Shown here one piece after another: positions 1 to 64,000 of a stretch of DNA of 64,000 bases. The DNA lies in assembly GCA_964016885.1 (NCBI GenBank), contig OZ024743.1, forward strand, positions 184,708,403-184,772,402, read 5' to 3'. Source of the DNA: Eledone cirrhosa (lineage: Eukaryota; Mollusca; Cephalopoda; Octopoda; Eledonidae). The notes beneath the pieces are model-generated. The model saw only the letters and a program-made list of their open reading frames with translations, did no database searches and had not been told where the DNA came from. Both the position numbers and the translations under genes were made by a program. Each line of letters starts with the position of its first letter. Positions within the stretch are counted from its first letter, which is position 1.

Positions 1-20
1 ATATATATATATATACATAC

Positions 21-52
<32 letters not shown>
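1..52. repeat. (TA)n microsatellite
   Basis: A TA-rich run with short CA interruptions at the left edge, flowing into a SINE. Confidence 0.9.
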
Positions 53-54
<2 letters not shown>

Positions 55-158
55 AGTTCAAATCCCACCGAGGTTGACATTGCCTTTCATCCTTACGGGG
101 TCGATAAAATAAAGTACCAGTAATGCACTGGGTAATTGCTGGACTTGTGCCTAAAGTA
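53..158 (+). repeat. Cephalopod tRNA-derived SINE, 3' part
   Basis: GAGTTCAAATCCCACCGAGG (B-box-like) is followed by the TTCATCC...GGGGTCGATAAAATAAAGTACCAG core and GGACTTGTGCC. The tRNA-like 5' part is missing; (TA)n lies on both sides. Confidence 0.8.
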
Positions 159-159
159 T

Positions 160-445
160 AATATACATATATATATTATATATATACATATATATATTAT
201 ATATATATATAGAAGAAATTAAAAGATGGTTAAAAAAGTTCCATATATTTTATTATGCGCATTTCAAAAACAAATATCATCCTGGGACGATAGTTGCGTT
301 CTCATCAGATAAAATGATATGATGCCTAAAAAAAAACACTTGTGAACAAGAAAGTGTCCAGTCAACATATATTATATATATATATATGTTATATATATAA
401 TAGGATAAATATGGTTTTATAAATATAGTTTCCATTTATTTAATA
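160..445. repeat. TA-rich DNA ending in an arm of a palindromic repeat
   Basis: Bases 390-445 match, reverse complemented, about 3966-4019 (ATAAATATGG, CTATATTTATAA, CCATTTATTTAATA). This is one arm of the palindromic family that recurs at 3505-4290. It is cut at 445 by the first Helitron-like element. Confidence 0.6.
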
Positions 446-1402
446 CTAGCAGTGGTACCCGGCGTTGCACGGGATAAGGTATTTTGGAACGCGGGCCGCC
501 AACAGACCTAATCGTGGAAAATCTGCATACCTAGACAATATGTAAAGAAATAAACCGAATACTCTGATGGCTGGATAATCTTGAAGATTTTCCTCGATGA
601 AGCAGGATAAATGCAGGTTTCCACCTAATGCGGGCCCTAGGGGATCAAGAAAATGAATTTTTTTAATGTGCATAATATGCCTTGAAATTTCGGGAAAAAT
701 CGGCTCAAAAAAGCCCTAAAAAGCTGAAAAAATGAAGTTTTTCACCTAATGCGGGCCCTAGGCCATAAAAAGTTTGGATTTTTTTTGCTCATGGTATGAA
801 GAGACTGACTAATACATAGTTACAATTTCAAGGAAATTGGTCTGACGTAACGCCTCAAAGACCCCTAAAAATCTGAAAAAAAAACGCAATTTTTCACCCA
901 ATGCGGGCCCTAGGGGATCAAAAAGTTGAATTTTTTTTTGCTCAGAACATTCCCTGAAACAAGTATTACATGTGTAAAGTTTGAAAACAGTCGGTTTGAT
1001 GGTTTATGTGCATAACACTCCTTGAAATATAAGTAATACACATGTAAAATTTGAAAAAAGTTGGTTGGGTACTTCTCGAGTTATAGGGATTCAAACTCAC
1101 AGACAGACATCCTCAGGGAAGTGACGTAATGCAGACAGCCAGACATACAGACAGATATTATAAGGGCGCGACGTTATATGTATGTATCTATCTAAAAGAG
1201 AAAGACTAAAAATTATAGAGAGAGATCACTAAATCGCCTTTAGGGCATTGAAAATTTGAATTTTTTTTTTGCTCAGAACACTCCCTGAAACATAAGTATT
1301 ACATGTGTAAAGTTTGAAAACAGTCGATTTGATGATTCTCGAGTTTTAGGGATTCAAACTCACACACACACAGACAGACATCCTCAGTTTTCTATATATA
1401 GA
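446..1402 (-). mobile_element. Helitron-like element, copy 1 (non-autonomous)
   Basis: Read on the minus strand it starts TCTATATATAGAAAACTG after an A (1403) and ends with a short GC hairpin (CCCGTGCAACGCCGGG), an 8-base spacer and CTAG before a T, which are Helitron end rules. It has no coding capacity. Inside, a segment with GCGGGCCCTAG recurs at about 630, 751 and 903. Confidence 0.6.
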
Positions 1403-1405
1403 TCA

Positions 1406-2304
1406 CTAGCAGTAAAGCCCGGCGTTGCTCGGGGTCGCTCAGTAGCTGTGTTAAAGTTACAATGTTAAGTTTCTTTTTTGGCTTAAAAACTGTAGTGTCT
1501 ACTGTGCAGACTTGCATGTGGTGTTTTTGATTAATATTCCCTCAACCAACAATATGCCTTATGAAGTTAAGAAAACATAAGGATAACCCGAATGTTATAA
1601 CAAAAGAGGATGCTGGGGATAAAAACTGCACTGGTTATTTATTAACAAAGATCGAAAATGTAAACACTGCAACGCAGAGAAAAACATTAGCGTAACCAAA
1701 TTATCAGTTATGTCTGTCTGCACGCCTATATCACCTCTCTGCACGACTGTCTGTCTGCACGCCTATATCACCTCTCTGCACGACTGTCTGTCTGCACGCC
1801 TATATCACCTCTCTGCACGACTATCTGTCTGCACGCGTATATCACCTCTCTGCACGACTGTCTGTCTGCACGCCTAACGACGAAATATTTGCTTGTTTTA
1901 CGTAGTCTTTAAATAGACTTGTTTTCAAGTAAAAATATTGTTTTAAAATGCTTTTAAATGGAAATGAAGCAAAACGGAAGCTTAGTGTTCGAACTGATGA
2001 ATTTTGCAGGTCAATATTTTGCTGGCTCGACAACTGTTAAAGCCAGCGTAATTTTTTACGTAAGACGCTCAATGTAAACAGAACAAAGGGAAATAACTGA
2101 TCACTTACGCTCAAAAATCGATACATTATATTCGATTTCGTCACATAGGGTGGGTCAATTTGAAATATTTTTTTTCCCGATGTCTTCGCTAGGGCTCAAT
2201 GTACAAGTATAGCAATTTCGGTGCAATTCCGTGAGAGATTCTAAGAGGAGATGTGTGCCAAAAATCGATAGACAGACAGACAACCACAGTTTTATATATA
2301 TAGA
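1406..2304 (-). mobile_element. Helitron-like element, copy 2 (non-autonomous)
   Basis: It has the same ends as copy 1: TCTATATATATAAAACTG at its 5' end (2304) and CCCGAGCAACGCCGGG...CTAG at its 3' end (1406). It follows copy 1 after 3 bases, in the same orientation. It holds a 37-base tandem repeat and an inner region (about 2040-2300) nearly identical to 3228-3504 in copy 3. Confidence 0.6.
1711..1876. repeat. 37-base tandem repeat, about 4.5 copies
   Basis: TGTCTGTCTGCACG recurs at 1711, 1748, 1785, 1822 and 1859 with a 37-base period, separated by TATATCACCTCTCTGCACGA. It lies inside Helitron-like copy 2. Confidence 0.9.
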
Positions 2305-2307
2305 AGA

Positions 2308-3504
2308 CTAGCATTAAAGCCCGGCGTTGCTCGGGGTCATTAAGTTACCAAAGTTAGGTTGCAGCACTTTTTTGTCTGCCAGGCACTGGGTGAATGAATT
2401 GCAGACCTGGAAGCATGAGCTGCGCCAGCAGTGACAATTGTAGTTTCGCCTATGGATATTATCTCTGTGCAAAAAAGTGTTGAAATTTATTGTTTCACAG
2501 TACTTGCGCAACACGCGAGTAGACGATGCCAGCCGAACAACAGAGCTGCGATGGAGTTGTTCTGCATGGTTGTCTGTGTGTTTTCTAAATTTAAGACAGT
2601 AGGGAGGGTTGTGATATGAGGGAGAGTAAGCTGTTGTTTCTAGCAGGTTTAGTGACCTCATAGAGGATATGTGTTTTCTAAATTTAAGACAGTAGGGAGT
2701 GGTGTGATATGAGGGAGAGTTAGCTGCTGTTTCTAGCAGGTTTAGTGACCTCATAGAGGATATGTGTTTTCTAAATTTAAGACAGTAGGGAGTGGTGTGA
2801 TATGAGGGAGAGTTAGCTGCTGTTTCTAGCAGGTTTAGTAACCTCATAGAGGATATGTGTTTTCTAAATTTAAGACAGTAGGGAGTGGTGTGATATGAGG
2901 GAGAGTTAGCTGCTGTTTCTAGCAGGTTTAGTAGCCTCATAGGGGATATGTGCTTTCTAAATTTAAGACAGTAGGGAGTGGTGTGATATGAGGGAGAGTT
3001 AGCTGCTGTTTCTAGCAGGTTTAGTGACCTCATAGAGGATATTATTGTTTATCATCTATATATATAAAACTGACTGCACGCGTAACGAAATTTACAGATA
3101 CATATATTTTAAATAAACTTATATAATTTTTGCTTTTTTTTACGAAATATTTGCTTGTTTTACGTAGTCTTTAAATAGACTTGTTTTCAAGTAAAAATGA
3201 TTGTGTTAATGTCATTTTAAACGCTGAGAAAGCCAGCGTAATTTTTTTAATTTTTGCACGCAGACGCTCAATGTAAACAGAACAAAGGGAAATAACTGAT
3301 CACTTACGCTCAAAAATCGATACATTATATTCGATTTCGTCACATAGGGTGGGTCAATTTGAAATTATTTTTTTTCCGATGTCTTCGCTAGGGCTCAATG
3401 TACAAGTATAGCAATTTCGGTGCAATTCCGTGAGAGATTCTAAGAGGAGATGTGTGCCAAAAATCGATAGACAGACAGACAACCACAGTTTTATATATAT
3501 AGAT
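2308..3504 (-). mobile_element. Helitron-like element, copy 3 (composite)
   Basis: The 3' end (2308) is CTAG with the GC hairpin; the 5' end (3504) is TCTATATATATAAAACTG. An extra copy of that 5' end, in the opposite orientation, occurs at 3054, so 3054-3504 has the head sequence at both ends and the copy may be composite or rearranged. It lies 3 bases from copy 2 and carries a 93-base tandem array. Confidence 0.5.
2572..3045. repeat. 93-base tandem repeat, about 5 copies
   Basis: GACAGTAGGGAG recurs at 2595, 2688, 2781, 2874 and 2967, an exact 93-base period with few differences. Because 93 is divisible by three, one minus-strand frame stays open for about 239 codons as a 31-residue repeat; this is an artefact of the period. 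Confidence 0.92.
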
Positions 3505-3814
3505 TGAATATTATACTCCAGAAAACTTGTCGAGTGCTCTGAATCAGTTATAATCATTTATATTTGTTGAATTACCAACAAATTGAATATCCCTTTTGCT
3601 TATATATTTATATATATTATCCTGAGTTGGTTTTCTCGTTGCTTTGGTCCTTGCGTCTGGCTCACCGGTCGCAATCTTCAATTTGTCAAGCTGTCTAAAC
3701 GTAATGTTATTACTCTAAGGTAAAAACTACCTTATTGAGTGCTTAGCTGTACATTCCGAATTGCATTCGTTAGCATGGTCGCAGCCAGAGCTTTGATTCT
3801 ACTGAACTTCCATT

Positions 3815-3866
<52 letters not shown>

Positions 3867-3961
3867 CAGAAGGGAAATTCAATTTGCTGGTAATTCAACA
3901 AATATAAATATTTATAACTTATTCAGAGCACTCGACAAGTTTTCCGGAGTATAATATTCAA
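3505..3961. repeat. Inverted repeat with 100-base arms (foldback 1)
   Basis: The left arm 3505-3606 (TTGAATATTATACTCC... CTTGTCGAGTGCTCTGAAT) matches the reverse complement of 3860-3961. The 250-base loop has no coding signal and ends in a (TA)n run at 3821-3863. Confidence 0.85.
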
Positions 3962-4288
3962 TGATATTAAATAAATGGAAACTATATTTATAAGACCATA
4001 TTTATTCTATTATATATATTTCAAGGGTACCAACATTTTGGTACGCTATCATCAGATAAAATACGAAGTGTGTTTTATAAATTTTGACATAACCAAGGAA
4101 AATATACCTAACGTTCAAGTTTTCCTATACTATCCAAGGAAAACTTGAACCGTTAGGTATATTTTCCTTGGTTATGTCAAAATTTATAAAACACACTTCG
4201 TATTTTATCTGATGATAGCGTACCAAATTTTGGTATCCTTCAAATATATATAATAGAATAAATATAGTTTCCATTTATTTAATATCAT

Positions 4289-4290
<2 letters not shown>
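3959..4290. repeat. Near-perfect palindrome with 160-base arms (foldback 2)
   Basis: Arms 3959-4119 and 4134-4290 are almost exact reverse complements around a loop of about 12 bases. The outer 60 bases are the same repeat as 390-445. A transcript would form a very long hairpin. Confidence 0.9.

Positions 4291-4338
<48 letters not shown>
4291..4338. repeat. (TA)n microsatellite
   Basis: A pure TA run directly right of foldback 2. Confidence 0.9.
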
Positions 4339-4339
<1 letters not shown>

Positions 4340-4631
4340 AGGAGTGGCTGTGTGAAAGAGCAATCCTTGCTCCCCAAAACATCACAGCGAACGCCATCAA
4401 CGAAATTTCTCTCAAATGATCCCTGAAGGTAGCCAAACTTATAAATCTATCGACACTTACAAACATTATACTGAGTTCTATAAATGTTTTATAATTATGT
4501 TATGCAATATTTAAATACCTTTTAACATCTTTTGTTCTAAGGAAAATGAACATTACGACAGATGACAATAGGTAATAGGTGCATTGTGAAAAGATTAGAG
4601 TACAGTACTGACGGGGAGACGGCTAGTACAT

Positions 4632-4664
<33 letters not shown>

Positions 4665-5670
4665 AAGGATCGGGAAAAAAAAAGATTATAAACAGCTTTG
4701 AAGTCTGAAAATATAGATACTACATGTTTCTCGGATAATTATTTTGAAAAGGAACATTTTTAATGCTTCTATTCATAAACGGTGTCATTTAGAAAGTATA
4801 TAGCAAACTAACAAAAAGTTTTTTTTGTTTTGGTATTATTGTTTTTAAACCTGTTGGTAAAGAATTAGAAAAACAAATGGTGAAAAGAATTATAATAACC
4901 TGTGAAGATGCTTTCCTCTGTTGAAAATATTGTGTAGTGAAGGTCTGCCTTAATAAACGAAAAATACGTGACCGGTTCATATCTTTGTAATTAACGTGGT
5001 TTGTCTCTCAAGTTTGGTTGTCATGAATAAACAAAACGAAAGTTACCCATAAACGATTGCTCCTGGGATTAAATAAAATAGCAATATTTTTTCTGTGAGT
5101 ATGCTCTCTTGAAATATAGTTTTAACACGCTATCGAAGTAAAACCTCCGTGGAAATTTGTTGAGAATATGAACGAAAGACTTCTAATGATAACATGCCAC
5201 AAAAAAGTAGGACACTTTTCTTTAAAAATAAAAATACTATGATTTCTTTTCTGATTAAAAAGATAATATAATGTCAAAATCTCTCAGCTTTTTATTATCC
5301 AGTGATAGCAAAAGTTATTTGAAGGGTAGGTCGGGGAGAGAGTAGATGTATTGTATCCGATAGTTCATAAATAAACAGAACTATGCCCAAACTCAAACAA
5401 GGGCCGAAGGTTATCACTACACAAAAGTTTTCAGTTACAAAAGGAAAAATTTTGTACGTATTCATTACAAAGAAAAAATAATTCAAAAAGATCAGGCAAA
5501 AAAAAAAGACTACTCTTTATACATATTTTTCTCAAAAATAATATCAGTTTTTTTAAACTGAGTTTCAGTAGTACATTTAATCCCCCACCCCAGTAATTCA
5601 TTGATTAATCATTATCTTAAAAGAAAGCAAGATAATGATTAGCCCCAAAAGCTGTTGCTGCTTTTAATTT
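4340..5670. other. AT-rich DNA without recognised features
   Basis: Apart from a CA/TA run at 4630-4664 I see no coding frame with domain features, no terminal repeats and no RNA gene here. Confidence 0.5.
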
Positions 5671-5671
5671 T

Positions 5672-5790
5672 CAGCTGAATGGACTGAAACAACGTAAAAT
5701 AAAATGTCTTGCTTGAGAACACAATGCTCCACCAACTTCAAAAATCGAACCCACGACCTTGCAATAATGAGCCTAACCACTATGTTCGCC
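5672..5790 (-). repeat. Second tRNA-like SINE type, partial
   Basis: On the minus strand it reads as a tRNA-like module (GGTTAGGCTC..., GTGGGTTCGA) followed by the AACACAATG/CTTGCTC...CAGTCCATTC body seen also at 16349, 19190, 31060 and 57555. Confidence 0.6.
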
Positions 5791-5921
5791 TTCATTTGTC
5801 CAAATATATGTGCTTTCTAATCCCCAGAATATTTCGTTTGCATCTTCTTGGCTTCATTGCTTCTGGGGAAACTGAAACGTCTGACTGGCATTTCAAGTTC
5901 TGAATAATCATCTAATGCCAT

Positions 5922-6325
5922 TTAACCCTTTTAATACCTAAACAACTGAAATTGCATATGGTTCAATAATGTTAATCATCTTTTTTTTATGTCCACTTTT
6001 CCATGCTGACATAGGTTTAATGGGATGTTTTACAGGCATATACCCTTCCTGATGCCAATCCTTTTAGTCGCTTCTTACAACAGAGATATTGTGTATGGGT
6101 TTTAAAAACTTGGATGCACAAGTCAGTATGTTTTAAAGTGCTTATATTTATCTAAAAACCTATCATAATTTTATGTAAGTACATTTGTTAAGTTATCCTC
6201 CAAACACCAGATAAATAGCAAAAAAGTTGTATTACTAAATCTCTCAAAATTCTTCATTATTTTCAAAATTATTTGAAAAACATTAGCAGTGCTTTGCATT
6301 AGAAGTATAGTCATGAAAAGGTTAA
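5922..6325 (+). mobile_element. TTAA-bounded MITE (family 1) with nested SINE-like insert
   Basis: Starts TTAACCCTTTTAATACC and ends AAAAGGTTAA. The inner text (GTTTTAAAGTGC, TTATCTAAAAACC, CAAAATTATTTGAAAA) is shared with 9667, 18733 and 59215. Bases 5975-6115 are a minus-strand SINE-like insert (GTCCACTTTTCCATGCTGAC ... CCTTCCTGATGCC). Confidence 0.65.
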
Positions 6326-6526
6326 ACATCAGACATTTACTTGTATATTGTTCCTTCCACAGATCTAGTTTGTAACTTGCAGCTTGTCTCATAAAAACTT
6401 GAAGTTCCTTCTTCCTTCTCATCATACATGCCATATGTTACTTCTATGAAGCTATGTCTAGCTGAGGGTGTACTGATATATCATATTACAACTGTAAAAA
6501 AAAAAAAAAAAAGGCACTCAATATAT

Positions 6527-7870
6527 GTGAGAGACGTCTGAATGAGTATCTTCCACTCCCAACTAACTTACCCTCTGCCTCTGGGTCTTGGTCGACTGGG
6601 TGGAGAATGCATTGCTTTAGAGGATGGCTAGGGAGACTTGCTGGAATAGCTACTCCACCACGCAGGGCTCGCACCTGTGAGCGGCCAACTCTGCTCTGAT
6701 AGCAGTGAGTAGGGATGTGGTCTGGGGGCCAAGAATGCCAGAAGTCTCCACTGCTACAGGCTCTACCACAAACCTATCTGAGAGCAACAGATACTTGGTC
6801 AGTTTACTCTCTTCAGTTTAGTGGGCAGCAGAGCCTGGGTTGGTAGCTGACCGCACCAGGTTGCCTCTTGAGTAGGTGTCACAGCATATGGCATCCCAGA
6901 TGAGGGGTCTACTCCTGCAGAAAGGAAGATTGTCATGTCATCTGGCCTTTTGTCGCCCTACTGGCTTGAGCTGGGAAGAGAAGCCTGCGCCATCCAGACC
7001 ATGCTTTATGATTTTGTTAAGAGCAGTATTACATGGGAGGCGGCCAGCACAGTAACAGCATGACAGTGGGTGGAGATCAAAAAGATCCACAATAGTTCTG
7101 CAATGACATTTGTGAGGCTCACAGATGTGGAGGTTGAGCCTCAGGGAAACACCAGTGCGCAAGCAGTCACTGTCCAGTTGAGTGCCAGTCATGAGTGAGG
7201 GAACTGCATTGAGCCAGGCACCACTGTGGGGTTGAGAGGGCGGTGCACCAGCCCATCTGAAATCATGTTGCAAAGGATGACGTCCCATTTCCCCATTTCT
7301 TTTGGGGGGACTGGATGTCTACTGAGGGGAGAGTGAGATGGACTTTGACAGGCTAGAGGCCAAGCTGATTCCCATGTCATGTAGGCCGCCTCACGCCCTT
7401 TAATCATAGAAGGTTCAGTTGTGTTGTAGAGAACTCTGTTGGTGAGGACATGGCAGGAGGTCACTGATGAAAGGAAAGCAAGCACAGCCAGTGGGACAGG
7501 AGACCTAAGACCCAGGCCACTATATTTGATGGGTGACGGGGCCATCCAGTGTCATCAAACCGGACATTGCATATCTCTTCAGCAACTCGTTGGATGCAGG
7601 CCTCAAGATCTGAGAGCAGAAATGTTTGGTTGTAGCAGGGGGCACTGTGGAAGGTGTATAAGAGTTTCAGTATGGTGAAGCAGTTCTTCAATAGAAAAAG
7701 TGCCAGGTGGGCATTAACCAGGCTCAGTCCACACGTCATGGATTCAAGCTGGCATAGTCTGAACCTGAGAGTAGAGCGAACGGCAGCTGGGAGGATCGGC
7801 AACCTGAGGATAAGGACCTCTTCCTTGGGGGGGTCACCTGCACTATTTCAGTTTCCACACCCTCCTGTTC
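6527..7870 (-). pseudogene. RT-family protein remnant (unassigned clade), C-terminal third
   Basis: Read on the minus strand with several frame changes and stops, the conceptual protein gives in order: LVNAHLALFLLKNCFTI, EEICNVRFDDTGW, IKYSGLGLRSP, LPCNTALNKIIKHGL, the segment RPLIWDAICCDTYS, RFVVEPVAVETSGILGPQT and VSLAIL. This is the order of the C-terminal part of a group of long reverse-transcriptase proteins common in marine invertebrates (family motifs of the type GLGIRSP, GLSCRRSAGR, WDVT, VAVETTG). The RT palm lies 5' and is missing, as in a 5'-truncated insertion. The region is visibly more GC-rich than its surroundings. The clade is not known to me. Confidence 0.65.
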
Positions 7871-7879
7871 CATGTTGTG

Positions 7880-9040
7880 TCTCCATGTCTGTCTAGCTTA
7901 TAATGTGGTGTTACTTATTACCAGTGGCAGACTGGATCTAAAAATTAGTTGCCAGGAGACAAACTACAATACTATTATTTTATTTTTATAAGGGATAAAT
8001 AAAATTTTCAATAAAACCTCTCTATTTCAGTGTATGCAATTGACCATAAAATTGTAAAGTAAAAATATGGATTATAGAATATACTATAAATAACAATCAA
8101 AGAGTGTTTAAAACATTTAATCATATATGATCGTTTAACCCTAGCACAAAGCTGGAATCATATAGAATATATTAAGAATTTCTTAATTTCTCCAATAAAA
8201 AAGATCCTTATGAAAAGTAAGTCTTACATGGGCTGAGAGATACAAAGCAGTTTGGAAAAGGATGGTATAAAGGTGAAAAATCCCTTAGCTATATATATAA
8301 GTTGAAAGTACTAGATGACACATGTCAAGAATGAGGAAGACTCAAAGAAACAGAAGAAAATTTGTGAATTTCTGCTGCATCTACAGCAGGAACAAAGTTC
8401 CAGTTAGGTAGAAGATTACATACATTGTGGTAGAGTGGTATGGTAGATAGAGCCATAAAAGTACAGAAGTAAACCTGGAAAGAATGAAAGCAAGGAACAC
8501 TATCAAGTACCTAAAAAAGAAAATTAGGTAGACATAGCAAGCATAGAAGTGGAAAGAAAGGTTTGTCAATGTTCTGTGACACAAGGTGTTTCACATTGTG
8601 AACAAGTGTGTCAGTATAAATCAGGGTGTCCTAGCTCAAAGGTGAGGACATAATGATAGCAGCTGATTTGCCCTCACCAGCAACAAAGAGAAAGAGGTAA
8701 TGAGAGATGGGGAGGGCAAGAGAGACGGAGCTGATGACAGTGGGAGTTTAGTTCCTCTGTGTTCAAACCAGGTGTACATGTGTGTGTAATTTTACACTAT
8801 CAACCCTTTCATTTCCTCTACAAACATGAACATCTATTAGGTACATACATCTAACACTAGGTATAGAGAAAGAGATATGGAACTAGTACTGCAAAAGGTT
8901 TCTGAATGGGGAGAATGTATGGGAGGAAGAGGGGTTATTCTTTAGTAAATCAAGCATTAGAAAAAAAAAAACTGATACTCTCTTCTCTGTGTACCATAAT
9001 CACTTAATTTCATAGATAATTCAGCTGGTCTGGACATTCC
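7880..9040. other. AT-rich DNA without recognised features
   Basis: No coding frame with homology that I recognise and no repeat ends. The AG-rich text at 8280-8760 is of low complexity. Confidence 0.45.
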
Positions 9041-9125
9041 TAAAAAAAACTAGGTGTAATATTCAAGTACTGGGGTTGATTAAATTGACAATATACTTCA
9101 CTGCAAATGTATAGCTTTGTGCCAA
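9040..9125 (+). repeat. Degraded SINE 3' part
   Basis: CAAGTACTGGGGTTGATTAA...TTGACAATATACTTC...GTGCCAAATTTAG resembles the 3' half of the cephalopod SINE. Confidence 0.45.
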
Positions 9126-9179
9126 ATTTAGGAATTGTTTTTATTTTATTTCAAAAACAAAAACAAAAAAAAACAAAAG

Positions 9180-9445
9180 TAAAAATATTGCTCTTAAAGA
9201 CAACAAGCGTTTTAAGACCACATTCCTTGAGAAGGTAGGGGTTAGCATTCTAGCCCCCATAACAAGCTTCTCCATTTTGCCATATTGTCTGCATTCTCCA
9301 TCACCAACACTCTGGCTTTTATTTCTTCTTTTATCATCTTTACCCATATCTTTCTTGGTCTTCCTCTTCTACTTCCTTCAACATTCATTTCCATCACTTC
9401 TCTCACCCAGTCTATGTCATTCTTCATCAATATATGAGCCAGCCA
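9180..9445 (-). pseudogene. LINE C-terminal remnant
   Basis: The minus-strand frame reads WVREVMEMNVEGSRRGRPRK then IWVKMIKEEI...ENADNMAKWRSL, a typical RTE-like LINE C terminus with the GRPRK-W motif. It is neither of the PHD-finger subfamilies nearby. It lies just downstream of the PI31 polyadenylation signal and is 5'-truncated. Confidence 0.6.
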
Positions 9446-9509
9446 ACTAATTCACTTAAGAAAGCCATTTTGGAATGAAAGAAGAAAAATCTTGATATAA
9501 AATGTTATG

Positions 9510-9515
9510 TTTATT
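9510..9515 (-). terminator. Polyadenylation signal of PI31
   Basis: AATAAA on the minus strand, 81 bases after the stop codon in an AT-rich 3' UTR, is the first canonical signal downstream. The cleavage site cannot be read from sequence alone. Confidence 0.6.
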
Positions 9516-9595
9516 CAATTTCTGGTAGATTGTTTATAGTTGTGAAGTTGACAGTCTAGAAAGGCTTAGTGTCTGCTTAGCAGATATTATCATCT

Positions 9596-9644
9596 CTACA
9601 TAAAATCTTGAAAGTTTGGCCGTCGCAGATGATCAGGATCAGGT
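9596..9644 (-). CDS. PSMF1: PI31 exon 7 (stop codon)
   Basis: The terminal coding exon reads PDPDHLRRPNFQDFM then TAG, matching the end of human PI31 (PNPDHLPPPGYDDMYL). The last three residues are Asp-Phe-Met, so the hydrophobic-Tyr-X ending of the human protein is not kept. The 3' UTR runs on to the AATAAA at 9515-9510. Confidence 0.92.
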
Positions 9645-10401
9645 CTGGAATGGAGAAAAAATATTATTAACCATTTTAATACTAAACCACCTGAAACAAT
9701 TCATGTTTTAACTATACAAAACTTTATTTTAAAGTGCATATATTTACCTAAAAATCTTCATAATAAACTTATCTAAGAACCTTTTTTATGTTATGATCCA
9801 AACACCAGCTTAATAACGAGAAAGTTATTTTAGTAAACTCTTTCAAATTCTTGATTATTTCAAAATTATTTGAAAATCTTATGTAGTATCTTTCATTAGA
9901 AATATATTAATGGAAGGGTTAATGGTTAAGAAATAAAATTAATAATATGGAAGATTTGTAGTAAAAGAATATGTTTGCTGCTGTGGAAAGTGATGGCAGA
10001 GTTTAATCAACACTGAGGTGGTTGGTGATAAGAAAGCCATCTAGTCATCCACGTTTTTTCTAGTGTTGTGCATGGTAGATGATGGAGGACTGTGACAAAT
10101 ATAGAAAGGCACTGAGACCTATCTAACTCATACCACCATGGAAAATCAGATGTAAGATTATAATAATATGATGATGATGTGGCAAGATAGGAACTAGTAA
10201 CAAGCTTTATAAATAAACAACAAATTAGATGCTTGCATTTCAAATCAAATACTTCACCCAGTCCTCTGTATATTTGAGAATCTATTCAATGGCTTAGCCA
10301 AGAGAGAAGCCCTTCCAGGTTAGTATGATTAAAATACAATATATGAAGACAACAGCAGTGAATTTTTAGTGTTTTTAGGGCATAGGATAAAATACACATG
10401 C

Positions 10402-10458
<57 letters not shown>

Positions 10459-13400
10459 CATAGACTGGAGAGAAATGAAGCAACCATGCTCCATTGGATG
10501 TACAATGTAAATGAGAGAGAAATACAGAGCTTGGATGAGTTGAAGGAGAAGCTGGGTTTAAGAGAAATCCAAGGTGGTGTGCAGGAGAGAAGACGCATTG
10601 GTATGGACATGTGATGCACATAGACAATGATTGTTGGGTGAAGGAGTGCCAGTGGAAAGGAGCTGTGGCAGAGGTAGACCAAGAAAGACCTTGGCAGAGG
10701 TTGTGAGAGCTAACCTCAAATCACTGAGACTCACAGAGGTGATGACAATGGATTGCGACATATGGAGAGATGCCGGGCTGAGAAGGACCCGGCCAACCCA
10801 TGCAAATGTGGAAAAGCGGAGGTAAAAACTATGATGATGATATATGCATGTTTAGATACAAAATGCTTTGCAGAATTTGTTCTATCACTCTGGTTGCTGT
10901 TAAGAAGAGCATCCAGCTGTAGAAAACATGCCAAACAAGGGACTGTAAAGAATCTTCAGTTGTGCCGTGAACATGACAACCTCTATAGTGATTTGCCACA
11001 ATAAGATGCATCCAGTACACTCTGTAATGTGGCTGGTGTTAACAAATGCATCATGCTGAACAAAGAGAGGACTTTTCAGTTATGTCAAGGGTATGATAAC
11101 TTCTTTAGGATTGGTACGACGATAAAATACACCCAGTAAACTCTGTAAAATGGTTGGTTTTAGAAGAGCATCCAGCTGTAGAAACCATTCCCAAACTGGA
11201 AATGCATGTAGTTGTAATGTGGCCCGTGGCCCATCTTGGAGGACAATAGATCCAATTAAATACTGACTTGGTCTATGATGATCCATCGAACACATACCAG
11301 AATGGAAAAATGGATATTAAATGATAATGATGACTGTACTCTGAATTCAAATCCCGCTGTGGGGTGTACCTCATCTACCCAATAATGCACGACACCCCTA
11401 CGCCACACCCATTAATAAGAACGAGTATGTCAATAACTTACAATACTCCTGGAGGTCCAATTAAATCAAATCTGGAAGAAAAAGAAAGAGAATAAATCAA
11501 TCAAATGCTTATTTTCATGTAATGTGAGGTTTCATAGATGAAACAGTAAGGCCATATTTCAGAACATTGGACTTCACTAATAATATAGCACATCATCATC
11601 ATCAACGTTTAACGTCCGTGTTCCACGCTTGCATGGGTTTGGACGGGGGTTTTCCCACTTGAGGCAAGAGTGATTATCTTGCTCGCATATATCTGGCGAG
11701 TTTTCTACAGCTGGATGCCCTTCCTAACACCAACCACATTTACAGTCTGGGGCTGGGAGGTTTTTACCGTGTTGCCTACACGGCCACATTACAGCGTGGA
11801 CTGTCTGGCGGGTTTTCTACGGCTGGATGCCCTTCCTAACACCAACCACATTTACAGTCTGGGGCTGGGAGGTTTTTACCATGTTGCCTACACGGCCACA
11901 TTACAGCGTGGACTGTGTGTTTTTTTGTCGTGACACCTACACGATCTCATTTGTTTCGGCCTGGATGTTGTGGCACCAACATAACTTTACATTGAAAGGG
12001 GCGGTGTGGATGTATTTTGTTAGAGATGCCTACTGACTGTAGTAGGTTTTACTTTGTATTTAGGTAAGGCGGGTCTTCTCTATTACTGAGTCCCGCCAAA
12101 GGTCTCGGTCCAGTGACATTGTCTTGGAGAGGTGTAAGTGTGTGAGGTCGGAATTTATCAGCTCGTCCCAGGTTTTTCTGGGTCTGCCTATTCCGTGGCT
12201 ACCATCTATCTATATTGCCCTGCACTTTGTTATACAGCTGTCGTCTTTCATGCGCATCACGTGACCATACCAACGTAGCCTTCTCTCGAGTAAACAACAT
12301 CTGATCCCTCTTATTTCTAATTTTTTCCTTAGTTCGTTTATGCTTTGCCGTTCACGTATATTACTATTACACATCCAGCGGAGCATGCAAGCTTCATTCC
12401 TCTCTAGTCTGCGTATATCCTCTGCACACAATGCCCAGGTCTCACTGCCATGCAACATTGCTGTTCGTATGCAGGCATCATACAACCTGCCTTTCAATAT
12501 TGAGAAAAATGACTACAGGCAAATTCTCTGCCAGTATGAAAAAAAATGGACAATAAAACATCAAACATTGTACTGTTACAGATGTTTCCACTGTTTTGGT
12601 TGAGAGGACTCTTCAGTTATGCAAAGGATATGACAGACCTCACTGTTGCTGGTATCCTGATAAAGTGCACCCAGTACACTCTGTAAAGTAGTTGGTGTTA
12701 GGAAGGGCATTCAGCTGTAAAAACTATGCCAAAACCAGAATGTATGTAAGTGAGATGTCACCACTTGGCCGTCTAGGAAGATAGTAGCTCTAATTGAATA
12801 CTGAATTAGTCTGATGACCTATCCAATCCATGCAAGGGTGAAAAAAAAACATGTGGAATAATGATGAAGATCATGAAATACAAAATATTTTTATAAACTT
12901 GATTCCACAAGAAAGGAAGTGGAAGATAAATTCTTTCAAAAACCATAGGCAGTGTTTATCAGTAGAAATATAGTAAGGAAAGGGTTAAGAAAAGAGAAAA
13001 GTCAACAAACCTTGGTCTTGGAAGCTGCCCAAAATTCTGTGGATTGTTCATTGGATCAAATGTCATTCCACTACCCTGTCCAAGTGGATCAAGATCCCTA
13101 GCTCCATAACTATAGGGATCAACTCGATTCCTAACAACAAAAGGTAGGTAAATAGAAAAGAAATATAAGTCATAATGGTATTGATGAGGCAGAAAACAAT
13201 GAATCAATATTTTTACCATCATGTATGTATCCTAATTGCCTTCAATAACCTGGTTGCTTTGTGCATTTCAGTTGCCCAGTGTATACCAGTTGCCTTATGT
13301 ATCCCAATTACCTTGTGTACAGGGTAAATGCAAGAATCATTAAACTCAGACTAGTCCTGAATAAGACAATTACCACAATAATATCAGCTTACGCACCCCA

Positions 13401-16400
13401 ATCGGGGCTGCCAGACGAACTTAAGGATAGGTTTTACGAGTCCCTAATACACACTACTGCTCTAACAGACGACAAGGACTTCCTAATCATTGCAGGAGAT
13501 TTTAACGGACATGTAGGTAAACACTGCGACGGCTTCAATAGAGTACATGGAGGCCATGGAGTTGGCACAAGGAATGAGGAAGGATTCAGACTTCTAGAAT
13601 TCTGCGACGCCAATGACATGTCGATATGTAACACAAACTTTAAAAAACCCGACAACCACCTGATCACCTATAGATCAGGGGAGCACTCTAGTCAGTTAGA
13701 TTTTATCCTCATCAGAGGACGTGACAGATGGACGGTCGTAAACACAAAAGCCTTCCCTAGTGAGGAATGTACATCCCAACATAGCTTAGTTGTCAGCGAC
13801 CTCACGGTCAGAACTAGACGAGCCCTGAAACAGAGGCCAACCTGGAGAAGAAAGATCTGGAAGCTGAAAGTCCCCTCAACCAGTAACAGATTTAAAGATA
13901 TTTTACTCAACGCCTACGACAGTAAAGAAGAACAGATAGAGACATTTAACGTAGAAGAGAACTGGGAGTTCCTAAAAAATAACTTACTAGAGGCGACGGA
14001 TGAGGTTTGTGGCTGGAGTAAGACCTCAAGCAGGAGGAGAGTGACTTGGTGGTGGAACAATAAGGTAGATGAAGCAGTCAAGGCCAAGAGACAGGCATGG
14101 AAAGAATGGAAGAACGGGGGGAGCAGGGTACATTACATAGAGACCAAGAGGACCAGAAACAGGAGGTATTCAAGATTGCGAGGCAGTGTGTCAGAGATAG
14201 TTGTGATGTCATTGGAGAGAAGTGTATCCGGAATGATAAAGGTGAGCTTGCCCTCACAAGTGCTGAGAAGAAAGATGCATGGAAGAGTCATTATGATAGA
14301 TTACTAAATGAGGAGAATGCATGGGAAGAAGAGACCCTACCCCACGTAGACCCTATAGAGGGACCAGCAGTACAAGTCAGCGGCAGCGTAGTAAGTAAGG
14401 CAATCAGAGATATGAAGATAGGGAAGGCAACCGGTCCATCGGGTATAGCTGCCGAGATGTTGAAGGCATCTGGGTCTGTAGGTCACACTATAACCACACG
14501 TATCGTTAACCAGGTAATACTAGAGGGGGCCATACCAAAAGATTGGTGCAGTAGCATCATTGTCAACTGCTACAAAGGTAAAGGCGATGCACTAGATAGA
14601 GGAAACTATAGAGGTATAAAGTTGATGGACCAGGTCATGAAAGTAACAGAAAGAGTTATAGCACAGCTGATTAGGGACCGGGTGAATATAGACGAGATGC
14701 AATTTGGGTTTGTACCAGGGAAAGGCACCACTGATGCGCTCTTCCTTGTGAGGCAATTACAGGAAAAGTACCTAGCTAAAAGTAAGCCACTCTACTTGGC
14801 ATTTGTCGACCTTGAGAAAGCCTTTGACAGAGTTCCACGTGCAGTAATCTGGTGGGCTCTTAGAAAACTAGGAGTAGATGAATGGCTTGTGAAAGCGGTA
14901 CAAGCCATGTATAGGGGAGCAGTCAGCAAAGTTAGGATTGGCAATGAGTATAGCGAGGAATTTAGCGTACAGGTTGGGGTCCACCAGGGCTCTGTTCTTA
15001 GCCCTCTCCTGTTCATCATAGTCCTGCAGGCAATAACGGAGGAGTTTAAGACCGGATGCCCATGGGAACTCCTGTATGCTGATGACCTCGCACTCATAGC
15101 TGAATCTATGGTAGAACTAGAGAATAAATTCCAAACCTGGAAGCAGGGACTAGAGAGAAAGGGCCTCAAAGTCAACATGACAAAGACTAAGGTCCTTATA
15201 AGTAGACGAGAAAACAGAACCCAGATCCCCTCAGGGAAATGGCCTTGCTCAGTATGTAGGAAAGGTGTAGGTAGGAACTCCATTCTTTGCCCCAAATGCA
15301 AACAATGGGTACACAAGAGATGTAGCGGGATCTCAGGAAGCTTAATTAAGAATGTAGGATTCACATGCAGCAGCTGTGCTGAAACAGCAAGCAAACAGCC
15401 ACAGGAAACAAGTACCACCAATCTCTGGGAGGGCCCTGTAGAAACAGTAGACAGCTTCTGTTACCTAGGTGACCGAATTAGCAGCGGAGGTGGGTGCTCA
15501 GAAAGTACAATAACTAGGGTAAGAACGGGATGGAAGAAGTTTAGGGAACTACTACCACTGCTAGCTGCAAAAGGCTTCTCCCTCAGAATGAAAGGCAGAC
15601 TGTATGATGCGTGTATCCGAACAGCGATGTTGCATGGTAGTGAGACCTGGGCGCTGAAGGTGGAAGACTTACGTAGATTAGAGAGAAACGAAGCCTGCAT
15701 GCTCCGATGGATGTGTAACAGTAATATACGTGAACGACAAAGCATAAATGAATTGAGAGAGCGACTGAGCATAAGAGGAATCAAATGCTGCGTGCAGGAG
15801 AGGCGGTTACGCTGGTATGGACATGTGATGCGTATGAAGGATGACAGCTGCATAAAAAGGTGCAGAGCACTAGAAGTTTATGGAAACCGCGGAGTGGGGA
15901 GACCCAAGATGACTTGGGATGAGGTGATAAAAGCCGACCTTACCCAACTACACCTCTCAAAGTCAATGACACATGACCGTGACTTCTGGCGTCACGCAGT
16001 AATACAGGGTACCCGACCTCCCATGGGTACATGCTGAAGCATATAAACAATATGTATTGTATCCCTGCATGTCATAGGTAACTAAAATGGTTGGCATCTG
16101 GAAGTATATCCAACTGTTAAAGCATTGCTTCAAAACGTCCCATCCAACTCATGCTATTATAGAAAAGTAGAGGTAAAAAATGCTGATGATAATCCTCATC
16201 ATCATCACCAGTATTTTGTTAACCTGCTGTACTCTACTGTACTAAACTCAAATTTCTATCTGAGAATAAACACCTTTCTCCAGAAAGAGAAGTGTTTGTT
16301 CAGCAACAATGATGCCAAAAAATATACCTGTCTTTGCGAAAAAGACTTTTTTTTAGCTCACACCTATGTAGGATTAACTGGCCTCCAACGAAGTTGCATC

Positions 16401-19400
16401 TCATAGACAATTTCTCAAGTATTTTAATGACAGAGCCCCAGTCCTACCATGAAAAGCCTTCCCCCTACACCAGATGCCTATCTATAATAAGAGTTAACAC
16501 AGTTGTGGCAGGTACTCTTTATTTCCAGCTGAGTAGACTGGAGCAATGTGAAATGAAATGTTTTGCTCAAAATGATAATGTGTCACCTGGAAGTTCAGGA
16601 ATCAAATCCCTAGCTACAAGATCATGAGTTCAACACTCTAACTACAAGGCCACTTAGTCAAAAAAAACTAATATTTGAAAAAGGAACTTTATTATTTATT
16701 ATTTTAAATTACAAGTAAATGTAAGCAATTTTGTAAAGTCCTTTAAAGTATGACAAACCTGAAAGGGAAATGTTGGCCTGGAGGACCTTTTGGACTACAA
16801 TGAGGAGGCGGCTTGTTGGGTTGTGAGGATTCTGGCTGCGGTCTGGTGTTTTGAGGTGTTGCTTCTGCTTTTGTATCCTTTTGTACGTCTTTGCATGGGG
16901 TAGAGAGAAGTTCATCAACAATCAATACTTTGAATGCTACAATATTCTTGTAAGCACTGAAAATACAAGAACATAGGAATTTTAGTTCAATAAACACTGA
17001 ATTCCATGACACAAAATCTCTAAACACAATGCAGCTTTATTCAATCATGAGTGTACAGGGTGCATTTTATAATGACATCAAAGGAAAAATAATAATAGCA
17101 ACAAATGACGGAATGCTTACTTGGGAAAAAATTTGTAATCAGGATTGACAAAGTCTTCAATTTCTATGGAAACAGAGGATAGTTTTTCATTGTCCATATT
17201 CTAGGCAAAGAGAGAGAAGTGAAGAAGAAATGAATAAAGATTTGTGTTTCAAAAAATTCATTATAGCTACTTGTTGAAAAAGAAACAAAAATGGAAAAAA
17301 TATTCCAATATTCGAGCTTTATTTATCTAACTTATATAAAGTATTTTACTGCTTTCAGTCATTTGGCTGCGAACATTCTGGGGCACCGCCTTCAGTAGTT
17401 TTTAGTTGATTTTATCGACCTCAATACTTATCTCAACATTGTAAAATACGAGATAAAATGTAAACATTGGTGTAAGGGAGATAACTCAGTCAAACATAAT
17501 AGCAGCACGTATTTCTGTTGGACTATACCAGCCGTTGTTTAACCCACTTTGATGTAAACATATAAATACTGCCTTTGCGTTGAAGATGATCCGACGTTTT
17601 GACTATATCTTTCTCCCTTCCACCAGTCTCAGAGGCCATGAAAAGGGACATGAACATTGCCCTTCCCTTTCTAATTAAACAGTAAAGTATATAAAAATAT
17701 TAAGTAACAAGCAATTCATTTAGATGTTTCAAGATCATATGGGGATGTTAAATATATAGGGAGCACATTTACCTATAATCTACTTCCTGGGGCTCAAGAA
17801 GGCATTTATATACATTGCAATAAATATATTAAATACTCTACTAAGCAGCATTATAAATTCATATGTGTACACAAACAGTGCTGTTTGTGTACACATAAGA
17901 ACTTATAGCATACTTCAACTGCTTAGCACTAAAATTAGTAGATTCAGTTTGCTGTTACTGGTACATTTGATGGTTTTATTAAGCCTTTTGTTATATATTT
18001 CTCCATGGATAGTAAGATATGCAAATAGCTTCTGAAAGTGATTTCAACAATAACTAAAACATGGGTCGAGCTGTTCATCTTCCTCTATCTATAGAGAAAT
18101 ATGTAAATAAGACATGTTTATAAGTTTACATATAAAAATGTGTGTGTTTATATACAAATTTCTTGCAGCTTTGGGTAAATTCTGTTCTGTTGTGTACAGG
18201 TATGAATTCATAGAATAGGTACACTGTATCCCTGCATGTCATAAGAGGCAACTAATAAGGTTGGAATTAAGAAGGGCATCCTGCTGTGAATCATTGTCTT
18301 TAATCATCATATCCAACCAATGACAGCATGAAAAAGTGGACAGGATTATGATGAAATGGACAAACAAAATGTAGGTAATGTATATGAATCTTACCATCAG
18401 ATTTAACGACAAAAAATTTTCAATTAGAATAGCTTTCAACAGGAAATGTTCTACTTTCCCACTTTCTGATTTTCTGCAGTAATTAAGTATATATATATCT
18501 TGTGAATTGTTCCAACCTTGAGGCAACAGTTCAGAACCAACATCCTGAAAAAAAAAATTCAGCACTATATATTCATATCATTATCTGAAGCAGTATTTTC
18601 CAAAGTTGGTTCAATGAAAACATTCTGGGTTCTGCAAGATAAAGTGTTTTTTTCATAAAATTTAATATTACTTATTGGCTTTTTTTTTAATATGTCTCTC
18701 AAAAACAATTTTTGTTTCATGCAATATCTTATTTAATCCTTTTGATACCAAACTGCCTGAAACCATCCTTGGTTCTACAAGACAATGTTATATATTTTAA
18801 AGTGCTTAAATTTATTTGAAAACCTTCCATCATAGATTTATGTTAGAGAATTCATTAAATTATGTTCTAAACATCAGATAAATAATGAGCAAATTAGTTA
18901 TATCACTAAATGCTTCAAAATTCTCGATCATTTTCAAAATTATTTGAAAATAATAGACAGTGTAAATATAGTAATGAAAGGGTTGAATATGAGTGTTGGT
19001 GATTAGTCATAAAATATAGGTTCTGTGATTTTTGGAAAATCTTATGAGGATTCTGTGACAAAATACATTTGGGAGCCACTAGACTTTGCAATGATTGCAT
19101 CAGTCTTGACTGAATTAAACTCAGTTATTGACACTCTGTTCATCAGTTCTAACATTATTTGTAGTGAATGTATCACTAAAAAATGAAATTTACAGCTCAC
19201 ACCTATGTAGATTTAGCTAACCTCCTGTAAGGTTGCATCTCAGAGATTTCTTGGTTGTTTTAATGACAGAGGCTCCAGTAATATCAAGAGAAGCAATGTG
19301 AAATGAATTGTCTTGCTCAAGAACTTAACAAATCATCTGGTCCAGGAATGAAACCCGTGTTCTTATGATCATAGGTCCAACACTCAAACCACTAGGCCTC

Positions 19401-22400
19401 CTGTATCATTAATAAGTTATATAACCCAGATTTGTCAGGCTGGCTGAGAACAGATTTCTTTTGTTTTAATCTAACGTCATATATTTCCTTTATTTACTAG
19501 CCTGAGAAACAGGTGTGATGCCTATAACTGTAGCAAGCCTTTTTAGAGTGAAGAGTAGGAGTGAGGTTGATGTGTGGAATTTTGAAGTGCAGTTTTTGTA
19601 TTGAAAAGACGAGTTGGAAAAGAGATTCAGAATGATAAAGTTATTGAAAGAAATGTTATCAAAGGCTGTATGAAACACAGTAAGGATAGTGAGAAATAGG
19701 ATAAGAAGAATGCCTGGCTAAGAATGTGAATTACAGATACACAGACATTTTGTGGAAGCGCAAATTGAACGAAAAGCACAGATAGGCTGGAGTTTGCTTT
19801 GCAATTTGTTCTAAAATATTTAAGAAGTTGGAACAGATTCCTATCCATATAAACAGCCAATTAATAACTCTACATTTGCATTGCAAAGCTAAGTTGTTTG
19901 CTACTCTAATAGTGCCCCTGCTCAAACTCTTCTCTCTAAATCATAGCATATTAACTAATATGGCGTGTGAGTTTGTATATTTATACATAACTCCCTCTGT
20001 AACTCTTTGTATCCAAGAAAACATGTCTACAACCAAGCGTACCATTTTCTGTTTGGTTTTTGCATTCACATTGTGTGGATCTTCCCTGCTGCTATCACCA
20101 AGACATTTTTTCTTAAGATATCTAATGGTATTTGAACTTTACTATTTAAATATCATTAATATTTGGAAATAGAAATATGTGAGTGAATTTGATACTAATA
20201 TTATTAAAAAGCATTTCTTTCTTGGTTAAAATTTATTTCTTAATGTGCAGCATCTATAAGTGCTGTCAGTACAGTGAGCATATATGATATGCTCACATCT
20301 AATTTAAATATCCTGGACTCCAAAAATTAAATTATTATCTGTCATATAATTGGTGTAGGCTTGACAACTGGTGATTAGTGTACAAGAAAGAAGCAGCAAA
20401 ATTGAATAAGAATCAACTAGATTGAAATTGTAGGACATTATGTTTTCAAACATTACTTTGAAACAAAATAATTTTTTGTCAGTTGTACATTCAAAATTAA
20501 AATGAACTGACATTGACTACAATAACAGTTTGTTAATTTAGTTTCATGTGCAGTGCAATGCTGCATGATAGTGAAACATGGGCAGTGACTGCAGAGGACA
20601 TGTGCAAGCTGGAGAGAAATGAAGAAACTATGCTTCGGTGGATGTGCAATGTAAATGTGAGACAAAAGCAGAGCTTGGATGAACTGCAAGAGAGAAGACT
20701 GCATTGGTATGGACATGTGATGCACATAGACGATAGCTGGGTGAAGAAGTGCCAGGAAATTCCAGTGGAGGGAAGCCACAGTAGAGGTAGACCAGAGAAG
20801 GCCTGGGCAGATGTGGTGAAAGCTGCTCTTAAATTGCTGAGACTCACAGAGGAGATGACAAAGGAACGTGGCGAGTGGAGAGATGATGTGTTGAAAAGGA
20901 CCCATCTAATCCATGCAAGCATGGAAAAACGGACATAAAAACGATGATGATAAATTGTATAAATAACATTTATAATTCTAACAGAATGAAAATATACACA
21001 CAAATAATATATACAATACTTAATTACTTCAATATTTCACATGAAAATATAAAATCAAAATGAAAGAAAATATTAATTCAGCACTAAGTGTGTTAATTGT
21101 TCACACACCAAAAGGGGTGCCAAAGTCTCCCTCAAATACTTTTTGAGGCAAGCCAATACACTCACAGCATTACCACAGGTGATAGGCTAATGTGCTGGAA
21201 CAACCTGATACTTTGGTAAAGCAAGCCACCAATTATGACAAGAACAACCTTGTCAGCAGCCCAGCTCTTCCAAATGTTTCAAATGCCACAAGCTGGAAAA
21301 AATAGTTTGCTGATAATTCCCAGTATTTTAGAATTCTATTCCATCACTTTTACTACAGTATCCAGGATGTGGGAAGGAGCAAAAAAGTCACTGACTGTGG
21401 CATCCCAAATGAGACATCTACCTCTTACCCATGGACAAAAGATAAAACCATCTGTTTTCTTCCTAACAACTCTGGATAATCCAGTCAGCTCCAAAATTGA
21501 GTGGATATTTACCCAAGCCAGGGTCTGTTTAATAATTAAGTTTAGCTCAGTATGGCAAGCAAAACAACCTGCATTCAGGCAGCAAGGCAAATCACGAAGA
21601 CCCGAGGAGTCAAGGGGCCTACCACAGTGACATCTCAGTTACCCATAAACATAAGATGTAGGGCTCATCCAGACAGTAGGTCACCGATGTTGGTCATGGG
21701 CAGGGCATCAATCCAGTTACCCAAGAATTTTACACTTATACCACCTTGAGAATTGATCAAAGAGAGAGTTGAAAGTGTCTCTCGAATGCAAATTGTCATC
21801 AAAAACTCTGTTTCAGTCTATCCTCCTCTGTAACAGGAACTGACAAAACTAGCTCCCTCCACTGTAGTAGAGCTTCATCCATCTCCTTGATGGAGCAAGT
21901 CCATGTTGGAAAGGAGAGAATGTTAGCCACCAAAGGGGAGCAAGCATGGATGGCGGAAAGAAAGCAGGAAAGAGATGAGCATGTATGCAGACATAGGTTC
22001 CCAAATCATTTAAGCAATGCAGCCAGGTCATGAGACTCTGGAGAGAGTCTGACATTGATCAAGCATTCAAGTTTAGCAAAGATTGGACTGTCAAAAGGTT
22101 GGAGAGACAACAAGAATCTATAAGATGGACTGACTTTGAGCACATTCAATAACTTACGAATCGATAGGTAATTTCTAAGTATGAAAAAAAAATTGATGGG
22201 GCTCAATTACCTCAATATTTTTTAGTCATTGCTTGAGGTTAGTCATCTTGGATAGAAAAATGGGTTAAAAATCTAGGTTAGTAATTGGGGCTCCTGGGGA
22301 GTACCATGCCAATGAGGGAGGGACCACGATAAACAGTTGTACAGTTTGCTGATGAGAAGCAGGGTGGTTGAGGAGCCAGAGCTCGCATGTGGAGCTGCTG

Positions 22401-25400
22401 ACTTGGAGGCCCCTACGACCAAGTTCCTCAATCATTGTTTACCCAACCCTAGCTAAGTATGGGGGAAGTTCTGCAGACAGGCACTCTGAGACTGATGACA
22501 GATATTTTTGCTGTGAGCTGTTGCAGAGTACACCCAACTGCTATGGGGCAGAGGTCGCCATTGGGATTTGTGAAGCCAAACAGTTTAGCTTAAAAAAACT
22601 AGGGGTGAATATAGAGGACACCCTTAGATGAGAAATTGTTCACAAACTGGATCAGATTCTCCAAGAGCTTGAGGCAGGCATCACTGGCCGACAGGAAGAT
22701 ACGTTCCTTAAGATACCGGGGTCATAGACCATCAATCACTGCTCTAGAACCCACAGGAAAGGATGCAATTGCCTTCCTGATGTTATCCAAGGTGAAAACT
22801 GGTTGTAAATAACCTGGTGGATTGGACCAGTGTAAACAGCCATCCAGAGGGGCTGGAGGAGGTTTTTCTCTCGATCGTTTGAGAGAATCTGTATTACACT
22901 GAGCAAGGGAAGAACAGCCCCTTTAATGTCAAATTCGCTGAATTTGGCACTGACAGCTTTCTTTAGCTTTGGTGAAAGTCCATTGCTTGGAACCGTGCTG
23001 ATTTCCGACCTGAGATGAACAGTGGTTGGGGTGGACTTAAACAACTCAAGCTATCATTTTAGGGAAGATGTGAGGGAACCAATTTTCACATTAAGCTCAT
23101 AGAGAGAAACAAGAGGGAATAAGAACAGTTTCTGTCAATCCGATGTGTTAGAGAAACGTTCTTCAGCAATTTGAACAGAGCATGAACAAAACAATTCCAA
23201 GCTCCCTTTGGTTATGGGCTTCAACAGGAAGCTGGTGTTTGGAGCAAGGTTCTGCTCTGTGAAGTATGTCGGAGTAACATAGCATGGGTTACAAGTCCAG
23301 TTTGAAAAATTCTCGACTACAACCTAAGAAATACCCATGCAACTCTTGTGATAGCTTTAGCAACACAAGTGGCATTTGATAGTCTTCAAATTGCAACTTG
23401 TGTGGATCGAGAGAATGTAATTTGGTATCAGATTTAATTGATGAATTATATAGCTGGAAATTTATTGAACAAAACTTATAGTGATGAAAATATTAAAAAA
23501 GAATAAAAACAAAAATTAAGAAATGAAAAAAAAAAGAGGGAAAAGAGGAAGGATTAAAGAAGAGCAGATCTGGCTGTATATGAAAGTAAAGGAATATAAA
23601 TGCCATAAATGAGAGGAAAAAGAAGAGAAGTGCAAGAACTACAAGGCACGAAAGGGGGAAGGGGAGAGGGTGGTAGACCCTACACCTTGGTCAGAGCGGT
23701 GTTTCGGCTATACAGGGTCTGAGAACGCCCTGAAGTCTAGATGGCAATTGGTCAAAAAGGAAGCGGCTGGGCAAGCCCCTGTATTTGCCTGTCTTCCTGT
23801 TCTCTGCATTGAGGGCCACCGTATCGGGGTTTGTGGCCGAAACAACTAAGTTGGGGGCGGAGAACATGTCACAGTATGCCGCGTCCCAGATGAGGGATTG
23901 ATATCAGAACTTTAGTTACCTATTCTATCACTCCGTCCAAGGAGCGAATAATGAGGGGCATAGATGATGGCATCGCCAAATGTATAGAGCAATGCGAGGG
24001 ACATCTGATAATTTGTTTGCTATATATCTGCAGTAGATTATTTGGTGGAGTATGAACAAGTATTCATTCTTCGATCACATTTCTTCCATAATAAATAATA
24101 TAAAGATTAAAATACGTTTTGTATAGTGTATTTTGTAATTTACGTCGTTAAAATTATCTGTATATTAAAATGTGTTTAATATGAGGTATTTTGTTAATTT
24201 ACGTCGTTAAAATTATTTATTAGCATATTAAACTGTGTTTTGTAATTTACGTTGTTAAAACTATTTATAACACAAAGTGAGTGTATTTTGTAGTTTTTGG
24301 ATCTGAAATGAACATACTATCAACATACTCATGAATTGACTTTTATTTTTAACGTATCAATAACAAAAGAAAGCCAGTTTGTGTAAGAGACCAAAAAGCT
24401 GACACTCTTGTACGAACGCCAGTTTTTTTTTTGTTTTTCCTTTTTAGCTTTAAATATGTAAGTCGTGTCAAACTTAATGAATTGTCTAGTCAATCATAAT
24501 GTCATTCATATACAGGATATTTTATAAGAATATAGAATCAATATCTGTACTTAACTGGTTCTTTATTTTATCACCTCTCCCCGTCGATGCTAACTAAATA
24601 GCGCAGGTATTTTGTCCGACGGTCTATTCTGCCAATTGTTATTGTGTTGATAGTTAGTAACTAATGTAGAAACAAAAATTAATTTTATTTCTTCCCTTCC
24701 ACAAAATCAAGTTTTCATTCATTTATATTATCTAAATTAACGACGAAACACACATAACACTTATCTGGCAAGATTTCACTCTTTGAAACTAAACCCACCT
24801 TAGAAATAAAAACAAGCTGAACATCGCAAGGTGTTGAAGTATCGGTTTTTTTCTGATAGGTTCATCATCAAATCTATAGCAGTGGAAACTTCTGGCATCC
24901 TGGGTTACCGATCATCCCCCTACTCAATGCTCTCGGGACGGAGATGGTCACCCGCAAGGAAAAGCCCGCAAATTGAACAGGTTTTTTTAACGGATTTCCC
25001 TCGCTATCCTTTGTGTAACGCTTTTCCAATTGTCAACTGGGACCCATGAGGCAACACCCACCCGAGGTTTTGCCTCTGAGACACAGGGTGAACGAAAATA
25101 CGTGACAACCTTTTGATGATTGATTCGTACTGTTACTGTTTGTCACTACCATTACACAAAGTGACTTCAAAAGAAAGCTCAGAATTGTCTATATTTACAA
25201 AATGAAATACTTCCTGGATGCCATTATAGTTTTATTACAGCACATTTCTGTCTCGACCTGCCTTTAACATGTTCATAAAGCTACATAATCTGAAGTGTAG
25301 AGAAAAAGTTCATGTATTTCTCAAGAAATGCATTAGCAATGTTCCATATGACAACAACACTATGAAATGTAAACATAAACATAAACAACCTGTTCTTTGG

Positions 25401-25521
25401 AACTTGAGCATTTAAATCCATTTCCGATTAATTCCCAATGTAACAAACAAACGGCTGCATCTTGGATCGACTTGAGCTCTACGCTACGAAACAGCAATTC
25501 CAAACCTGGATGGTCTGCCAT
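9596..25521 (-). CDS. PSMF1: Proteasome regulator PI31 (PSMF1), complete seven-exon gene
   Basis: Coding exons in transcript order: 25521-25390, 18544-18395, 17200-17121, 16956-16759, 13130-13011, 11471-11442, 9644-9596. They total 759 bases: 252 residues plus TAG. Every intron is GT...AG and every junction keeps the frame. PI31 binds the 20S proteasome through a Pro/Gly-rich tail and pairs with FBXO7-type proteins through its N-terminal FP fold; it is known as an in vitro inhibitor and as a proteasome assembly or transport factor. Seen here: residues 1-120 match the FP domain (CLLHWELIGNGF in exon 1; SELLPQGWNNSQDIY in exon 2), and the tail carries ARDLDPLG, RFDLIGPPG and PDPDHL, the order found in animal PI31. 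The human protein is 271 residues. The start was chosen because MADHPGLELLF aligns with the family N terminus, although the frame stays open upstream to a Met at 25659. Introns hold LINEs on both strands. Identity is a confident inference from motifs. Confidence 0.93.
9667..9922 (+). mobile_element. TTAA-bounded MITE (family 1), 256 bases
   Basis: Starts TTAACCATTTTAATACTAAA with CCACCTGAAAC and ends GGAAGGGTTAA. It lies in PI31 intron 6. Confidence 0.7.
9930..10400. other. Intronic DNA without recognised features
   Basis: PI31 intron 6; I see neither repeat ends nor an additional exon here. Confidence 0.4.
10408..10455. repeat. (TA)n microsatellite
   Basis: A pure TA run at the 5' junction of the LINE fragment that follows. 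Confidence 0.95.
10459..10840 (+). pseudogene. PHD-RTE LINE copy P1 (subfamily II), 3' end only
   Basis: The frame gives RLERNEATMLHWMYNVNERE, ...QSLDELKEKLGLREIQ, then in another frame GRGRPRKTLAEVVRANLKSL and RTRPTHANVEKRR. These are the last 130 or so residues of the protein encoded by copy P9 (44521-47309). It is 5'-truncated at a (TA)n tract, carries at least one frameshift, and its end merges into an ATGATGATG tail at about 10830. It lies in PI31 intron 6. Confidence 0.75.
10860..11330 (+). repeat. Two SINE-like units sharing the LINE tail
   Basis: Both units carry a CACCCAGTA(A/C)ACTCTGTAA-like segment, AAGAGCATCCAGCTGTAGAAA and an end such as AGAATGGAAAAATGGATATT before AAATGATAATGATGA. 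The same unit recurs at 12600, 30885, 31300 and 56580. Confidence 0.6.
11335..11405 (+). repeat. SINE fragment next to PI31 exon 6
   Basis: CTGAATTCAAATCCCGCTGTGG with CCAATAATGCACGACACC resembles the B-box part of the cephalopod SINE. Confidence 0.4.
11442..11471 (-). CDS. PSMF1: PI31 exon 6 (30-base microexon)
   Basis: A 30-base microexon between TTCCAG and GTAAGT. With the split codons it reads RFDLIGPPGVL, matching human RFDPFGPIG. Its phase joins exons 5 and 7 exactly. Confidence 0.9.
11587..12497 (-). pseudogene. PHD-RTE LINE copy P2 (subfamily I), 3' part
   Basis: From right to left: coding from MKGRLYDACIRTAMLHGSET to ...HVMRMKDDSCITKCRAI and GRPRK-W, then a 3' UTR, then AACGTTGATGATGATG at 11587. 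Homology begins abruptly at 12497, so it is 5'-truncated. The 3' UTR holds a tandem duplication (about 110 bases, units starting near 11692 and 11804) that copy P8 also has. It lies in PI31 intron 5. Confidence 0.85.
12600..12860 (+). repeat. SINE-like unit
   Basis: GTGCACCCAGTACACTCTGT, GGAAGGGCATTCAGCTG and CCAATCCATGCAAGGGTG are in the order of the other units. It lies in PI31 intron 5. Confidence 0.6.
12925..12987 (+). mobile_element. TTAA MITE (family 1), 3' fragment
   Basis: CAAAAACCATAGGCAGTGTT and AGTAAGGAAAGGGTTAA match the 3' end of the MITE family; the 5' part is lost. Confidence 0.5.
13011..13130 (-). CDS. PSMF1: PI31 exon 5
   Basis: It has 120 bases with split codons at both ends. 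YGARDLDPLGQGSGMTFDP matches the conserved part of the PI31 tail (human GGEDLDPFG...GGMIVDP). It encodes residues 188-226. Confidence 0.92.
13321..14149 (+). pseudogene. LINE P3 endonuclease region
   Basis: This is an EEP-type (APE-like) endonuclease that would nick target DNA for reverse transcription. Visible motifs: ISAYAPQ, AGDFNGHVGK (catalytic Asp and Asn), SQLDFILIRGRDRW, and TSQHSLVVSDL near the catalytic His. The N-terminal part with the catalytic Glu is missing through 5' truncation. The frame then runs through WWWNNKVDEAVKAKRQAWKE and changes at about 14147, where P7 and P9 have some 20 extra residues (the REARRQVYFARREAE segment): a small deletion breaks the frame here and separates the endonuclease from the RT. 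Confidence 0.88.
14147..16037 (+). pseudogene. LINE P3 reverse transcriptase with internal PHD-type finger
   Basis: One open frame of about 630 codons. In order: EDQKQEVFKIARQ linker; KATGPSGIAAEMLK; NCYKGKGDALDRGNYRGIK; FGFVPGKGTTDA; AFVDLEKAFDRVPR; VGVHQGSVLSPLLF; the catalytic YADD at about 15075-15087; then CSVC...CPKC-KQWVHKRC...CSSC, a C4HC3 finger at about 15244-15381; then GGGCSEST, GSETWAL, RRLRWYGHVMRM and GRPKMTW. The clade looks RTE-like. The RT is intact to its own stop (TGA), so only the 5' truncation and one frame break disable this copy. Confidence 0.92.
16349..16655 (-). repeat. Second tRNA-like SINE type
   Basis: On the minus strand: GTGGCCTTGTAGTTAGAGTG (tRNA-like) then a long body ending in GTGTGAGCTAAA. 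It lies just downstream of exon 4 in PI31 intron 4. Confidence 0.65.
16759..16956 (-). CDS. PSMF1: PI31 exon 4
   Basis: It encodes residues 122-186 plus split codons at both ends. It starts with AYKNIVAFK (human HRTYKNSEEL region) and then turns into a Pro/Gln/Ser-rich linker with QPNKPPPHCSPKGPPG, the disordered hinge between the FP domain and the proline-rich tail. Confidence 0.88.
17121..17200 (-). CDS. PSMF1: PI31 exon 3
   Basis: Eighty bases between a CTAG acceptor and a GTAAGC donor encode residues 95-120 plus two bases of the next codon. SIEIEDFVNPDYKFFP corresponds to the end of the FP domain. The intron to exon 4 is only 164 bases, the shortest in the gene. Confidence 0.88.
17345..17470 (+). 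repeat. Fragment of another cephalopod SINE
   Basis: TTTCAGTCATTTGGCTGCGA followed by ACATTCTGGGGCACCGCCTT and a weakened TCGACCTCAATACTTAT is the start of a common cephalopod tRNA-derived repeat. It lies in PI31 intron 2. Confidence 0.6.
17852..17907. repeat. 56-base palindrome in PI31 intron 2
   Basis: ATGTGTACACAAACAG and CTGTTTGTGTACACAT form perfect 16-base arms around TG; pairing continues imperfectly outward to 17852 and 17907. Confidence 0.85.
18205..18350 (+). repeat. SINE-like unit sharing the LINE tail
   Basis: TATCCCTGCATGTCATAAGA, then AAGAAGGGCATCCTGCTGTG and TGACAGCATGAAAAAGTGGA, the order of the 3' UTR of LINE P3. It ends beside PI31 exon 2. Confidence 0.6.
18395..18544 (-). 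CDS. PSMF1: PI31 exon 2
   Basis: It holds 50 codons, phase 0 at both ends, after a T-rich tract ending CAG and before GTAAGA. SELLPQGWNN and the following DIYILNY match the conserved core of the FP domain (human SELLPAGWNN). It encodes residues 45-94. Confidence 0.93.
18733..18986 (+). mobile_element. TTAA-bounded MITE (family 1)
   Basis: Starts TTAATCCTTTTGATACCAAA with CTGCCTGAAACC and ends GAAAGGGTTGAA (3' TTAA decayed to TTGA). It lies in PI31 intron 1. Confidence 0.65.
19190..19405 (-). repeat. Second tRNA-like SINE type
   Basis: Minus strand: GGCCTAGTGGTTTGAGTGTT, GGGTTTCATTCCTGGACCAG and the same body as at 16349. Confidence 0.7.
19420..20525. other. Intronic DNA without recognised features
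   Basis: AT-rich DNA of PI31 intron 1. A 114-codon plus-strand frame (19828-20172) has no motif I recognise and is not flanked by clear splice sites. Confidence 0.4.
20530..20954 (+). pseudogene. PHD-RTE LINE copy P4 (subfamily II), 3' end
   Basis: A frame of 130 codons: MLHDSETWAVTAEDM, KLERNEETMLRWMCNVN, a small in-frame deletion after LDELQ, LHWYGHVMHIDD, GRPEKAWADVVKAALKLLRL, and THASMEKRT before the stop. The last codons plus the following AACGATGATGATAA form the segment shared with SINE-like repeats. It is 5'-truncated and lies in PI31 intron 1. Confidence 0.85.
21110..23060 (-). pseudogene. RT-family protein remnant (unassigned clade), RT to C terminus
   Basis: The same family as 6527-7870 but longer. 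On the minus strand, across many frame changes: FSEFDIKGAV, FTLDNIRKAIASFPVGSRAV, CLKLLENLIQFVNN, the RT-type PIAVGCTLQQLTAKI, then TGLSRVVRKKTDGFIFCPW, RGRCLIWDATVSDFF, VAFETFGRAGLL and FQHISLSPVV. The order agrees with an RT domain followed by the conserved C-terminal region of this family. Stops and shifts show it is old. It lies in PI31 intron 1 in the gene's own orientation. Confidence 0.65.
23650..23930 (-). pseudogene. RT-family C-terminal remnant, second piece
   Basis: The minus strand reads LIWDAAYCDMFSAPNLVVSA, TNPDTVALNAENRKTGKYRG and LPSRFLF, the stretch that follows the WDAT motif in the copies at 6527 and 21110. It may be part of a separate insertion. Confidence 0.6.
24105..24290. 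repeat. Degenerate tandem repeat, three units
   Basis: TTTTGTAATTTACGTCGTTAAAA recurs in variants at 24133, 24191 and 24240, with spacing of about 59 and 48 bases. Confidence 0.7.
24831..25040 (+). pseudogene. RT-family C-terminal remnant on the plus strand
   Basis: LKYRFFSDRFIIKSIAVETS, continuing GILGYRS, matches LSDRFVVEPVAVETSGILG in the minus-strand copy at 6527-7870. It ends about 350 bases downstream of PI31 exon 1, within intron 1. Confidence 0.6.
25390..25521 (-). CDS. PSMF1: PI31 exon 1 (start codon)
   Basis: This exon encodes residues 1-44 and ends in phase 0 at AACAG|GTTG. The segment DAAVCLLHWELIGNGF is the start of the PI31/FBXO7 FP fold. A CRE palindrome and a CCAAT motif lie about 90 bases upstream of the ATG. 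Confidence 0.92.
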
Positions 25522-25573
25522 CTTATTAGCAACCAAAGGACGATATAAAGCAGCTAAAATTCTACTCAAGATG

Positions 25574-25626
25574 GTGACGTTTTCATATCTGTTCCGTAAA
25601 CATACAGTGATGACGTCATCACCAAT
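25574..25626. promoter_or_regulatory. CRE palindrome and CCAAT motif upstream of PI31
   Basis: The perfect 16-base palindrome GTGATGACGTCATCAC at 25607-25622 holds a full CRE (TGACGTCA) and is followed at once by CCAAT (25622-25626). A second TGACG half-site sits near 25575. They lie 53-105 bases upstream of the chosen start codon, where a CREB/ATF plus NF-Y type promoter would be expected. Use as a promoter is inference. Confidence 0.55.
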
Positions 25627-25639
25627 AGCGTAATTATCC

Positions 25640-25960
25640 TCATAGAATATAAAAATCACACTTGATTGATAAAAAATAAAAATAAAATGAAATAAAAATA
25701 AAAATAAATAAAATAGTCAAGCAGATATTTAATAGAATTTTTATTATCCTTATTTTTTTTTTTTTTCTGTTCACCTGGTTTTTCGAAGAGACCGGTGACA
25801 TTTCGCTGATTGTCGACTACGTAGAATTATCTGGTATCTTCAGGTTGTTTCTGTCTCGGGTGGAGTATCACTTTAGTATACCTGTGCGACTGGAGAAAGA
25901 GATGGCACGTTTCTATGTTTTAGTGTAGATAAGTGTCTAATTAGACGACACGAGTTTACA
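25640..25960. other. Upstream flank of PI31
   Basis: An (AAAAT)n tract at 25665-25715 and a T-run at 25755-25770; otherwise nothing recognised. Confidence 0.4.
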
Positions 25961-25975
25961 ATTAGCAACAATCAT

Positions 25976-26189
25976 GTTTTCTAATTTAGAGGCACGACCA
26001 ACAATTTGGGGAGGAGTTCGATTAAATCGACTCCTGTGCGTTACTGGTGCTTTATTTTATCGACCCCATAAGAATGAAAGGCAAAGCTAACCTCGGCGGT
26101 ATTTGAACTTAGAACGTAAAGGGTCGTAACTATATGCCGCAAAGCATGTTGTCCAACGCTCTACCGATATTACCAATCCACCGCCCTTT
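25976..26189 (-). repeat. Full-length cephalopod SINE with target-site duplication
   Basis: On the minus strand it runs from the tRNA-like GGTGGATTGGTAATATCGGT through TTCAAATACCGCCGAGG and TCGATAAAATAAAGCACCAG to the 3' end. The 14-base duplication TTAGCAACAATCAT lies at 25962-25975 and 26190-26203. Confidence 0.85.
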
Positions 26190-26205
26190 TTAGCAACAAT
26201 CATAA

Positions 26206-27116
26206 TCATCATCACCAGTCGTATGACTTCTGAAGTCGTCGATGGGATCCAACTGCAGAAGCAGCACACGCTTAAAATAGTCTACCATCGGCGTCGTCAT
26301 TTGCGCCCATTCTTTGAAATTGTCCAACCAGTTTTTGCGTTGGTGTCCCCACTTGCATCCACCTTCAACGGTGCCTTGCATGATGGTCTTGCACCGGCTG
26401 TCATGTTGTGTGATGTGGCCAAACCACGGCAGTTTCCTCCTCTTGACAGTGGCGAAGAGAGGTTCCTGGTGACCCACAAAACTTTTAACCTTACTCCACA
26501 CATATTCATTGGTTTTACGTTTCCAATAGCAAATATGAAGGAGTTTTCTCATGCATTTGTCCACAAATTCCTGGACCCTTCTCTCTGTTTCTGCCAAAAG
26601 TGTCCAGATCTCACATAAGATCCTGCTTCACATCATCTTGAACCGTCTGAAATCCAAGGCCAAAGAATTATTGTCAGAAGAACAAGCAAGTTTTAGAGCC
26701 GGACGAATACAATGGAACAAGTCTTCAATTGTAGGATCCTTGTAGAGAAACACCTGCAACATCAGAAGGACGTGTTCCACAACTATATTGATTTCAAGAA
26801 GGTGTTTGATCGTGTATAGCATGACGGTCTTTGGTATACCCTCAGGGAATCCAAGGCAGAAAATGGAATTATCCAAGACATCCAGGCCCTATAAAATGCC
26901 ACCAGCGCAGTTCTTTTGGGAAAACAAGGGGGAAACTTCTTTCGGACAACTGTTGGTGTGAGATATGGGTGTGTACTTTCACCAATGTTGTTCAATTTGT
27001 TTTTAGAATGAATCATGCAAGAAACCCTCAACAACCATGATGCCTCAATCTCTGTCAGTAGTAGACACATCTGTAACCTACATTTTGCACATGACATTGA
27101 CCTCATAGCAGGCAGT
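26206..27116. mobile_element. LINE with inverted 5' half (twin priming)
   Basis: Bases 26206-26604 read on the minus strand as a LINE C terminus (RVQEFVDKCMRKLLHICYWK, LFATVKRRKLPWFGHITQHD, KTIMQGTVEGG). Bases 26605-27116 read on the plus strand as the RT of the same type (LLSEEQASFRAGR, YIDFKKVFDRV, TTVGVRYGCVLSPMLFNLFL, FAHDIDLIAGS in place of FADD). An 11-base duplication, AACAATCATAA, flanks the whole (26195-26205 and 27117-27127), so it is one event. Confidence 0.85.
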
Positions 27117-27127
27117 AACAATCATAA

Positions 27128-27790
27128 CAACACAAAAATATCTCGTCTGATCCAATGAATTCATTGCATATTTACATGTTATTGCAGAATTATTTCTAGT
27201 TAGCTTTTTAATGCACCCTACACATTTACCTCTCATACCTGGATATCAGCATCAAAGACTCCCTATTACTAGTTCAAAGTCTCCTTCGTTCACTCTTTCA
27301 ACTAAATTTCCCCCTTTACTACTCTTTGAAACACCAGTAACACATCTACTTTGATGACAAATACCTTACTTCATCTCTGCAAAGTCATTGTCATCTCAAC
27401 ATTGATGCTCTCAACTCCTCCTAACATAGCTAAGAACACATTTCAAGACTGGTCCTTTTCTTCAAGGCCAGAAAATGAATCAGCAATCCGACAATTACTG
27501 TTCTCTGACGAGACTCACAATAGAGTAGTTTTCCCACATCAGGGAGAGTGCTACTGCTACACACCTTGCATTCTAGACCACATGCAAACAAATTTGCTTT
27601 GACTATTTGGCATAAAGTCACTCACAGACATAATTTAGATTCTTGCCCACAGGTATACTGTCTCTCCTCTTTGCCTTTTCTATTGATACTACAATAGCCT
27701 CTCCTCTCATCACTCATATAGTATCTACCTCCAGACCCCGCCCTAATCCCTATGCCCAGTCCTTCTGGTTCAGAATGTCGGCTCTTTGAG
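27128..27790. other. Intergenic DNA without recognised features
   Basis: C- and T-rich text; an 83-codon frame at 27351-27602 has no recognisable motif. Confidence 0.4.
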
Positions 27791-27799
27791 TCAATATAA

Positions 27800-27952
27800 C
27801 TTTGTGGTTTGTGGTTCACTCTGAGTTCAAATCCTGCTGAGATCAACTTTGTCTTGCCTTCTTTTGGGGTCAATGTACCAGTCAAATACTGGTATCAAAA
27901 TAATCAACTTACACCTCCTCCAAAATTGCTGGTCTTGTGCCTAAGTTAGAAA
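27800..27952 (+). repeat. Cephalopod SINE, partial
   Basis: CTGAGTTCAAATCCTGCTGA, GTACCAGTCAAATACTGGTA and AAATTGCTGGTCTTGTGCC are in the usual order. Confidence 0.75.
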
Positions 27953-28189
27953 CCATAATTAATAGCATTATCTTGTTAATGAAGTCTTGTTTTCTTTTGC
28001 ATTCATCTGTACTCCCTTCTTTACTGTAACGGTGGTAAATTCCCCTCTTTACTTTCTTTTAACTGAATCGCAGAATATGAAAATGTATTTTATTTTATTG
28101 AACTTTCTTTCCTTTAGAGTTTTCTCCCTTGAAATTGAATGTACGTATTAAAACTTATTTTACTATTTGTTCTGGCTCTTTGTGTTCCG

Positions 28190-28262
28190 AGTTCAAATCC
28201 TGCTGAGGTCAACTTTGCTTTTCATTCTTTCGGGGCTGATAAACAAAGTACCAGCTCAGGGT
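28190..28262 (+). repeat. Cephalopod SINE, fragment
   Basis: CCGAGTTCAAATCCTGCTGA followed by TTTCGGGGCTGATAAACAAA and GTACCAGCTCAGGG. Confidence 0.7.
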
Positions 28263-29030
28263 GGTGTTCTGGTGAAATTATTAGTGTTGTAGTATCTCTT
28301 ATAACCCTTTGAGTTCCTCTGCAGTCACTATTACCAGGCTGTATTGGCCTTTGCCTTTCACTTTACCTTGGATAATATCAGTGCCATGGAGAGGGAAGAC
28401 CTGCATACATACTACATACGCAACTGCTGGCTTGCAAAAGAAAAAATAACCTGCGGGGGACTGTACCTTGGCGAGGAACCTTCCAGTTGTTGACATCAAC
28501 GTATGGTCTAGTCAGCCATTACCAAAGGTAGCCAATTAGTGCTCTTGGTAATCTATAACTCAGCCCTATTACTGTTGGATAGTGAACCAACACAACCACT
28601 GACTGCTGAGATTAAAAGTTTAAGATGTTAGATTTGATTTCTGCTTGTATATTAGTACTTTACTGGTAATATTATTGCTACAAAAGAGTATTTGCCCACC
28701 AGGGAATTCTGTGCAGTTGTGATTAAACCCAATCTTAACCATAGTCATCTATTTACTGTACAGGCAACAATATTTTTCTTCTTCACATATATTAAAATTC
28801 CATATAGGTATCTACTGAAAGAACCTCAACAGATGACTTATAATGTATCTCTCTCTCTATATATATATATTCATCAATTTGACTTAACAAAAGGTTGAAG
28901 GTACATCTGATTTTCATCCATATTCATATTATAATGTCATAGGATCACAGCTTGTCTAATCTATAGGATATCAAATTACAGGCTGAAGAAAAGATAAATC
29001 ATACTTAGTCTTATTATGTATGTCCTGGTT
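28263..29030. other. Intergenic DNA without recognised features
   Basis: A slightly GC-richer stretch (28300-28500) has no domain I recognise; a short (TC)/(TA) run lies at 28848-28870. Confidence 0.4.
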
Positions 29031-29034
29031 AGAT

Positions 29035-29140
29035 ATACTGTAACTCTATGTTGTAAGAGGCAACTAAAAGGGTTGGTACTAAAAAACAGGTATTCTACTC
29101 TAAAACACCACATGAAAAAACCTATCATGGAGCCTGCAGG
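29035..29140 (+). repeat. SINE-like unit, fragment
   Basis: TGTAACTCTATGTTGTAAGA then GGCAACTAAAAGGGTTGGTA matches the unit at 18205 and 61140. Confidence 0.5.
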
Positions 29141-29150
29141 GAAGATTGCC

Positions 29151-29377
29151 TTAACCCTTTAGCATTTACATTACTCTATATTTACCATTGTATTTTCATG
29201 GTAAAATCTTTACCTCACATAATTATCACATAATATTGAGTCTATCAGATTTTGATATTGCTTATTTTGAGAACACTACCTTAACATCAATATGAACGGC
29301 CAGTTACAGCCGGTTTGAACAGAAAGAGGTGAGAGAATTCAGGCTGGATATGGCCGGTTTAAACGCTAAAGGGTTAA
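29151..29377. mobile_element. TTAA-bounded MITE (family 2), 227 bases
   Basis: The terminal inverted repeats TTAACCCTTTAGCATTTA and TAAACGCTAAAGGGTTAA match at 17 of 18 positions, including the TTAA at both ends. The inside differs from family 1. No coding capacity. Confidence 0.75.
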
Positions 29378-29379
29378 AA

Positions 29380-30005
29380 CACTTATGTTGTGTTTCATCA
29401 TCATCATCGTTGTGTAGTCACTGGAATTATGCTATTTTTCAAATGTCCATGGGTCATAAGGTCACCTTTGAATATTTTACTCTTCTTGAAATTAGTAAAT
29501 ATATTTATTCAAAGTAAATTATTTATTTGAGCCGTTAATCTTTTATATTTGCCAACATCAGAATTAAGCTGTTACAGTTCTCTGAAATTATTGTACTAAT
29601 AGTTTATACTACATGTACATTATTTTAATTACATTTGTTCTCACTCTGTGCATTCTGAGTTCAAATTCTACCTTCTGTCATCAGAAAAGTGGTGATGTTT
29701 CTGCAAAGAGTTTCAATTGACAGATACCAGCAATGGAAACATAGTTTCCTCGAACCAATTGGAGGATTGTCTTCTTTCCATTTCCATTTATTTAATTAAA
29801 ACATACTGAAGTTCACATCAAAATGACCAATACCCTTTTTTCTATAATGTGCCACTAACATCCAACTCTAAAATATCAATTTTGTGAAGTTCATTTATTG
29901 AGAATTACATAATCTCTATTACCACATTTTAATATAATTTTTGTGGACATTTAACTTCACTTTTAGCATGTATGTTTATGATAATTATATTTTTACTTTT
30001 TATTA
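29380..30005. other. Intergenic DNA, only a SINE fragment recognised
   Basis: TCTGAGTTCAAATTCTACC at 29652-29670 is a short remnant of the SINE B-box region; the rest is AT-rich and unrecognised. Confidence 0.4.
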
Positions 30006-30009
30006 ATAA

Positions 30010-30080
30010 ATGTTTCTACTTTAGGCACAAGGCCAGCAATTACCCAGTGCATTACTGGTACTTTATTTTATCGACCCCGT
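30010..30080 (-). repeat. Cephalopod SINE, 3' fragment
   Basis: Minus strand: GGGGTCGATAAAATAAAGTA, CCAGTAATGCACTGGGTAAT, TGCTGGCCTTGTGCC. Confidence 0.8.
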
Positions 30081-30084
30081 AATG

Positions 30085-30880
30085 TTTCAACACTACTTCA
30101 ATAAACAAAAGGTATCACATGTGATGTAAATGCTTTATCCTGGCACACAAAATGGCAAATGCCTTACCCAGGAGGACAGTGGGGGAGATGTGCTGAAAAG
30201 GCCAGTCTTTCTTACAAGGCTTGTTCTTGCTCATGGGCAACTTCATCCAGATTGAAGTGAATAAGGAGGCAGTTTAGGTGCCTGGATGTGAGTTAGACAA
30301 AAAAGCTATCAGAAATCATTTGGTACTTTGTTAGTTTGTGATCTTCAGCCTGTTCGATGATGAAGCTAGAGTCATGTTTCTACTATGTTTAAGACAGTTT
30401 GATCTTTGATCAAATATTTTGTTGTGTACATTGTCCCAAACAGGATACAAAATAGGTATCTTTATTTCTAAACATGTATCAGTGGCTAAGTAGATAAGAA
30501 CATTATTACACTTAATTTAGAAATAAAGGTTCCTACTTTGAACCCTATCTGAAACTATATGCATTCAGGAACAGGAATAATACACCTGATGATAATCGAA
30601 GATCAAACCAATCAAAATATAGTAGATATAAAGATGAAGTTCTTCCTCTTTAAGATATAGTAGTCTACAGGGCTTATTTGGGTGGTAGACTTAATGAGTT
30701 GTCAGGTTTAACAGCACCTGCTCTGCAGGGGCTTATATTCTTTGTTCTAAGAATTCAGACCAGGTCTCTCATTCAAAGATACTTTTTCTTCCCACCAACT
30801 TCAGAGGTTCTGAAAACGGTTATGGACATTGCTTTTCTTCTTTGACAGAAAACATCACCATCATCATCATTTTTACACCC
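30085..30880. other. Intergenic DNA without recognised features
   Basis: No frame or repeat end recognised. Text near 30770-30840 (CCCACCAACTTCAGAGG) resembles 17615-17660, so it is probably an unnamed dispersed repeat. Confidence 0.4.
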
Positions 30881-30884
30881 ACTT

Positions 30885-31445
30885 TCAAACACATGGCAAC
30901 CTCTCTAGTGCTGATGATACAATAAAATGCACCTAGTACACTCTGTAAAGTAGTTTACCACTGCACAGTGACAGGAAACATAGAGAGGACACTTAAGGAC
31001 AAAACAACTTCTCTTGTGTTGGTCAAGTTAAGTTAAAGTCTGCCCAAACCATTAGGCCAGTGCTTATCTGCAGTTTCACTTTTCATCAATGGAAATACAA
31101 GATTTCCCTCTGGATTGGATAAACAGTCTATCACAGGGTTAATCACCAGCCACTGCTGATATTTAGTTTCAGTACTAGAGCAATGTGAAATGATGTATTT
31201 TGCTCAAGAACACAATGTGCCACTTGGTCCAGGAATTGAACTCTCGACATTATGATTGTTAAGTCCAATACTTTAACTACTGTGCCATGTACTCTCAGAT
31301 CTAGTGCTGGTGCCATGTTAAAATGCACATGCCCCATTCTATAAAGTTGTCAGTTTAATGAGAGACATCCAATTGTAGAAACCACACCAAAAATTGGAAT
31401 TTATGTGCATGACATGCTCTCTGAATATGAACTGACTTGAACTGT
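30885..31445 (+). repeat. SINE-like units around a second tRNA-like SINE
   Basis: Plus-strand unit pieces (AAAATGCACCTAGTACACTC at 30924; AGAGACATCCAATTGTAGAAA at 31361) flank a minus-strand tRNA-like SINE at about 31060-31292 (TGGCACAGTAGTTAAAGTAT, GAGAGTTCAATTCCTGGACC). Confidence 0.55.
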
Positions 31446-31514
31446 GATGATCAATTCTAAGATTAAAGTAGCCACTATGAGCTGCATATATATGATATAT
31501 ATACATATAATCAT

Positions 31515-31795
31515 CATCATCACTGTCTAGCGTTTATTTTCTATGCTAGCATGAGTTAAACAGATTATCAAGTACTGAGGCTTGACTAGTCAGGTGATTA
31601 CATCAAACTCATGTTCTGCTTTGGCTGGGTTTCAATGGATGCTTTTCCTAATGCCAACCATTTTACAGCATGTACAGAGTGGTCTGGGCACTTTTTTGTT
31701 GTGTCACCTACACAACCACTTTACAGTGGACTGGGCGCTTTTTGTCATGTCGCCATCACAACAACTTTACAGTGTAGGCTGGGAGCTTTGGTGGG
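31515..31795 (-). repeat. SINE-like unit or solo LINE 3' end
   Basis: Minus strand: repeated ...CTGTAAAGTGGTTGTGTAGG modules, GGAAAAGCATCCATTG, then TTAACTCATGCTAGCATAGA and a GATGATGATGAT tail at the 31510 side. Confidence 0.65.
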
Positions 31796-31907
31796 AAAGG
31801 TGTGTGGGGATTGGGGAGGTGTGTTTATGGGTATGTGTGAGGGGTAGAGTGTTAGGATATGAGAGGTGTATAAAAGTAGGGATGAAGGTGAATGAGGTCC
31901 ATACTAT

Positions 31908-33402
31908 ATCATCATCGTTTAACGTCCATGTTCCACGCTAGCATGGGTTTGGACGGGAATTTCCCCACTTGAGGCAAGATTAGTTGTCTTGCTCGTATAG
32001 GACTGTCTGGCGGGTTTTCTACGGCTGGATGCCCTTCCTAACACCAACCACATTTACAGTGTGGACTGGGAGGTTTTTACCGTGTTACCGACACGGCCAC
32101 ATTACAGCGTGGACTGTGTTTTTTCGTCGTGACATCTACACGACCTCATTTATTTAGGATTGGATGTTGTGGTACCAACATAACTTTACATCGAAAGGGG
32201 TGGTGTGGATAAGGTGGGGGTAGTGGGATGGGGGTGTATTTTGTTAGAGGTGCCTACTGACTGTAGGTTTCGCTTTGTACTTAGGCAAGGCGGGTCTTCT
32301 GTATAACTGTGTAGCGCCAAAGATCTCGGTCCAGTGACATTGTCTTGGAGAGGTGTAAGTGTGTGAGGTCGGAATTTATCAAGTCGCCCCAGGTTTTTCT
32401 GGGTCTGCCTACTCCGTGGCTACTGTCTATTTTTATTGCCCTGCACTTTTTTATACAGCTGTCGTCTTTCATGCAAATCATGTGACCATACCAACGTAGT
32501 CTTCTCTCGAGTAAACAACATCTGATCCCTCTTATTCCTAATTTCTCCCTTAGTTCGTTTATGCTTTGCCGTTCACGTATATTACTATTGCACATCCAAT
32601 GGAGCATGCAAGCTTCGTTCCTCTCCAGTCTGCGTATATCCTCTGCACACAATGCCCAAGTCTCACTGCTATGTAACATTGCTGTTCGTATGCAGGCATC
32701 ATACAGCCTGCCTTTCATTTTTAGAGAGAACCCTTTAGCGACCAATAGTGGTATAAGCTCTCTGAACTTTTTCCACCCTGTTCTGACTCTAGCTACTGTA
32801 CTTTCAGAGCACCCTCCACCACTGCTGATTTTGTCACCCAGGTAATGGAAGCTCTCCACTATTTCTATAGAACCATCTGTGCAATGGAATGAGCTAGTAT
32901 TCTGTGGGCACTTGCTGCTACTTATTGCACCAGAGCACCGGCCACATATAAAATCTATATTCTTAGTTAGCTTACCTGTGATCCCACTACATCCTTTATG
33001 CACCCATATTTGCATTTGGGACATAAAATGGAGTTTCTGCCTACTCCTTTCCTACACACTGAGCACGGCCATTTCCCAGATGGGACCAGTGCCCTATTTT
33101 CCTTCCTACAAACTAGAACTTTAGTCTTAGACAGGTTAATTTTTAGGCCTTTTGATTCTAGGCCATGCTTCTATGTTTGGAATTTCTACTCTAGCTCGGC
33201 CATTGATTCAGCTACGAGCGTTAGATCATCTGCATATAGGAGTTCCCATGGGCAGCCGGTCTTGAACTCCTCTGTTATAGCCTGAAGGGCAATAATAAAT
33301 AGTAGGGGGCTAAGAACGGAGCCCTGATGAACACCAACTTTTACGCTAAACTCTTCACTATATTCGTTGTTAATTCTAACCTTGCTGACTGTTTCTTTAT
33401 AC
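31908..33402 (-). pseudogene. PHD-RTE LINE copy P5 (subfamily I), 5'-truncated
   Basis: Right to left: RT from MYKETVSKVRINNEYSEEF through VGVHQGSVLSPLLF and ELLYADDLTLVAES; the PHD finger region is frameshifted; then a 247-codon frame with WVHKGCSGITGKLTKN, CGRCSG, GSIEIVESFHYLGD, SSETWAL, GRPRKTW; then the 3' UTR and AAACGATGATGATATAG. It is nearly identical to P7. The 5' end stops in a short (TA)n at 33402, where the 1.85 kb inverted repeat begins. Confidence 0.88.
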
Positions 33403-33404
33403 AT

Positions 33405-33627
33405 ATATATATATATAGTAAGTGAACAACACAAAATATAACTACTCCATTACCAAAGGTTTCTGGATCCCAGACAATATTTTGTGTTGTTCACTTTCTA
33501 ATTAAAAAGCTCTGTTCTATACATAGAACACTTTTTTCCTTTGCTTTTCCTTCGGAATTACCTAACATGTATATATATATAGTAATAATAAATGTGAAGA
33601 CTAAAATCTGAAGAGGGCTCAATAAAG

Positions 33628-33665
<38 letters not shown>

Positions 33666-33772
33666 TGTAGAGCAAAACGCCAGCACCAACAGTTTTGCAA
33701 GAGATGTCAACATGAATGGACCTGTTATTTTTATCTAAAGACATTTTTTCCAATTCCAACCCGCCCGTCCCC

Positions 33773-33813
<41 letters not shown>

Positions 33814-34852
33814 ATATATATACGTGTGTGTGTGTGTGTGTGTGCTCCCGGATTGTACTTCTCCCTCCTACCTTCCTACTTCCTCAATTCACCTTTTCCT
33901 AGTAAGTAGAAGGGAAAACAGAGCCCTGATCCCCTCAGGGAATGGCCTTGCTCAGTGTGTAGGAAATTTGTAGGTAGAAATTCCTTCCTCTATGCCAAAT
34001 ACAAACTATGAGCACACAAGAGAGTGCTTCAGCCTGTGTTCATGGGAAGGCGAGTATTCTGTATTACTGCATAACACCAGAGATCTTGGTCCTGTGAGAG
34101 GTGCACATGTGCAAGGTCTAACTACATCACCTCATCCTAAGTCTTCCTACTCCATAGCTTCCATCAACTTTGAGCACTCTGCACCTTTTTATACAGCTGT
34201 CATCCTTCATACTCATCACATGTCCAAACCAAGGCAATCTCCTCTCCTGCACACTGAATCTGATTCCTCTTATGCCTAGTTTCTCTCTCAGTTCGTTTCT
34301 GCTTTGCCATTCACGTATATTACTATTACACATCCATCGGAGCAAGCAAGCTTCATTTCTTTTCAATCTCTGCAAGTCCTCTGCACACAGTGTCCAGGTC
34401 TTACTACCATTAAACATTGTTGCTCGTATACATGCATTATACAATCTGCCTGAACTTCTCACTCTGGCTATTGTACTTTCAGAACACCCACCTCTGCTGC
34501 TAATTTGGTCACCCAGGCAGCAGAAGCTATCTATTGCTTTTACCAAACTTTCCCATAATTTGATAGTACTTGTTTCCTGTGGTCATTTGCTGCTTACTGC
34601 TCTGATGCAACAACTATATGTAAAACCTACGTTCTTAGCTAAACTACCTGAGATCCCACTCTCTTGTGTGCTCATAGTTTACATTTGGCATAGAGGAAGG
34701 AATTTCTACCTACAAATTTCCTACACACTGAGCAAGGCCATTCCTTGAGGGGGATCAGGGCTCTGTTTTCCCTTCTACTTACTAGGAAAAGGTGAATTGA
34801 GGAAGTAGGAAGGTAGGAGGGAGAAGTACAATCCGGGAACACACACACACAC

Positions 34853-34901
<49 letters not shown>

Positions 34902-35247
34902 GGGGACGGGCGGGTTGGAATTGGAAAAAATGTCTTCAGATAAAAATAACAGGTCCATTCATGTTGACATCTCTTGCAAAACTGTTGGTGCTGGCGTTTT
35001 GCTCTACAGGTTTATATATATATATATATATATATATAATCTTTATTGAGCCCTCTTCAGATTTTAGTCTTCACATTTATTATTACTATATATATATACA
35101 TGTTAGGTAATTCCGAAGGAAAAGCAAAGGAAAAAAGTGTTCTATGTATAGAACAGAGCTTTTTAATTAGAAAGTGAACAACACAAAATATTGTCTGGAA
35201 TCCAGAAACCTTTGGTAATGGAGTAGTTATATTTTGTGTTGTTCACT

Positions 35248-35262
<15 letters not shown>
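33405..35262. repeat. 1.86 kb inverted repeat with 0.6 kb arms (foldback 3)
   Basis: The left arm 33405-34026 and right arm 34657-35262 are near-identical reverse complements, each with the same series of modules (GTGAACAACACAAAATA, CGCCAGCACCAACAGTTTTG, CCGCCCGTCCCC, TGTGTGTG). The inner ends of both arms are LINE sequence; the 630-base loop continues that LINE. Confidence 0.92.
33899..34795 (-). pseudogene. PHD-RTE LINE copy P6, split by the inverted repeat
   Basis: On the minus strand 34795-34657 (right arm) gives the start of the PHD finger region (SRRENRALIP, WPCSVCRK), and 34656-34030 (loop) gives GGCSESTIARVR, CLLRWMCNSNIREWQS, LPWFGHVMSMKDDSCIKRC and the protein end. The left arm 33899-34026 is an inverted second copy of the finger segment. 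Coding is degraded by a deletion and shifts. Confidence 0.8.
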
Positions 35263-35276
<14 letters not shown>

Positions 35277-35278
<2 letters not shown>

Positions 35279-37769
35279 ATCATCGTTTAACGTCCATTTT
35301 CCACGCTAGCATGAGTCTGGATGGGAATTATCCACTTGAGGCAAGATTGGTTGTCTTGCAGGTTTTCTATGGATGCCCTTCCTAACACCAACCACGTTTA
35401 CAGTGTGGACTGGGAGGTTTTTACCGTGTTGCCTACAGGGCCACATTACAGCGTGGACTGTGTGTTTTTTTTTCGTGACACCTACCCGACCTCATTTATT
35501 TCAGACTGGATGTTGTGGTACCAACATAATTTCACATTTTAGGGGATGGTGTAGATGGGTGGGGGTAGTGGGACGGGGGTGTATTTTGTTAGAGGTGCCT
35601 ACTGACTGTAGGTTTCGCTTTGTACTTAGGCAAGGCGGGTCTTCTGTATTACTGAGTACCGCCAAAGATCTCGGTCCAGTGACATTGTCTTGGAGAGGTG
35701 TGTGTGAGGTCGGAATTTATCAAGTCGTCCCAGGTTTTTCTGGGTCTGCCTACTCCGTGGCTACCGTCTATTTTTATCGCCCTGCACTTTTTTATACAGC
35801 TGTTGTCTTTCATGCGCATCACGTGACCGTACCAACGTAGTCTTCTCTCGAGTAAACAACTGATCCCTCTTATTCCTAATTTCTCCCTTAGTTCGTTTAT
35901 GCTTTGCCGTTCACGTATATTACTATTACACATCCAGCGGAGCATGCAAGCTTCGTTTCTCTCCAGTCTGCATATATCCTCTGCACACAATGCCCAGGTC
36001 TCACTGCCATGCAACATTGCTGTTCGTATGCAGGCATCATACAGCCTGCCTTTCATTTTTAGAGAGAACCCTTTAGCGGCCAATAGTGGTATAAGCTCTC
36101 TGAACTTTTTCCATCCCGTTCTGACTCTAGCTACTGTACTTTCAGAGCACCCTCCCCCACTGCTGATTTTGTCACCCAGGTAATGGAAGCTCTCCACTAT
36201 TTCTATAGAACCATCTGTGCAATGGAATGAGCTAGTATTCTGTGGGCACTTGCTGCTACTTATTGCACCAGAGCACCGGCCACATATAAAGTCTATATTC
36301 TTAGTTAGCTTACCTGTGATCCCACTACATCTTTTATGCACCCATATTTGCATTTGGGACATAAAATGGAGTTTCTGCCTACTCCTTTCCTACACACTGA
36401 GCATGGCAATTTCCCAGATGGGACCGGTGCCCTATTTTCCTTCCTACAAACTAGAACTTTAGTCTTAGACAAGTTAACTTTAAGGCCTTTTGATTCTAGG
36501 CCATGCTTCCATGTTTGGAATTTCTTCTCTAGTTCCGCCATTGATTCAGCTACGAGCGTTAGATCATCTGCATATAGGAGTTCCCATGGGCAGCCGGTCT
36601 TGAACTCCTCTGTTATAGCCTGAAGGGCAATAATAAATAGTAGGGGGCTAAGGACGGAGCCCTGATGAACACCAACTTTTACGCTAAACTCTTCACTATA
36701 TTCCTTGTTAATTCTAACCTTGCTGACTGTTTCTTTATACATGGCTTGTATAGCTCTCACAAGCCATTCATCAACACCTAGTTTTCTAAGGTTCTAAGGG
36801 CCCACCAGATAATCGAGCAGAGTACTCTGTCAAAGGCTTTCTCCAAGTCAACAAAGGCTAAGGGGTTTACTTTTAACTAGGTACTGCTCCTGTAGTTGTC
36901 GTACAATGAAGAGAGCGTCTGTTGTACTTTTACCTGACAAACCTGAATTGCATTTCGTCTAGATCAATTCGCTCTCTGATTAGTTGCGCTATTACTTTTT
37001 CTGTGACCTTCATGACCTGGTCAATTAATTTAATGCTTCTATAGTTTCCCCTATCTAGGGCATCACCTTTACCCTTGTAGCAGTTAATGATAATGCTGCT
37101 GCGCCAGTCCTTCGGAACGACCCCATTCTGTATGACTTGGTTTACTATCCGAGTGACCATAGTGTGTCCCACCGTTCCAGATGCTTTCAGCATTTCAGCA
37201 ACTATTTCCAAAGGCCCGGCCGCCTTGCTCCTTCATGTCTTTGATCGCCTTACTTATTATACTACCTTCAACTTGCACTGCTGGTCCCTCTATTGGGTCG
37301 ATGTGGGGGAGACTGTCTTTCTCCCAATTATTCTCCTCATTTAGTAGCCTTTCGTAGTGACACTTCCAAGCTTCCTTCTTATCAGCGTCAGTGATTGCAA
37401 GTACACCATCATCATTAAGGACACACTTTTCCCCGTGACACATTGCCTACGTTTTTGGTCCTCGCGTTGTAGAACATGCTTGAACTTTCTTTCCTCTGCT
37501 TCCCTTCTTGCGAAGTACACTTGTCTCCTAGCTTCCCTCCTGGCCACTTGATAGTCTTCTCTACTTCCCCCATCCCACCATACTTTCCAAGCCTGCTTTT
37601 TGGCCTTAATTGACTCCTCCACCACCACGTTACTCTCCTCCTGCCTATAGGCCTGCTCCAGCCACAGACTTCATCTGCTGCCTTCAGCAGGTTAGCTTTC
37701 AGGAATTCCCACTGTTCCTCTATATTGTACGACTCTAATTGCTCTTCCTTACTGTCGAAAGCATCAAGT

Positions 37770-37770
<1 letters not shown>
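35277..37770 (-). pseudogene. PHD-RTE LINE copy P7 (subfamily I)
   Basis: Right to left: end of the endonuclease linker (about 37760, then VVEESIKAKKQAWKVWWDGG), REARRQVYFARREAEERKFK, KCVLNDDGVLAI, IVAEMLKASGTVGHTM, RT with YADDLTLVAES, PHD finger CSVC...CPKC, C-terminal 237-codon frame with GRPRKTW, 3' UTR, AAACGATGAT at 35277. At least five frame breaks. The 5' end stops at a (GA)n tract. The 3' end abuts the (TA)n at the edge of foldback 3. Confidence 0.88.

Positions 37771-37771
<1 letters not shown>

Positions 37772-37840
<69 letters not shown>
37772..37840. repeat. (GA)n microsatellite
   Basis: A pure GA run of about 68 bases at the 5' junction of LINE P7. Confidence 0.97.
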
Positions 37841-37845
<5 letters not shown>

Positions 37846-38159
37846 GGAATATGCATGGTAGTATAGATAGACGAGTTGATCTGGTAATAGATCAACTCAA
37901 AATGTTCATTGCAGAGGTTTGCAGTTTGTTTTCCTGTAACTGACACTGCATTGTGTCACAAGGCGAAGATGTTTAGATCCATGGTACCATACTCTATAGA
38001 CGCTAACACTTACCTTTGGAAGATGAAATATACATATTGCACAAGCTTACATGACACATGAATGCACATGTGCATACACACATACACACAGATCTGTTGA
38101 AACATATTGAAACCAGTAAATAAAAAGGAACACATTTAACAACTGAAATCATTTTCTAC

Positions 38160-38300
38160 CATTTATTGTCATCACCACCATCGTTATCGTCAACACCCAT
38201 CATTATTATCATTATTCTCATTACCATTGTCATGAAAATTATCATCATCCTCATCCTCATCATTCTCCTCATTATTATCAACAGTATCTAAATTGAAGTT
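38160..38300. repeat. Imperfect trinucleotide (ATC/ATT) tract
   Basis: Low-complexity CATCATTATTATC text without unit phasing. It lies roughly 700-830 bases downstream of the TPD52 stop, so it could be within the 3' UTR. Confidence 0.7.
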
Positions 38301-38994
38301 TCATCCTTCATCCATCATCAATAAGTTGACTTAATGTGTTAGCAGAGAACAGTGGTTAGTAAAGAAGGTTAGAGCCACAGATGAATAAACATCAGTAGCT
38401 AACCACTCAGGCTGTTTTTGCTGCACATAGCTCCTACATAAACAGACAATTTACAATCATACCAATACATTAAGTCAGGAGAAAAAAGGGTCAGTGATGC
38501 AAATCTGCCAAGAAAGATATGTTCATCGGCATATATATATGCCAAAAGATGAATTCATCACAAGAAAAGGCTAAAGAAGAGATTATATGGGGGAATGATT
38601 TAAAAAAAAAAGGACCATATTATTGATATTATTATTATTAAATGTGTCTATATGGTTTAATTTTTTTTAATGATCATTAAAACTAACTAAATGAAATATT
38701 GGGGAAAATATGTCATGTTCTTTTTTAAATTTAATTTTCTTTGGGGATGGAGTGAAGAACTATTTTAAATATATATATTCCTGTTAAAAATAGCTTCAGT
38801 TATATTACTTAATACAACCAAAGCTTTTAATCCTGGTTAGTAAACTGGAAGCAACTGTCCCAAAATAAAATAAAAAAAAAAGTCTTGAGAAAAAGACTGG
38901 AATAAAAACCAGCTGCAATAATAGGAATACAGGAGGAAGTAGTAAAAGTAGAATGTTCATGGAAATAAACAGCTTTTCTATTGAAGTTCAATGT
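38300..38994 (-). other. Probable TPD52 3' flank or UTR
   Basis: AT-rich DNA without repeats. ATTAAA on the minus strand near 38830 is a possible weak polyadenylation signal; TTTATT at about 38162 (AATAAA on the minus strand) is another candidate. Confidence 0.3.
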
Positions 38995-39117
38995 CTACAG
39001 TCGTACCTTCTCTTCAGGCAGAGGAGGATTATCCTCGGATCGTGGGGTACTTGGTTCACTGGATGCCTGGAAACTTTCATTGAGGCTCTGGTTGGATTTG
39101 CTACCTTTCACTCGAGA
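38995..39117 (-). CDS. TPD52-family terminal exon
   Basis: Forty codons plus TAG after TACTTGCAG. It starts SRVKGSKSNQSLNESF and ends PPLPEEKVRL; the PLPE ending resembles human D52 (EPLPEKTQESL). Confidence 0.85.
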   Translation of the reverse strand, partial: SRVKGSKSNQSLNESFQASSEPSTPRSEDNPPLPEEKVRL

Positions 39118-42100
39118 CTGCAAGTAAAGAGTAAAATGAAAAGATTTTGTATACATGTCATAAATATTAAAACATTTTCTTGTCTGGTTGTAACATCCCA
39201 CAGGCATCTCATAATTAAGCTGGTGTTTGGAATATAACTTAACAAAGGCTCTTACATAAAATTATAATGGAAGGTTTTTAGATAAATATAAAAACACTTT
39301 AAAACAAATTGCTTTGTACCATAGAATCAAGGGTAGGTTCAGATGGCTTGGTATCAAAAACGGTTAACCCTTTCATTACCATATTTTTTTAACACTTTGA
39401 AAATACACAAGAATTTGGAGGAATTTAAAATTATAAAACTGGTGTTTGAAACATAACTTAAAGGTTCTTACATACGATTAAGATGGAAAGTTTTTAGATA
39501 AACATAAACACGTTAAAATAAAGAGCTTAATATTGTTGAATCAGAGACAGTTTGAGGTTTGAGGTTTGGTATCAAAAGGGTTAATAAACAGAACAAAATA
39601 ATTTTATATATTTCTATCACAATCAGTAAACATTTCCATTTCTAATAAACTGGACATTAAAAAAAATTGTGACAGAAAAATGTTAGATAATGAATAGTCA
39701 TGACTGAAGGTACAAGCACCCTAACACCCACATTCCTAGCAAATACTATCTGTTAAATTGTTAGATATAAAGCTATGAATAAAAGGGCTATCACAAAATG
39801 AATGGCAAAAATGACATTTCTAATAGTTTTCATACATCTGAAATAAAAAGAGCAATATATATAGAGTGCATAATTTTCAAAACATGGGACACTGAGATGA
39901 CATGATAGTTGTGTCTTTCTCATGAGTAATAGCAGAATGAGGAAAAAAAATTAATAAGGAACTGCTACAATCATGAATCAAAAACTGATTATCTCTTATG
40001 TTCAAATGGTTAGTTTTGGATCATGCACAACAAAACTCCACACATATAATGGAGCAGAAATGGCACAATGTGGTATTCACGCCTTTGCCAAGGGTATTAA
40101 TAGTATAAGTAATGTGAAATTAGTTCAATCAGGAGTCAATATCAAGCCATGGACTTGGTTTACTACACCATGGGGTTTGTCAAATAAGAACAGCAATAAC
40201 CAGAACAGACTTAGAATATTCAAGGAAGGGTGGAGAGAATTTCAATTTGAAACAGAGTGTTGGTATGGGTGTGGTGATAACAAAGTTCACTTTGGAATCA
40301 CATGTTTTGGGGTTTATAAATAAAGTACTTCAGCAGGATTTGAACATAGAACCCAGAGAGTCAGAACAAATACCTCAAAGCATTCTTTCTGATGACTGCC
40401 AATTCACTGCCTAATAACTCTGCCAATTTATCACCTAATGTCTTTGCCAATTCACATAAGGAGAAAATATCTCTACTGCCCCCACCTGCTATTTTGGAGT
40501 TGGGATTTCAAAATACTAGGACTAATAACAGTGAAAGGGAAAGAAGCAGAGAAGGTGCAATAACACATCTAACATAAACCAAGCATGGATTATGGTTATT
40601 TTAAAATGTTATGGAGGGATTTTTTTCTACATATTTTACTCACACTTGCTGAAATCTCTTCTGACGAATTCACCTCAGTGGCATCCTGAAGATGGAACCA
40701 CAAGGGGAATTTAAGACAATCTAGTAGTCACCCTGAGTTTCCAGATACCATTAAAAAATGGAAGCAGGAAACTCAGAGAAGTGATGGAAATGAAAGACAG
40801 CTTCAAATAAATAATACATGTATTGAGTACTTTTTTCTCTTGTCATTCAATCCCATATATATATTATACACACACACACACATACATATATATATATACA
40901 CATATATATATATTATATATATATATACACATATATATATATTATATATATATACGCACACATATATATATATATATAGATATTAGATATATATACATTA
41001 TATATACACACACACACACACACATATATATATATTAGATATATATACATTATATATATATATACACACATATATATTATATATATATACACACACACGC
41101 ATATTATATATATATACACACATATATATTATATATATATACACACACACACATATACATACACACACACACATATATACACACATACACACATATATAT
41201 ATATATATATATAATTTTATTCTAAGTTAAGATTCTATTGGTTTTTTTCCCTGGATTACACAAAATTTGTGGATAAAGTTTCTGTCTCGACTTTTTTTGA
41301 ATTGAGATTGAATTATTTTTTCCCATATCTTACGTTAAATATTTACCATCTTGATGTAATAGTCACTTATATGTATGAATTACTGTTGGCTTCTTGCTCA
41401 GATTAATTTCTCTATTTTCATTTATATATATTATATATATATGCACACACAGACATATATATATATATATCATCATCATCATCATCATCATCAGGTTTAG
41501 CGTCCGTGTTCCACGCTTGCATGGGTTTGGACGGGGGTTTTCCCACTTGAGGCAAGAGTGGTTGTCTTGCTCGCATAGGACTGTCTGGCGGGTTTTCTAC
41601 AGTTGGATGCCCTTCCTAACACCAACCACATTTACAGTGTGGGGCTGGGAGGTTTTTACCGTGTTGCCTACACGGCCACATTACAGCGTGGACTGTCTGG
41701 CGGGTTTTCTACAGCTGGATGCCCTTCCTAACACCAACCACATTTACAGTGTGGGGCTGGGAGGTTTTTACCGTGTTGCCTACACGGCCACATTTACAGC
41801 GTGGACTGTGTGTTTTTTGTCGTGACACCTACACAATCTCATTTGTTTCGGCCTGGATGTTGTGGGACCAACATAACTTTACATTGAAAGGGGCGGTGTG
41901 GGTGGGGTGGAGGTGGTGGGACGGGGGTGTGTTTTGATAGAGATGCCTACTGACTGTAGTAGGTTTTTACTTTGTATTTAGGTAAGGCGGGTCTTCTGTA
42001 TTACTGAGTACCGCCAAAGGTCTCGGTCCAGTGACATTGTCTTGGAGAGGTGTAAGTGTGTGAGGTCGGAATTTATCAGCTCGTCCCATGTTTTTCTGGG

Positions 42101-43592
42101 TCTGCCTACTCCGTGGCTACCGTCTATCTTTATTGCCCTGCACTTTGTTATACAGCTGTCGTCTTTCATGCGCATCACGTGACCGTACCAACATAGCCTT
42201 CTCTCGAGTAAACAACATCTGATCCCTCTTATTTCTAATTTTTTCCTTAGTTCGTTTATGCTTTGCCGTTCACGTATATTACTATTGCACATCCAGCGGA
42301 GCATGCAAGCTTCGTTCCTCTCTAGTCTGCGTATATCCTCTGCACACAATGCCCAGGTCTCACTGCCATGCAGCATTGCTGTTCGTATGCAGGCATCGTA
42401 TAACCTGCCTTTCATTTTTAGGGAGAACCCTCTAGCGGCTAATAGTGGTATAAGCTCTCTGAACTTTTTCCATCCAGTTCTGACTCTAGCTACTGTACTT
42501 TCAGAGCACCCTCCCCCACTGCTGATTTTGTCACCCAGATAACGGAAGCTGTCCACTATTTCTATAGAACCCTCTGCGCAGTTGAAGGAGCTAGTATTTC
42601 GTGGGCACTTGCTGCTACTTATTGCACCAGAGCACCGGCCACATGTAAAATCTATGTTCTTAGTTAGCTTACCTGTGATCCCACTACATCTTTTATGCAC
42701 CCATACTTTGCATTTGGGACATAAAATGGAGTTTCTACCTACGCCTTTCCTACACACTGAGCATGGCCATTTCCCAGATGGGACCGCCGCCTTATTTTCT
42801 TTCCTACAAACTAGAACTTTAGTCTTAGCCAGGTTAATTTTAAGGCCTTTTGATTCTAGGCCGTGCTTCCATGTTTGGAATTTCTTCTCTAGTTCCGCCA
42901 TTGATTCAGCTACGAGCGTTAGATCATCTGCATATAGGAGTTCCCATGGGCAGCCGGTCTTGAACTCCTCTGTTATAGCCTGAAGGGCAATAATAAATAG
43001 TAGGGGGCTAAGAACAGAGCCCTGATGGACACCAACTTTTATGCTAAACTCTTCACTATATTCGTTGTTAATTCTAACCTTACTGACTGTTTCTTTATAC
43101 ATGGCTTGTATAGCTCTCACAAGCCATTCGTCAACACCTAGTTTTCTAAGAGACCACCAGATAATGGAACGGGGGACTCTGTCGAAGGCTTTCTCCAAGT
43201 CGACGAAAGCTAAGTATAGGGGTTTACTTTTAGCTAGGTACTTCTCCTGTAGTTGTCGTACAATGAAAAGAGCGTCTGTGGTACTTTTGCCTGACACAAA
43301 CCCGAACTGCATTTCATCTAGATCAATTCTCTCTCTGATTAGTTGCGCTATTACTTTTTCCGTGACCTTCATGACCTGGTCGATTAATTTAATGCCTCTA
43401 TAGTTACTCCTATCTAGGGCATCTCCATTTCCCTTATAGCAGTTAACGATGATGCTGCTACGCCATTCCTTCGGAACAACCCCATTCTGTACGACTTGGT
43501 TAACTATCCGGGTGACCATGGTGTGTCCCACCGAACCAGATGCCTTCAGCATCTCAGCAACTATTTCCGAAGGCCCAGCCGCCTTACCCGTC

Positions 43593-43631
<39 letters not shown>

Positions 43632-46600
43632 AATTAGTATATCTACCAACATATATATACAGATGCATACCTATGCTAGCAAATATATAGGTTTTGTCTT
43701 AGTAACTTTGTGGTTCAATGCAAGGGGATGCAGAACAATTATATGAATGAGGTAAAATAAGAAAATTATAAAAATTAACTTACTAAAATTTCACTCCAAC
43801 TAATTAGTTTCTGAAAGGGAATAAACATGGTTTACAAATGATTAACTCGATGTCACGTGATTGATTCTTTTGAATTTGCCACCGACCAAGTAGGCAGTGA
43901 TTTTTTCAATGTCTTGGAATTTAGTCCACGCTTGCTTTTTTCCATCCACTGAATTATTTTTGTATAAGTTCCCTGTGTCCACGCACCGCCAGGTATCTTA
44001 GCTGAGAACAGACTTCCTGATGACGAAATGGCTTCTACATGCTTTCCATTTGGAAACCATGTTTATTCCCTTTCAGAAACTAATTAGTTGGAGTGAAATT
44101 TTAGTAAGTAAGTTAATTTTTATAATTTTCTTATTTTACGTCATTCATATAATTGTTCTGCATCCCCTTACATTGAACCACAAAATTACTAAGACAAAAC
44201 CTATATATTTGCTAGCATAGGTATGCATCTGTGTATATATGTTGGTAGATATACTAATTCTTTATAATTATCTCCAAATTATTTTGTTGAGCAAAACTTT
44301 TCTAAAACTGCTACTATAGTTCATAGTAATGGCTTGGCTACTGTCTTTTTAACACCCACTCCTCACTGATTAACCTCGATGTCACGTGATTGATTCTTTT
44401 GGATTTGCCACCGACCAAGTAGGCAGTGATTTTTTCAATGTCTTGGAATTTAGTCCATGCTTTAGTTGGAGTGAAATTTTAGTAAGTTAATTTTTATAAT
44501 TTTCTTTTTTTACGTCATTCATATCATCATCATCATCATCATTTTACGTCCGCTTTTCCCTGCTTGCAAGGGTGGGACGGGTCTTATTCAGCACAGCATC
44601 TCTCCACTCGTCACGGTCCCTCATCATCTCCACCGTGAGCTTCAATGATCTGAGGTCTGTTCTCACCACCTCCGCCCATGTTTTTCGTGGTCTACCTCTA
44701 CCACGTCTTCCTTCAACTGGCATTTCCTGGCACTTCTTCACCCATCGGTCATCCTCCATGCGCATCACATATCCATACCACCTCAGTCTCCTCTCCCGTA
44801 CACTACATTCTATCCCTCTCAGACACAGTTTCTCTCTCAACACATTTATGCTGGGTCGTTCACGCACATTTACACTGCACATCCAACGGAGCATGCTTGC
44901 CTCATTTCTCTCCAGCCGTCGCATATCCTCTGCGGTTGCTGCCCATGTCTCACTACCATGCAGCATCGCGCTCCTCACACAGGCATCATACAACCGGCCT
45001 TTCGTATGCAGGGAGAAACCCTTCTTCGTCAACAGAGGAAGCAGCGCCCTAAACTTCTTCCAACCCATCCTTATTCTAGATACTATGGCCTCGGAACACC
45101 CTCCTCCCATGCTAATCTGATCTCCCAGGTACCGGAAGCTATCCACCACTTCTATAGCGCCCTCTCGCATTTGAAAAATGTGTCTATCAGTGCGACTTCT
45201 ACTGTCTAATTTCCCTGTACATCTACTGCATACATATTTCTCCCTACCTGTTAGTTTGCCTGCTATCCCGCTACATCTCTTGTGTACCCATGATCTGCAT
45301 TGTGTGCATTTTATAGAATTTATGCCAGTTCCTTTTCTGCAAATCGAACATGGCCATTTCTCTGACGGAATCAGGGTTTTGTCCTCTTTTCTACTCATCA
45401 ACACTTTTGTCTTAGCTAGATTTACTCTCAGTCCTCTTGCTTCCAACTGCTGTTTCCATAGCTGGAATTTATTCTCTAGCTCCTCTACTGATTCTGCTAT
45501 AAGAGCCAGATCATCAGCATAGAGAAGTTCCCATGGACAGCCAGTCTTAAACTCCTCTGTTATGGCTTGGAGGACTATAATGAACAAGAGCGGGCTGAGG
45601 ACTGAACCTTGATGTACTCCTACTTGTATCTGGAATTCCTCACTAAACTCCATTCCTACCCTGACTTTACTGAGAGTACCTCTGTACAAAGTTTGCACTG
45701 TCCTCACAAGCCATTCCTCAACACCTAGCTTCCTTAGGGACCACCAGATGACAGATCGGGGTACCCTATCAAAGGCCTTCTCTAGGTCAACAAAGGCTAA
45801 GTATAGTGGCTTATTCTTCTCTAAGAACCTCTCTTGCATTTGTCTCACCAAGAAGAGGGCATCTGTTGTACTCTTCCCAGGCACAAAACCAAACTGCATC
45901 TCATCTAGTTTGACCCTTTCTCTAATTAGTTGTGCTAAAATCCTTTCTGCCACTTTCATAACCTGATCTATCAGTTTTATACCCCTATAATTGCTCCTCT
46001 CCAAAGCATCCCCTTTACCTTTGTAGCAATTTATGAGAATACTGCTGCACCAGTCTTTGGGTATGACACCACCATATATAGCCTGATTGATGATGCGTGC
46101 AACCAGTTTAGTGCCTACGTCCCCTGATGCCTTCAGCATCTCAGCAACTATTCCCGATGGTCCGGCCGCCTTACCATTTTTCATTTCCCTAATCGCCTCT
46201 TGGACCCTATATTCGTCAATCTCAATAGCTGGTCCCTCTGTCGGATCTACCAAGGGTAATTTCTCTCTCTCCCATTCGTTCTCCACATTCATCAGTCTCT
46301 CATAATGACATTTCCAGGCCTCCTTTTTCTGGTCATTCGTGACACTAAGTACACCGGCATCATCCCGGACACATTTATCACCAACAACATCCTGATTTGC
46401 ATTGACACACTGCCTTGCAATGTGGAACACCGCACGCCTCTGATCTTCCCGTCGCAAACCTCCTACTCTCTGCCTCCCTGCGTGCTAAGTACACCTGACG
46501 TCTAGCTTCTCTCTTAGTGGCTGTATATTCTTCCCTACTCCCACCCTTTTTCCAAGCCTTCCATGCTAGTCTTTTGTCTCTAATAGCCTTATCTACTGTG

Positions 46601-47309
46601 CTGTTCCACCACCAGGTCACTCTCTGTCTGGTTGGAGCTCTGCTCCAGCCACAGGTTTCATCAGTAGCCTGCAGCAAGTTGTCACATGAGAACTTCCAGT
46701 TATTATCTATGTCATACGTCTCTAAATCGTCTTCTTTTTCGTCATATACATCTTGAAGGGCTTTCCTAAATTTGAATTTTAGTGAAAGGTCTTTTAGCTT
46801 CCAGACCTTTCTTCTCCACACCTTCCTATATGTCTCATTCCATCTCTTGCTTACTGAGATATCACTAACAACTAACCTATGCTGTGGGGTACATTCTTCC
46901 CCAGGGTATGCCTTGGTATTAGACACTATCCGCCTGTCCCGCTGCCTAACTAGCAGGAAGTCAATCTGGCTTATGTGCTCACCAGATTTGTAGGTTATTA
47001 GGTGATTGGCAGGTTTCTGGAAGTTTGTGTTGCAAATAGTCAATGTACTTGCATCACAAAATTCAAGAAGTCTCACTCCTTCTTCATTTCTTGAACCGTA
47101 ACCGTGCCCACCCCAGTGTAACCATCCTGGAGCTGGCCAACATGACCATTGAAGTCTCCTGCTAGCATAACGATGTCTCCGTCCTCTGTCATTGTGGTTG
47201 TTTGCAAAAGTTGCTCATAAAAGCAGTCTTTCTCATCTTTGCCTAGGCCTGCTTGGGGAGCATAGACCGAGATGATTGTCAGTAGTCTCCTACCTACAAC
47301 TAATCTAAG

Positions 47310-47347
<38 letters not shown>

Positions 47348-47488
47348 CTAAGCTCATATATATATATATATACATACATACATACACACACACATATATA
47401 TATATATATACATACATACCACCCTTGCAAGCAGGGAAAAGCGGACGTAAAATGATGATGATACATACACACACACACATACACACAT

Positions 47489-47529
<41 letters not shown>

Positions 47530-50277
47530 ATTTGTGTTGGATTCTTAAAGCGTCCATATGCGGTAGGCTGTATGAGCACTCGCTCTCATAGAGCAGAGTA
47601 TGATATCACAGAAAAAAAGAGAATCAGTGTTGCGACGAATGGAATTTATTGGACATATTACAATCGTTTCTGTCGACCAGCTCGAGGCATGATCGATGTG
47701 ATGATCGAACCTGACTCTGAAAATCTCAAGGTCCTCAGATACGTCTTGATTCTATGAAGCAGATTTTCCTATGTCCTTTTACATCGATATACTTCGCCTG
47801 TCGGCTTAGATCCTGTTGTTGTCATTCTATGAGTGGTCAAGAATTGTACACGTCATCAGTATTTCTAGCCACTCATGGTTGTCGACTATTTGGTTCTTTT
47901 CATTCTCCACCTGTCAATCAAATTTGTTTCTTAGGTCGGAATTACTACTGTAGTAGGTAAGGGGTTGTATGCTTGAACTGCTGGCGGCACTTTGACGTCT
48001 TCACTGTCTTTAGGCGCCCTCCTCTACACCGATCACGTACACACCCGCAACTGTATTGTATGTGACGATCACTGTAAATAATGCTTGGAGGGAATTTTTA
48101 AATCAAATTAGAAAAATATTAGAAAAATACTTAGCATAACATTTCAAGAACACAGCCTCAGAATACCTTAAAACATACATATTTCAAAAAGAAAAAAACA
48201 AAAACTCTGTACAAAGAACGTTTTTAAATGAATGCTTGGAACAACCTTTCAAAAAAAGTTATTTCGAAGGCATTTTTGATAAATATACTCATATCTACAC
48301 TCACACACTGTACTTAAGGAAGTGTGTACTGTTGAGACGCTGCACATATATACACAGATGAAAAAAAGAAAGATCTACACATAGGCATTCATACCCTCAC
48401 ACAGACATATGCATACATGTGTGCATGCATATCTGCGTGGACGCGCACACATACTTGATGAATGCCCTCCCATCCGTACACACACGCGCAGCTGTGCACA
48501 CAGTATTATATGGGACAACGTTCTTGAGGCTTGGACCCAACCCGATCATGTGGCGATATAAGCCCGAAAGTGCATGCACAATATGCATAAATGTTATAGC
48601 CGCATAGTATCCTGCCCTAATCACATATAACTTGGGTGGCACATATATATATATATATATATATAAAAGTGCCTGTATGTAAAATAAAATAATATAATAT
48701 AATATAAAATAAAATGCTAGAAAAAGGAATGTATACATGACGAGGATGCAGAGGGGTCCAGACATTATTGGGGTGTGCGTAAAGTTGCATAAAATACTTG
48801 AGGGCTGTGGTGCATATGGTTATATAATATACATGGGGACTGACTGGTGATCTAAGGTACTGGGTAAGAGCCTGTACATGATGCAGGTCTCATGGTTGGT
48901 GGACACAAGGGGACCTTGCGTGCGTACACAAACAAGTTATATATGTTGTGGATGTGTATAACATCCATTTCATAATAGTATATATGAGATGTACATGTAG
49001 TGGCTGTATACATAGAATACATAGGGTGTGTATATAACCATATGCACCACAGCCCTCAAGTATTTTATGCAACTTTACGCACACCCCAATAATGTCCGGA
49101 CCCCCTCTGCATCCTTGTCATGTATACATTCCTTTTTCCACCATTTTATATTTTATTTTATGTACATACAGGCAATTTTTTTATATATATGTGCCACCCA
49201 AATTATATGTGATTAGTGCAGGGATACTATGTAGCTATAACATTTATGCATATTGTGCATGCACTTTCGGGCTTATATCGCCACATGATCGGGTTGGGTC
49301 CAAGCCTCAAGAACGTTGTCCCATATAATACTATGTGTACCATGTGCACAGTTGCACGTGTGTGTATGGATGGGAAGGCATTCATCATGTATGCACTCTC
49401 GATATGAGCGAGTGCAGGTATAAGTATGTATGTGTGTCCATGCAGATATGCATGCGCACGTGTATTCACATATCTGGGTGGATGAAATTGTATGAACATG
49501 TCTGTGTGAGGGTATGAATGCCTATGTGTAGATCTTTCTTTTTTTCATCTGTGTATATATGTGCAGCGTCTCAACAGTACACACTTCCTTAAGTACAGTG
49601 TGTGAGTGTAGATATGAGTATATTTATCAAAAATGCCTTCGAAATAACTTTTTTTGAAAGGTTGTTCCAAGCATTCATTTAAAAACGTTCTTTGTACAGA
49701 GTTTTTTTGTTTTTTTCTTTTTGAAATATGTATGTTTTAAGGTATTCTAAGGCTGTGTTCTTGAAATGTTATGCTAAGTATTTTTCTAATTTGATTTAAA
49801 AATTCCCTCCAAGCATTATTTACAGTGATCGTCACATACAATACAGTTGCGGGTGTGTACGTGATCGGTGTAGAGGAGGGCGCCTAAAGACAGTGAAGAC
49901 GTCAAAGTGCCGCCAGCAGTTCAAGCATACAACCCCTTACCTACTACAGTAGTAATTCCGACCTAAGAAACAAATTTGATTGACAGGTGGAGAATGAAAA
50001 GAACCAAATAGTCGACAACCATGAGTGGCTAGAAATACTGATGACGTGTACAATTCTTGACCACTCATAGAATGACAACAACAGGATCTAAGCCGACAGG
50101 CGAAGTATATCGATGTAAAAGGACATAGGAAAATCTGCTTCATAGAATCAAGACGTATCTGAGGATCTTGCGATTTTCAGAGTCAGGTTCGATCATGCCT
50201 CGAGCTTGTCGCCAGAGAGATGATTCTAATATGTCCAATAAATTCCATTCGTCACAACACTGATTCTCTTTTTTTCT

Positions 50278-50339
<62 letters not shown>

Positions 50340-53300
50340 CATATCCATATCATCATCATCATCATCATTTAACATCCATCTTCTACGCTAGCATGGGTTG
50401 GACAAGTTTGTCCCACTTGAGACAAGATTGGTCGGGTGACCATGTCTCGCTCGTACAGAACTGTTTCTGGCAGGTTTACTATGGCTGGATGCCCTTCCTA
50501 ACACCAACCGCATTATATAAGAAGAAAAACGCAAATAAACAGACAGGAGTTGACCAGTGGATAAATGCTAAGGAGGAAAAGACTAGAACTAAGAAAAACA
50601 AAGACCTTGCAAAAAAAGAAAGCCCAAGTACTCTGTAAGTTCTTCAAAAAAGAGACCTGTTGTCATGGGGAGGTTGGGACAAACTGTGGTTTTGCACACC
50701 CCAGACTATGCAAGTTGAGCCCAACCTGCTCATGCAAACTACCCAAGACAAAACCAACCAACTCGGTCTGTGACATGCTAATAGTACACATGAAGCAACT
50801 CAAAATGGTAAAATGTGTCACATATCGACCACCAGGTGTCCCCAGACATGAGGACAAGTTTGAAGATAGCCTCAGAAGGATTGAAGAAGTGCTGATCAAT
50901 TGGGATCAGAGTCCCAACATCCCACTGTTGAGAGATTTCAACCTCCCCAAGGTCAAATGGGACGAAGACCAGCCCCTCTCAGGAATGACGGCACCTGAAC
51001 AAAGGCAGACAGAATCGTTGTTGGACCTTATAAACAGACTCTTCATAGAACAAATTGTACTCCACCCAACAAGAGGTGAGATTATCCTGGATCTCTACTT
51101 CACAAATAACATGGTGCTCATCCACGATGTGAAAGTGACATCAACAATTTTCTCGGATCATAACTTAGGAGAACTAGGAATGTATAGTCCAAGCAAGACT
51201 GTAGATATACAACCGACAGGAAACACTCAATCTCTGTCCAGCTTAAACTTCCACAAAGTTAACTGGAAAAGGATTCAGGAGGAGCGACAGTCTCTCTATG
51301 GAAGATGTCAACAGATAACTTGAACAATTCACGGAAATAATACAAGCCATAAGCTCCAAGTTTGCCTTGGAAAGAAAGGTCAATAGGCACAAGAATATTA
51401 TTCCCAGAGACAGGACAATTCTTATGAGAAGAAGAACAAAAATCTCAAACTGGCTACATACACAAGTAAGGAACAAGATGGAGTCCCATCTGAAGCAGGC
51501 ACTATTATAAACTGTCTTAAGCAATCAACAGAGGAAGTTGCACTTGCCACCCTACCTAAAAAGAAAAGCCGAAGCCAAATGAAACCTAGTACCTCAGAGA
51601 AGGTAGTTGAGGCAAGAGCCCATCTTAGGTCAATATCCCAATCTCACCATCAATCACCATCTCAAGGGAAAAAGATACAGCTTATCATGGCCAAAAAATC
51701 ACTAGACGACGCTTATCTTAATGCTGAAGCCAACTATATCTCAGGTAGGATTGATCAGCTATCACAACATCACATCAGCAAACACCATCATCTTGCTTGG
51801 AAGGTTGTCAAAGATCTTTCAGGCAAAAACTCAAACTCTGCAGTTAGAATCAAAGGAGGCTCTGCCAAAAAACGTCTTGAAAATTGGTCTACTCATTTTA
51901 AAAACCTTCTAGGGAAAACGGCCAGACTCCCTGATAACTATCAACTGCCATCCGTTCAGGTCTCAGAGCCTTTAGGAATCAACACCTCTCCTTTCACTAT
52001 GCCTGAGCTCAAAGAAACCATCAAACAGATCAAAGCCTCAAAAGCCTTTGGGCCGGATAATATACCTACCCTGATTTGGAAGAATGAGCATTTCCACATC
52101 CTTTTGCTCAACTTATGTAACCATACTTTCGAGACCAATAAACCACCTAGCGTCTGACATGCAGCTCAAATTATCCCCATGCCCAAAAATGGAGATCTTT
52201 CTTTAGCCACCAACTATAGAGGAATTTCTCTCATGGCAATTGCTGCAAAAATATACAAGCTTCTTCTTAACCGCTTAATCCCATTTCTTGAGCCAATCCT
52301 TCGTAACAACCAGAATGGATTTAGGAGAGGTAGATCAACACTTAGCCAGATTCTCTGCCTTCGCTGACTTATAGAGGAGTCCCAAAACCGTAATCTAGAC
52401 CTTGCACTCATCTTTGTTGATTTTTCAAAAGCCTTCGACTCAGTTGACAGGTCGGGGATGTTTGAAATTCTACAACTCTATGGGATTCCTGATAAAATCA
52501 TCGCGGCCATACGTGTAATGTATACAGATACCAAATCAACTGTCCTGACCCCAGATGGGGAAACACCACCTTTCTCAATCCTCGCTGGAATTTTACAGGG
52601 CGATACCCTTGCTCCATATCTATTTATTATTGTTGTGGATTATGTTTTGCGCATGTCTGTGGATAGGATTCAGGATAGGGGATACCAACTACAGCCTAGG
52701 AGAAGCTCACGCTACCCAACAAAATACTTGACCGACACCGACTTTGCTGACGACACCGCATTGATCAGTCGGACACTGGAAAATGCTGAGAGTCTTTTGA
52801 AGTCATTAGAGCAAGCGTCCAACTGTGTTGAACTGTACCTCAATCCAAGACTGAGTATGTGAACAGATGCGCAAACAGCCCAAACTACCCCATCAGAACC
52901 CTTAATGGTACCACCCTTAAGCAGGTGGAAGATTACAAGTATCTTAGCTCATATATCTCCTCCTCCAAAAAAGATTTTCTAACCAGGAAGGGTATGGCAT
53001 GGTCAGCGTGCAATGACATGCACGCCATATGGACATCTCAACTTACCAACAAGCTAAAACTGGAAATATTCCAAGCAACCATTAAGCCCATATTACTTTA
53101 TGGATCCGAAACTTGGACACTAACATCACAACTTGAGAGGAGATTGGATGGCACATATACCCGCCTCTTAATGAGAGTGCAAAACCTATCCTGGAAACGA
53201 CATCCCACCTTGTCTAAAATCTATGGCAAACTCCCTCGACCCTCTGCCCTTTTAAAATCCCAGAGAGCTCAATTTGCTGGCCACTGTCACCGTGCCAGCA

Positions 53301-56300
53301 ATGAAATCATATCCGCTCTCTTGCTCTGGAACCCTGACTCCAGCCTGACTAGGAGTAGGAAGCTGTCATTTCCTGACGTTATCTCTAGGGATACGGGAAT
53401 CAGTAGACAGGACCTGGGGGCAGCGATAGGGGACAGGGAATTCTGGGGCATGAAAGTGAGATCCATCATCTCGACAGTAGTCGACGAATGATGATGATGA
53501 TGATTATAAACTGAAAATGAGCTCAAACTCTCCCATGAAAAGGGCTATAGAAAACAAAGATAAACCCTAAGGCCTTCTTCAAATTTGAAAAAGAGACCGC
53601 CTTGGCACACAACGGGATAGGGCCACTTTTCCATAAAAGTGGCTCTCTGACCGCAAACCCCCAAGAGATAAGTGAGGCACTGAATGAACAATACAAAAGT
53701 GTTTTCACCCCTCCAATGAGTCACATGCAAATAAATAAGCCAGATGAGTTCTTCAACACAACTGCATTACACAGAGAAATGGCAACCATCAACCAGATAA
53801 TTTAAAAATGAAAGATGTGATATCAGCCAGAGACGAAATGAGACCAAATTTGGAGCTGGCCCTGATAGTTTCCCAAAGTGAACATTAGCAAAACCACTGC
53901 AGATCCTCTTCCAAAAATCCCTTGCAAGTGGTAAACTACCCGAAAAACCAAAAAGCATATGTCCTATCTATAAAGGAAGAAGAAGAGCAGATGCTAAAAA
54001 CTACAGACCTGTCTCCCTGACCTCACATATCAGAAAAGTCATGGAATGAATCATCAGAAGGAAACTATCACTTTTCTAGAGGAAAATAATCTAACACTCA
54101 GCATAGCTTTCGCCCAGGTAGAACTTGTCTTATGCAGCTCTTACAGCATTATGGCTGGATACAACAGTTTCTAGACCATTCAAACATAGATGTGATATAT
54201 CTCGACTTTGCAAAGGCCTTCGACAAGGTTTATCATGGAATGATATGTCACAAACTACATAGCTTTGGCATAGCTGGAAAACTAGGTGAATTGCTTCATG
54301 ACTTCTTAAAAGATAAAAGCCATACTGTTGCAGCCAATGGGGCCCTTTCAAAGGAAACGTCAATAACAAGCAGCGTGCCCCAGGGAACTGTTTTGGGGCC
54401 ACTACTGTTTGTGGTGGCTCTCTCAGACGCCCTCTGTAATACAGCCAGCTTCCCTCACAAGCTCTGCTGATGACATGAAAGTAACACAGGCAATCAAGAA
54501 ACCGGCTGATGCTACTCTCTTACAACATGATTTAGATACCATATATGGATGGGCTGAAAACAATATGCAATTTAATACAGGTAAGTTTCAAGCCCTCCAC
54601 TATCAACCCACAATCATAGGACCACCACAACAAAGGTACACTGGACCAGGAGGAATCAAAATCCCGGAGTCAAAATCAATATGGGACCTGGGTATTGACA
54701 TGAGCAATGATGCAACATTTCATGCACACACCACCAAAACGATGGCAATGTGCAGATGACTGGCGGATTGGATTCTGGGGACATTCAGGATAAGAGACTC
54801 GGAAACCATGTTGGCCTTCTGGAGAACTTTTGTCCTCAGTTAACTGGACTATTGCTCTCAGCTGTGATCGTCTCACAGTATCAAACTAATTGTAGAACTT
54901 GAAGCAATCCAATGAAAATACACCAAGATGATTGCCTCAATCAAAGAAATGAACTACAGGGAGAGGCTGAAGAAATTAAAGCTTTACTCCCTGGAGCAGA
55001 GATGGGAGAAATACGCAGTGATATACATATGGAAGATCCTGGAAGGGTTATAACCAAACTTCAGGATATTACTGTGTAATGCCAAAGGTCCTATCTGTCG
55101 CATTGAGAATAGGGACACACTGCAATAGCCTGGGGTTCAAGAGACCCCAGCTTCTTAGTATGCTGCCAAAACGATCAGAGATTTACAAGGTGTGCATGTA
55201 GATGTTTTCAAAAGACATCTCGACATTCTACTGATCAAGGTCCCAGATTAACCCACAAATAAGAGGTGAAGCACAAATAAGAGCAGCAGCAACAAACTCC
55301 CTTTTGCATTAATGGACAACCAGGGAAGGCTGGCTATAGAAAGTGTAGCATCAGTGGTGGTGCCCCAGCATGGCCTCAGCCCCCCGGTTGGAACACAAAT
55401 AAATAAATAAATATATATAATATTGGTTAGACTGGGAGAAGGAAAACTCAGTATATGGGTAGAGTGATGTATATACCAATGAGTGAAGGGCCAGAAATTT
55501 GGGGCTTAAATTTTGAAGAGTACACAAAACTGGATTTGAGACACTTGTATAACTTCACACCTATAATATATATTATAGTATATCAAATTGTTTAATGATT
55601 ATATAATATAGCAGATAAAAAAATGAGGAGCTTATGTCTTCTGATCAAAGAATGCAATGCCTGTTATAGAATATATAAATTCAATATGTAAAAGTTAGAA
55701 TTTTAATTTAAAATGGACAAGGAGAGACAGTCAGGCAGACATATGAACACCAAAATAATTTGGAGGGATTTAGTAATATAACTAACTTTCTAATTATGAA
55801 ATTGGCATTTGGAGCATAACTTAAAGGTTCTTACATAAAATTATGATAGGTTTTAGATAAATATATACATTTTAAAAGAAACAATTTTCTATCACTCGAC
55901 CAGAAACATTTTTAGGTTTGGTATCATGAAAAGGCAAAAGATGATAATTCCATGCTAGCGTGGAAAGTGGACGTTAAACGAGGATGATGATGATGATGAT
56001 GAAAAGAAACAAGAACAATATAAAAAAAACATGCATTGACCCTTATTTTTGACCATATTCTTTTGAAATATACTGTTAAAGTGTTTAAATTTATTTTGAA
56101 AATAATAAAAAATGCAAAGGAATTTAGTGATGTCTAGAATATTACTTATAATATTCTTACATAAATCATGATTAAAGGCTTTCGGTGTTCATCATAAATA
56201 AATATTTCAATGTGCTGAAATTAATGTAAATCTAATTCTGCTCAAAACACTTGGCTTTGAAAGAAGTTGGAACATTCATGCACTATTAAATCAGTACCTT

Positions 56301-59300
56301 AGATTTTTCTCAAAGAATTTGATCGTAAATTTTAAACCAGTCTCAAAGGGTTAATTATATAGGCTAAGACAACAAAGTGATCAAACATAAAAGTGATAAA
56401 ATATCAATAGTGTATTATACACGTTAACAATATAAAGGAAACAAGCACAAGATTAGTGACACTAACTTCTGCAGAGTGCTGGATAGATAAATTAATATTA
56501 AGAATTACTTGCTTATGTCATTCAGTATACCAACACTTACTCAATATATGTTTGTCTTCTTTATATATATATATATATATAAAAGATCATGTAAGTGTCA
56601 AGACAAAAAGTGGCCAGTCCCCACTATAAAGTGGTTGTGTAGGTGTCATGATAAAAAGGACCCAGAACACACTGTAAATTGGTTAAGTAGGTGTTATGAC
56701 AAAAAGCACCCAGCCCACACTGTAAATGTGGTTGGCATTAGGAAGGGCATCCAACCATAGAAACCAAGCCAAAATCAGTTCTATGTGAGCAAAACACGGT
56801 CCTACGATCTGGATCTTTCACAATGAGACAGTCCCTCCTATCCAAGCTAGTGTGGACAATGGACATTAAATGATGATGATGATATATATGCTTCAGTGAA
56901 CAAGGACAAAATAACACTAGCTCATTTAACAATTGGTGCTATAAATTTCTAATAAAAACTTTTCATTCATCAATATAAATCCTTTATTAACTAGACTGAA
57001 AAAAATTGTTACTAGTTAATTGAATTATATTGAGTTAAAAACAAAAAACTGTTTCAATGACTTAAACTAAATATAATTCAATATGTTAAATATTACTAAA
57101 GATACCATTTCAACCTTTAGTTTTTCCAACAAATACACACCTCAATTATAGTCCAGGTGTACGACTTAGTTTCAAGTGGTTAAAAATATCTTCACTTCCC
57201 ATACAATTCTTAATGAAAGATAGCAATGTCCTGAAATTCCATCTCTCTTTCCTTATTAACTGGTAGATATATGTGAAATAGTTACAATTGGGCTGTCAGT
57301 TGCATGCATTGTGAAAGGTACTTTGCAGCTATCTTTCAGATAATATAGATAAGCAATGTTTCTTTGCTTCACTGCTTGAGCCATATGTGGTTAAATAAAA
57401 CAGAAAAGATTGAATTCTACTCTTTTCTTCTCTAACAATCCTATGGCTACATATGGAGGAGGGGGAGATAAAAGATTATCAAATCTTCACTCATTCAGAT
57501 TATGTATCATTTTAACAATTCACAAATTACTTCATTTATCAGAGGAAGATATTTTACATTAGCTTTCCCATGCTTGTACATGTGGGGTGGAGCCCAGAGC
57601 TTATCCTGGTTCCACAGGCATTGAACAACTTAGAGTACAAGACTTTCCCACAGACAGGTTGCCAGTCCATCACAGGGCTATACCTCTGCTGTAAATGGTA
57701 CTTATTTTAATCTGAGTGAACTAGAGCAAAATGGAATAAACATGCAATTCAGTCTGGAAATCAAACTCAATCTTATAATTGTGATCTCAACACTCTAACC
57801 ACTAGGTCACACACTTAAACTCCTGCACTTACACCATTCATTTCAAGACTGAGGAAATATTATAGTTCAAATAAATAATACAAATTCACAATGACCAAAG
57901 CAACATAACATGCAGTTATACAATAATATAACTAAAACATAAAGAAGTGAAAAAGCAAATATTATTTGGTGATATCACAATAGTTACTACTACAGCTTCT
58001 AACAACAATATCAACAACAACAACTTTACTACAAACAGCTGGGACTCACCAATTTATCTTTTAAATTCTCAATTGACTTTGAAGTCTAAACAGAATATTT
58101 ATTGTTAGTAAAAATTCAGGGCAGGATTAAGAAATAAAAAAACACAGTTTAATTCTAATTTTAACAAACAATTTCATTGGACTAAAGCAAAGAAAATAGA
58201 TTTAGAAATAATTGTCAACGTTTAAGTTGACAAAGTCAAGCACAATAGGCAGCACCTAAATCAGTTCAGTATTGTTAGTATTATAATTGAGGGTGATGGA
58301 TTGGCAGTATCAGTAAAGTAGCGGTCAAAATGCTTTGCAGTATTTAGTCACAAATTTCTACATTCTGAATTCAAATCCTGCTGAGGTTAGTTTTGCCTTT
58401 CATCATTATGGAGTCGATAAAATAAAGTACCAGTAACATACTGGGGTTGATTTAATTGACTTTCCCCTTCTCCCAAATTGTAGGCCTTGAGCCTAAATTA
58501 AAAATCATCATTATAATAATTAAACCTAATGGAGTGGCAAAATGATTAAAATGTCAGACAAAATGCTTTGCTGCATTTATGACTCTTTAAGGTCTGAGTT
58601 CAAATCCCGCTGAGGTCAACTTTGCCATTCAGCCATCCTTGGATCAATGAATTATTATTATCAAGGTTGGTAGACTGATAGAATCGTTAGAGCATTCGGC
58701 AAAATGCTTTTTGGTATATAGTCATGGTCCTTTACATTCTAAGTTCAAACCCTGCCATTTATCCTCCCAGGATTGATAAAATAAGTACTAGGATTGATTT
58801 AATCATATGTATATTTAAACACCACTACAGGAGAAATATTGCAAAAAATATAGGTGCTGCCTCCCATTGTGATCTCGAAAGTAATAAAAATTCATCTTTA
58901 TTTTGTTTTTAGTGTTTTTGCTTAGTATGATTTTTTAATGTTTTTTTTCCTTTGTTTTAACCATTTCTTATGAAATACATTGTCCATATGCTTCCATTAA
59001 GTTTTGAAATAATCAAGAAATCAGAGGGATTTAGCAAAACATAACTGATTTTTTTGTGATGAAGCTGGTGTTTGGAACAACATAACAGAAGGTTCTTACA
59101 TAAAATTTTGAGAGCAGGTTTAAATCTAAATAAAATACTTTAAAATAGATACATTTGTATCATAGAGTCAGGGTGGTCCCAGGCAGCTTGGTATCAAAAG
59201 GGGTTAAATGAAGTTTAAACTTTTAGATACCAACATGCCTGAAATTGCCACTGGTCTTACAATACAAAACTGTTTGTTTTAAAGTGTCTATATCTACTTA

Positions 59301-59438
59301 AAAATCTTTCATCATAATTTTACATCGAAATCTTTGTTAAGTTATGCTCCAAATACCAGCTTAATAATGACTAAGTTAATAATATTACTAAATCCCTCCA
59401 AATTCTCAATTATTTTGAAAATTATTTGAAAAACACAG

Positions 59439-59478
<40 letters not shown>

Positions 59479-61504
59479 ATTAGAAATGAGGTAAGAAAAG
59501 GGTTAACTTAATTTAGAAAATTTCCTTCTAGAAAGAGCTATCAAGTAGGACTCACCTTTACATTAGTGTAAGCATTTTCCATTCGCTCTTCCACTGTCTT
59601 GAATGTTTGAGAATTTCTGAAATAACGAAAATTCAATATAAAATCAACCAGATGAAATCAATCAACTAATGTTTTTAATAATGTGTCACAAAAAATATTT
59701 TTAAAAAGTGTGTCATCAATGTGAAAAGCTTTCTGATTTATACATTAACTTAAATTGGAAAAACACAAAAGACTAGCATATGCAAACACTACATCATCAT
59801 TTAACGTCCATTTTTCCACGCTAGCATGGGTTAAATGAGTCGTCCTGTTGTGAGACAAACCAGGTCAGATGACCACATCTTGTTCATACTGAACTAATTT
59901 TGGCTGGATGCCCCTCCTAACACCACTCACATTTACAGTGTGTGCTGGGTGCTTTGTCATGACACTCACACGACCACATTACAGCGTGGACTGGGTGATT
60001 TTTGTCATGTCAACTACACGACCACCTTACAGTGTGGGCACTTTTTGTTGACACCTACATGACCACTTTACAGTGAGGGCTGGGAACATGGGTGGGGGGA
60101 GGTAGATTTGGGACGTGTGTGAGGAGCAGTGTTATAACATGGGTGGAGTGTTAGGACACTGGTGGACTGTTATGACATGGGTTGAGTGTTAGACATGGGT
60201 TGAGGGTTAGGACATGGGTGGTGTATGGAAGGGATGATGGAGATGAAGGTGATGCATATTAGATGTATGCTTCAACCTATGCTCATGGGAAGGCAAGTCT
60301 TCTATATTACTGCATAATGCCACAGAGATCTCAGTCCTGCCATCACCTTTCAGTGGTGCAATTGTGCAAGGTCAGCTTTTATCACCTTATTCCAAGTCTT
60401 CCATCAACTTTGAATACCCTGCAGATTTTTTTACAGCTGTCATCTTTCCTACACATCACATATCCATACCAATGCTATCTTCTCTCCTGAACACTACATC
60501 TGATCCCTCTTATGTCCAGTGTCTCTCTCACTTCATTTATGCTTTGCTGTTCACGTACAGTACCATATTACACATCCATCGAAGCATGCAAGCTTCATTA
60601 CTTTCCAATCTTTGCAGGTCCTCTGCACACAGCGCCCAGGCATCAATATCATGCAGCATTACTGTTTGTATACATGCATCATATAATCTGCCCTTCATTT
60701 TGAGGGGAAAAACCTTTTGTAGTCAACATTGGTAGTAGTTCCCTGAACTTCTTCCATCCCATTCTAACTCTGGTTACTGTACTTTCAGAACACTTACTTC
60801 CACTGCTAATTTGGTCACCCAGGTAGCACAAGCTGTCTACTGCTTCTACAGAACCTTCCAAGAATTTGAAAGCACTTCTTTCCTGTGGGCATTTGCTGCT
60901 TACTATTTCTGTGCAATGTAAAACCTACATTCTTAGCTAATCTACCTGAGATCCCACATCTCTTGTGTACCCATAGTTTACATTTGGGATGTAACTATAG
61001 TTTTTATATGTTGTTATACATTAAAACATTACACATATATTTTAAATGTTATACATTTATTATCTTAGCTAAATAACCCAACATAGATAATAGAACATTT
61101 ATTTCTTGGTTCCATTCTTACAAGAATATCTCTATTTGTACTTGATTTAGAATAAGTACACCATATGCCTGCATGTTGTAAGAAGAGGCTAAAAGGGTTG
61201 GTGTCAGAAAGGATACCTGGCTGTAAAACATGGCCTCAGTGATGAGTATGCAGTCTATTATGGGAAAATGCCCTAAAAACTTATTTTTGTTGATGTTGCA
61301 TTCTTAGAAGAATAATTTAGAAACTGTCATACAATACAATACATTATATATGTGGATACATTTTTTAATAGTTAATATATGTATTGTAAAAACAAATGTT
61401 ACCTCATTTCATCAAATTTTTTGCTTACTGAAGCACCAAGTACTGAAATGGCAGATGTAGTTTTCTCAGAAGCAGTCTTCATAACAGCAGAAGTCTTCTG
61501 GTAT
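38995..61504 (-). CDS. Tumour protein D52 family gene, last five coding exons
   Basis: Exons in transcript order: 61504-61403, 59616-59556, 58085-58050, 40685-40644, 39117-38995 (stop TAG). All introns are GT...AG and the frame is kept. About 121 residues are present. D52-like proteins are small coiled-coil proteins of vesicle traffic; the coiled coil precedes the part seen here and must lie beyond the right edge. TSAISVLGASVSKKFDEMR then NSQTFKTVEERMENAY match the conserved block of human D54 (TSAALSTVGSAISRKLGDMR, NSATFRSFEDRV). The last exon ends LPEEKVRL. The intron at 40686-58049 is 17.4 kb and packed with LINEs and palindromes. Which vertebrate paralogue it is closest to cannot be told. 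No clear AATAAA follows the stop within a few hundred bases; an ATTAAA occurs near 38830. Confidence 0.9.
39213..39367 (-). mobile_element. TTAA MITE (family 1), truncated, in tandem with the next
   Basis: AAGCTGGTGTTTGGAATATA, GGTTTTTAGATAAATATAAA and CTTGGTATCAAAAACGGTTAA. The right TTAA (39364-39367) is also the left TTAA of the next copy. The other end is missing. Confidence 0.65.
39364..39584 (-). mobile_element. TTAA-bounded MITE (family 1)
   Basis: On the plus strand it starts TTAACCCTTTCATTACC and ends GGTATCAAAAGGGTTAA. It is the same family as 9667 in reverse orientation, in the last TPD52 intron. Confidence 0.75.
39590..40640. other. TPD52 intron, only a SINE trace recognised
   Basis: A minus-strand SINE remnant (CAGCAGGATTTGAACATAGA, ACCTCAAAGCATTC) at 40332-40384. 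A 116-codon plus-strand frame (39973-40323) has no recognisable motif. Confidence 0.4.
40644..40685 (-). CDS. TPD52-family 42-base exon
   Basis: Fourteen codons (DATEVNSSEEISAS), phase 0 at both ends, between CTTCAG and a perfect GTGAGT donor. It is acidic and Ser-rich, like the variable tail of the family. It sits at the 3' side of the 17.4 kb intron. Confidence 0.65.
40860..41212. repeat. Compound (TA)/(CA) microsatellite, 350 bases
   Basis: Alternating TATATA, CACACA and GATATTAGATATA blocks. Open frames made of Tyr/Ile/His/Thr here are artefacts. Confidence 0.95.
41467..43597 (-). pseudogene. PHD-RTE LINE copy P8 (subfamily I), open reading frame from the truncation point
   Basis: A single 539-codon frame (43597-41978) begins at MKTGKAAGPSEIVAEMLKAS and includes FGFVSGKSTTDA, LEKAFDRVPR, YADDLTLVAES, the finger CSVC...CPKC-KVWVHKRC...CGRC, GSETWAL, LCWYGHVMRM and GRPRKTWDELI to its stop. 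No internal stop or shift is seen, so this is a rather young copy that lacks the endonuclease and RT N terminus. The 3' UTR has the same tandem duplication as P2 and ends in (ATG)n at 41470-41493. Both ends lie in (TA)n, as if it had inserted into a TA tract. It sits in the 17.4 kb TPD52 intron in the gene's orientation. Confidence 0.9.
43598..43627. repeat. (TA)n microsatellite
   Basis: A TA run between LINE P8 and foldback 4. Confidence 0.95.
43628..44263. repeat. Inverted repeat with 0.2 kb arms (foldback 4)
   Basis: Arms 43628-43833 and 44054-44263 are near-exact reverse complements (AAAGAATTAGTATATCTACC at the outer end). The 220-base loop holds GATGTCACGTGATTGATTC. No coding capacity. 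Confidence 0.92.
44360..44520 (+). repeat. Partial third copy of foldback 4
   Basis: Loop text (TCGATGTCACGTGATTGATT, TTTAGTCCATGCTT) is joined directly to arm text (TAGTTGGAGTGAAATTTTAG), omitting about 120 bases of loop. LINE P9 starts at its right end. Confidence 0.8.
44544..46457 (-). CDS. LINE P9 reverse transcriptase with PHD-type finger, open frame of 637 codons
   Basis: In order: REDQRRAVFHIARQCV linker; GKAAGPSGIVAEMLKASGDV; FGFVPGKSTTDALFLV; AFVDLEKAFDRVPRSVIWW; VGVHQGSVLSPLLFIIV; ELLYADDLALIAES (catalytic YADD); finger CSIC-x11-CTQC-x4-H-x2-C then CSRC; GGGCSEAIVSRI; GSETWAATAEDMRRLERNEA; RERRLRWYGYVMRM; GRGRPRKTWAEVV; ending TRPTLASREKRT. The first Met is simply the first ATG after a frame break; in an intact element the frame would continue into the endonuclease. 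The protein would copy its own RNA at a nicked target site. No internal stop is present, so it is the best-kept RT in the window. Confidence 0.9.
   Translation of the reverse strand: MRREDQRRAVFHIARQCVNANQDVVGDKCVRDDAGVLSVTNDQKKEAWKCHYERLMNVENEWEREKLPLVDPTEGPAIEIDEYRVQEAIREMKNGKAAGPSGIVAEMLKASGDVGTKLVARIINQAIYGGVIPKDWCSSILINCYKGKGDALERSNYRGIKLIDQVMKVAERILAQLIRERVKLDEMQFGFVPGKSTTDALFLVRQMQERFLEKNKPLYLAFVDLEKAFDRVPRSVIWWSLRKLGVEEWLVRTVQTLYRGTLSKVRVGMEFSEEFQIQVGVHQGSVLSPLLFIIVLQAITEEFKTGCPWELLYADDLALIAESVEELENKFQLWKQQLEARGLRVNLAKTKVLMSRKEDKTLIPSEKWPCSICRKGTGINSIKCTQCRSWVHKRCSGIAGKLTGREKYVCSRCTGKLDSRSRTDRHIFQMREGAIEVVDSFRYLGDQISMGGGCSEAIVSRIRMGWKKFRALLPLLTKKGFSLHTKGRLYDACVRSAMLHGSETWAATAEDMRRLERNEASMLRWMCSVNVRERPSINVLREKLCLRGIECSVRERRLRWYGYVMRMEDDRWVKKCQEMPVEGRRGRGRPRKTWAEVVRTDLRSLKLTVEMMRDRDEWRDAVLNKTRPTLASREKRT
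46378..47309 (-). pseudogene. LINE P9 endonuclease region
   Basis: In two frames: TIISVYAPQAGLGKDEKDCF and LAGDFNGHVGQLQDG (47290-47080), then after a shift RLLEFCDASTLTICNTNFQK, SGEHISQIDFLLVRQRDRR, TPQHRLVVSDI and WWWNSTVDKAI (47076-46460). It has the EEP motifs of the P3 copy but lacks the N-terminal catalytic Glu segment. Confidence 0.88.
47310..47530. repeat. Compound (TA)/(CATA)/(CA) microsatellite
   Basis: TA and CACA blocks, with a 40-base LINE/SINE tail embedded at 47417-47461 (ACCCTTGCAAGCAGGGAAAA then GCGGACGTAAAATGATGATG). Confidence 0.9.
47603..50284. repeat. 2.7 kb inverted repeat with 1.2 kb arms (foldback 5)
   Basis: The left arm 47603-48826 and right arm 49031-50284 are near-identical reverse complements with a 204-base loop. 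The outer end is ATATCACAGAAAAAAAGAGA. A 68-codon frame is present in mirror image in both arms (47754-47960 and 50143-49937) but resembles no protein I know. The arms differ by point changes and by a (TA)n length difference near 48640. Confidence 0.93.
50285..50332. repeat. (TA)n microsatellite
   Basis: A pure TA run at the right edge of foldback 5. Confidence 0.97.
50349..50515 (-). repeat. SINE-like unit with (ATG)n tail
   Basis: Minus strand: GGTTGGTGTTAGGAAGGGCA, TCCAGCCATAGTAAACC, then CAACCCATGCTAGCGTAGAA, GATGGATGTTAAATGATGATG. Confidence 0.75.
50565..51323 (+). pseudogene. CR1-like LINE: CCCH finger joined to endonuclease
   Basis: One frame with two unrelated parts. Near 50640-50705 is a CCCH zinc finger (CKFFKKETC...NCGFAHPRLC) typical of LINE ORF1, an RNA-binding protein. 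From about 50800 comes an EEP endonuclease: VKCVTYRPPG, LLRDFNLPKVKW (GDFN with Gly to Arg), RLFIEQIVLHPTRG, ILDLYFTN and TIFSDHN with the catalytic Asp-His. The end of ORF1 and the start of ORF2 are missing, so an internal deletion seems to have fused them in frame. The frame stops at 51321, while CR1 homology continues to 51514 in other frames (RKVNRHKNIIPRDRTILMRR). Confidence 0.75.
51515..53502 (+). pseudogene. RTE-like LINE inserted in the CR1-like LINE, with target-site duplication
   Basis: The duplication ATTATAAACTG lies at 51504-51514 and 53503-53513. The insert is 1,988 bases, 5'-truncated before the RT and ends in (ATG)n (GACGAATGATGATGATGATG). Reading: LKETIKQIKASKAFGPDNIP, NYRGISLMAIAAKIYKLLLN, QNGFRRGRSTLSQI, FVDFSKAFDSVD, GILQGDTLAPYLFIIV, TDFADDTALIS (catalytic), VEDYKYLSSYI, YGSETWTLTSQLERRL, FAGHCHRASNEI. 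Stops at about 52155, 52366 and 52860 break it. It has no PHD finger and is a different family from P1-P10. Confidence 0.9.
53503..55410 (+). pseudogene. CR1-like LINE: reverse transcriptase and 3' end
   Basis: Over several frames: KDKPKAFFKFEKETALAHNG, FGAGPDSFPK, KSICPIYKGRRRADAKNYRP then VSLTSHIRKVME, IDVIYLDFAKAFDKVYHGMI, SSVPQGTVLGPLLFVVAL, SADDMKVTQA (in place of FADD), GWAENNMQFNTGKFQAL, and YSLEQRWEKYAVIYIWKILE near the C terminus. These are CR1/jockey-type RT motifs, with at least six stops or shifts. Confidence 0.82.
55415..55750. other. TPD52 intron without recognised features
   Basis: AT-rich DNA with no frame or repeat end I recognise. Confidence 0.4.
55752..55936 (-). mobile_element. 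TTAA MITE (family 1), degraded
   Basis: TTTGGAGGGATTTAGTAATA, GCATTTGGAGCATAACTTAA and GGTTTGGTATCATGAAAAGG match the family; both TTAA ends are lost. Confidence 0.6.
55945..56000 (+). repeat. Solo LINE/SINE tail
   Basis: TTCCATGCTAGCGTGGAAAG, TGGACGTTAAACGAGGATGATG: only the last 45 bases of the unit with its (GAT)n. Confidence 0.75.
56038..56354. mobile_element. Possible old TTAA MITE
   Basis: TTGACCCTTATTTTTGACC at the left and TCTCAAAGGGTTAA at the right fit the family ends; the inner text is only partly alike (AAAGTGTTTAAATTTATTTTG). Confidence 0.4.
56580..56885 (+). repeat. SINE-like unit with inner tandem repeats and LINE tail
   Basis: Three copies of a module of about 56 bases (GTAGGTGTCATGAYAAAAAG, CACACTGTAAA), then GGAAGGGCATCCAACCATAG, and the end TGGACATTAAATGATGATGA. 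Confidence 0.8.
56886..57550. other. TPD52 intron without recognised features
   Basis: No frame or repeat end recognised. Confidence 0.4.
57555..57812 (-). repeat. Second tRNA-like SINE type, long copy
   Basis: Minus strand: GTGACCTAGTGGTTAGAGTG then TTGAGATCACAATTATAAGA (tRNA-like), and the body to GTACAAGCATGGGAAAGC. Confidence 0.75.
58050..58085 (-). CDS. TPD52-family 36-base exon
   Basis: Twelve codons (TSKSIENLKDKL), phase 0 at both ends, between TTTAG and GTGAGT. It is symmetric, so it could be skipped without a frameshift. Its homology to a known exon is weak and rests on context and splice sites. Confidence 0.7.
58293..58512 (+). repeat. Cephalopod SINE, full length
   Basis: GGTGATGGATTGGCAGTATC (tRNA-like start), TCTGAATTCAAATCCTGCTG, GTCGATAAAATAAAGTACCA, and TGTAGGCCTTGAGCC at the end. 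Confidence 0.85.
58530..58645 (+). repeat. Cephalopod SINE, 5' part
   Basis: GGAGTGGCAAAATGATTAAA and CTGAGTTCAAATCCCGCTGA; it stops before the 3' core. Confidence 0.75.
58665..58808 (+). repeat. Cephalopod SINE, third in tandem
   Basis: GTTGGTAGACTGATAGAATC, CTAAGTTCAAACCCTGCCAT and GATTGATAAAATAAGTACTA. Confidence 0.75.
58957..59207 (-). mobile_element. TTAA-bounded MITE (family 1), 251 bases
   Basis: On the plus strand it starts TTAACCATTTCTTATG and ends GGTATCAAAAGGGGTTAA. Confidence 0.75.
59215..59504 (+). mobile_element. TTAA-bounded MITE (family 1) with internal (TA)n
   Basis: Starts TTAAACTTTTAGATACC and ends AGAAAAGGGTTAA. A (TA)n run has grown inside at 59442-59474. It faces the previous copy head to head, 7 bases away. 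Confidence 0.75.
59556..59616 (-). CDS. TPD52-family exon (NSQTFKTVEERM)
   Basis: The 61-base exon completes the Arg codon of the previous exon and ends in phase 0 before GTGAG. NSQTFKTVEERMENAYTNVK aligns with human NSATFRSFEDRV...IKSKV. Confidence 0.92.
59795..60990 (-). pseudogene. PHD-RTE LINE copy P10 (subfamily I), 3' part
   Basis: On the minus strand, from 60990: end of the finger region, GSVEAVDSLCYLGDQISSGS, SESTVTRVRMGWKKFRELLP, then shifted frames through the C terminus (60680-60290), a long 3' UTR with GGGAGGGGCATCCAGCC-like text and the end TAACCCATGCTAGCGTGGAA before ATGATG at 59793. It is 5'-truncated and degraded, in the TPD52 intron between exons 59556 and 61403. Confidence 0.8.
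60115..60225. repeat. Short minisatellite in the P10 3' UTR
   Basis: About five imperfect copies of a GACATGGGTGGAGTGTTAG unit, roughly 20 bases each. Confidence 0.75.
61140..61265 (+). repeat. SINE-like unit, partial
   Basis: ATATGCCTGCATGTTGTAAG, GGCTAAAAGGGTTGGTGTCA and ATACCTGGCTGTAAAACAT. Confidence 0.6.
61403..61504 (-). CDS. TPD52-family exon with the conserved C-terminal block
   Basis: It has 102 bases with split codons at both ends, after TTTTTTTCTACAG and before GTAACA. The sequence YQKTSAVMKTASEKTTSAIS and then VLGASVSKKFDEM is the D52 signature that follows the coiled coil. Confidence 0.92.
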
Positions 61505-61524
61505 CTGTAGAAAAAAAACATATT

Positions 61525-61588
61525 TGTATACATATATATATATATAATAATGATGATGATGATGATGATGATAATAATAATAATAATA
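61525..61588. repeat. (TA)n, (ATG)n and (ATA)n tract
   Basis: TATATATATAATAATGATGATG runs into AATAATAATAATA, just upstream of a TPD52 exon acceptor. Confidence 0.9.
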
Positions 61589-61596
61589 CCAAATAG

Positions 61597-61702
61597 ATAG
61601 ATAATTGTTTCTACTTTTGGCACAAGGCCAGCAATTATCCAGTGCATTACTGGTACTTTATTTTATCGACCCCGTAAGGATGAAAGGCAAAGTTAACCTC
61701 GA
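61597..61702 (-). repeat. Cephalopod SINE, 3' half
   Basis: Minus strand: CGAGGTTAACTTTGCCTTTC, GGGGTCGATAAAATAAAGTA and TGCTGGCCTTGTGCC. Confidence 0.8.
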
Positions 61703-61704
61703 AT

Positions 61705-62785
61705 AATAGTAATTCATGAAATGACTTGATGCATATAACTATAGAGATTACAACATGCTTTGATAAAAAGAAAACAGAAAAAGAAATTATTAATGATTAC
61801 TTCAGGAAAATAATCAATTTAAAATCATTAGATACATTATTATTAAAGAGTTACTGAAATTAGATGTATTATTTCAAATAAAAAAAAATACAAACATTCA
61901 GGCATGCACATATATGATAAATTTGTTTGCTTTCTGAGAATACAAACCTGATTGCCACAAAGATGCATTAAGAAAATATATTCAACAGTAGTCAGAGTAA
62001 CAAGAGTGGCTCAGTTATTTTATGAAGTATTTCTGTAGAAATTTAGCCAATCGATCATTGCTGTTATTCTCTCAGCATACCAAATGGAACAAATTAAATA
62101 CCATAATAAAAGTACATGCAAACTGAATAAGCAGCAACAGCTGAAACTGGGAGGAAATTATCATGCAAAAAAAAAAGAAAAAAAAAAAAAGGAGGATGGG
62201 TAAATAAAATAATTTTGTGCAGAGCGGTAAGTCTGCAAAGGAAATATTGAGGTGAACATCATGGGATCATCAGCGAGGATTATAAAATTCAAATTATACC
62301 AGACTAAGTGGCTATTTTTAAGTAAAGCCCTACAGTCATGCAGAGCAGTGTTGGAATCTGGAACTAACAAAAGTTAATAATAAAAAGCAATACTTCTTGA
62401 TAAAAGAGAAAATCAATCAGGTGAAATGCTGAAATTCTTTTTGGTTACTGTTTGTAGAATAAAGCAATTTTATGGTCAACACTAAAAACAAAACCACTGA
62501 AAAACTGTGCCTTACAGAAAAGATAGTAGCTGAAGATTTAATTTTAAGCTGAGACATTTTCTAACAAAAAATAAAGACAAATTAAAAAAATAACAAAAAA
62601 AACTATAGCCATAACAAATGAAACCTTACATGAATTATGTTAAAACATGCAAAATATTTCCTTAGATATAAACTCTATTAACATGTCAAAATTGATCAAA
62701 CCTAAAAGTTGCACCTAACAATACCTTTAGCTCACCTCTGAGTATGGGTTGACTATTTTTTCTATTTCCTTCAAGTTAAGTAAAC
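61705..62785. other. TPD52 intron without recognised features
   Basis: AT-rich DNA; no repeat ends or further D52 exon recognised. Confidence 0.4.
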
Positions 62786-62802
62786 CAACAGTACCAAATA
62801 AT

Positions 62803-62987
62803 TGTTTCTATTTTAGGCACAAGGCCAGCAACTACCCAATACATTACTGGTACTTTATTTTATCGACCCCGCAAGGATGAAAGGCAAAGTTAACCTCGGC
62901 GGGATTTGAACTCAGATCATAAAGGGACGTAACTCTATGCTGCAAAGCATGGCGTCCGACCCTCTACCGATACTGTCAATCCACGCC
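62803..62987 (-). repeat. Full-length cephalopod SINE with 17-base target-site duplication
   Basis: CAACAGTACCAAATAAT occurs at 62786-62802 and 62988-63004. Between them, on the minus strand, is the whole SINE from GGGCGTGGATTGACAGTATC to GGCCTTGTGCCTAAAATAG. Confidence 0.9.
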
Positions 62988-63084
62988 CAACAGTACCAAA
63001 TAATGATCATAAATTGAACATAAAAAAATCAATTTTAGTAAACTTTCCCATTATATTTATCATTATGAAATCCAATATGTCCAT

Positions 63085-63930
63085 TAAAGCAAGTGCTAAA
63101 TCTGGTGAATAGGGCAGGTGTGGAAGCGATACAATGTTGTTTTGGGAGAGAAATTGAGTGAGGAAAGCTAGGTGACAGGGTGCACTGTTATCATGAAGAA
63201 TCCAGTTCTTCGCACTCCACAGTTCCAGTTGCTTTTGCCAAACGTCCTCCCTTAAACAGCTCAAAACGTTGCAGTAGAACTCTCGATTGATGGTCTGGCC
63301 CTGGAGGATGAATTCTCAATGCACAATACTGCTGATATGAAAAAAAAAACAATGAGCATGCTCTTGATCAAGCTGTGGCTCTGTCGTGTCTTCTTCAGAG
63401 ATGAAGGGCTTTTCCACTGTGTCAACTGCTGCTTTGTCTCAGGGCCGTACCTGTAGACCCAACTCTTGTCACCAGAGATGATTCTTGACATGAAGGAAAG
63501 GTCATCTGTGGCATGCAGATGGAGATTTTGATGCAATGTTCTTCCGGCTCAGTGGTCAGCAGGCCGGGGAAAAACTTAGCAGCGACACACTGCATGTTCA
63601 ATTCAGACGTTAGGATTGCCTGCACGGATGCATATGACAGACCAACAACATCAGCAATATCATTGATTGTCCTCTGACAATCCTCATGCACAAGCTCATT
63701 AATTTTCTCCACATTTCTGGGGGTGACACTCACGGCAGGTCTTCATGATCGCTTGTCATCTTCCAGGGAGGTTTTTCCACTTTTGAAGTATTCATGCCAC
63801 TCAAAACATTGCGTACGACCAATTGCCTCGTCGCCGTAAGCTTGCCAAAGCAACTCAATGTCTCTGTAGCAGACTTTCCAAGTTGAATGCAAAATTTCAC
63901 ATTGGCTCTTTGTTCCAACTCCCTGTTCAT
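63085..63930 (-). pseudogene. Mariner-type transposase, truncated and frameshifted
   Basis: Cut-and-paste transposase of the Tc1/mariner superfamily. Minus-strand reading over several frames: MNRELEQRANVKFCIQLGKS at the N terminus; VTPRNVEKINELVHEDCQRT and DIADVVGLSYASVQAIL (helix-turn-helix region); ISGDKSWVYRYGPETKQQ (first catalytic Asp); SMLIVFF; ILHDNSAPCHLA (second Asp); PYSPDLA, after which similarity ends, so the third catalytic Asp is gone. At least three frame breaks occur. No terminal inverted repeats are seen; the 5' end may reach beyond the window. It lies in a TPD52 intron. Confidence 0.85.
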
Positions 63931-64000
63931 GACAAAATCACAAGCTACAACACACATGATCACAAAAAACACAAATTTCTCAACTTGCAAGTGAATGCAG

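Follow-up and report, generated by a model that had tools for sequence, protein, structure and literature searches.

The stretch of DNA that was analysed, 64 kb in length and called the window below, contains a 5′-truncated copy of an RTE-like LINE (copy P3) and several further copies of the same element (Table 1). Copy P3 is divided into two frames, one with the endonuclease part (13315–14151) and one with the reverse transcriptase (RT), a predicted PHD finger and the C-terminal part (14109–16034). Relatives of P3 at approximately 99% identity and with one open frame are present elsewhere in the genome. Two ORFs on the reverse strand, the second from another subfamily, also hold a whole finger, and the remaining window copies found by tblastn are truncated or broken fragments. 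The 3′ UTR of P3 (window 16038–16200, +) diverges from that of the young genomic copies soon past the stop codon. Another LINE in the window (50565–53491, +) has no finger; it encodes an APE-like endonuclease and an RT that carries FADD and whose loop ahead of Y-K-Y-L is short.

Table 1. Positions in the window of the RTE-like element, its domains and its further copies.
Feature	Position	Residues	Strand	Basis
5′-truncated copy P3, RTE-like LINE	13315..16034		+	tblastn; Pfam Exo_endo_phos_2 and RVT_1
RVT_1 reverse transcriptase domain, P3	14586..15200	172–376	+	Pfam, 111.9 bits
YADD motif, P3	15075–15086		+	Read from frame
Predicted PHD finger, P3, ligand 1 to ligand 8	15246..15377	392–435	+	Pfam PF00628, pattern, AF2, structure comparison
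F-C-Y-L-G motif, P3	15456..15470	462–466	+	Alignment of 123 proteins
C-terminal domain, P3 ORF	15438..16034	456–654	+	Residues 456–643 align with BovB P0184 351–539
Predicted PHD finger, second copy (ORF 41981–43633)	42632..42763		−	Pfam, pattern
Predicted PHD finger, third copy, other subfamily (ORF 44547–46484)	45219..45350		−	Pfam, pattern
Copy with one-base deletion inside finger	32284..33404		−	tblastn
Copy with identical one-base deletion inside finger	35650..36940		−	tblastn

The two copies that share a one-base deletion in the finger are 93% identical. Their direct similarity stops at the 3′ end of the element, as expected for separate insertions. Beside one of them (33398–34026), however, a segment from the 3′ flank of the other (35270–34657) recurs in inverted orientation, so that a local rearrangement, and not only separate insertion, is possible. 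Should the two have inserted separately, RNA that encodes a broken finger is still open to copying, perhaps in trans.

In the frame 14073–16034 (+) the finger reads CSVCRKGVGRNSILCPKCKQWVHKRCSGISGSLIKNVGFTCSSC. It contains eight predicted zinc ligands in C4HC3 order with the spacing C-x2-C-x10-C-x2-C-x4-H-x2-C-x14-C-x2-C, the first ligand lying 57 residues past the start of YADD in the P3 ORF, and the same eight ligands were found in ORFs 41981–43633 (−) and 44547–46484 (−). The Pfam model PF00628 (PHD; curated cut-off of 24 bits) matched the three window ORFs that hold a whole finger with 26.4, 26.1 and 26.0 bits and a full-length genomic copy with 27.2 bits. When the segment was cut out and searched against this model, as had been suggested in a preliminary description of the locus, the score was 33.3 bits (E 4.8 × 10−8), which places the finger far beyond chance. 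Comparison of an AF2 model by Foldseek and VIA-align predicted a PHD cross-brace, and the top match of the finger, by profile against solved chains as well as by structure, was the Pygopus PHD finger. Judged from profile and model together, the inserted element is almost certainly a PHD finger. The preliminary description had proposed such a finger in a LINE RT protein, between YADD and the C-terminal region of three copies, and our data confirm both its type and its place; of the spacing it gave, the C4HC3 order stood and the values x11 and approximately 15 have to be corrected to x10 and x14. The other possibility, a chance cysteine array or the plain zinc ribbon that the same description had named as a contrary outcome of structure prediction, is favoured by sub-threshold matches to Pfam zinc-ribbon and C1 models only and was rejected as having virtually no probability, given the PHD scores over cut-off in all three whole-finger ORFs, the predicted PHD fold and a canonical pattern in 178 of 182 listed relatives.

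To locate the finger within the polymerase, the window ORF was aligned with BovB. BLASTP against BovB P0184 aligned residues 107–377 and 456–643 and skipped exactly 378–455, BovB having 12 residues where the window ORF has 78; identity over the RT was 32%. The C4HC3 pattern occurred in none of the 120 listed matches of a BovB query (whose matches are named Bos, Ovis and Capra, with two bacterial names and many unnamed). Between K-[T/S]-[K/E] and F-x-[Y/F/H]-L-G the loop has a median length of 22 residues in the BovB set (measurable in 41 of the 120 listed) and of 89 residues in the finger-bearing relatives (178 of 182 listed). A full-length copy of 1040 residues, modelled with AF2 (mean pLDDT 84) and closest among solved chains to human LINE-1 ORF2p and R2, has a strand at 753–763, then the finger (778–821 by Pfam bounds; block pLDDT 75–88) and then strands at 834–837 and 840–845. 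Since a strand leads into the finger and strands lead out of it, the finger is, according to the model, a module on the tip of one polymerase hairpin, which is entered by the strand with K-T-K and left by the strand with F-x-Y-L-G. We take the F-C-Y-L-G region to be the primer-grip region (RT motif E/7), and the hairpin that bears the finger presumably falls between RT motifs D/6 and E/7. The 1040-codon frame of the full-length copy joins the Pfam domains Exo_endo_phos, RVT_1 and PHD, and hence an APE-type endonuclease and an RT, in a single ORF, as in the RTE clade. Pairwise scores were 133 bits for BovB, 99 for the other window LINE and 86 for a CR1-like LINE.

Conservation was analysed in an alignment of 123 sequences, consisting of 120 listed relatives and the three window ORFs. 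All eight ligands are invariant (123/123), and so are F, L and G of the F-x-Y-L-G motif. Tryptophan two residues before the histidine (H−2) and asparagine at C3−4 were each found in 121 sequences. An aromatic residue occupies C7−2 in 123 (F or Y) and C1−2 in 104 (F, W or Y). Mean entropy was 1.47 for the finger, 2.59 and 2.85 for the flanking linkers, 1.01 for the RT and 1.70 for the C-terminal domain; without its ligands the finger reached 1.77, a level of conservation like that of the C-terminal domain. In the one window pair that was measurable in the finger, dN/dS was 0.08 for the finger, 0.04 for the RT, 0.04 for the C-terminal domain and 0.29 for the following linker; dS was saturated in 9 of 15 window-copy comparisons. 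Silent codon differences among the three copies occur at six of the eight ligand positions. The finger is kept by purifying selection, and the earlier argument for selection, drawn from ligands retained in two diverged subfamilies, was borne out by the invariant ligands and by the low ratio in the measurable pair.

A search with the window ORF gave 2247 relatives among 7992 scored candidates, and C4HC3 was present in 120/120 listed. For a second query the finger was cut out to avoid bias toward finger-bearing proteins. This gave 2759 matches; among the 120 listed, 116 have a canonical finger and four an altered one, so that all carry the insert and no finger-less close kin was seen among them. 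With both queries combined, the 178 canonical fingers in 182 listed relatives lie approximately 57 residues past YADD; the listed relatives are the best-scoring matches only, and the edge of the lineage lies beyond them. Two of the exceptions (P0135, P0162) have two extra residues between the histidine and the sixth ligand, a third (P0136) has lost the fourth ligand, and the last (P0173) is a decayed copy with YAND for YADD and a broken finger without its W-V-H part. In the Pfam PHD scan, these four scored below cut-off or gave no match. The finger is therefore no peculiarity of this genome. Where hosts are named, the listed matches come from several animal phyla and include a catfish (Neoarius), lancelets (Branchiostoma) and Hydractinia, although most matches are unnamed. 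One listed match, from a lucinid-clam symbiont MAG, is probably host DNA, and no relatives were confirmed in viral and prokaryote genome contigs. A precomputed PHD label is absent from many of the listed relatives. The combination of RVT_1 and PHD is present in the precomputed Pfam annotation of public proteins, and hence it is open to view, although it seems not to have been discussed.

The 2.98-Gb genome contains many copies of the P3 ORF at approximately 99% identity; the search for this ORF scored 68 out of 204,354 first-look candidates. The finger is identical in all 30 retrieved P3-subfamily loci (L009–L038, L009 being the window's own), ten of which have an open 1040-codon frame. The subfamily of ORF 44547–46484 has its own finger, unchanged in 20/20 retrieved loci (L049 being the window's own). 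Loss of ligands in most young copies, which according to the preliminary description would have spoken against the finger, was thus not observed: it is intact in 50 of 50 loci picked as best matches, two of them the window's own. Because they were chosen by score, the retrieved loci lean toward intact copies. A (GAT)3–9 tail ends 29 of the 30 P3-subfamily loci, the window's own copy being without this 3′ end. Short simple-repeat 3′ tails are typical of the RTE clade, and the (GAT)n tail agrees with this. In 15 of 29 copies the 20 bases that follow the 3′ end include an AT repeat; the share is 11% for positions farther out in these loci and 4% for the window; this preference at the 3′ junctions could be explained by the endonuclease alone. 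On inspection for target-site duplications, some 5′ boundaries were ambiguous. One copy (L018) follows another head to tail, its start adjoining the (GAT)n tail of the upstream copy (piece L039). The 3′ UTR of the young copies (L010–L038) resembles what we take to be cephalopod SINE tails, and the LINE could therefore be a partner of cephalopod SINEs. The same genome also contains a young CR1-like LINE (L001, L003–L006 with L069 and L070) with an ORF2 of approximately 945 codons. Its ORF1 starts with a Cys-rich stretch resembling a cross-brace finger, which was dropped as a PHD candidate since it gave no Pfam PHD match.

In Pygo1, the pocket for K4me2 is walled by W366, Y341 and D352 and floored by V350 and A356; the W366E mutant shows undetectable binding of K4me2, and the mutants V350E and A356E bind at below 3% (PMC2726290). 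The counterparts of W366 (121 of 123), Y341 (F, W, Y or H; 114), V350 (V; 109) and A356 (S or A; 122) are largely retained in the LINE finger. The cage tryptophan before the histidine, a trait of H3K4me readers, is thus present in 121/123 sequences, and together with the aromatic residue near the first ligand it would fit a methyl-lysine cage. Acids are rare: one sequence has an acid at the D352 counterpart, six at that of Pygo E360 and four at the place of E248 in PHF13, and at nine tested positions around C3 an acid of any kind occurs in 18 of 123. The net charge of the finger has a median of +7 over 48 residues and is at least +4 in 116/123, compared with +1.1 for the RT and +3.4 for the C-terminal domain per 48 residues. 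The window finger has nine basic and no acidic residues. As far as can be read from the sequence, the LINE finger is without the negatively charged A1 and R2 pockets of H3K4me readers, and this charge pattern argues against the simplest version of histone targeting. The idea put forward at first, that the finger could steer integration to certain chromatin, though possible, is not supported in that form, the finger being basic with few acids near the third ligand.

We propose that in a lineage of animal RTE-like LINEs a PHD finger has become a fixed part of what is probably the only protein, on the tip of the RT hairpin, where it may serve for docking and keep the ribonucleoprotein at its target. 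The basic face of the finger would contact nucleosomal or target DNA, methyl-lysine bound in the retained aromatic pocket possibly assisting, and the endonuclease would pick the nick by sequence while the finger docks. To this putative role, docking on target DNA or nucleosomes, we assign a probability of roughly 0.4. It is ranked first because the finger is basic and has few acids near C3, unlike typical H3 readers, and it is followed by an H3K4me reader, a role in the polymerase and, last, a spacer or host-protein contact. Several observations count against docking: the best solved relatives of the finger are mostly H3K4me2/3 readers, a status that we assume for several of them; the finger without its ligands is only as conserved as the C-terminal domain; the endonuclease would suffice to explain the AT repeats at the 3′ junctions; and two window copies share a frameshift in the finger.

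That the finger is a true H3K4me2/3 reader, bringing the element to active chromatin, appears unlikely in view of the rare acids at the counterparts of D352, Pygo E360 and PHF13 E248 and around C3. MLL1 PHD3, an H3K4me reader, is in our alignment also without an acid beside the third ligand, so that the missing acid in the LINE finger is compatible with H3 binding; after this alignment, less weight was given to the acid (Pygo E360) as a requirement for H3 binding. On the other hand, PHF13 requires E248 in addition to its cage (PMC4915813), and typical H3-reading PHD fingers have highly negative A1 and R2 pockets (PMC10124903), whereas the LINE finger is basic.

Quite improbable is a role as part of the polymerase, with the finger holding template RNA or primer near F-x-Y-L-G and nothing related to chromatin. 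Such a role would suit a basic finger on a hairpin adjoining the F-x-Y-L-G strand, and a basic charge, taken by itself, fits template RNA as well as target DNA. The finger is furthermore present in nearly all relatives examined (178/182 listed). However, the 12-residue loop of BovB indicates that this kind of RT can do without a finger, and it is not evident what RNA binding would gain from the conserved cage tryptophan. Even less is to be expected of a structural spacer or a contact to a host protein, with neither nucleic acid nor histone as ligand: PHD fingers do bind proteins, as Pygo does with BCL9 (PMC2726290), but a spacer needs neither conserved cage-like residues nor a strongly basic surface.

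In the most far-reaching reading, a chromatin-type reader in the polymerase would couple target-primed reverse transcription to chromatin state across an animal LINE lineage, with methyl-lysine and nucleosomal DNA as ligand, unlike typical acidic PHD fingers; we regard this as tentative and, on balance, somewhat doubtful. How LINEs choose their insertion sites is a long-standing open question. Because the finger is compact and separable, always occupies one place in the polymerase and occurs in families with many young copies, chromatin reading by a LINE becomes testable.

The preliminary description knew of no standard RTE element with this insert, and searches of an open-access library likewise pointed to no PHD finger inside an RTE reverse transcriptase. 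An earlier account of the finger as a usual part of the clade, which that description had named as a contrary outcome, was thus not encountered in these searches; the RTE elements in the texts consulted are presented as endonuclease plus RT. The term 'PHD' is absent from the main texts of PMC10294476, PMC7846101, PMC1291365, PMC12031113, PMC11203168, PMC5055719 and PMC8967140; in the main text of PMC3849965 it occurs only within a grant number, and in that of PMC9115989 once, as a degree.

PHD fingers are known from ORF1 of CR1 and L2 LINEs (PMC4120745), so that LINE proteins carry them at two places, in ORF1 as known before and in the polymerase as described here. As for the finger described here, Pygo chains (2vpb, 3zpv) are the top match in seven of the nine PHD rows of a table in that paper. 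The CR1/L2 fingers are located there in ORF1, or N-terminally in elements with a single ORF, or probably at the start of ORF2; the finger described here lies inside the polymerase after the palm, behind YADD and before F-x-Y-L-G, and not at the ORF1 or pre-endonuclease position of the type III (CR1/L2) PHD. With the RTE LINEs BovB and Perere-3/SR3 the element shares the order of its parts, an APE-type endonuclease, an RT and a C-terminal domain encoded together in one ORF, as well as a short-repeat 3′ tail. It differs from BovB by the finger in place of the short loop, and Perere-3/SR3 and their curated kin are given with L1-EN, RT and DUF6451 only in the portion of PMC13155389 that describes them. 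RTE-2_OV of Octopus vulgaris, compared by description only, is likewise a cephalopod single-ORF LINE of the RTE class with a reported zinc finger, but it has 1109 residues and its finger is reported as C2H2 and not as PHD (PMC9115989); the two elements could be identical, or the C2H2 label could be a mis-annotation. The Pygopus PHD finger, finally, has the tryptophan and the aromatic pocket wall in common with the LINE finger, and it differs in charge, the aligned stretch of Pygo1 being acidic (two basic and eight acidic residues) and the window finger basic.
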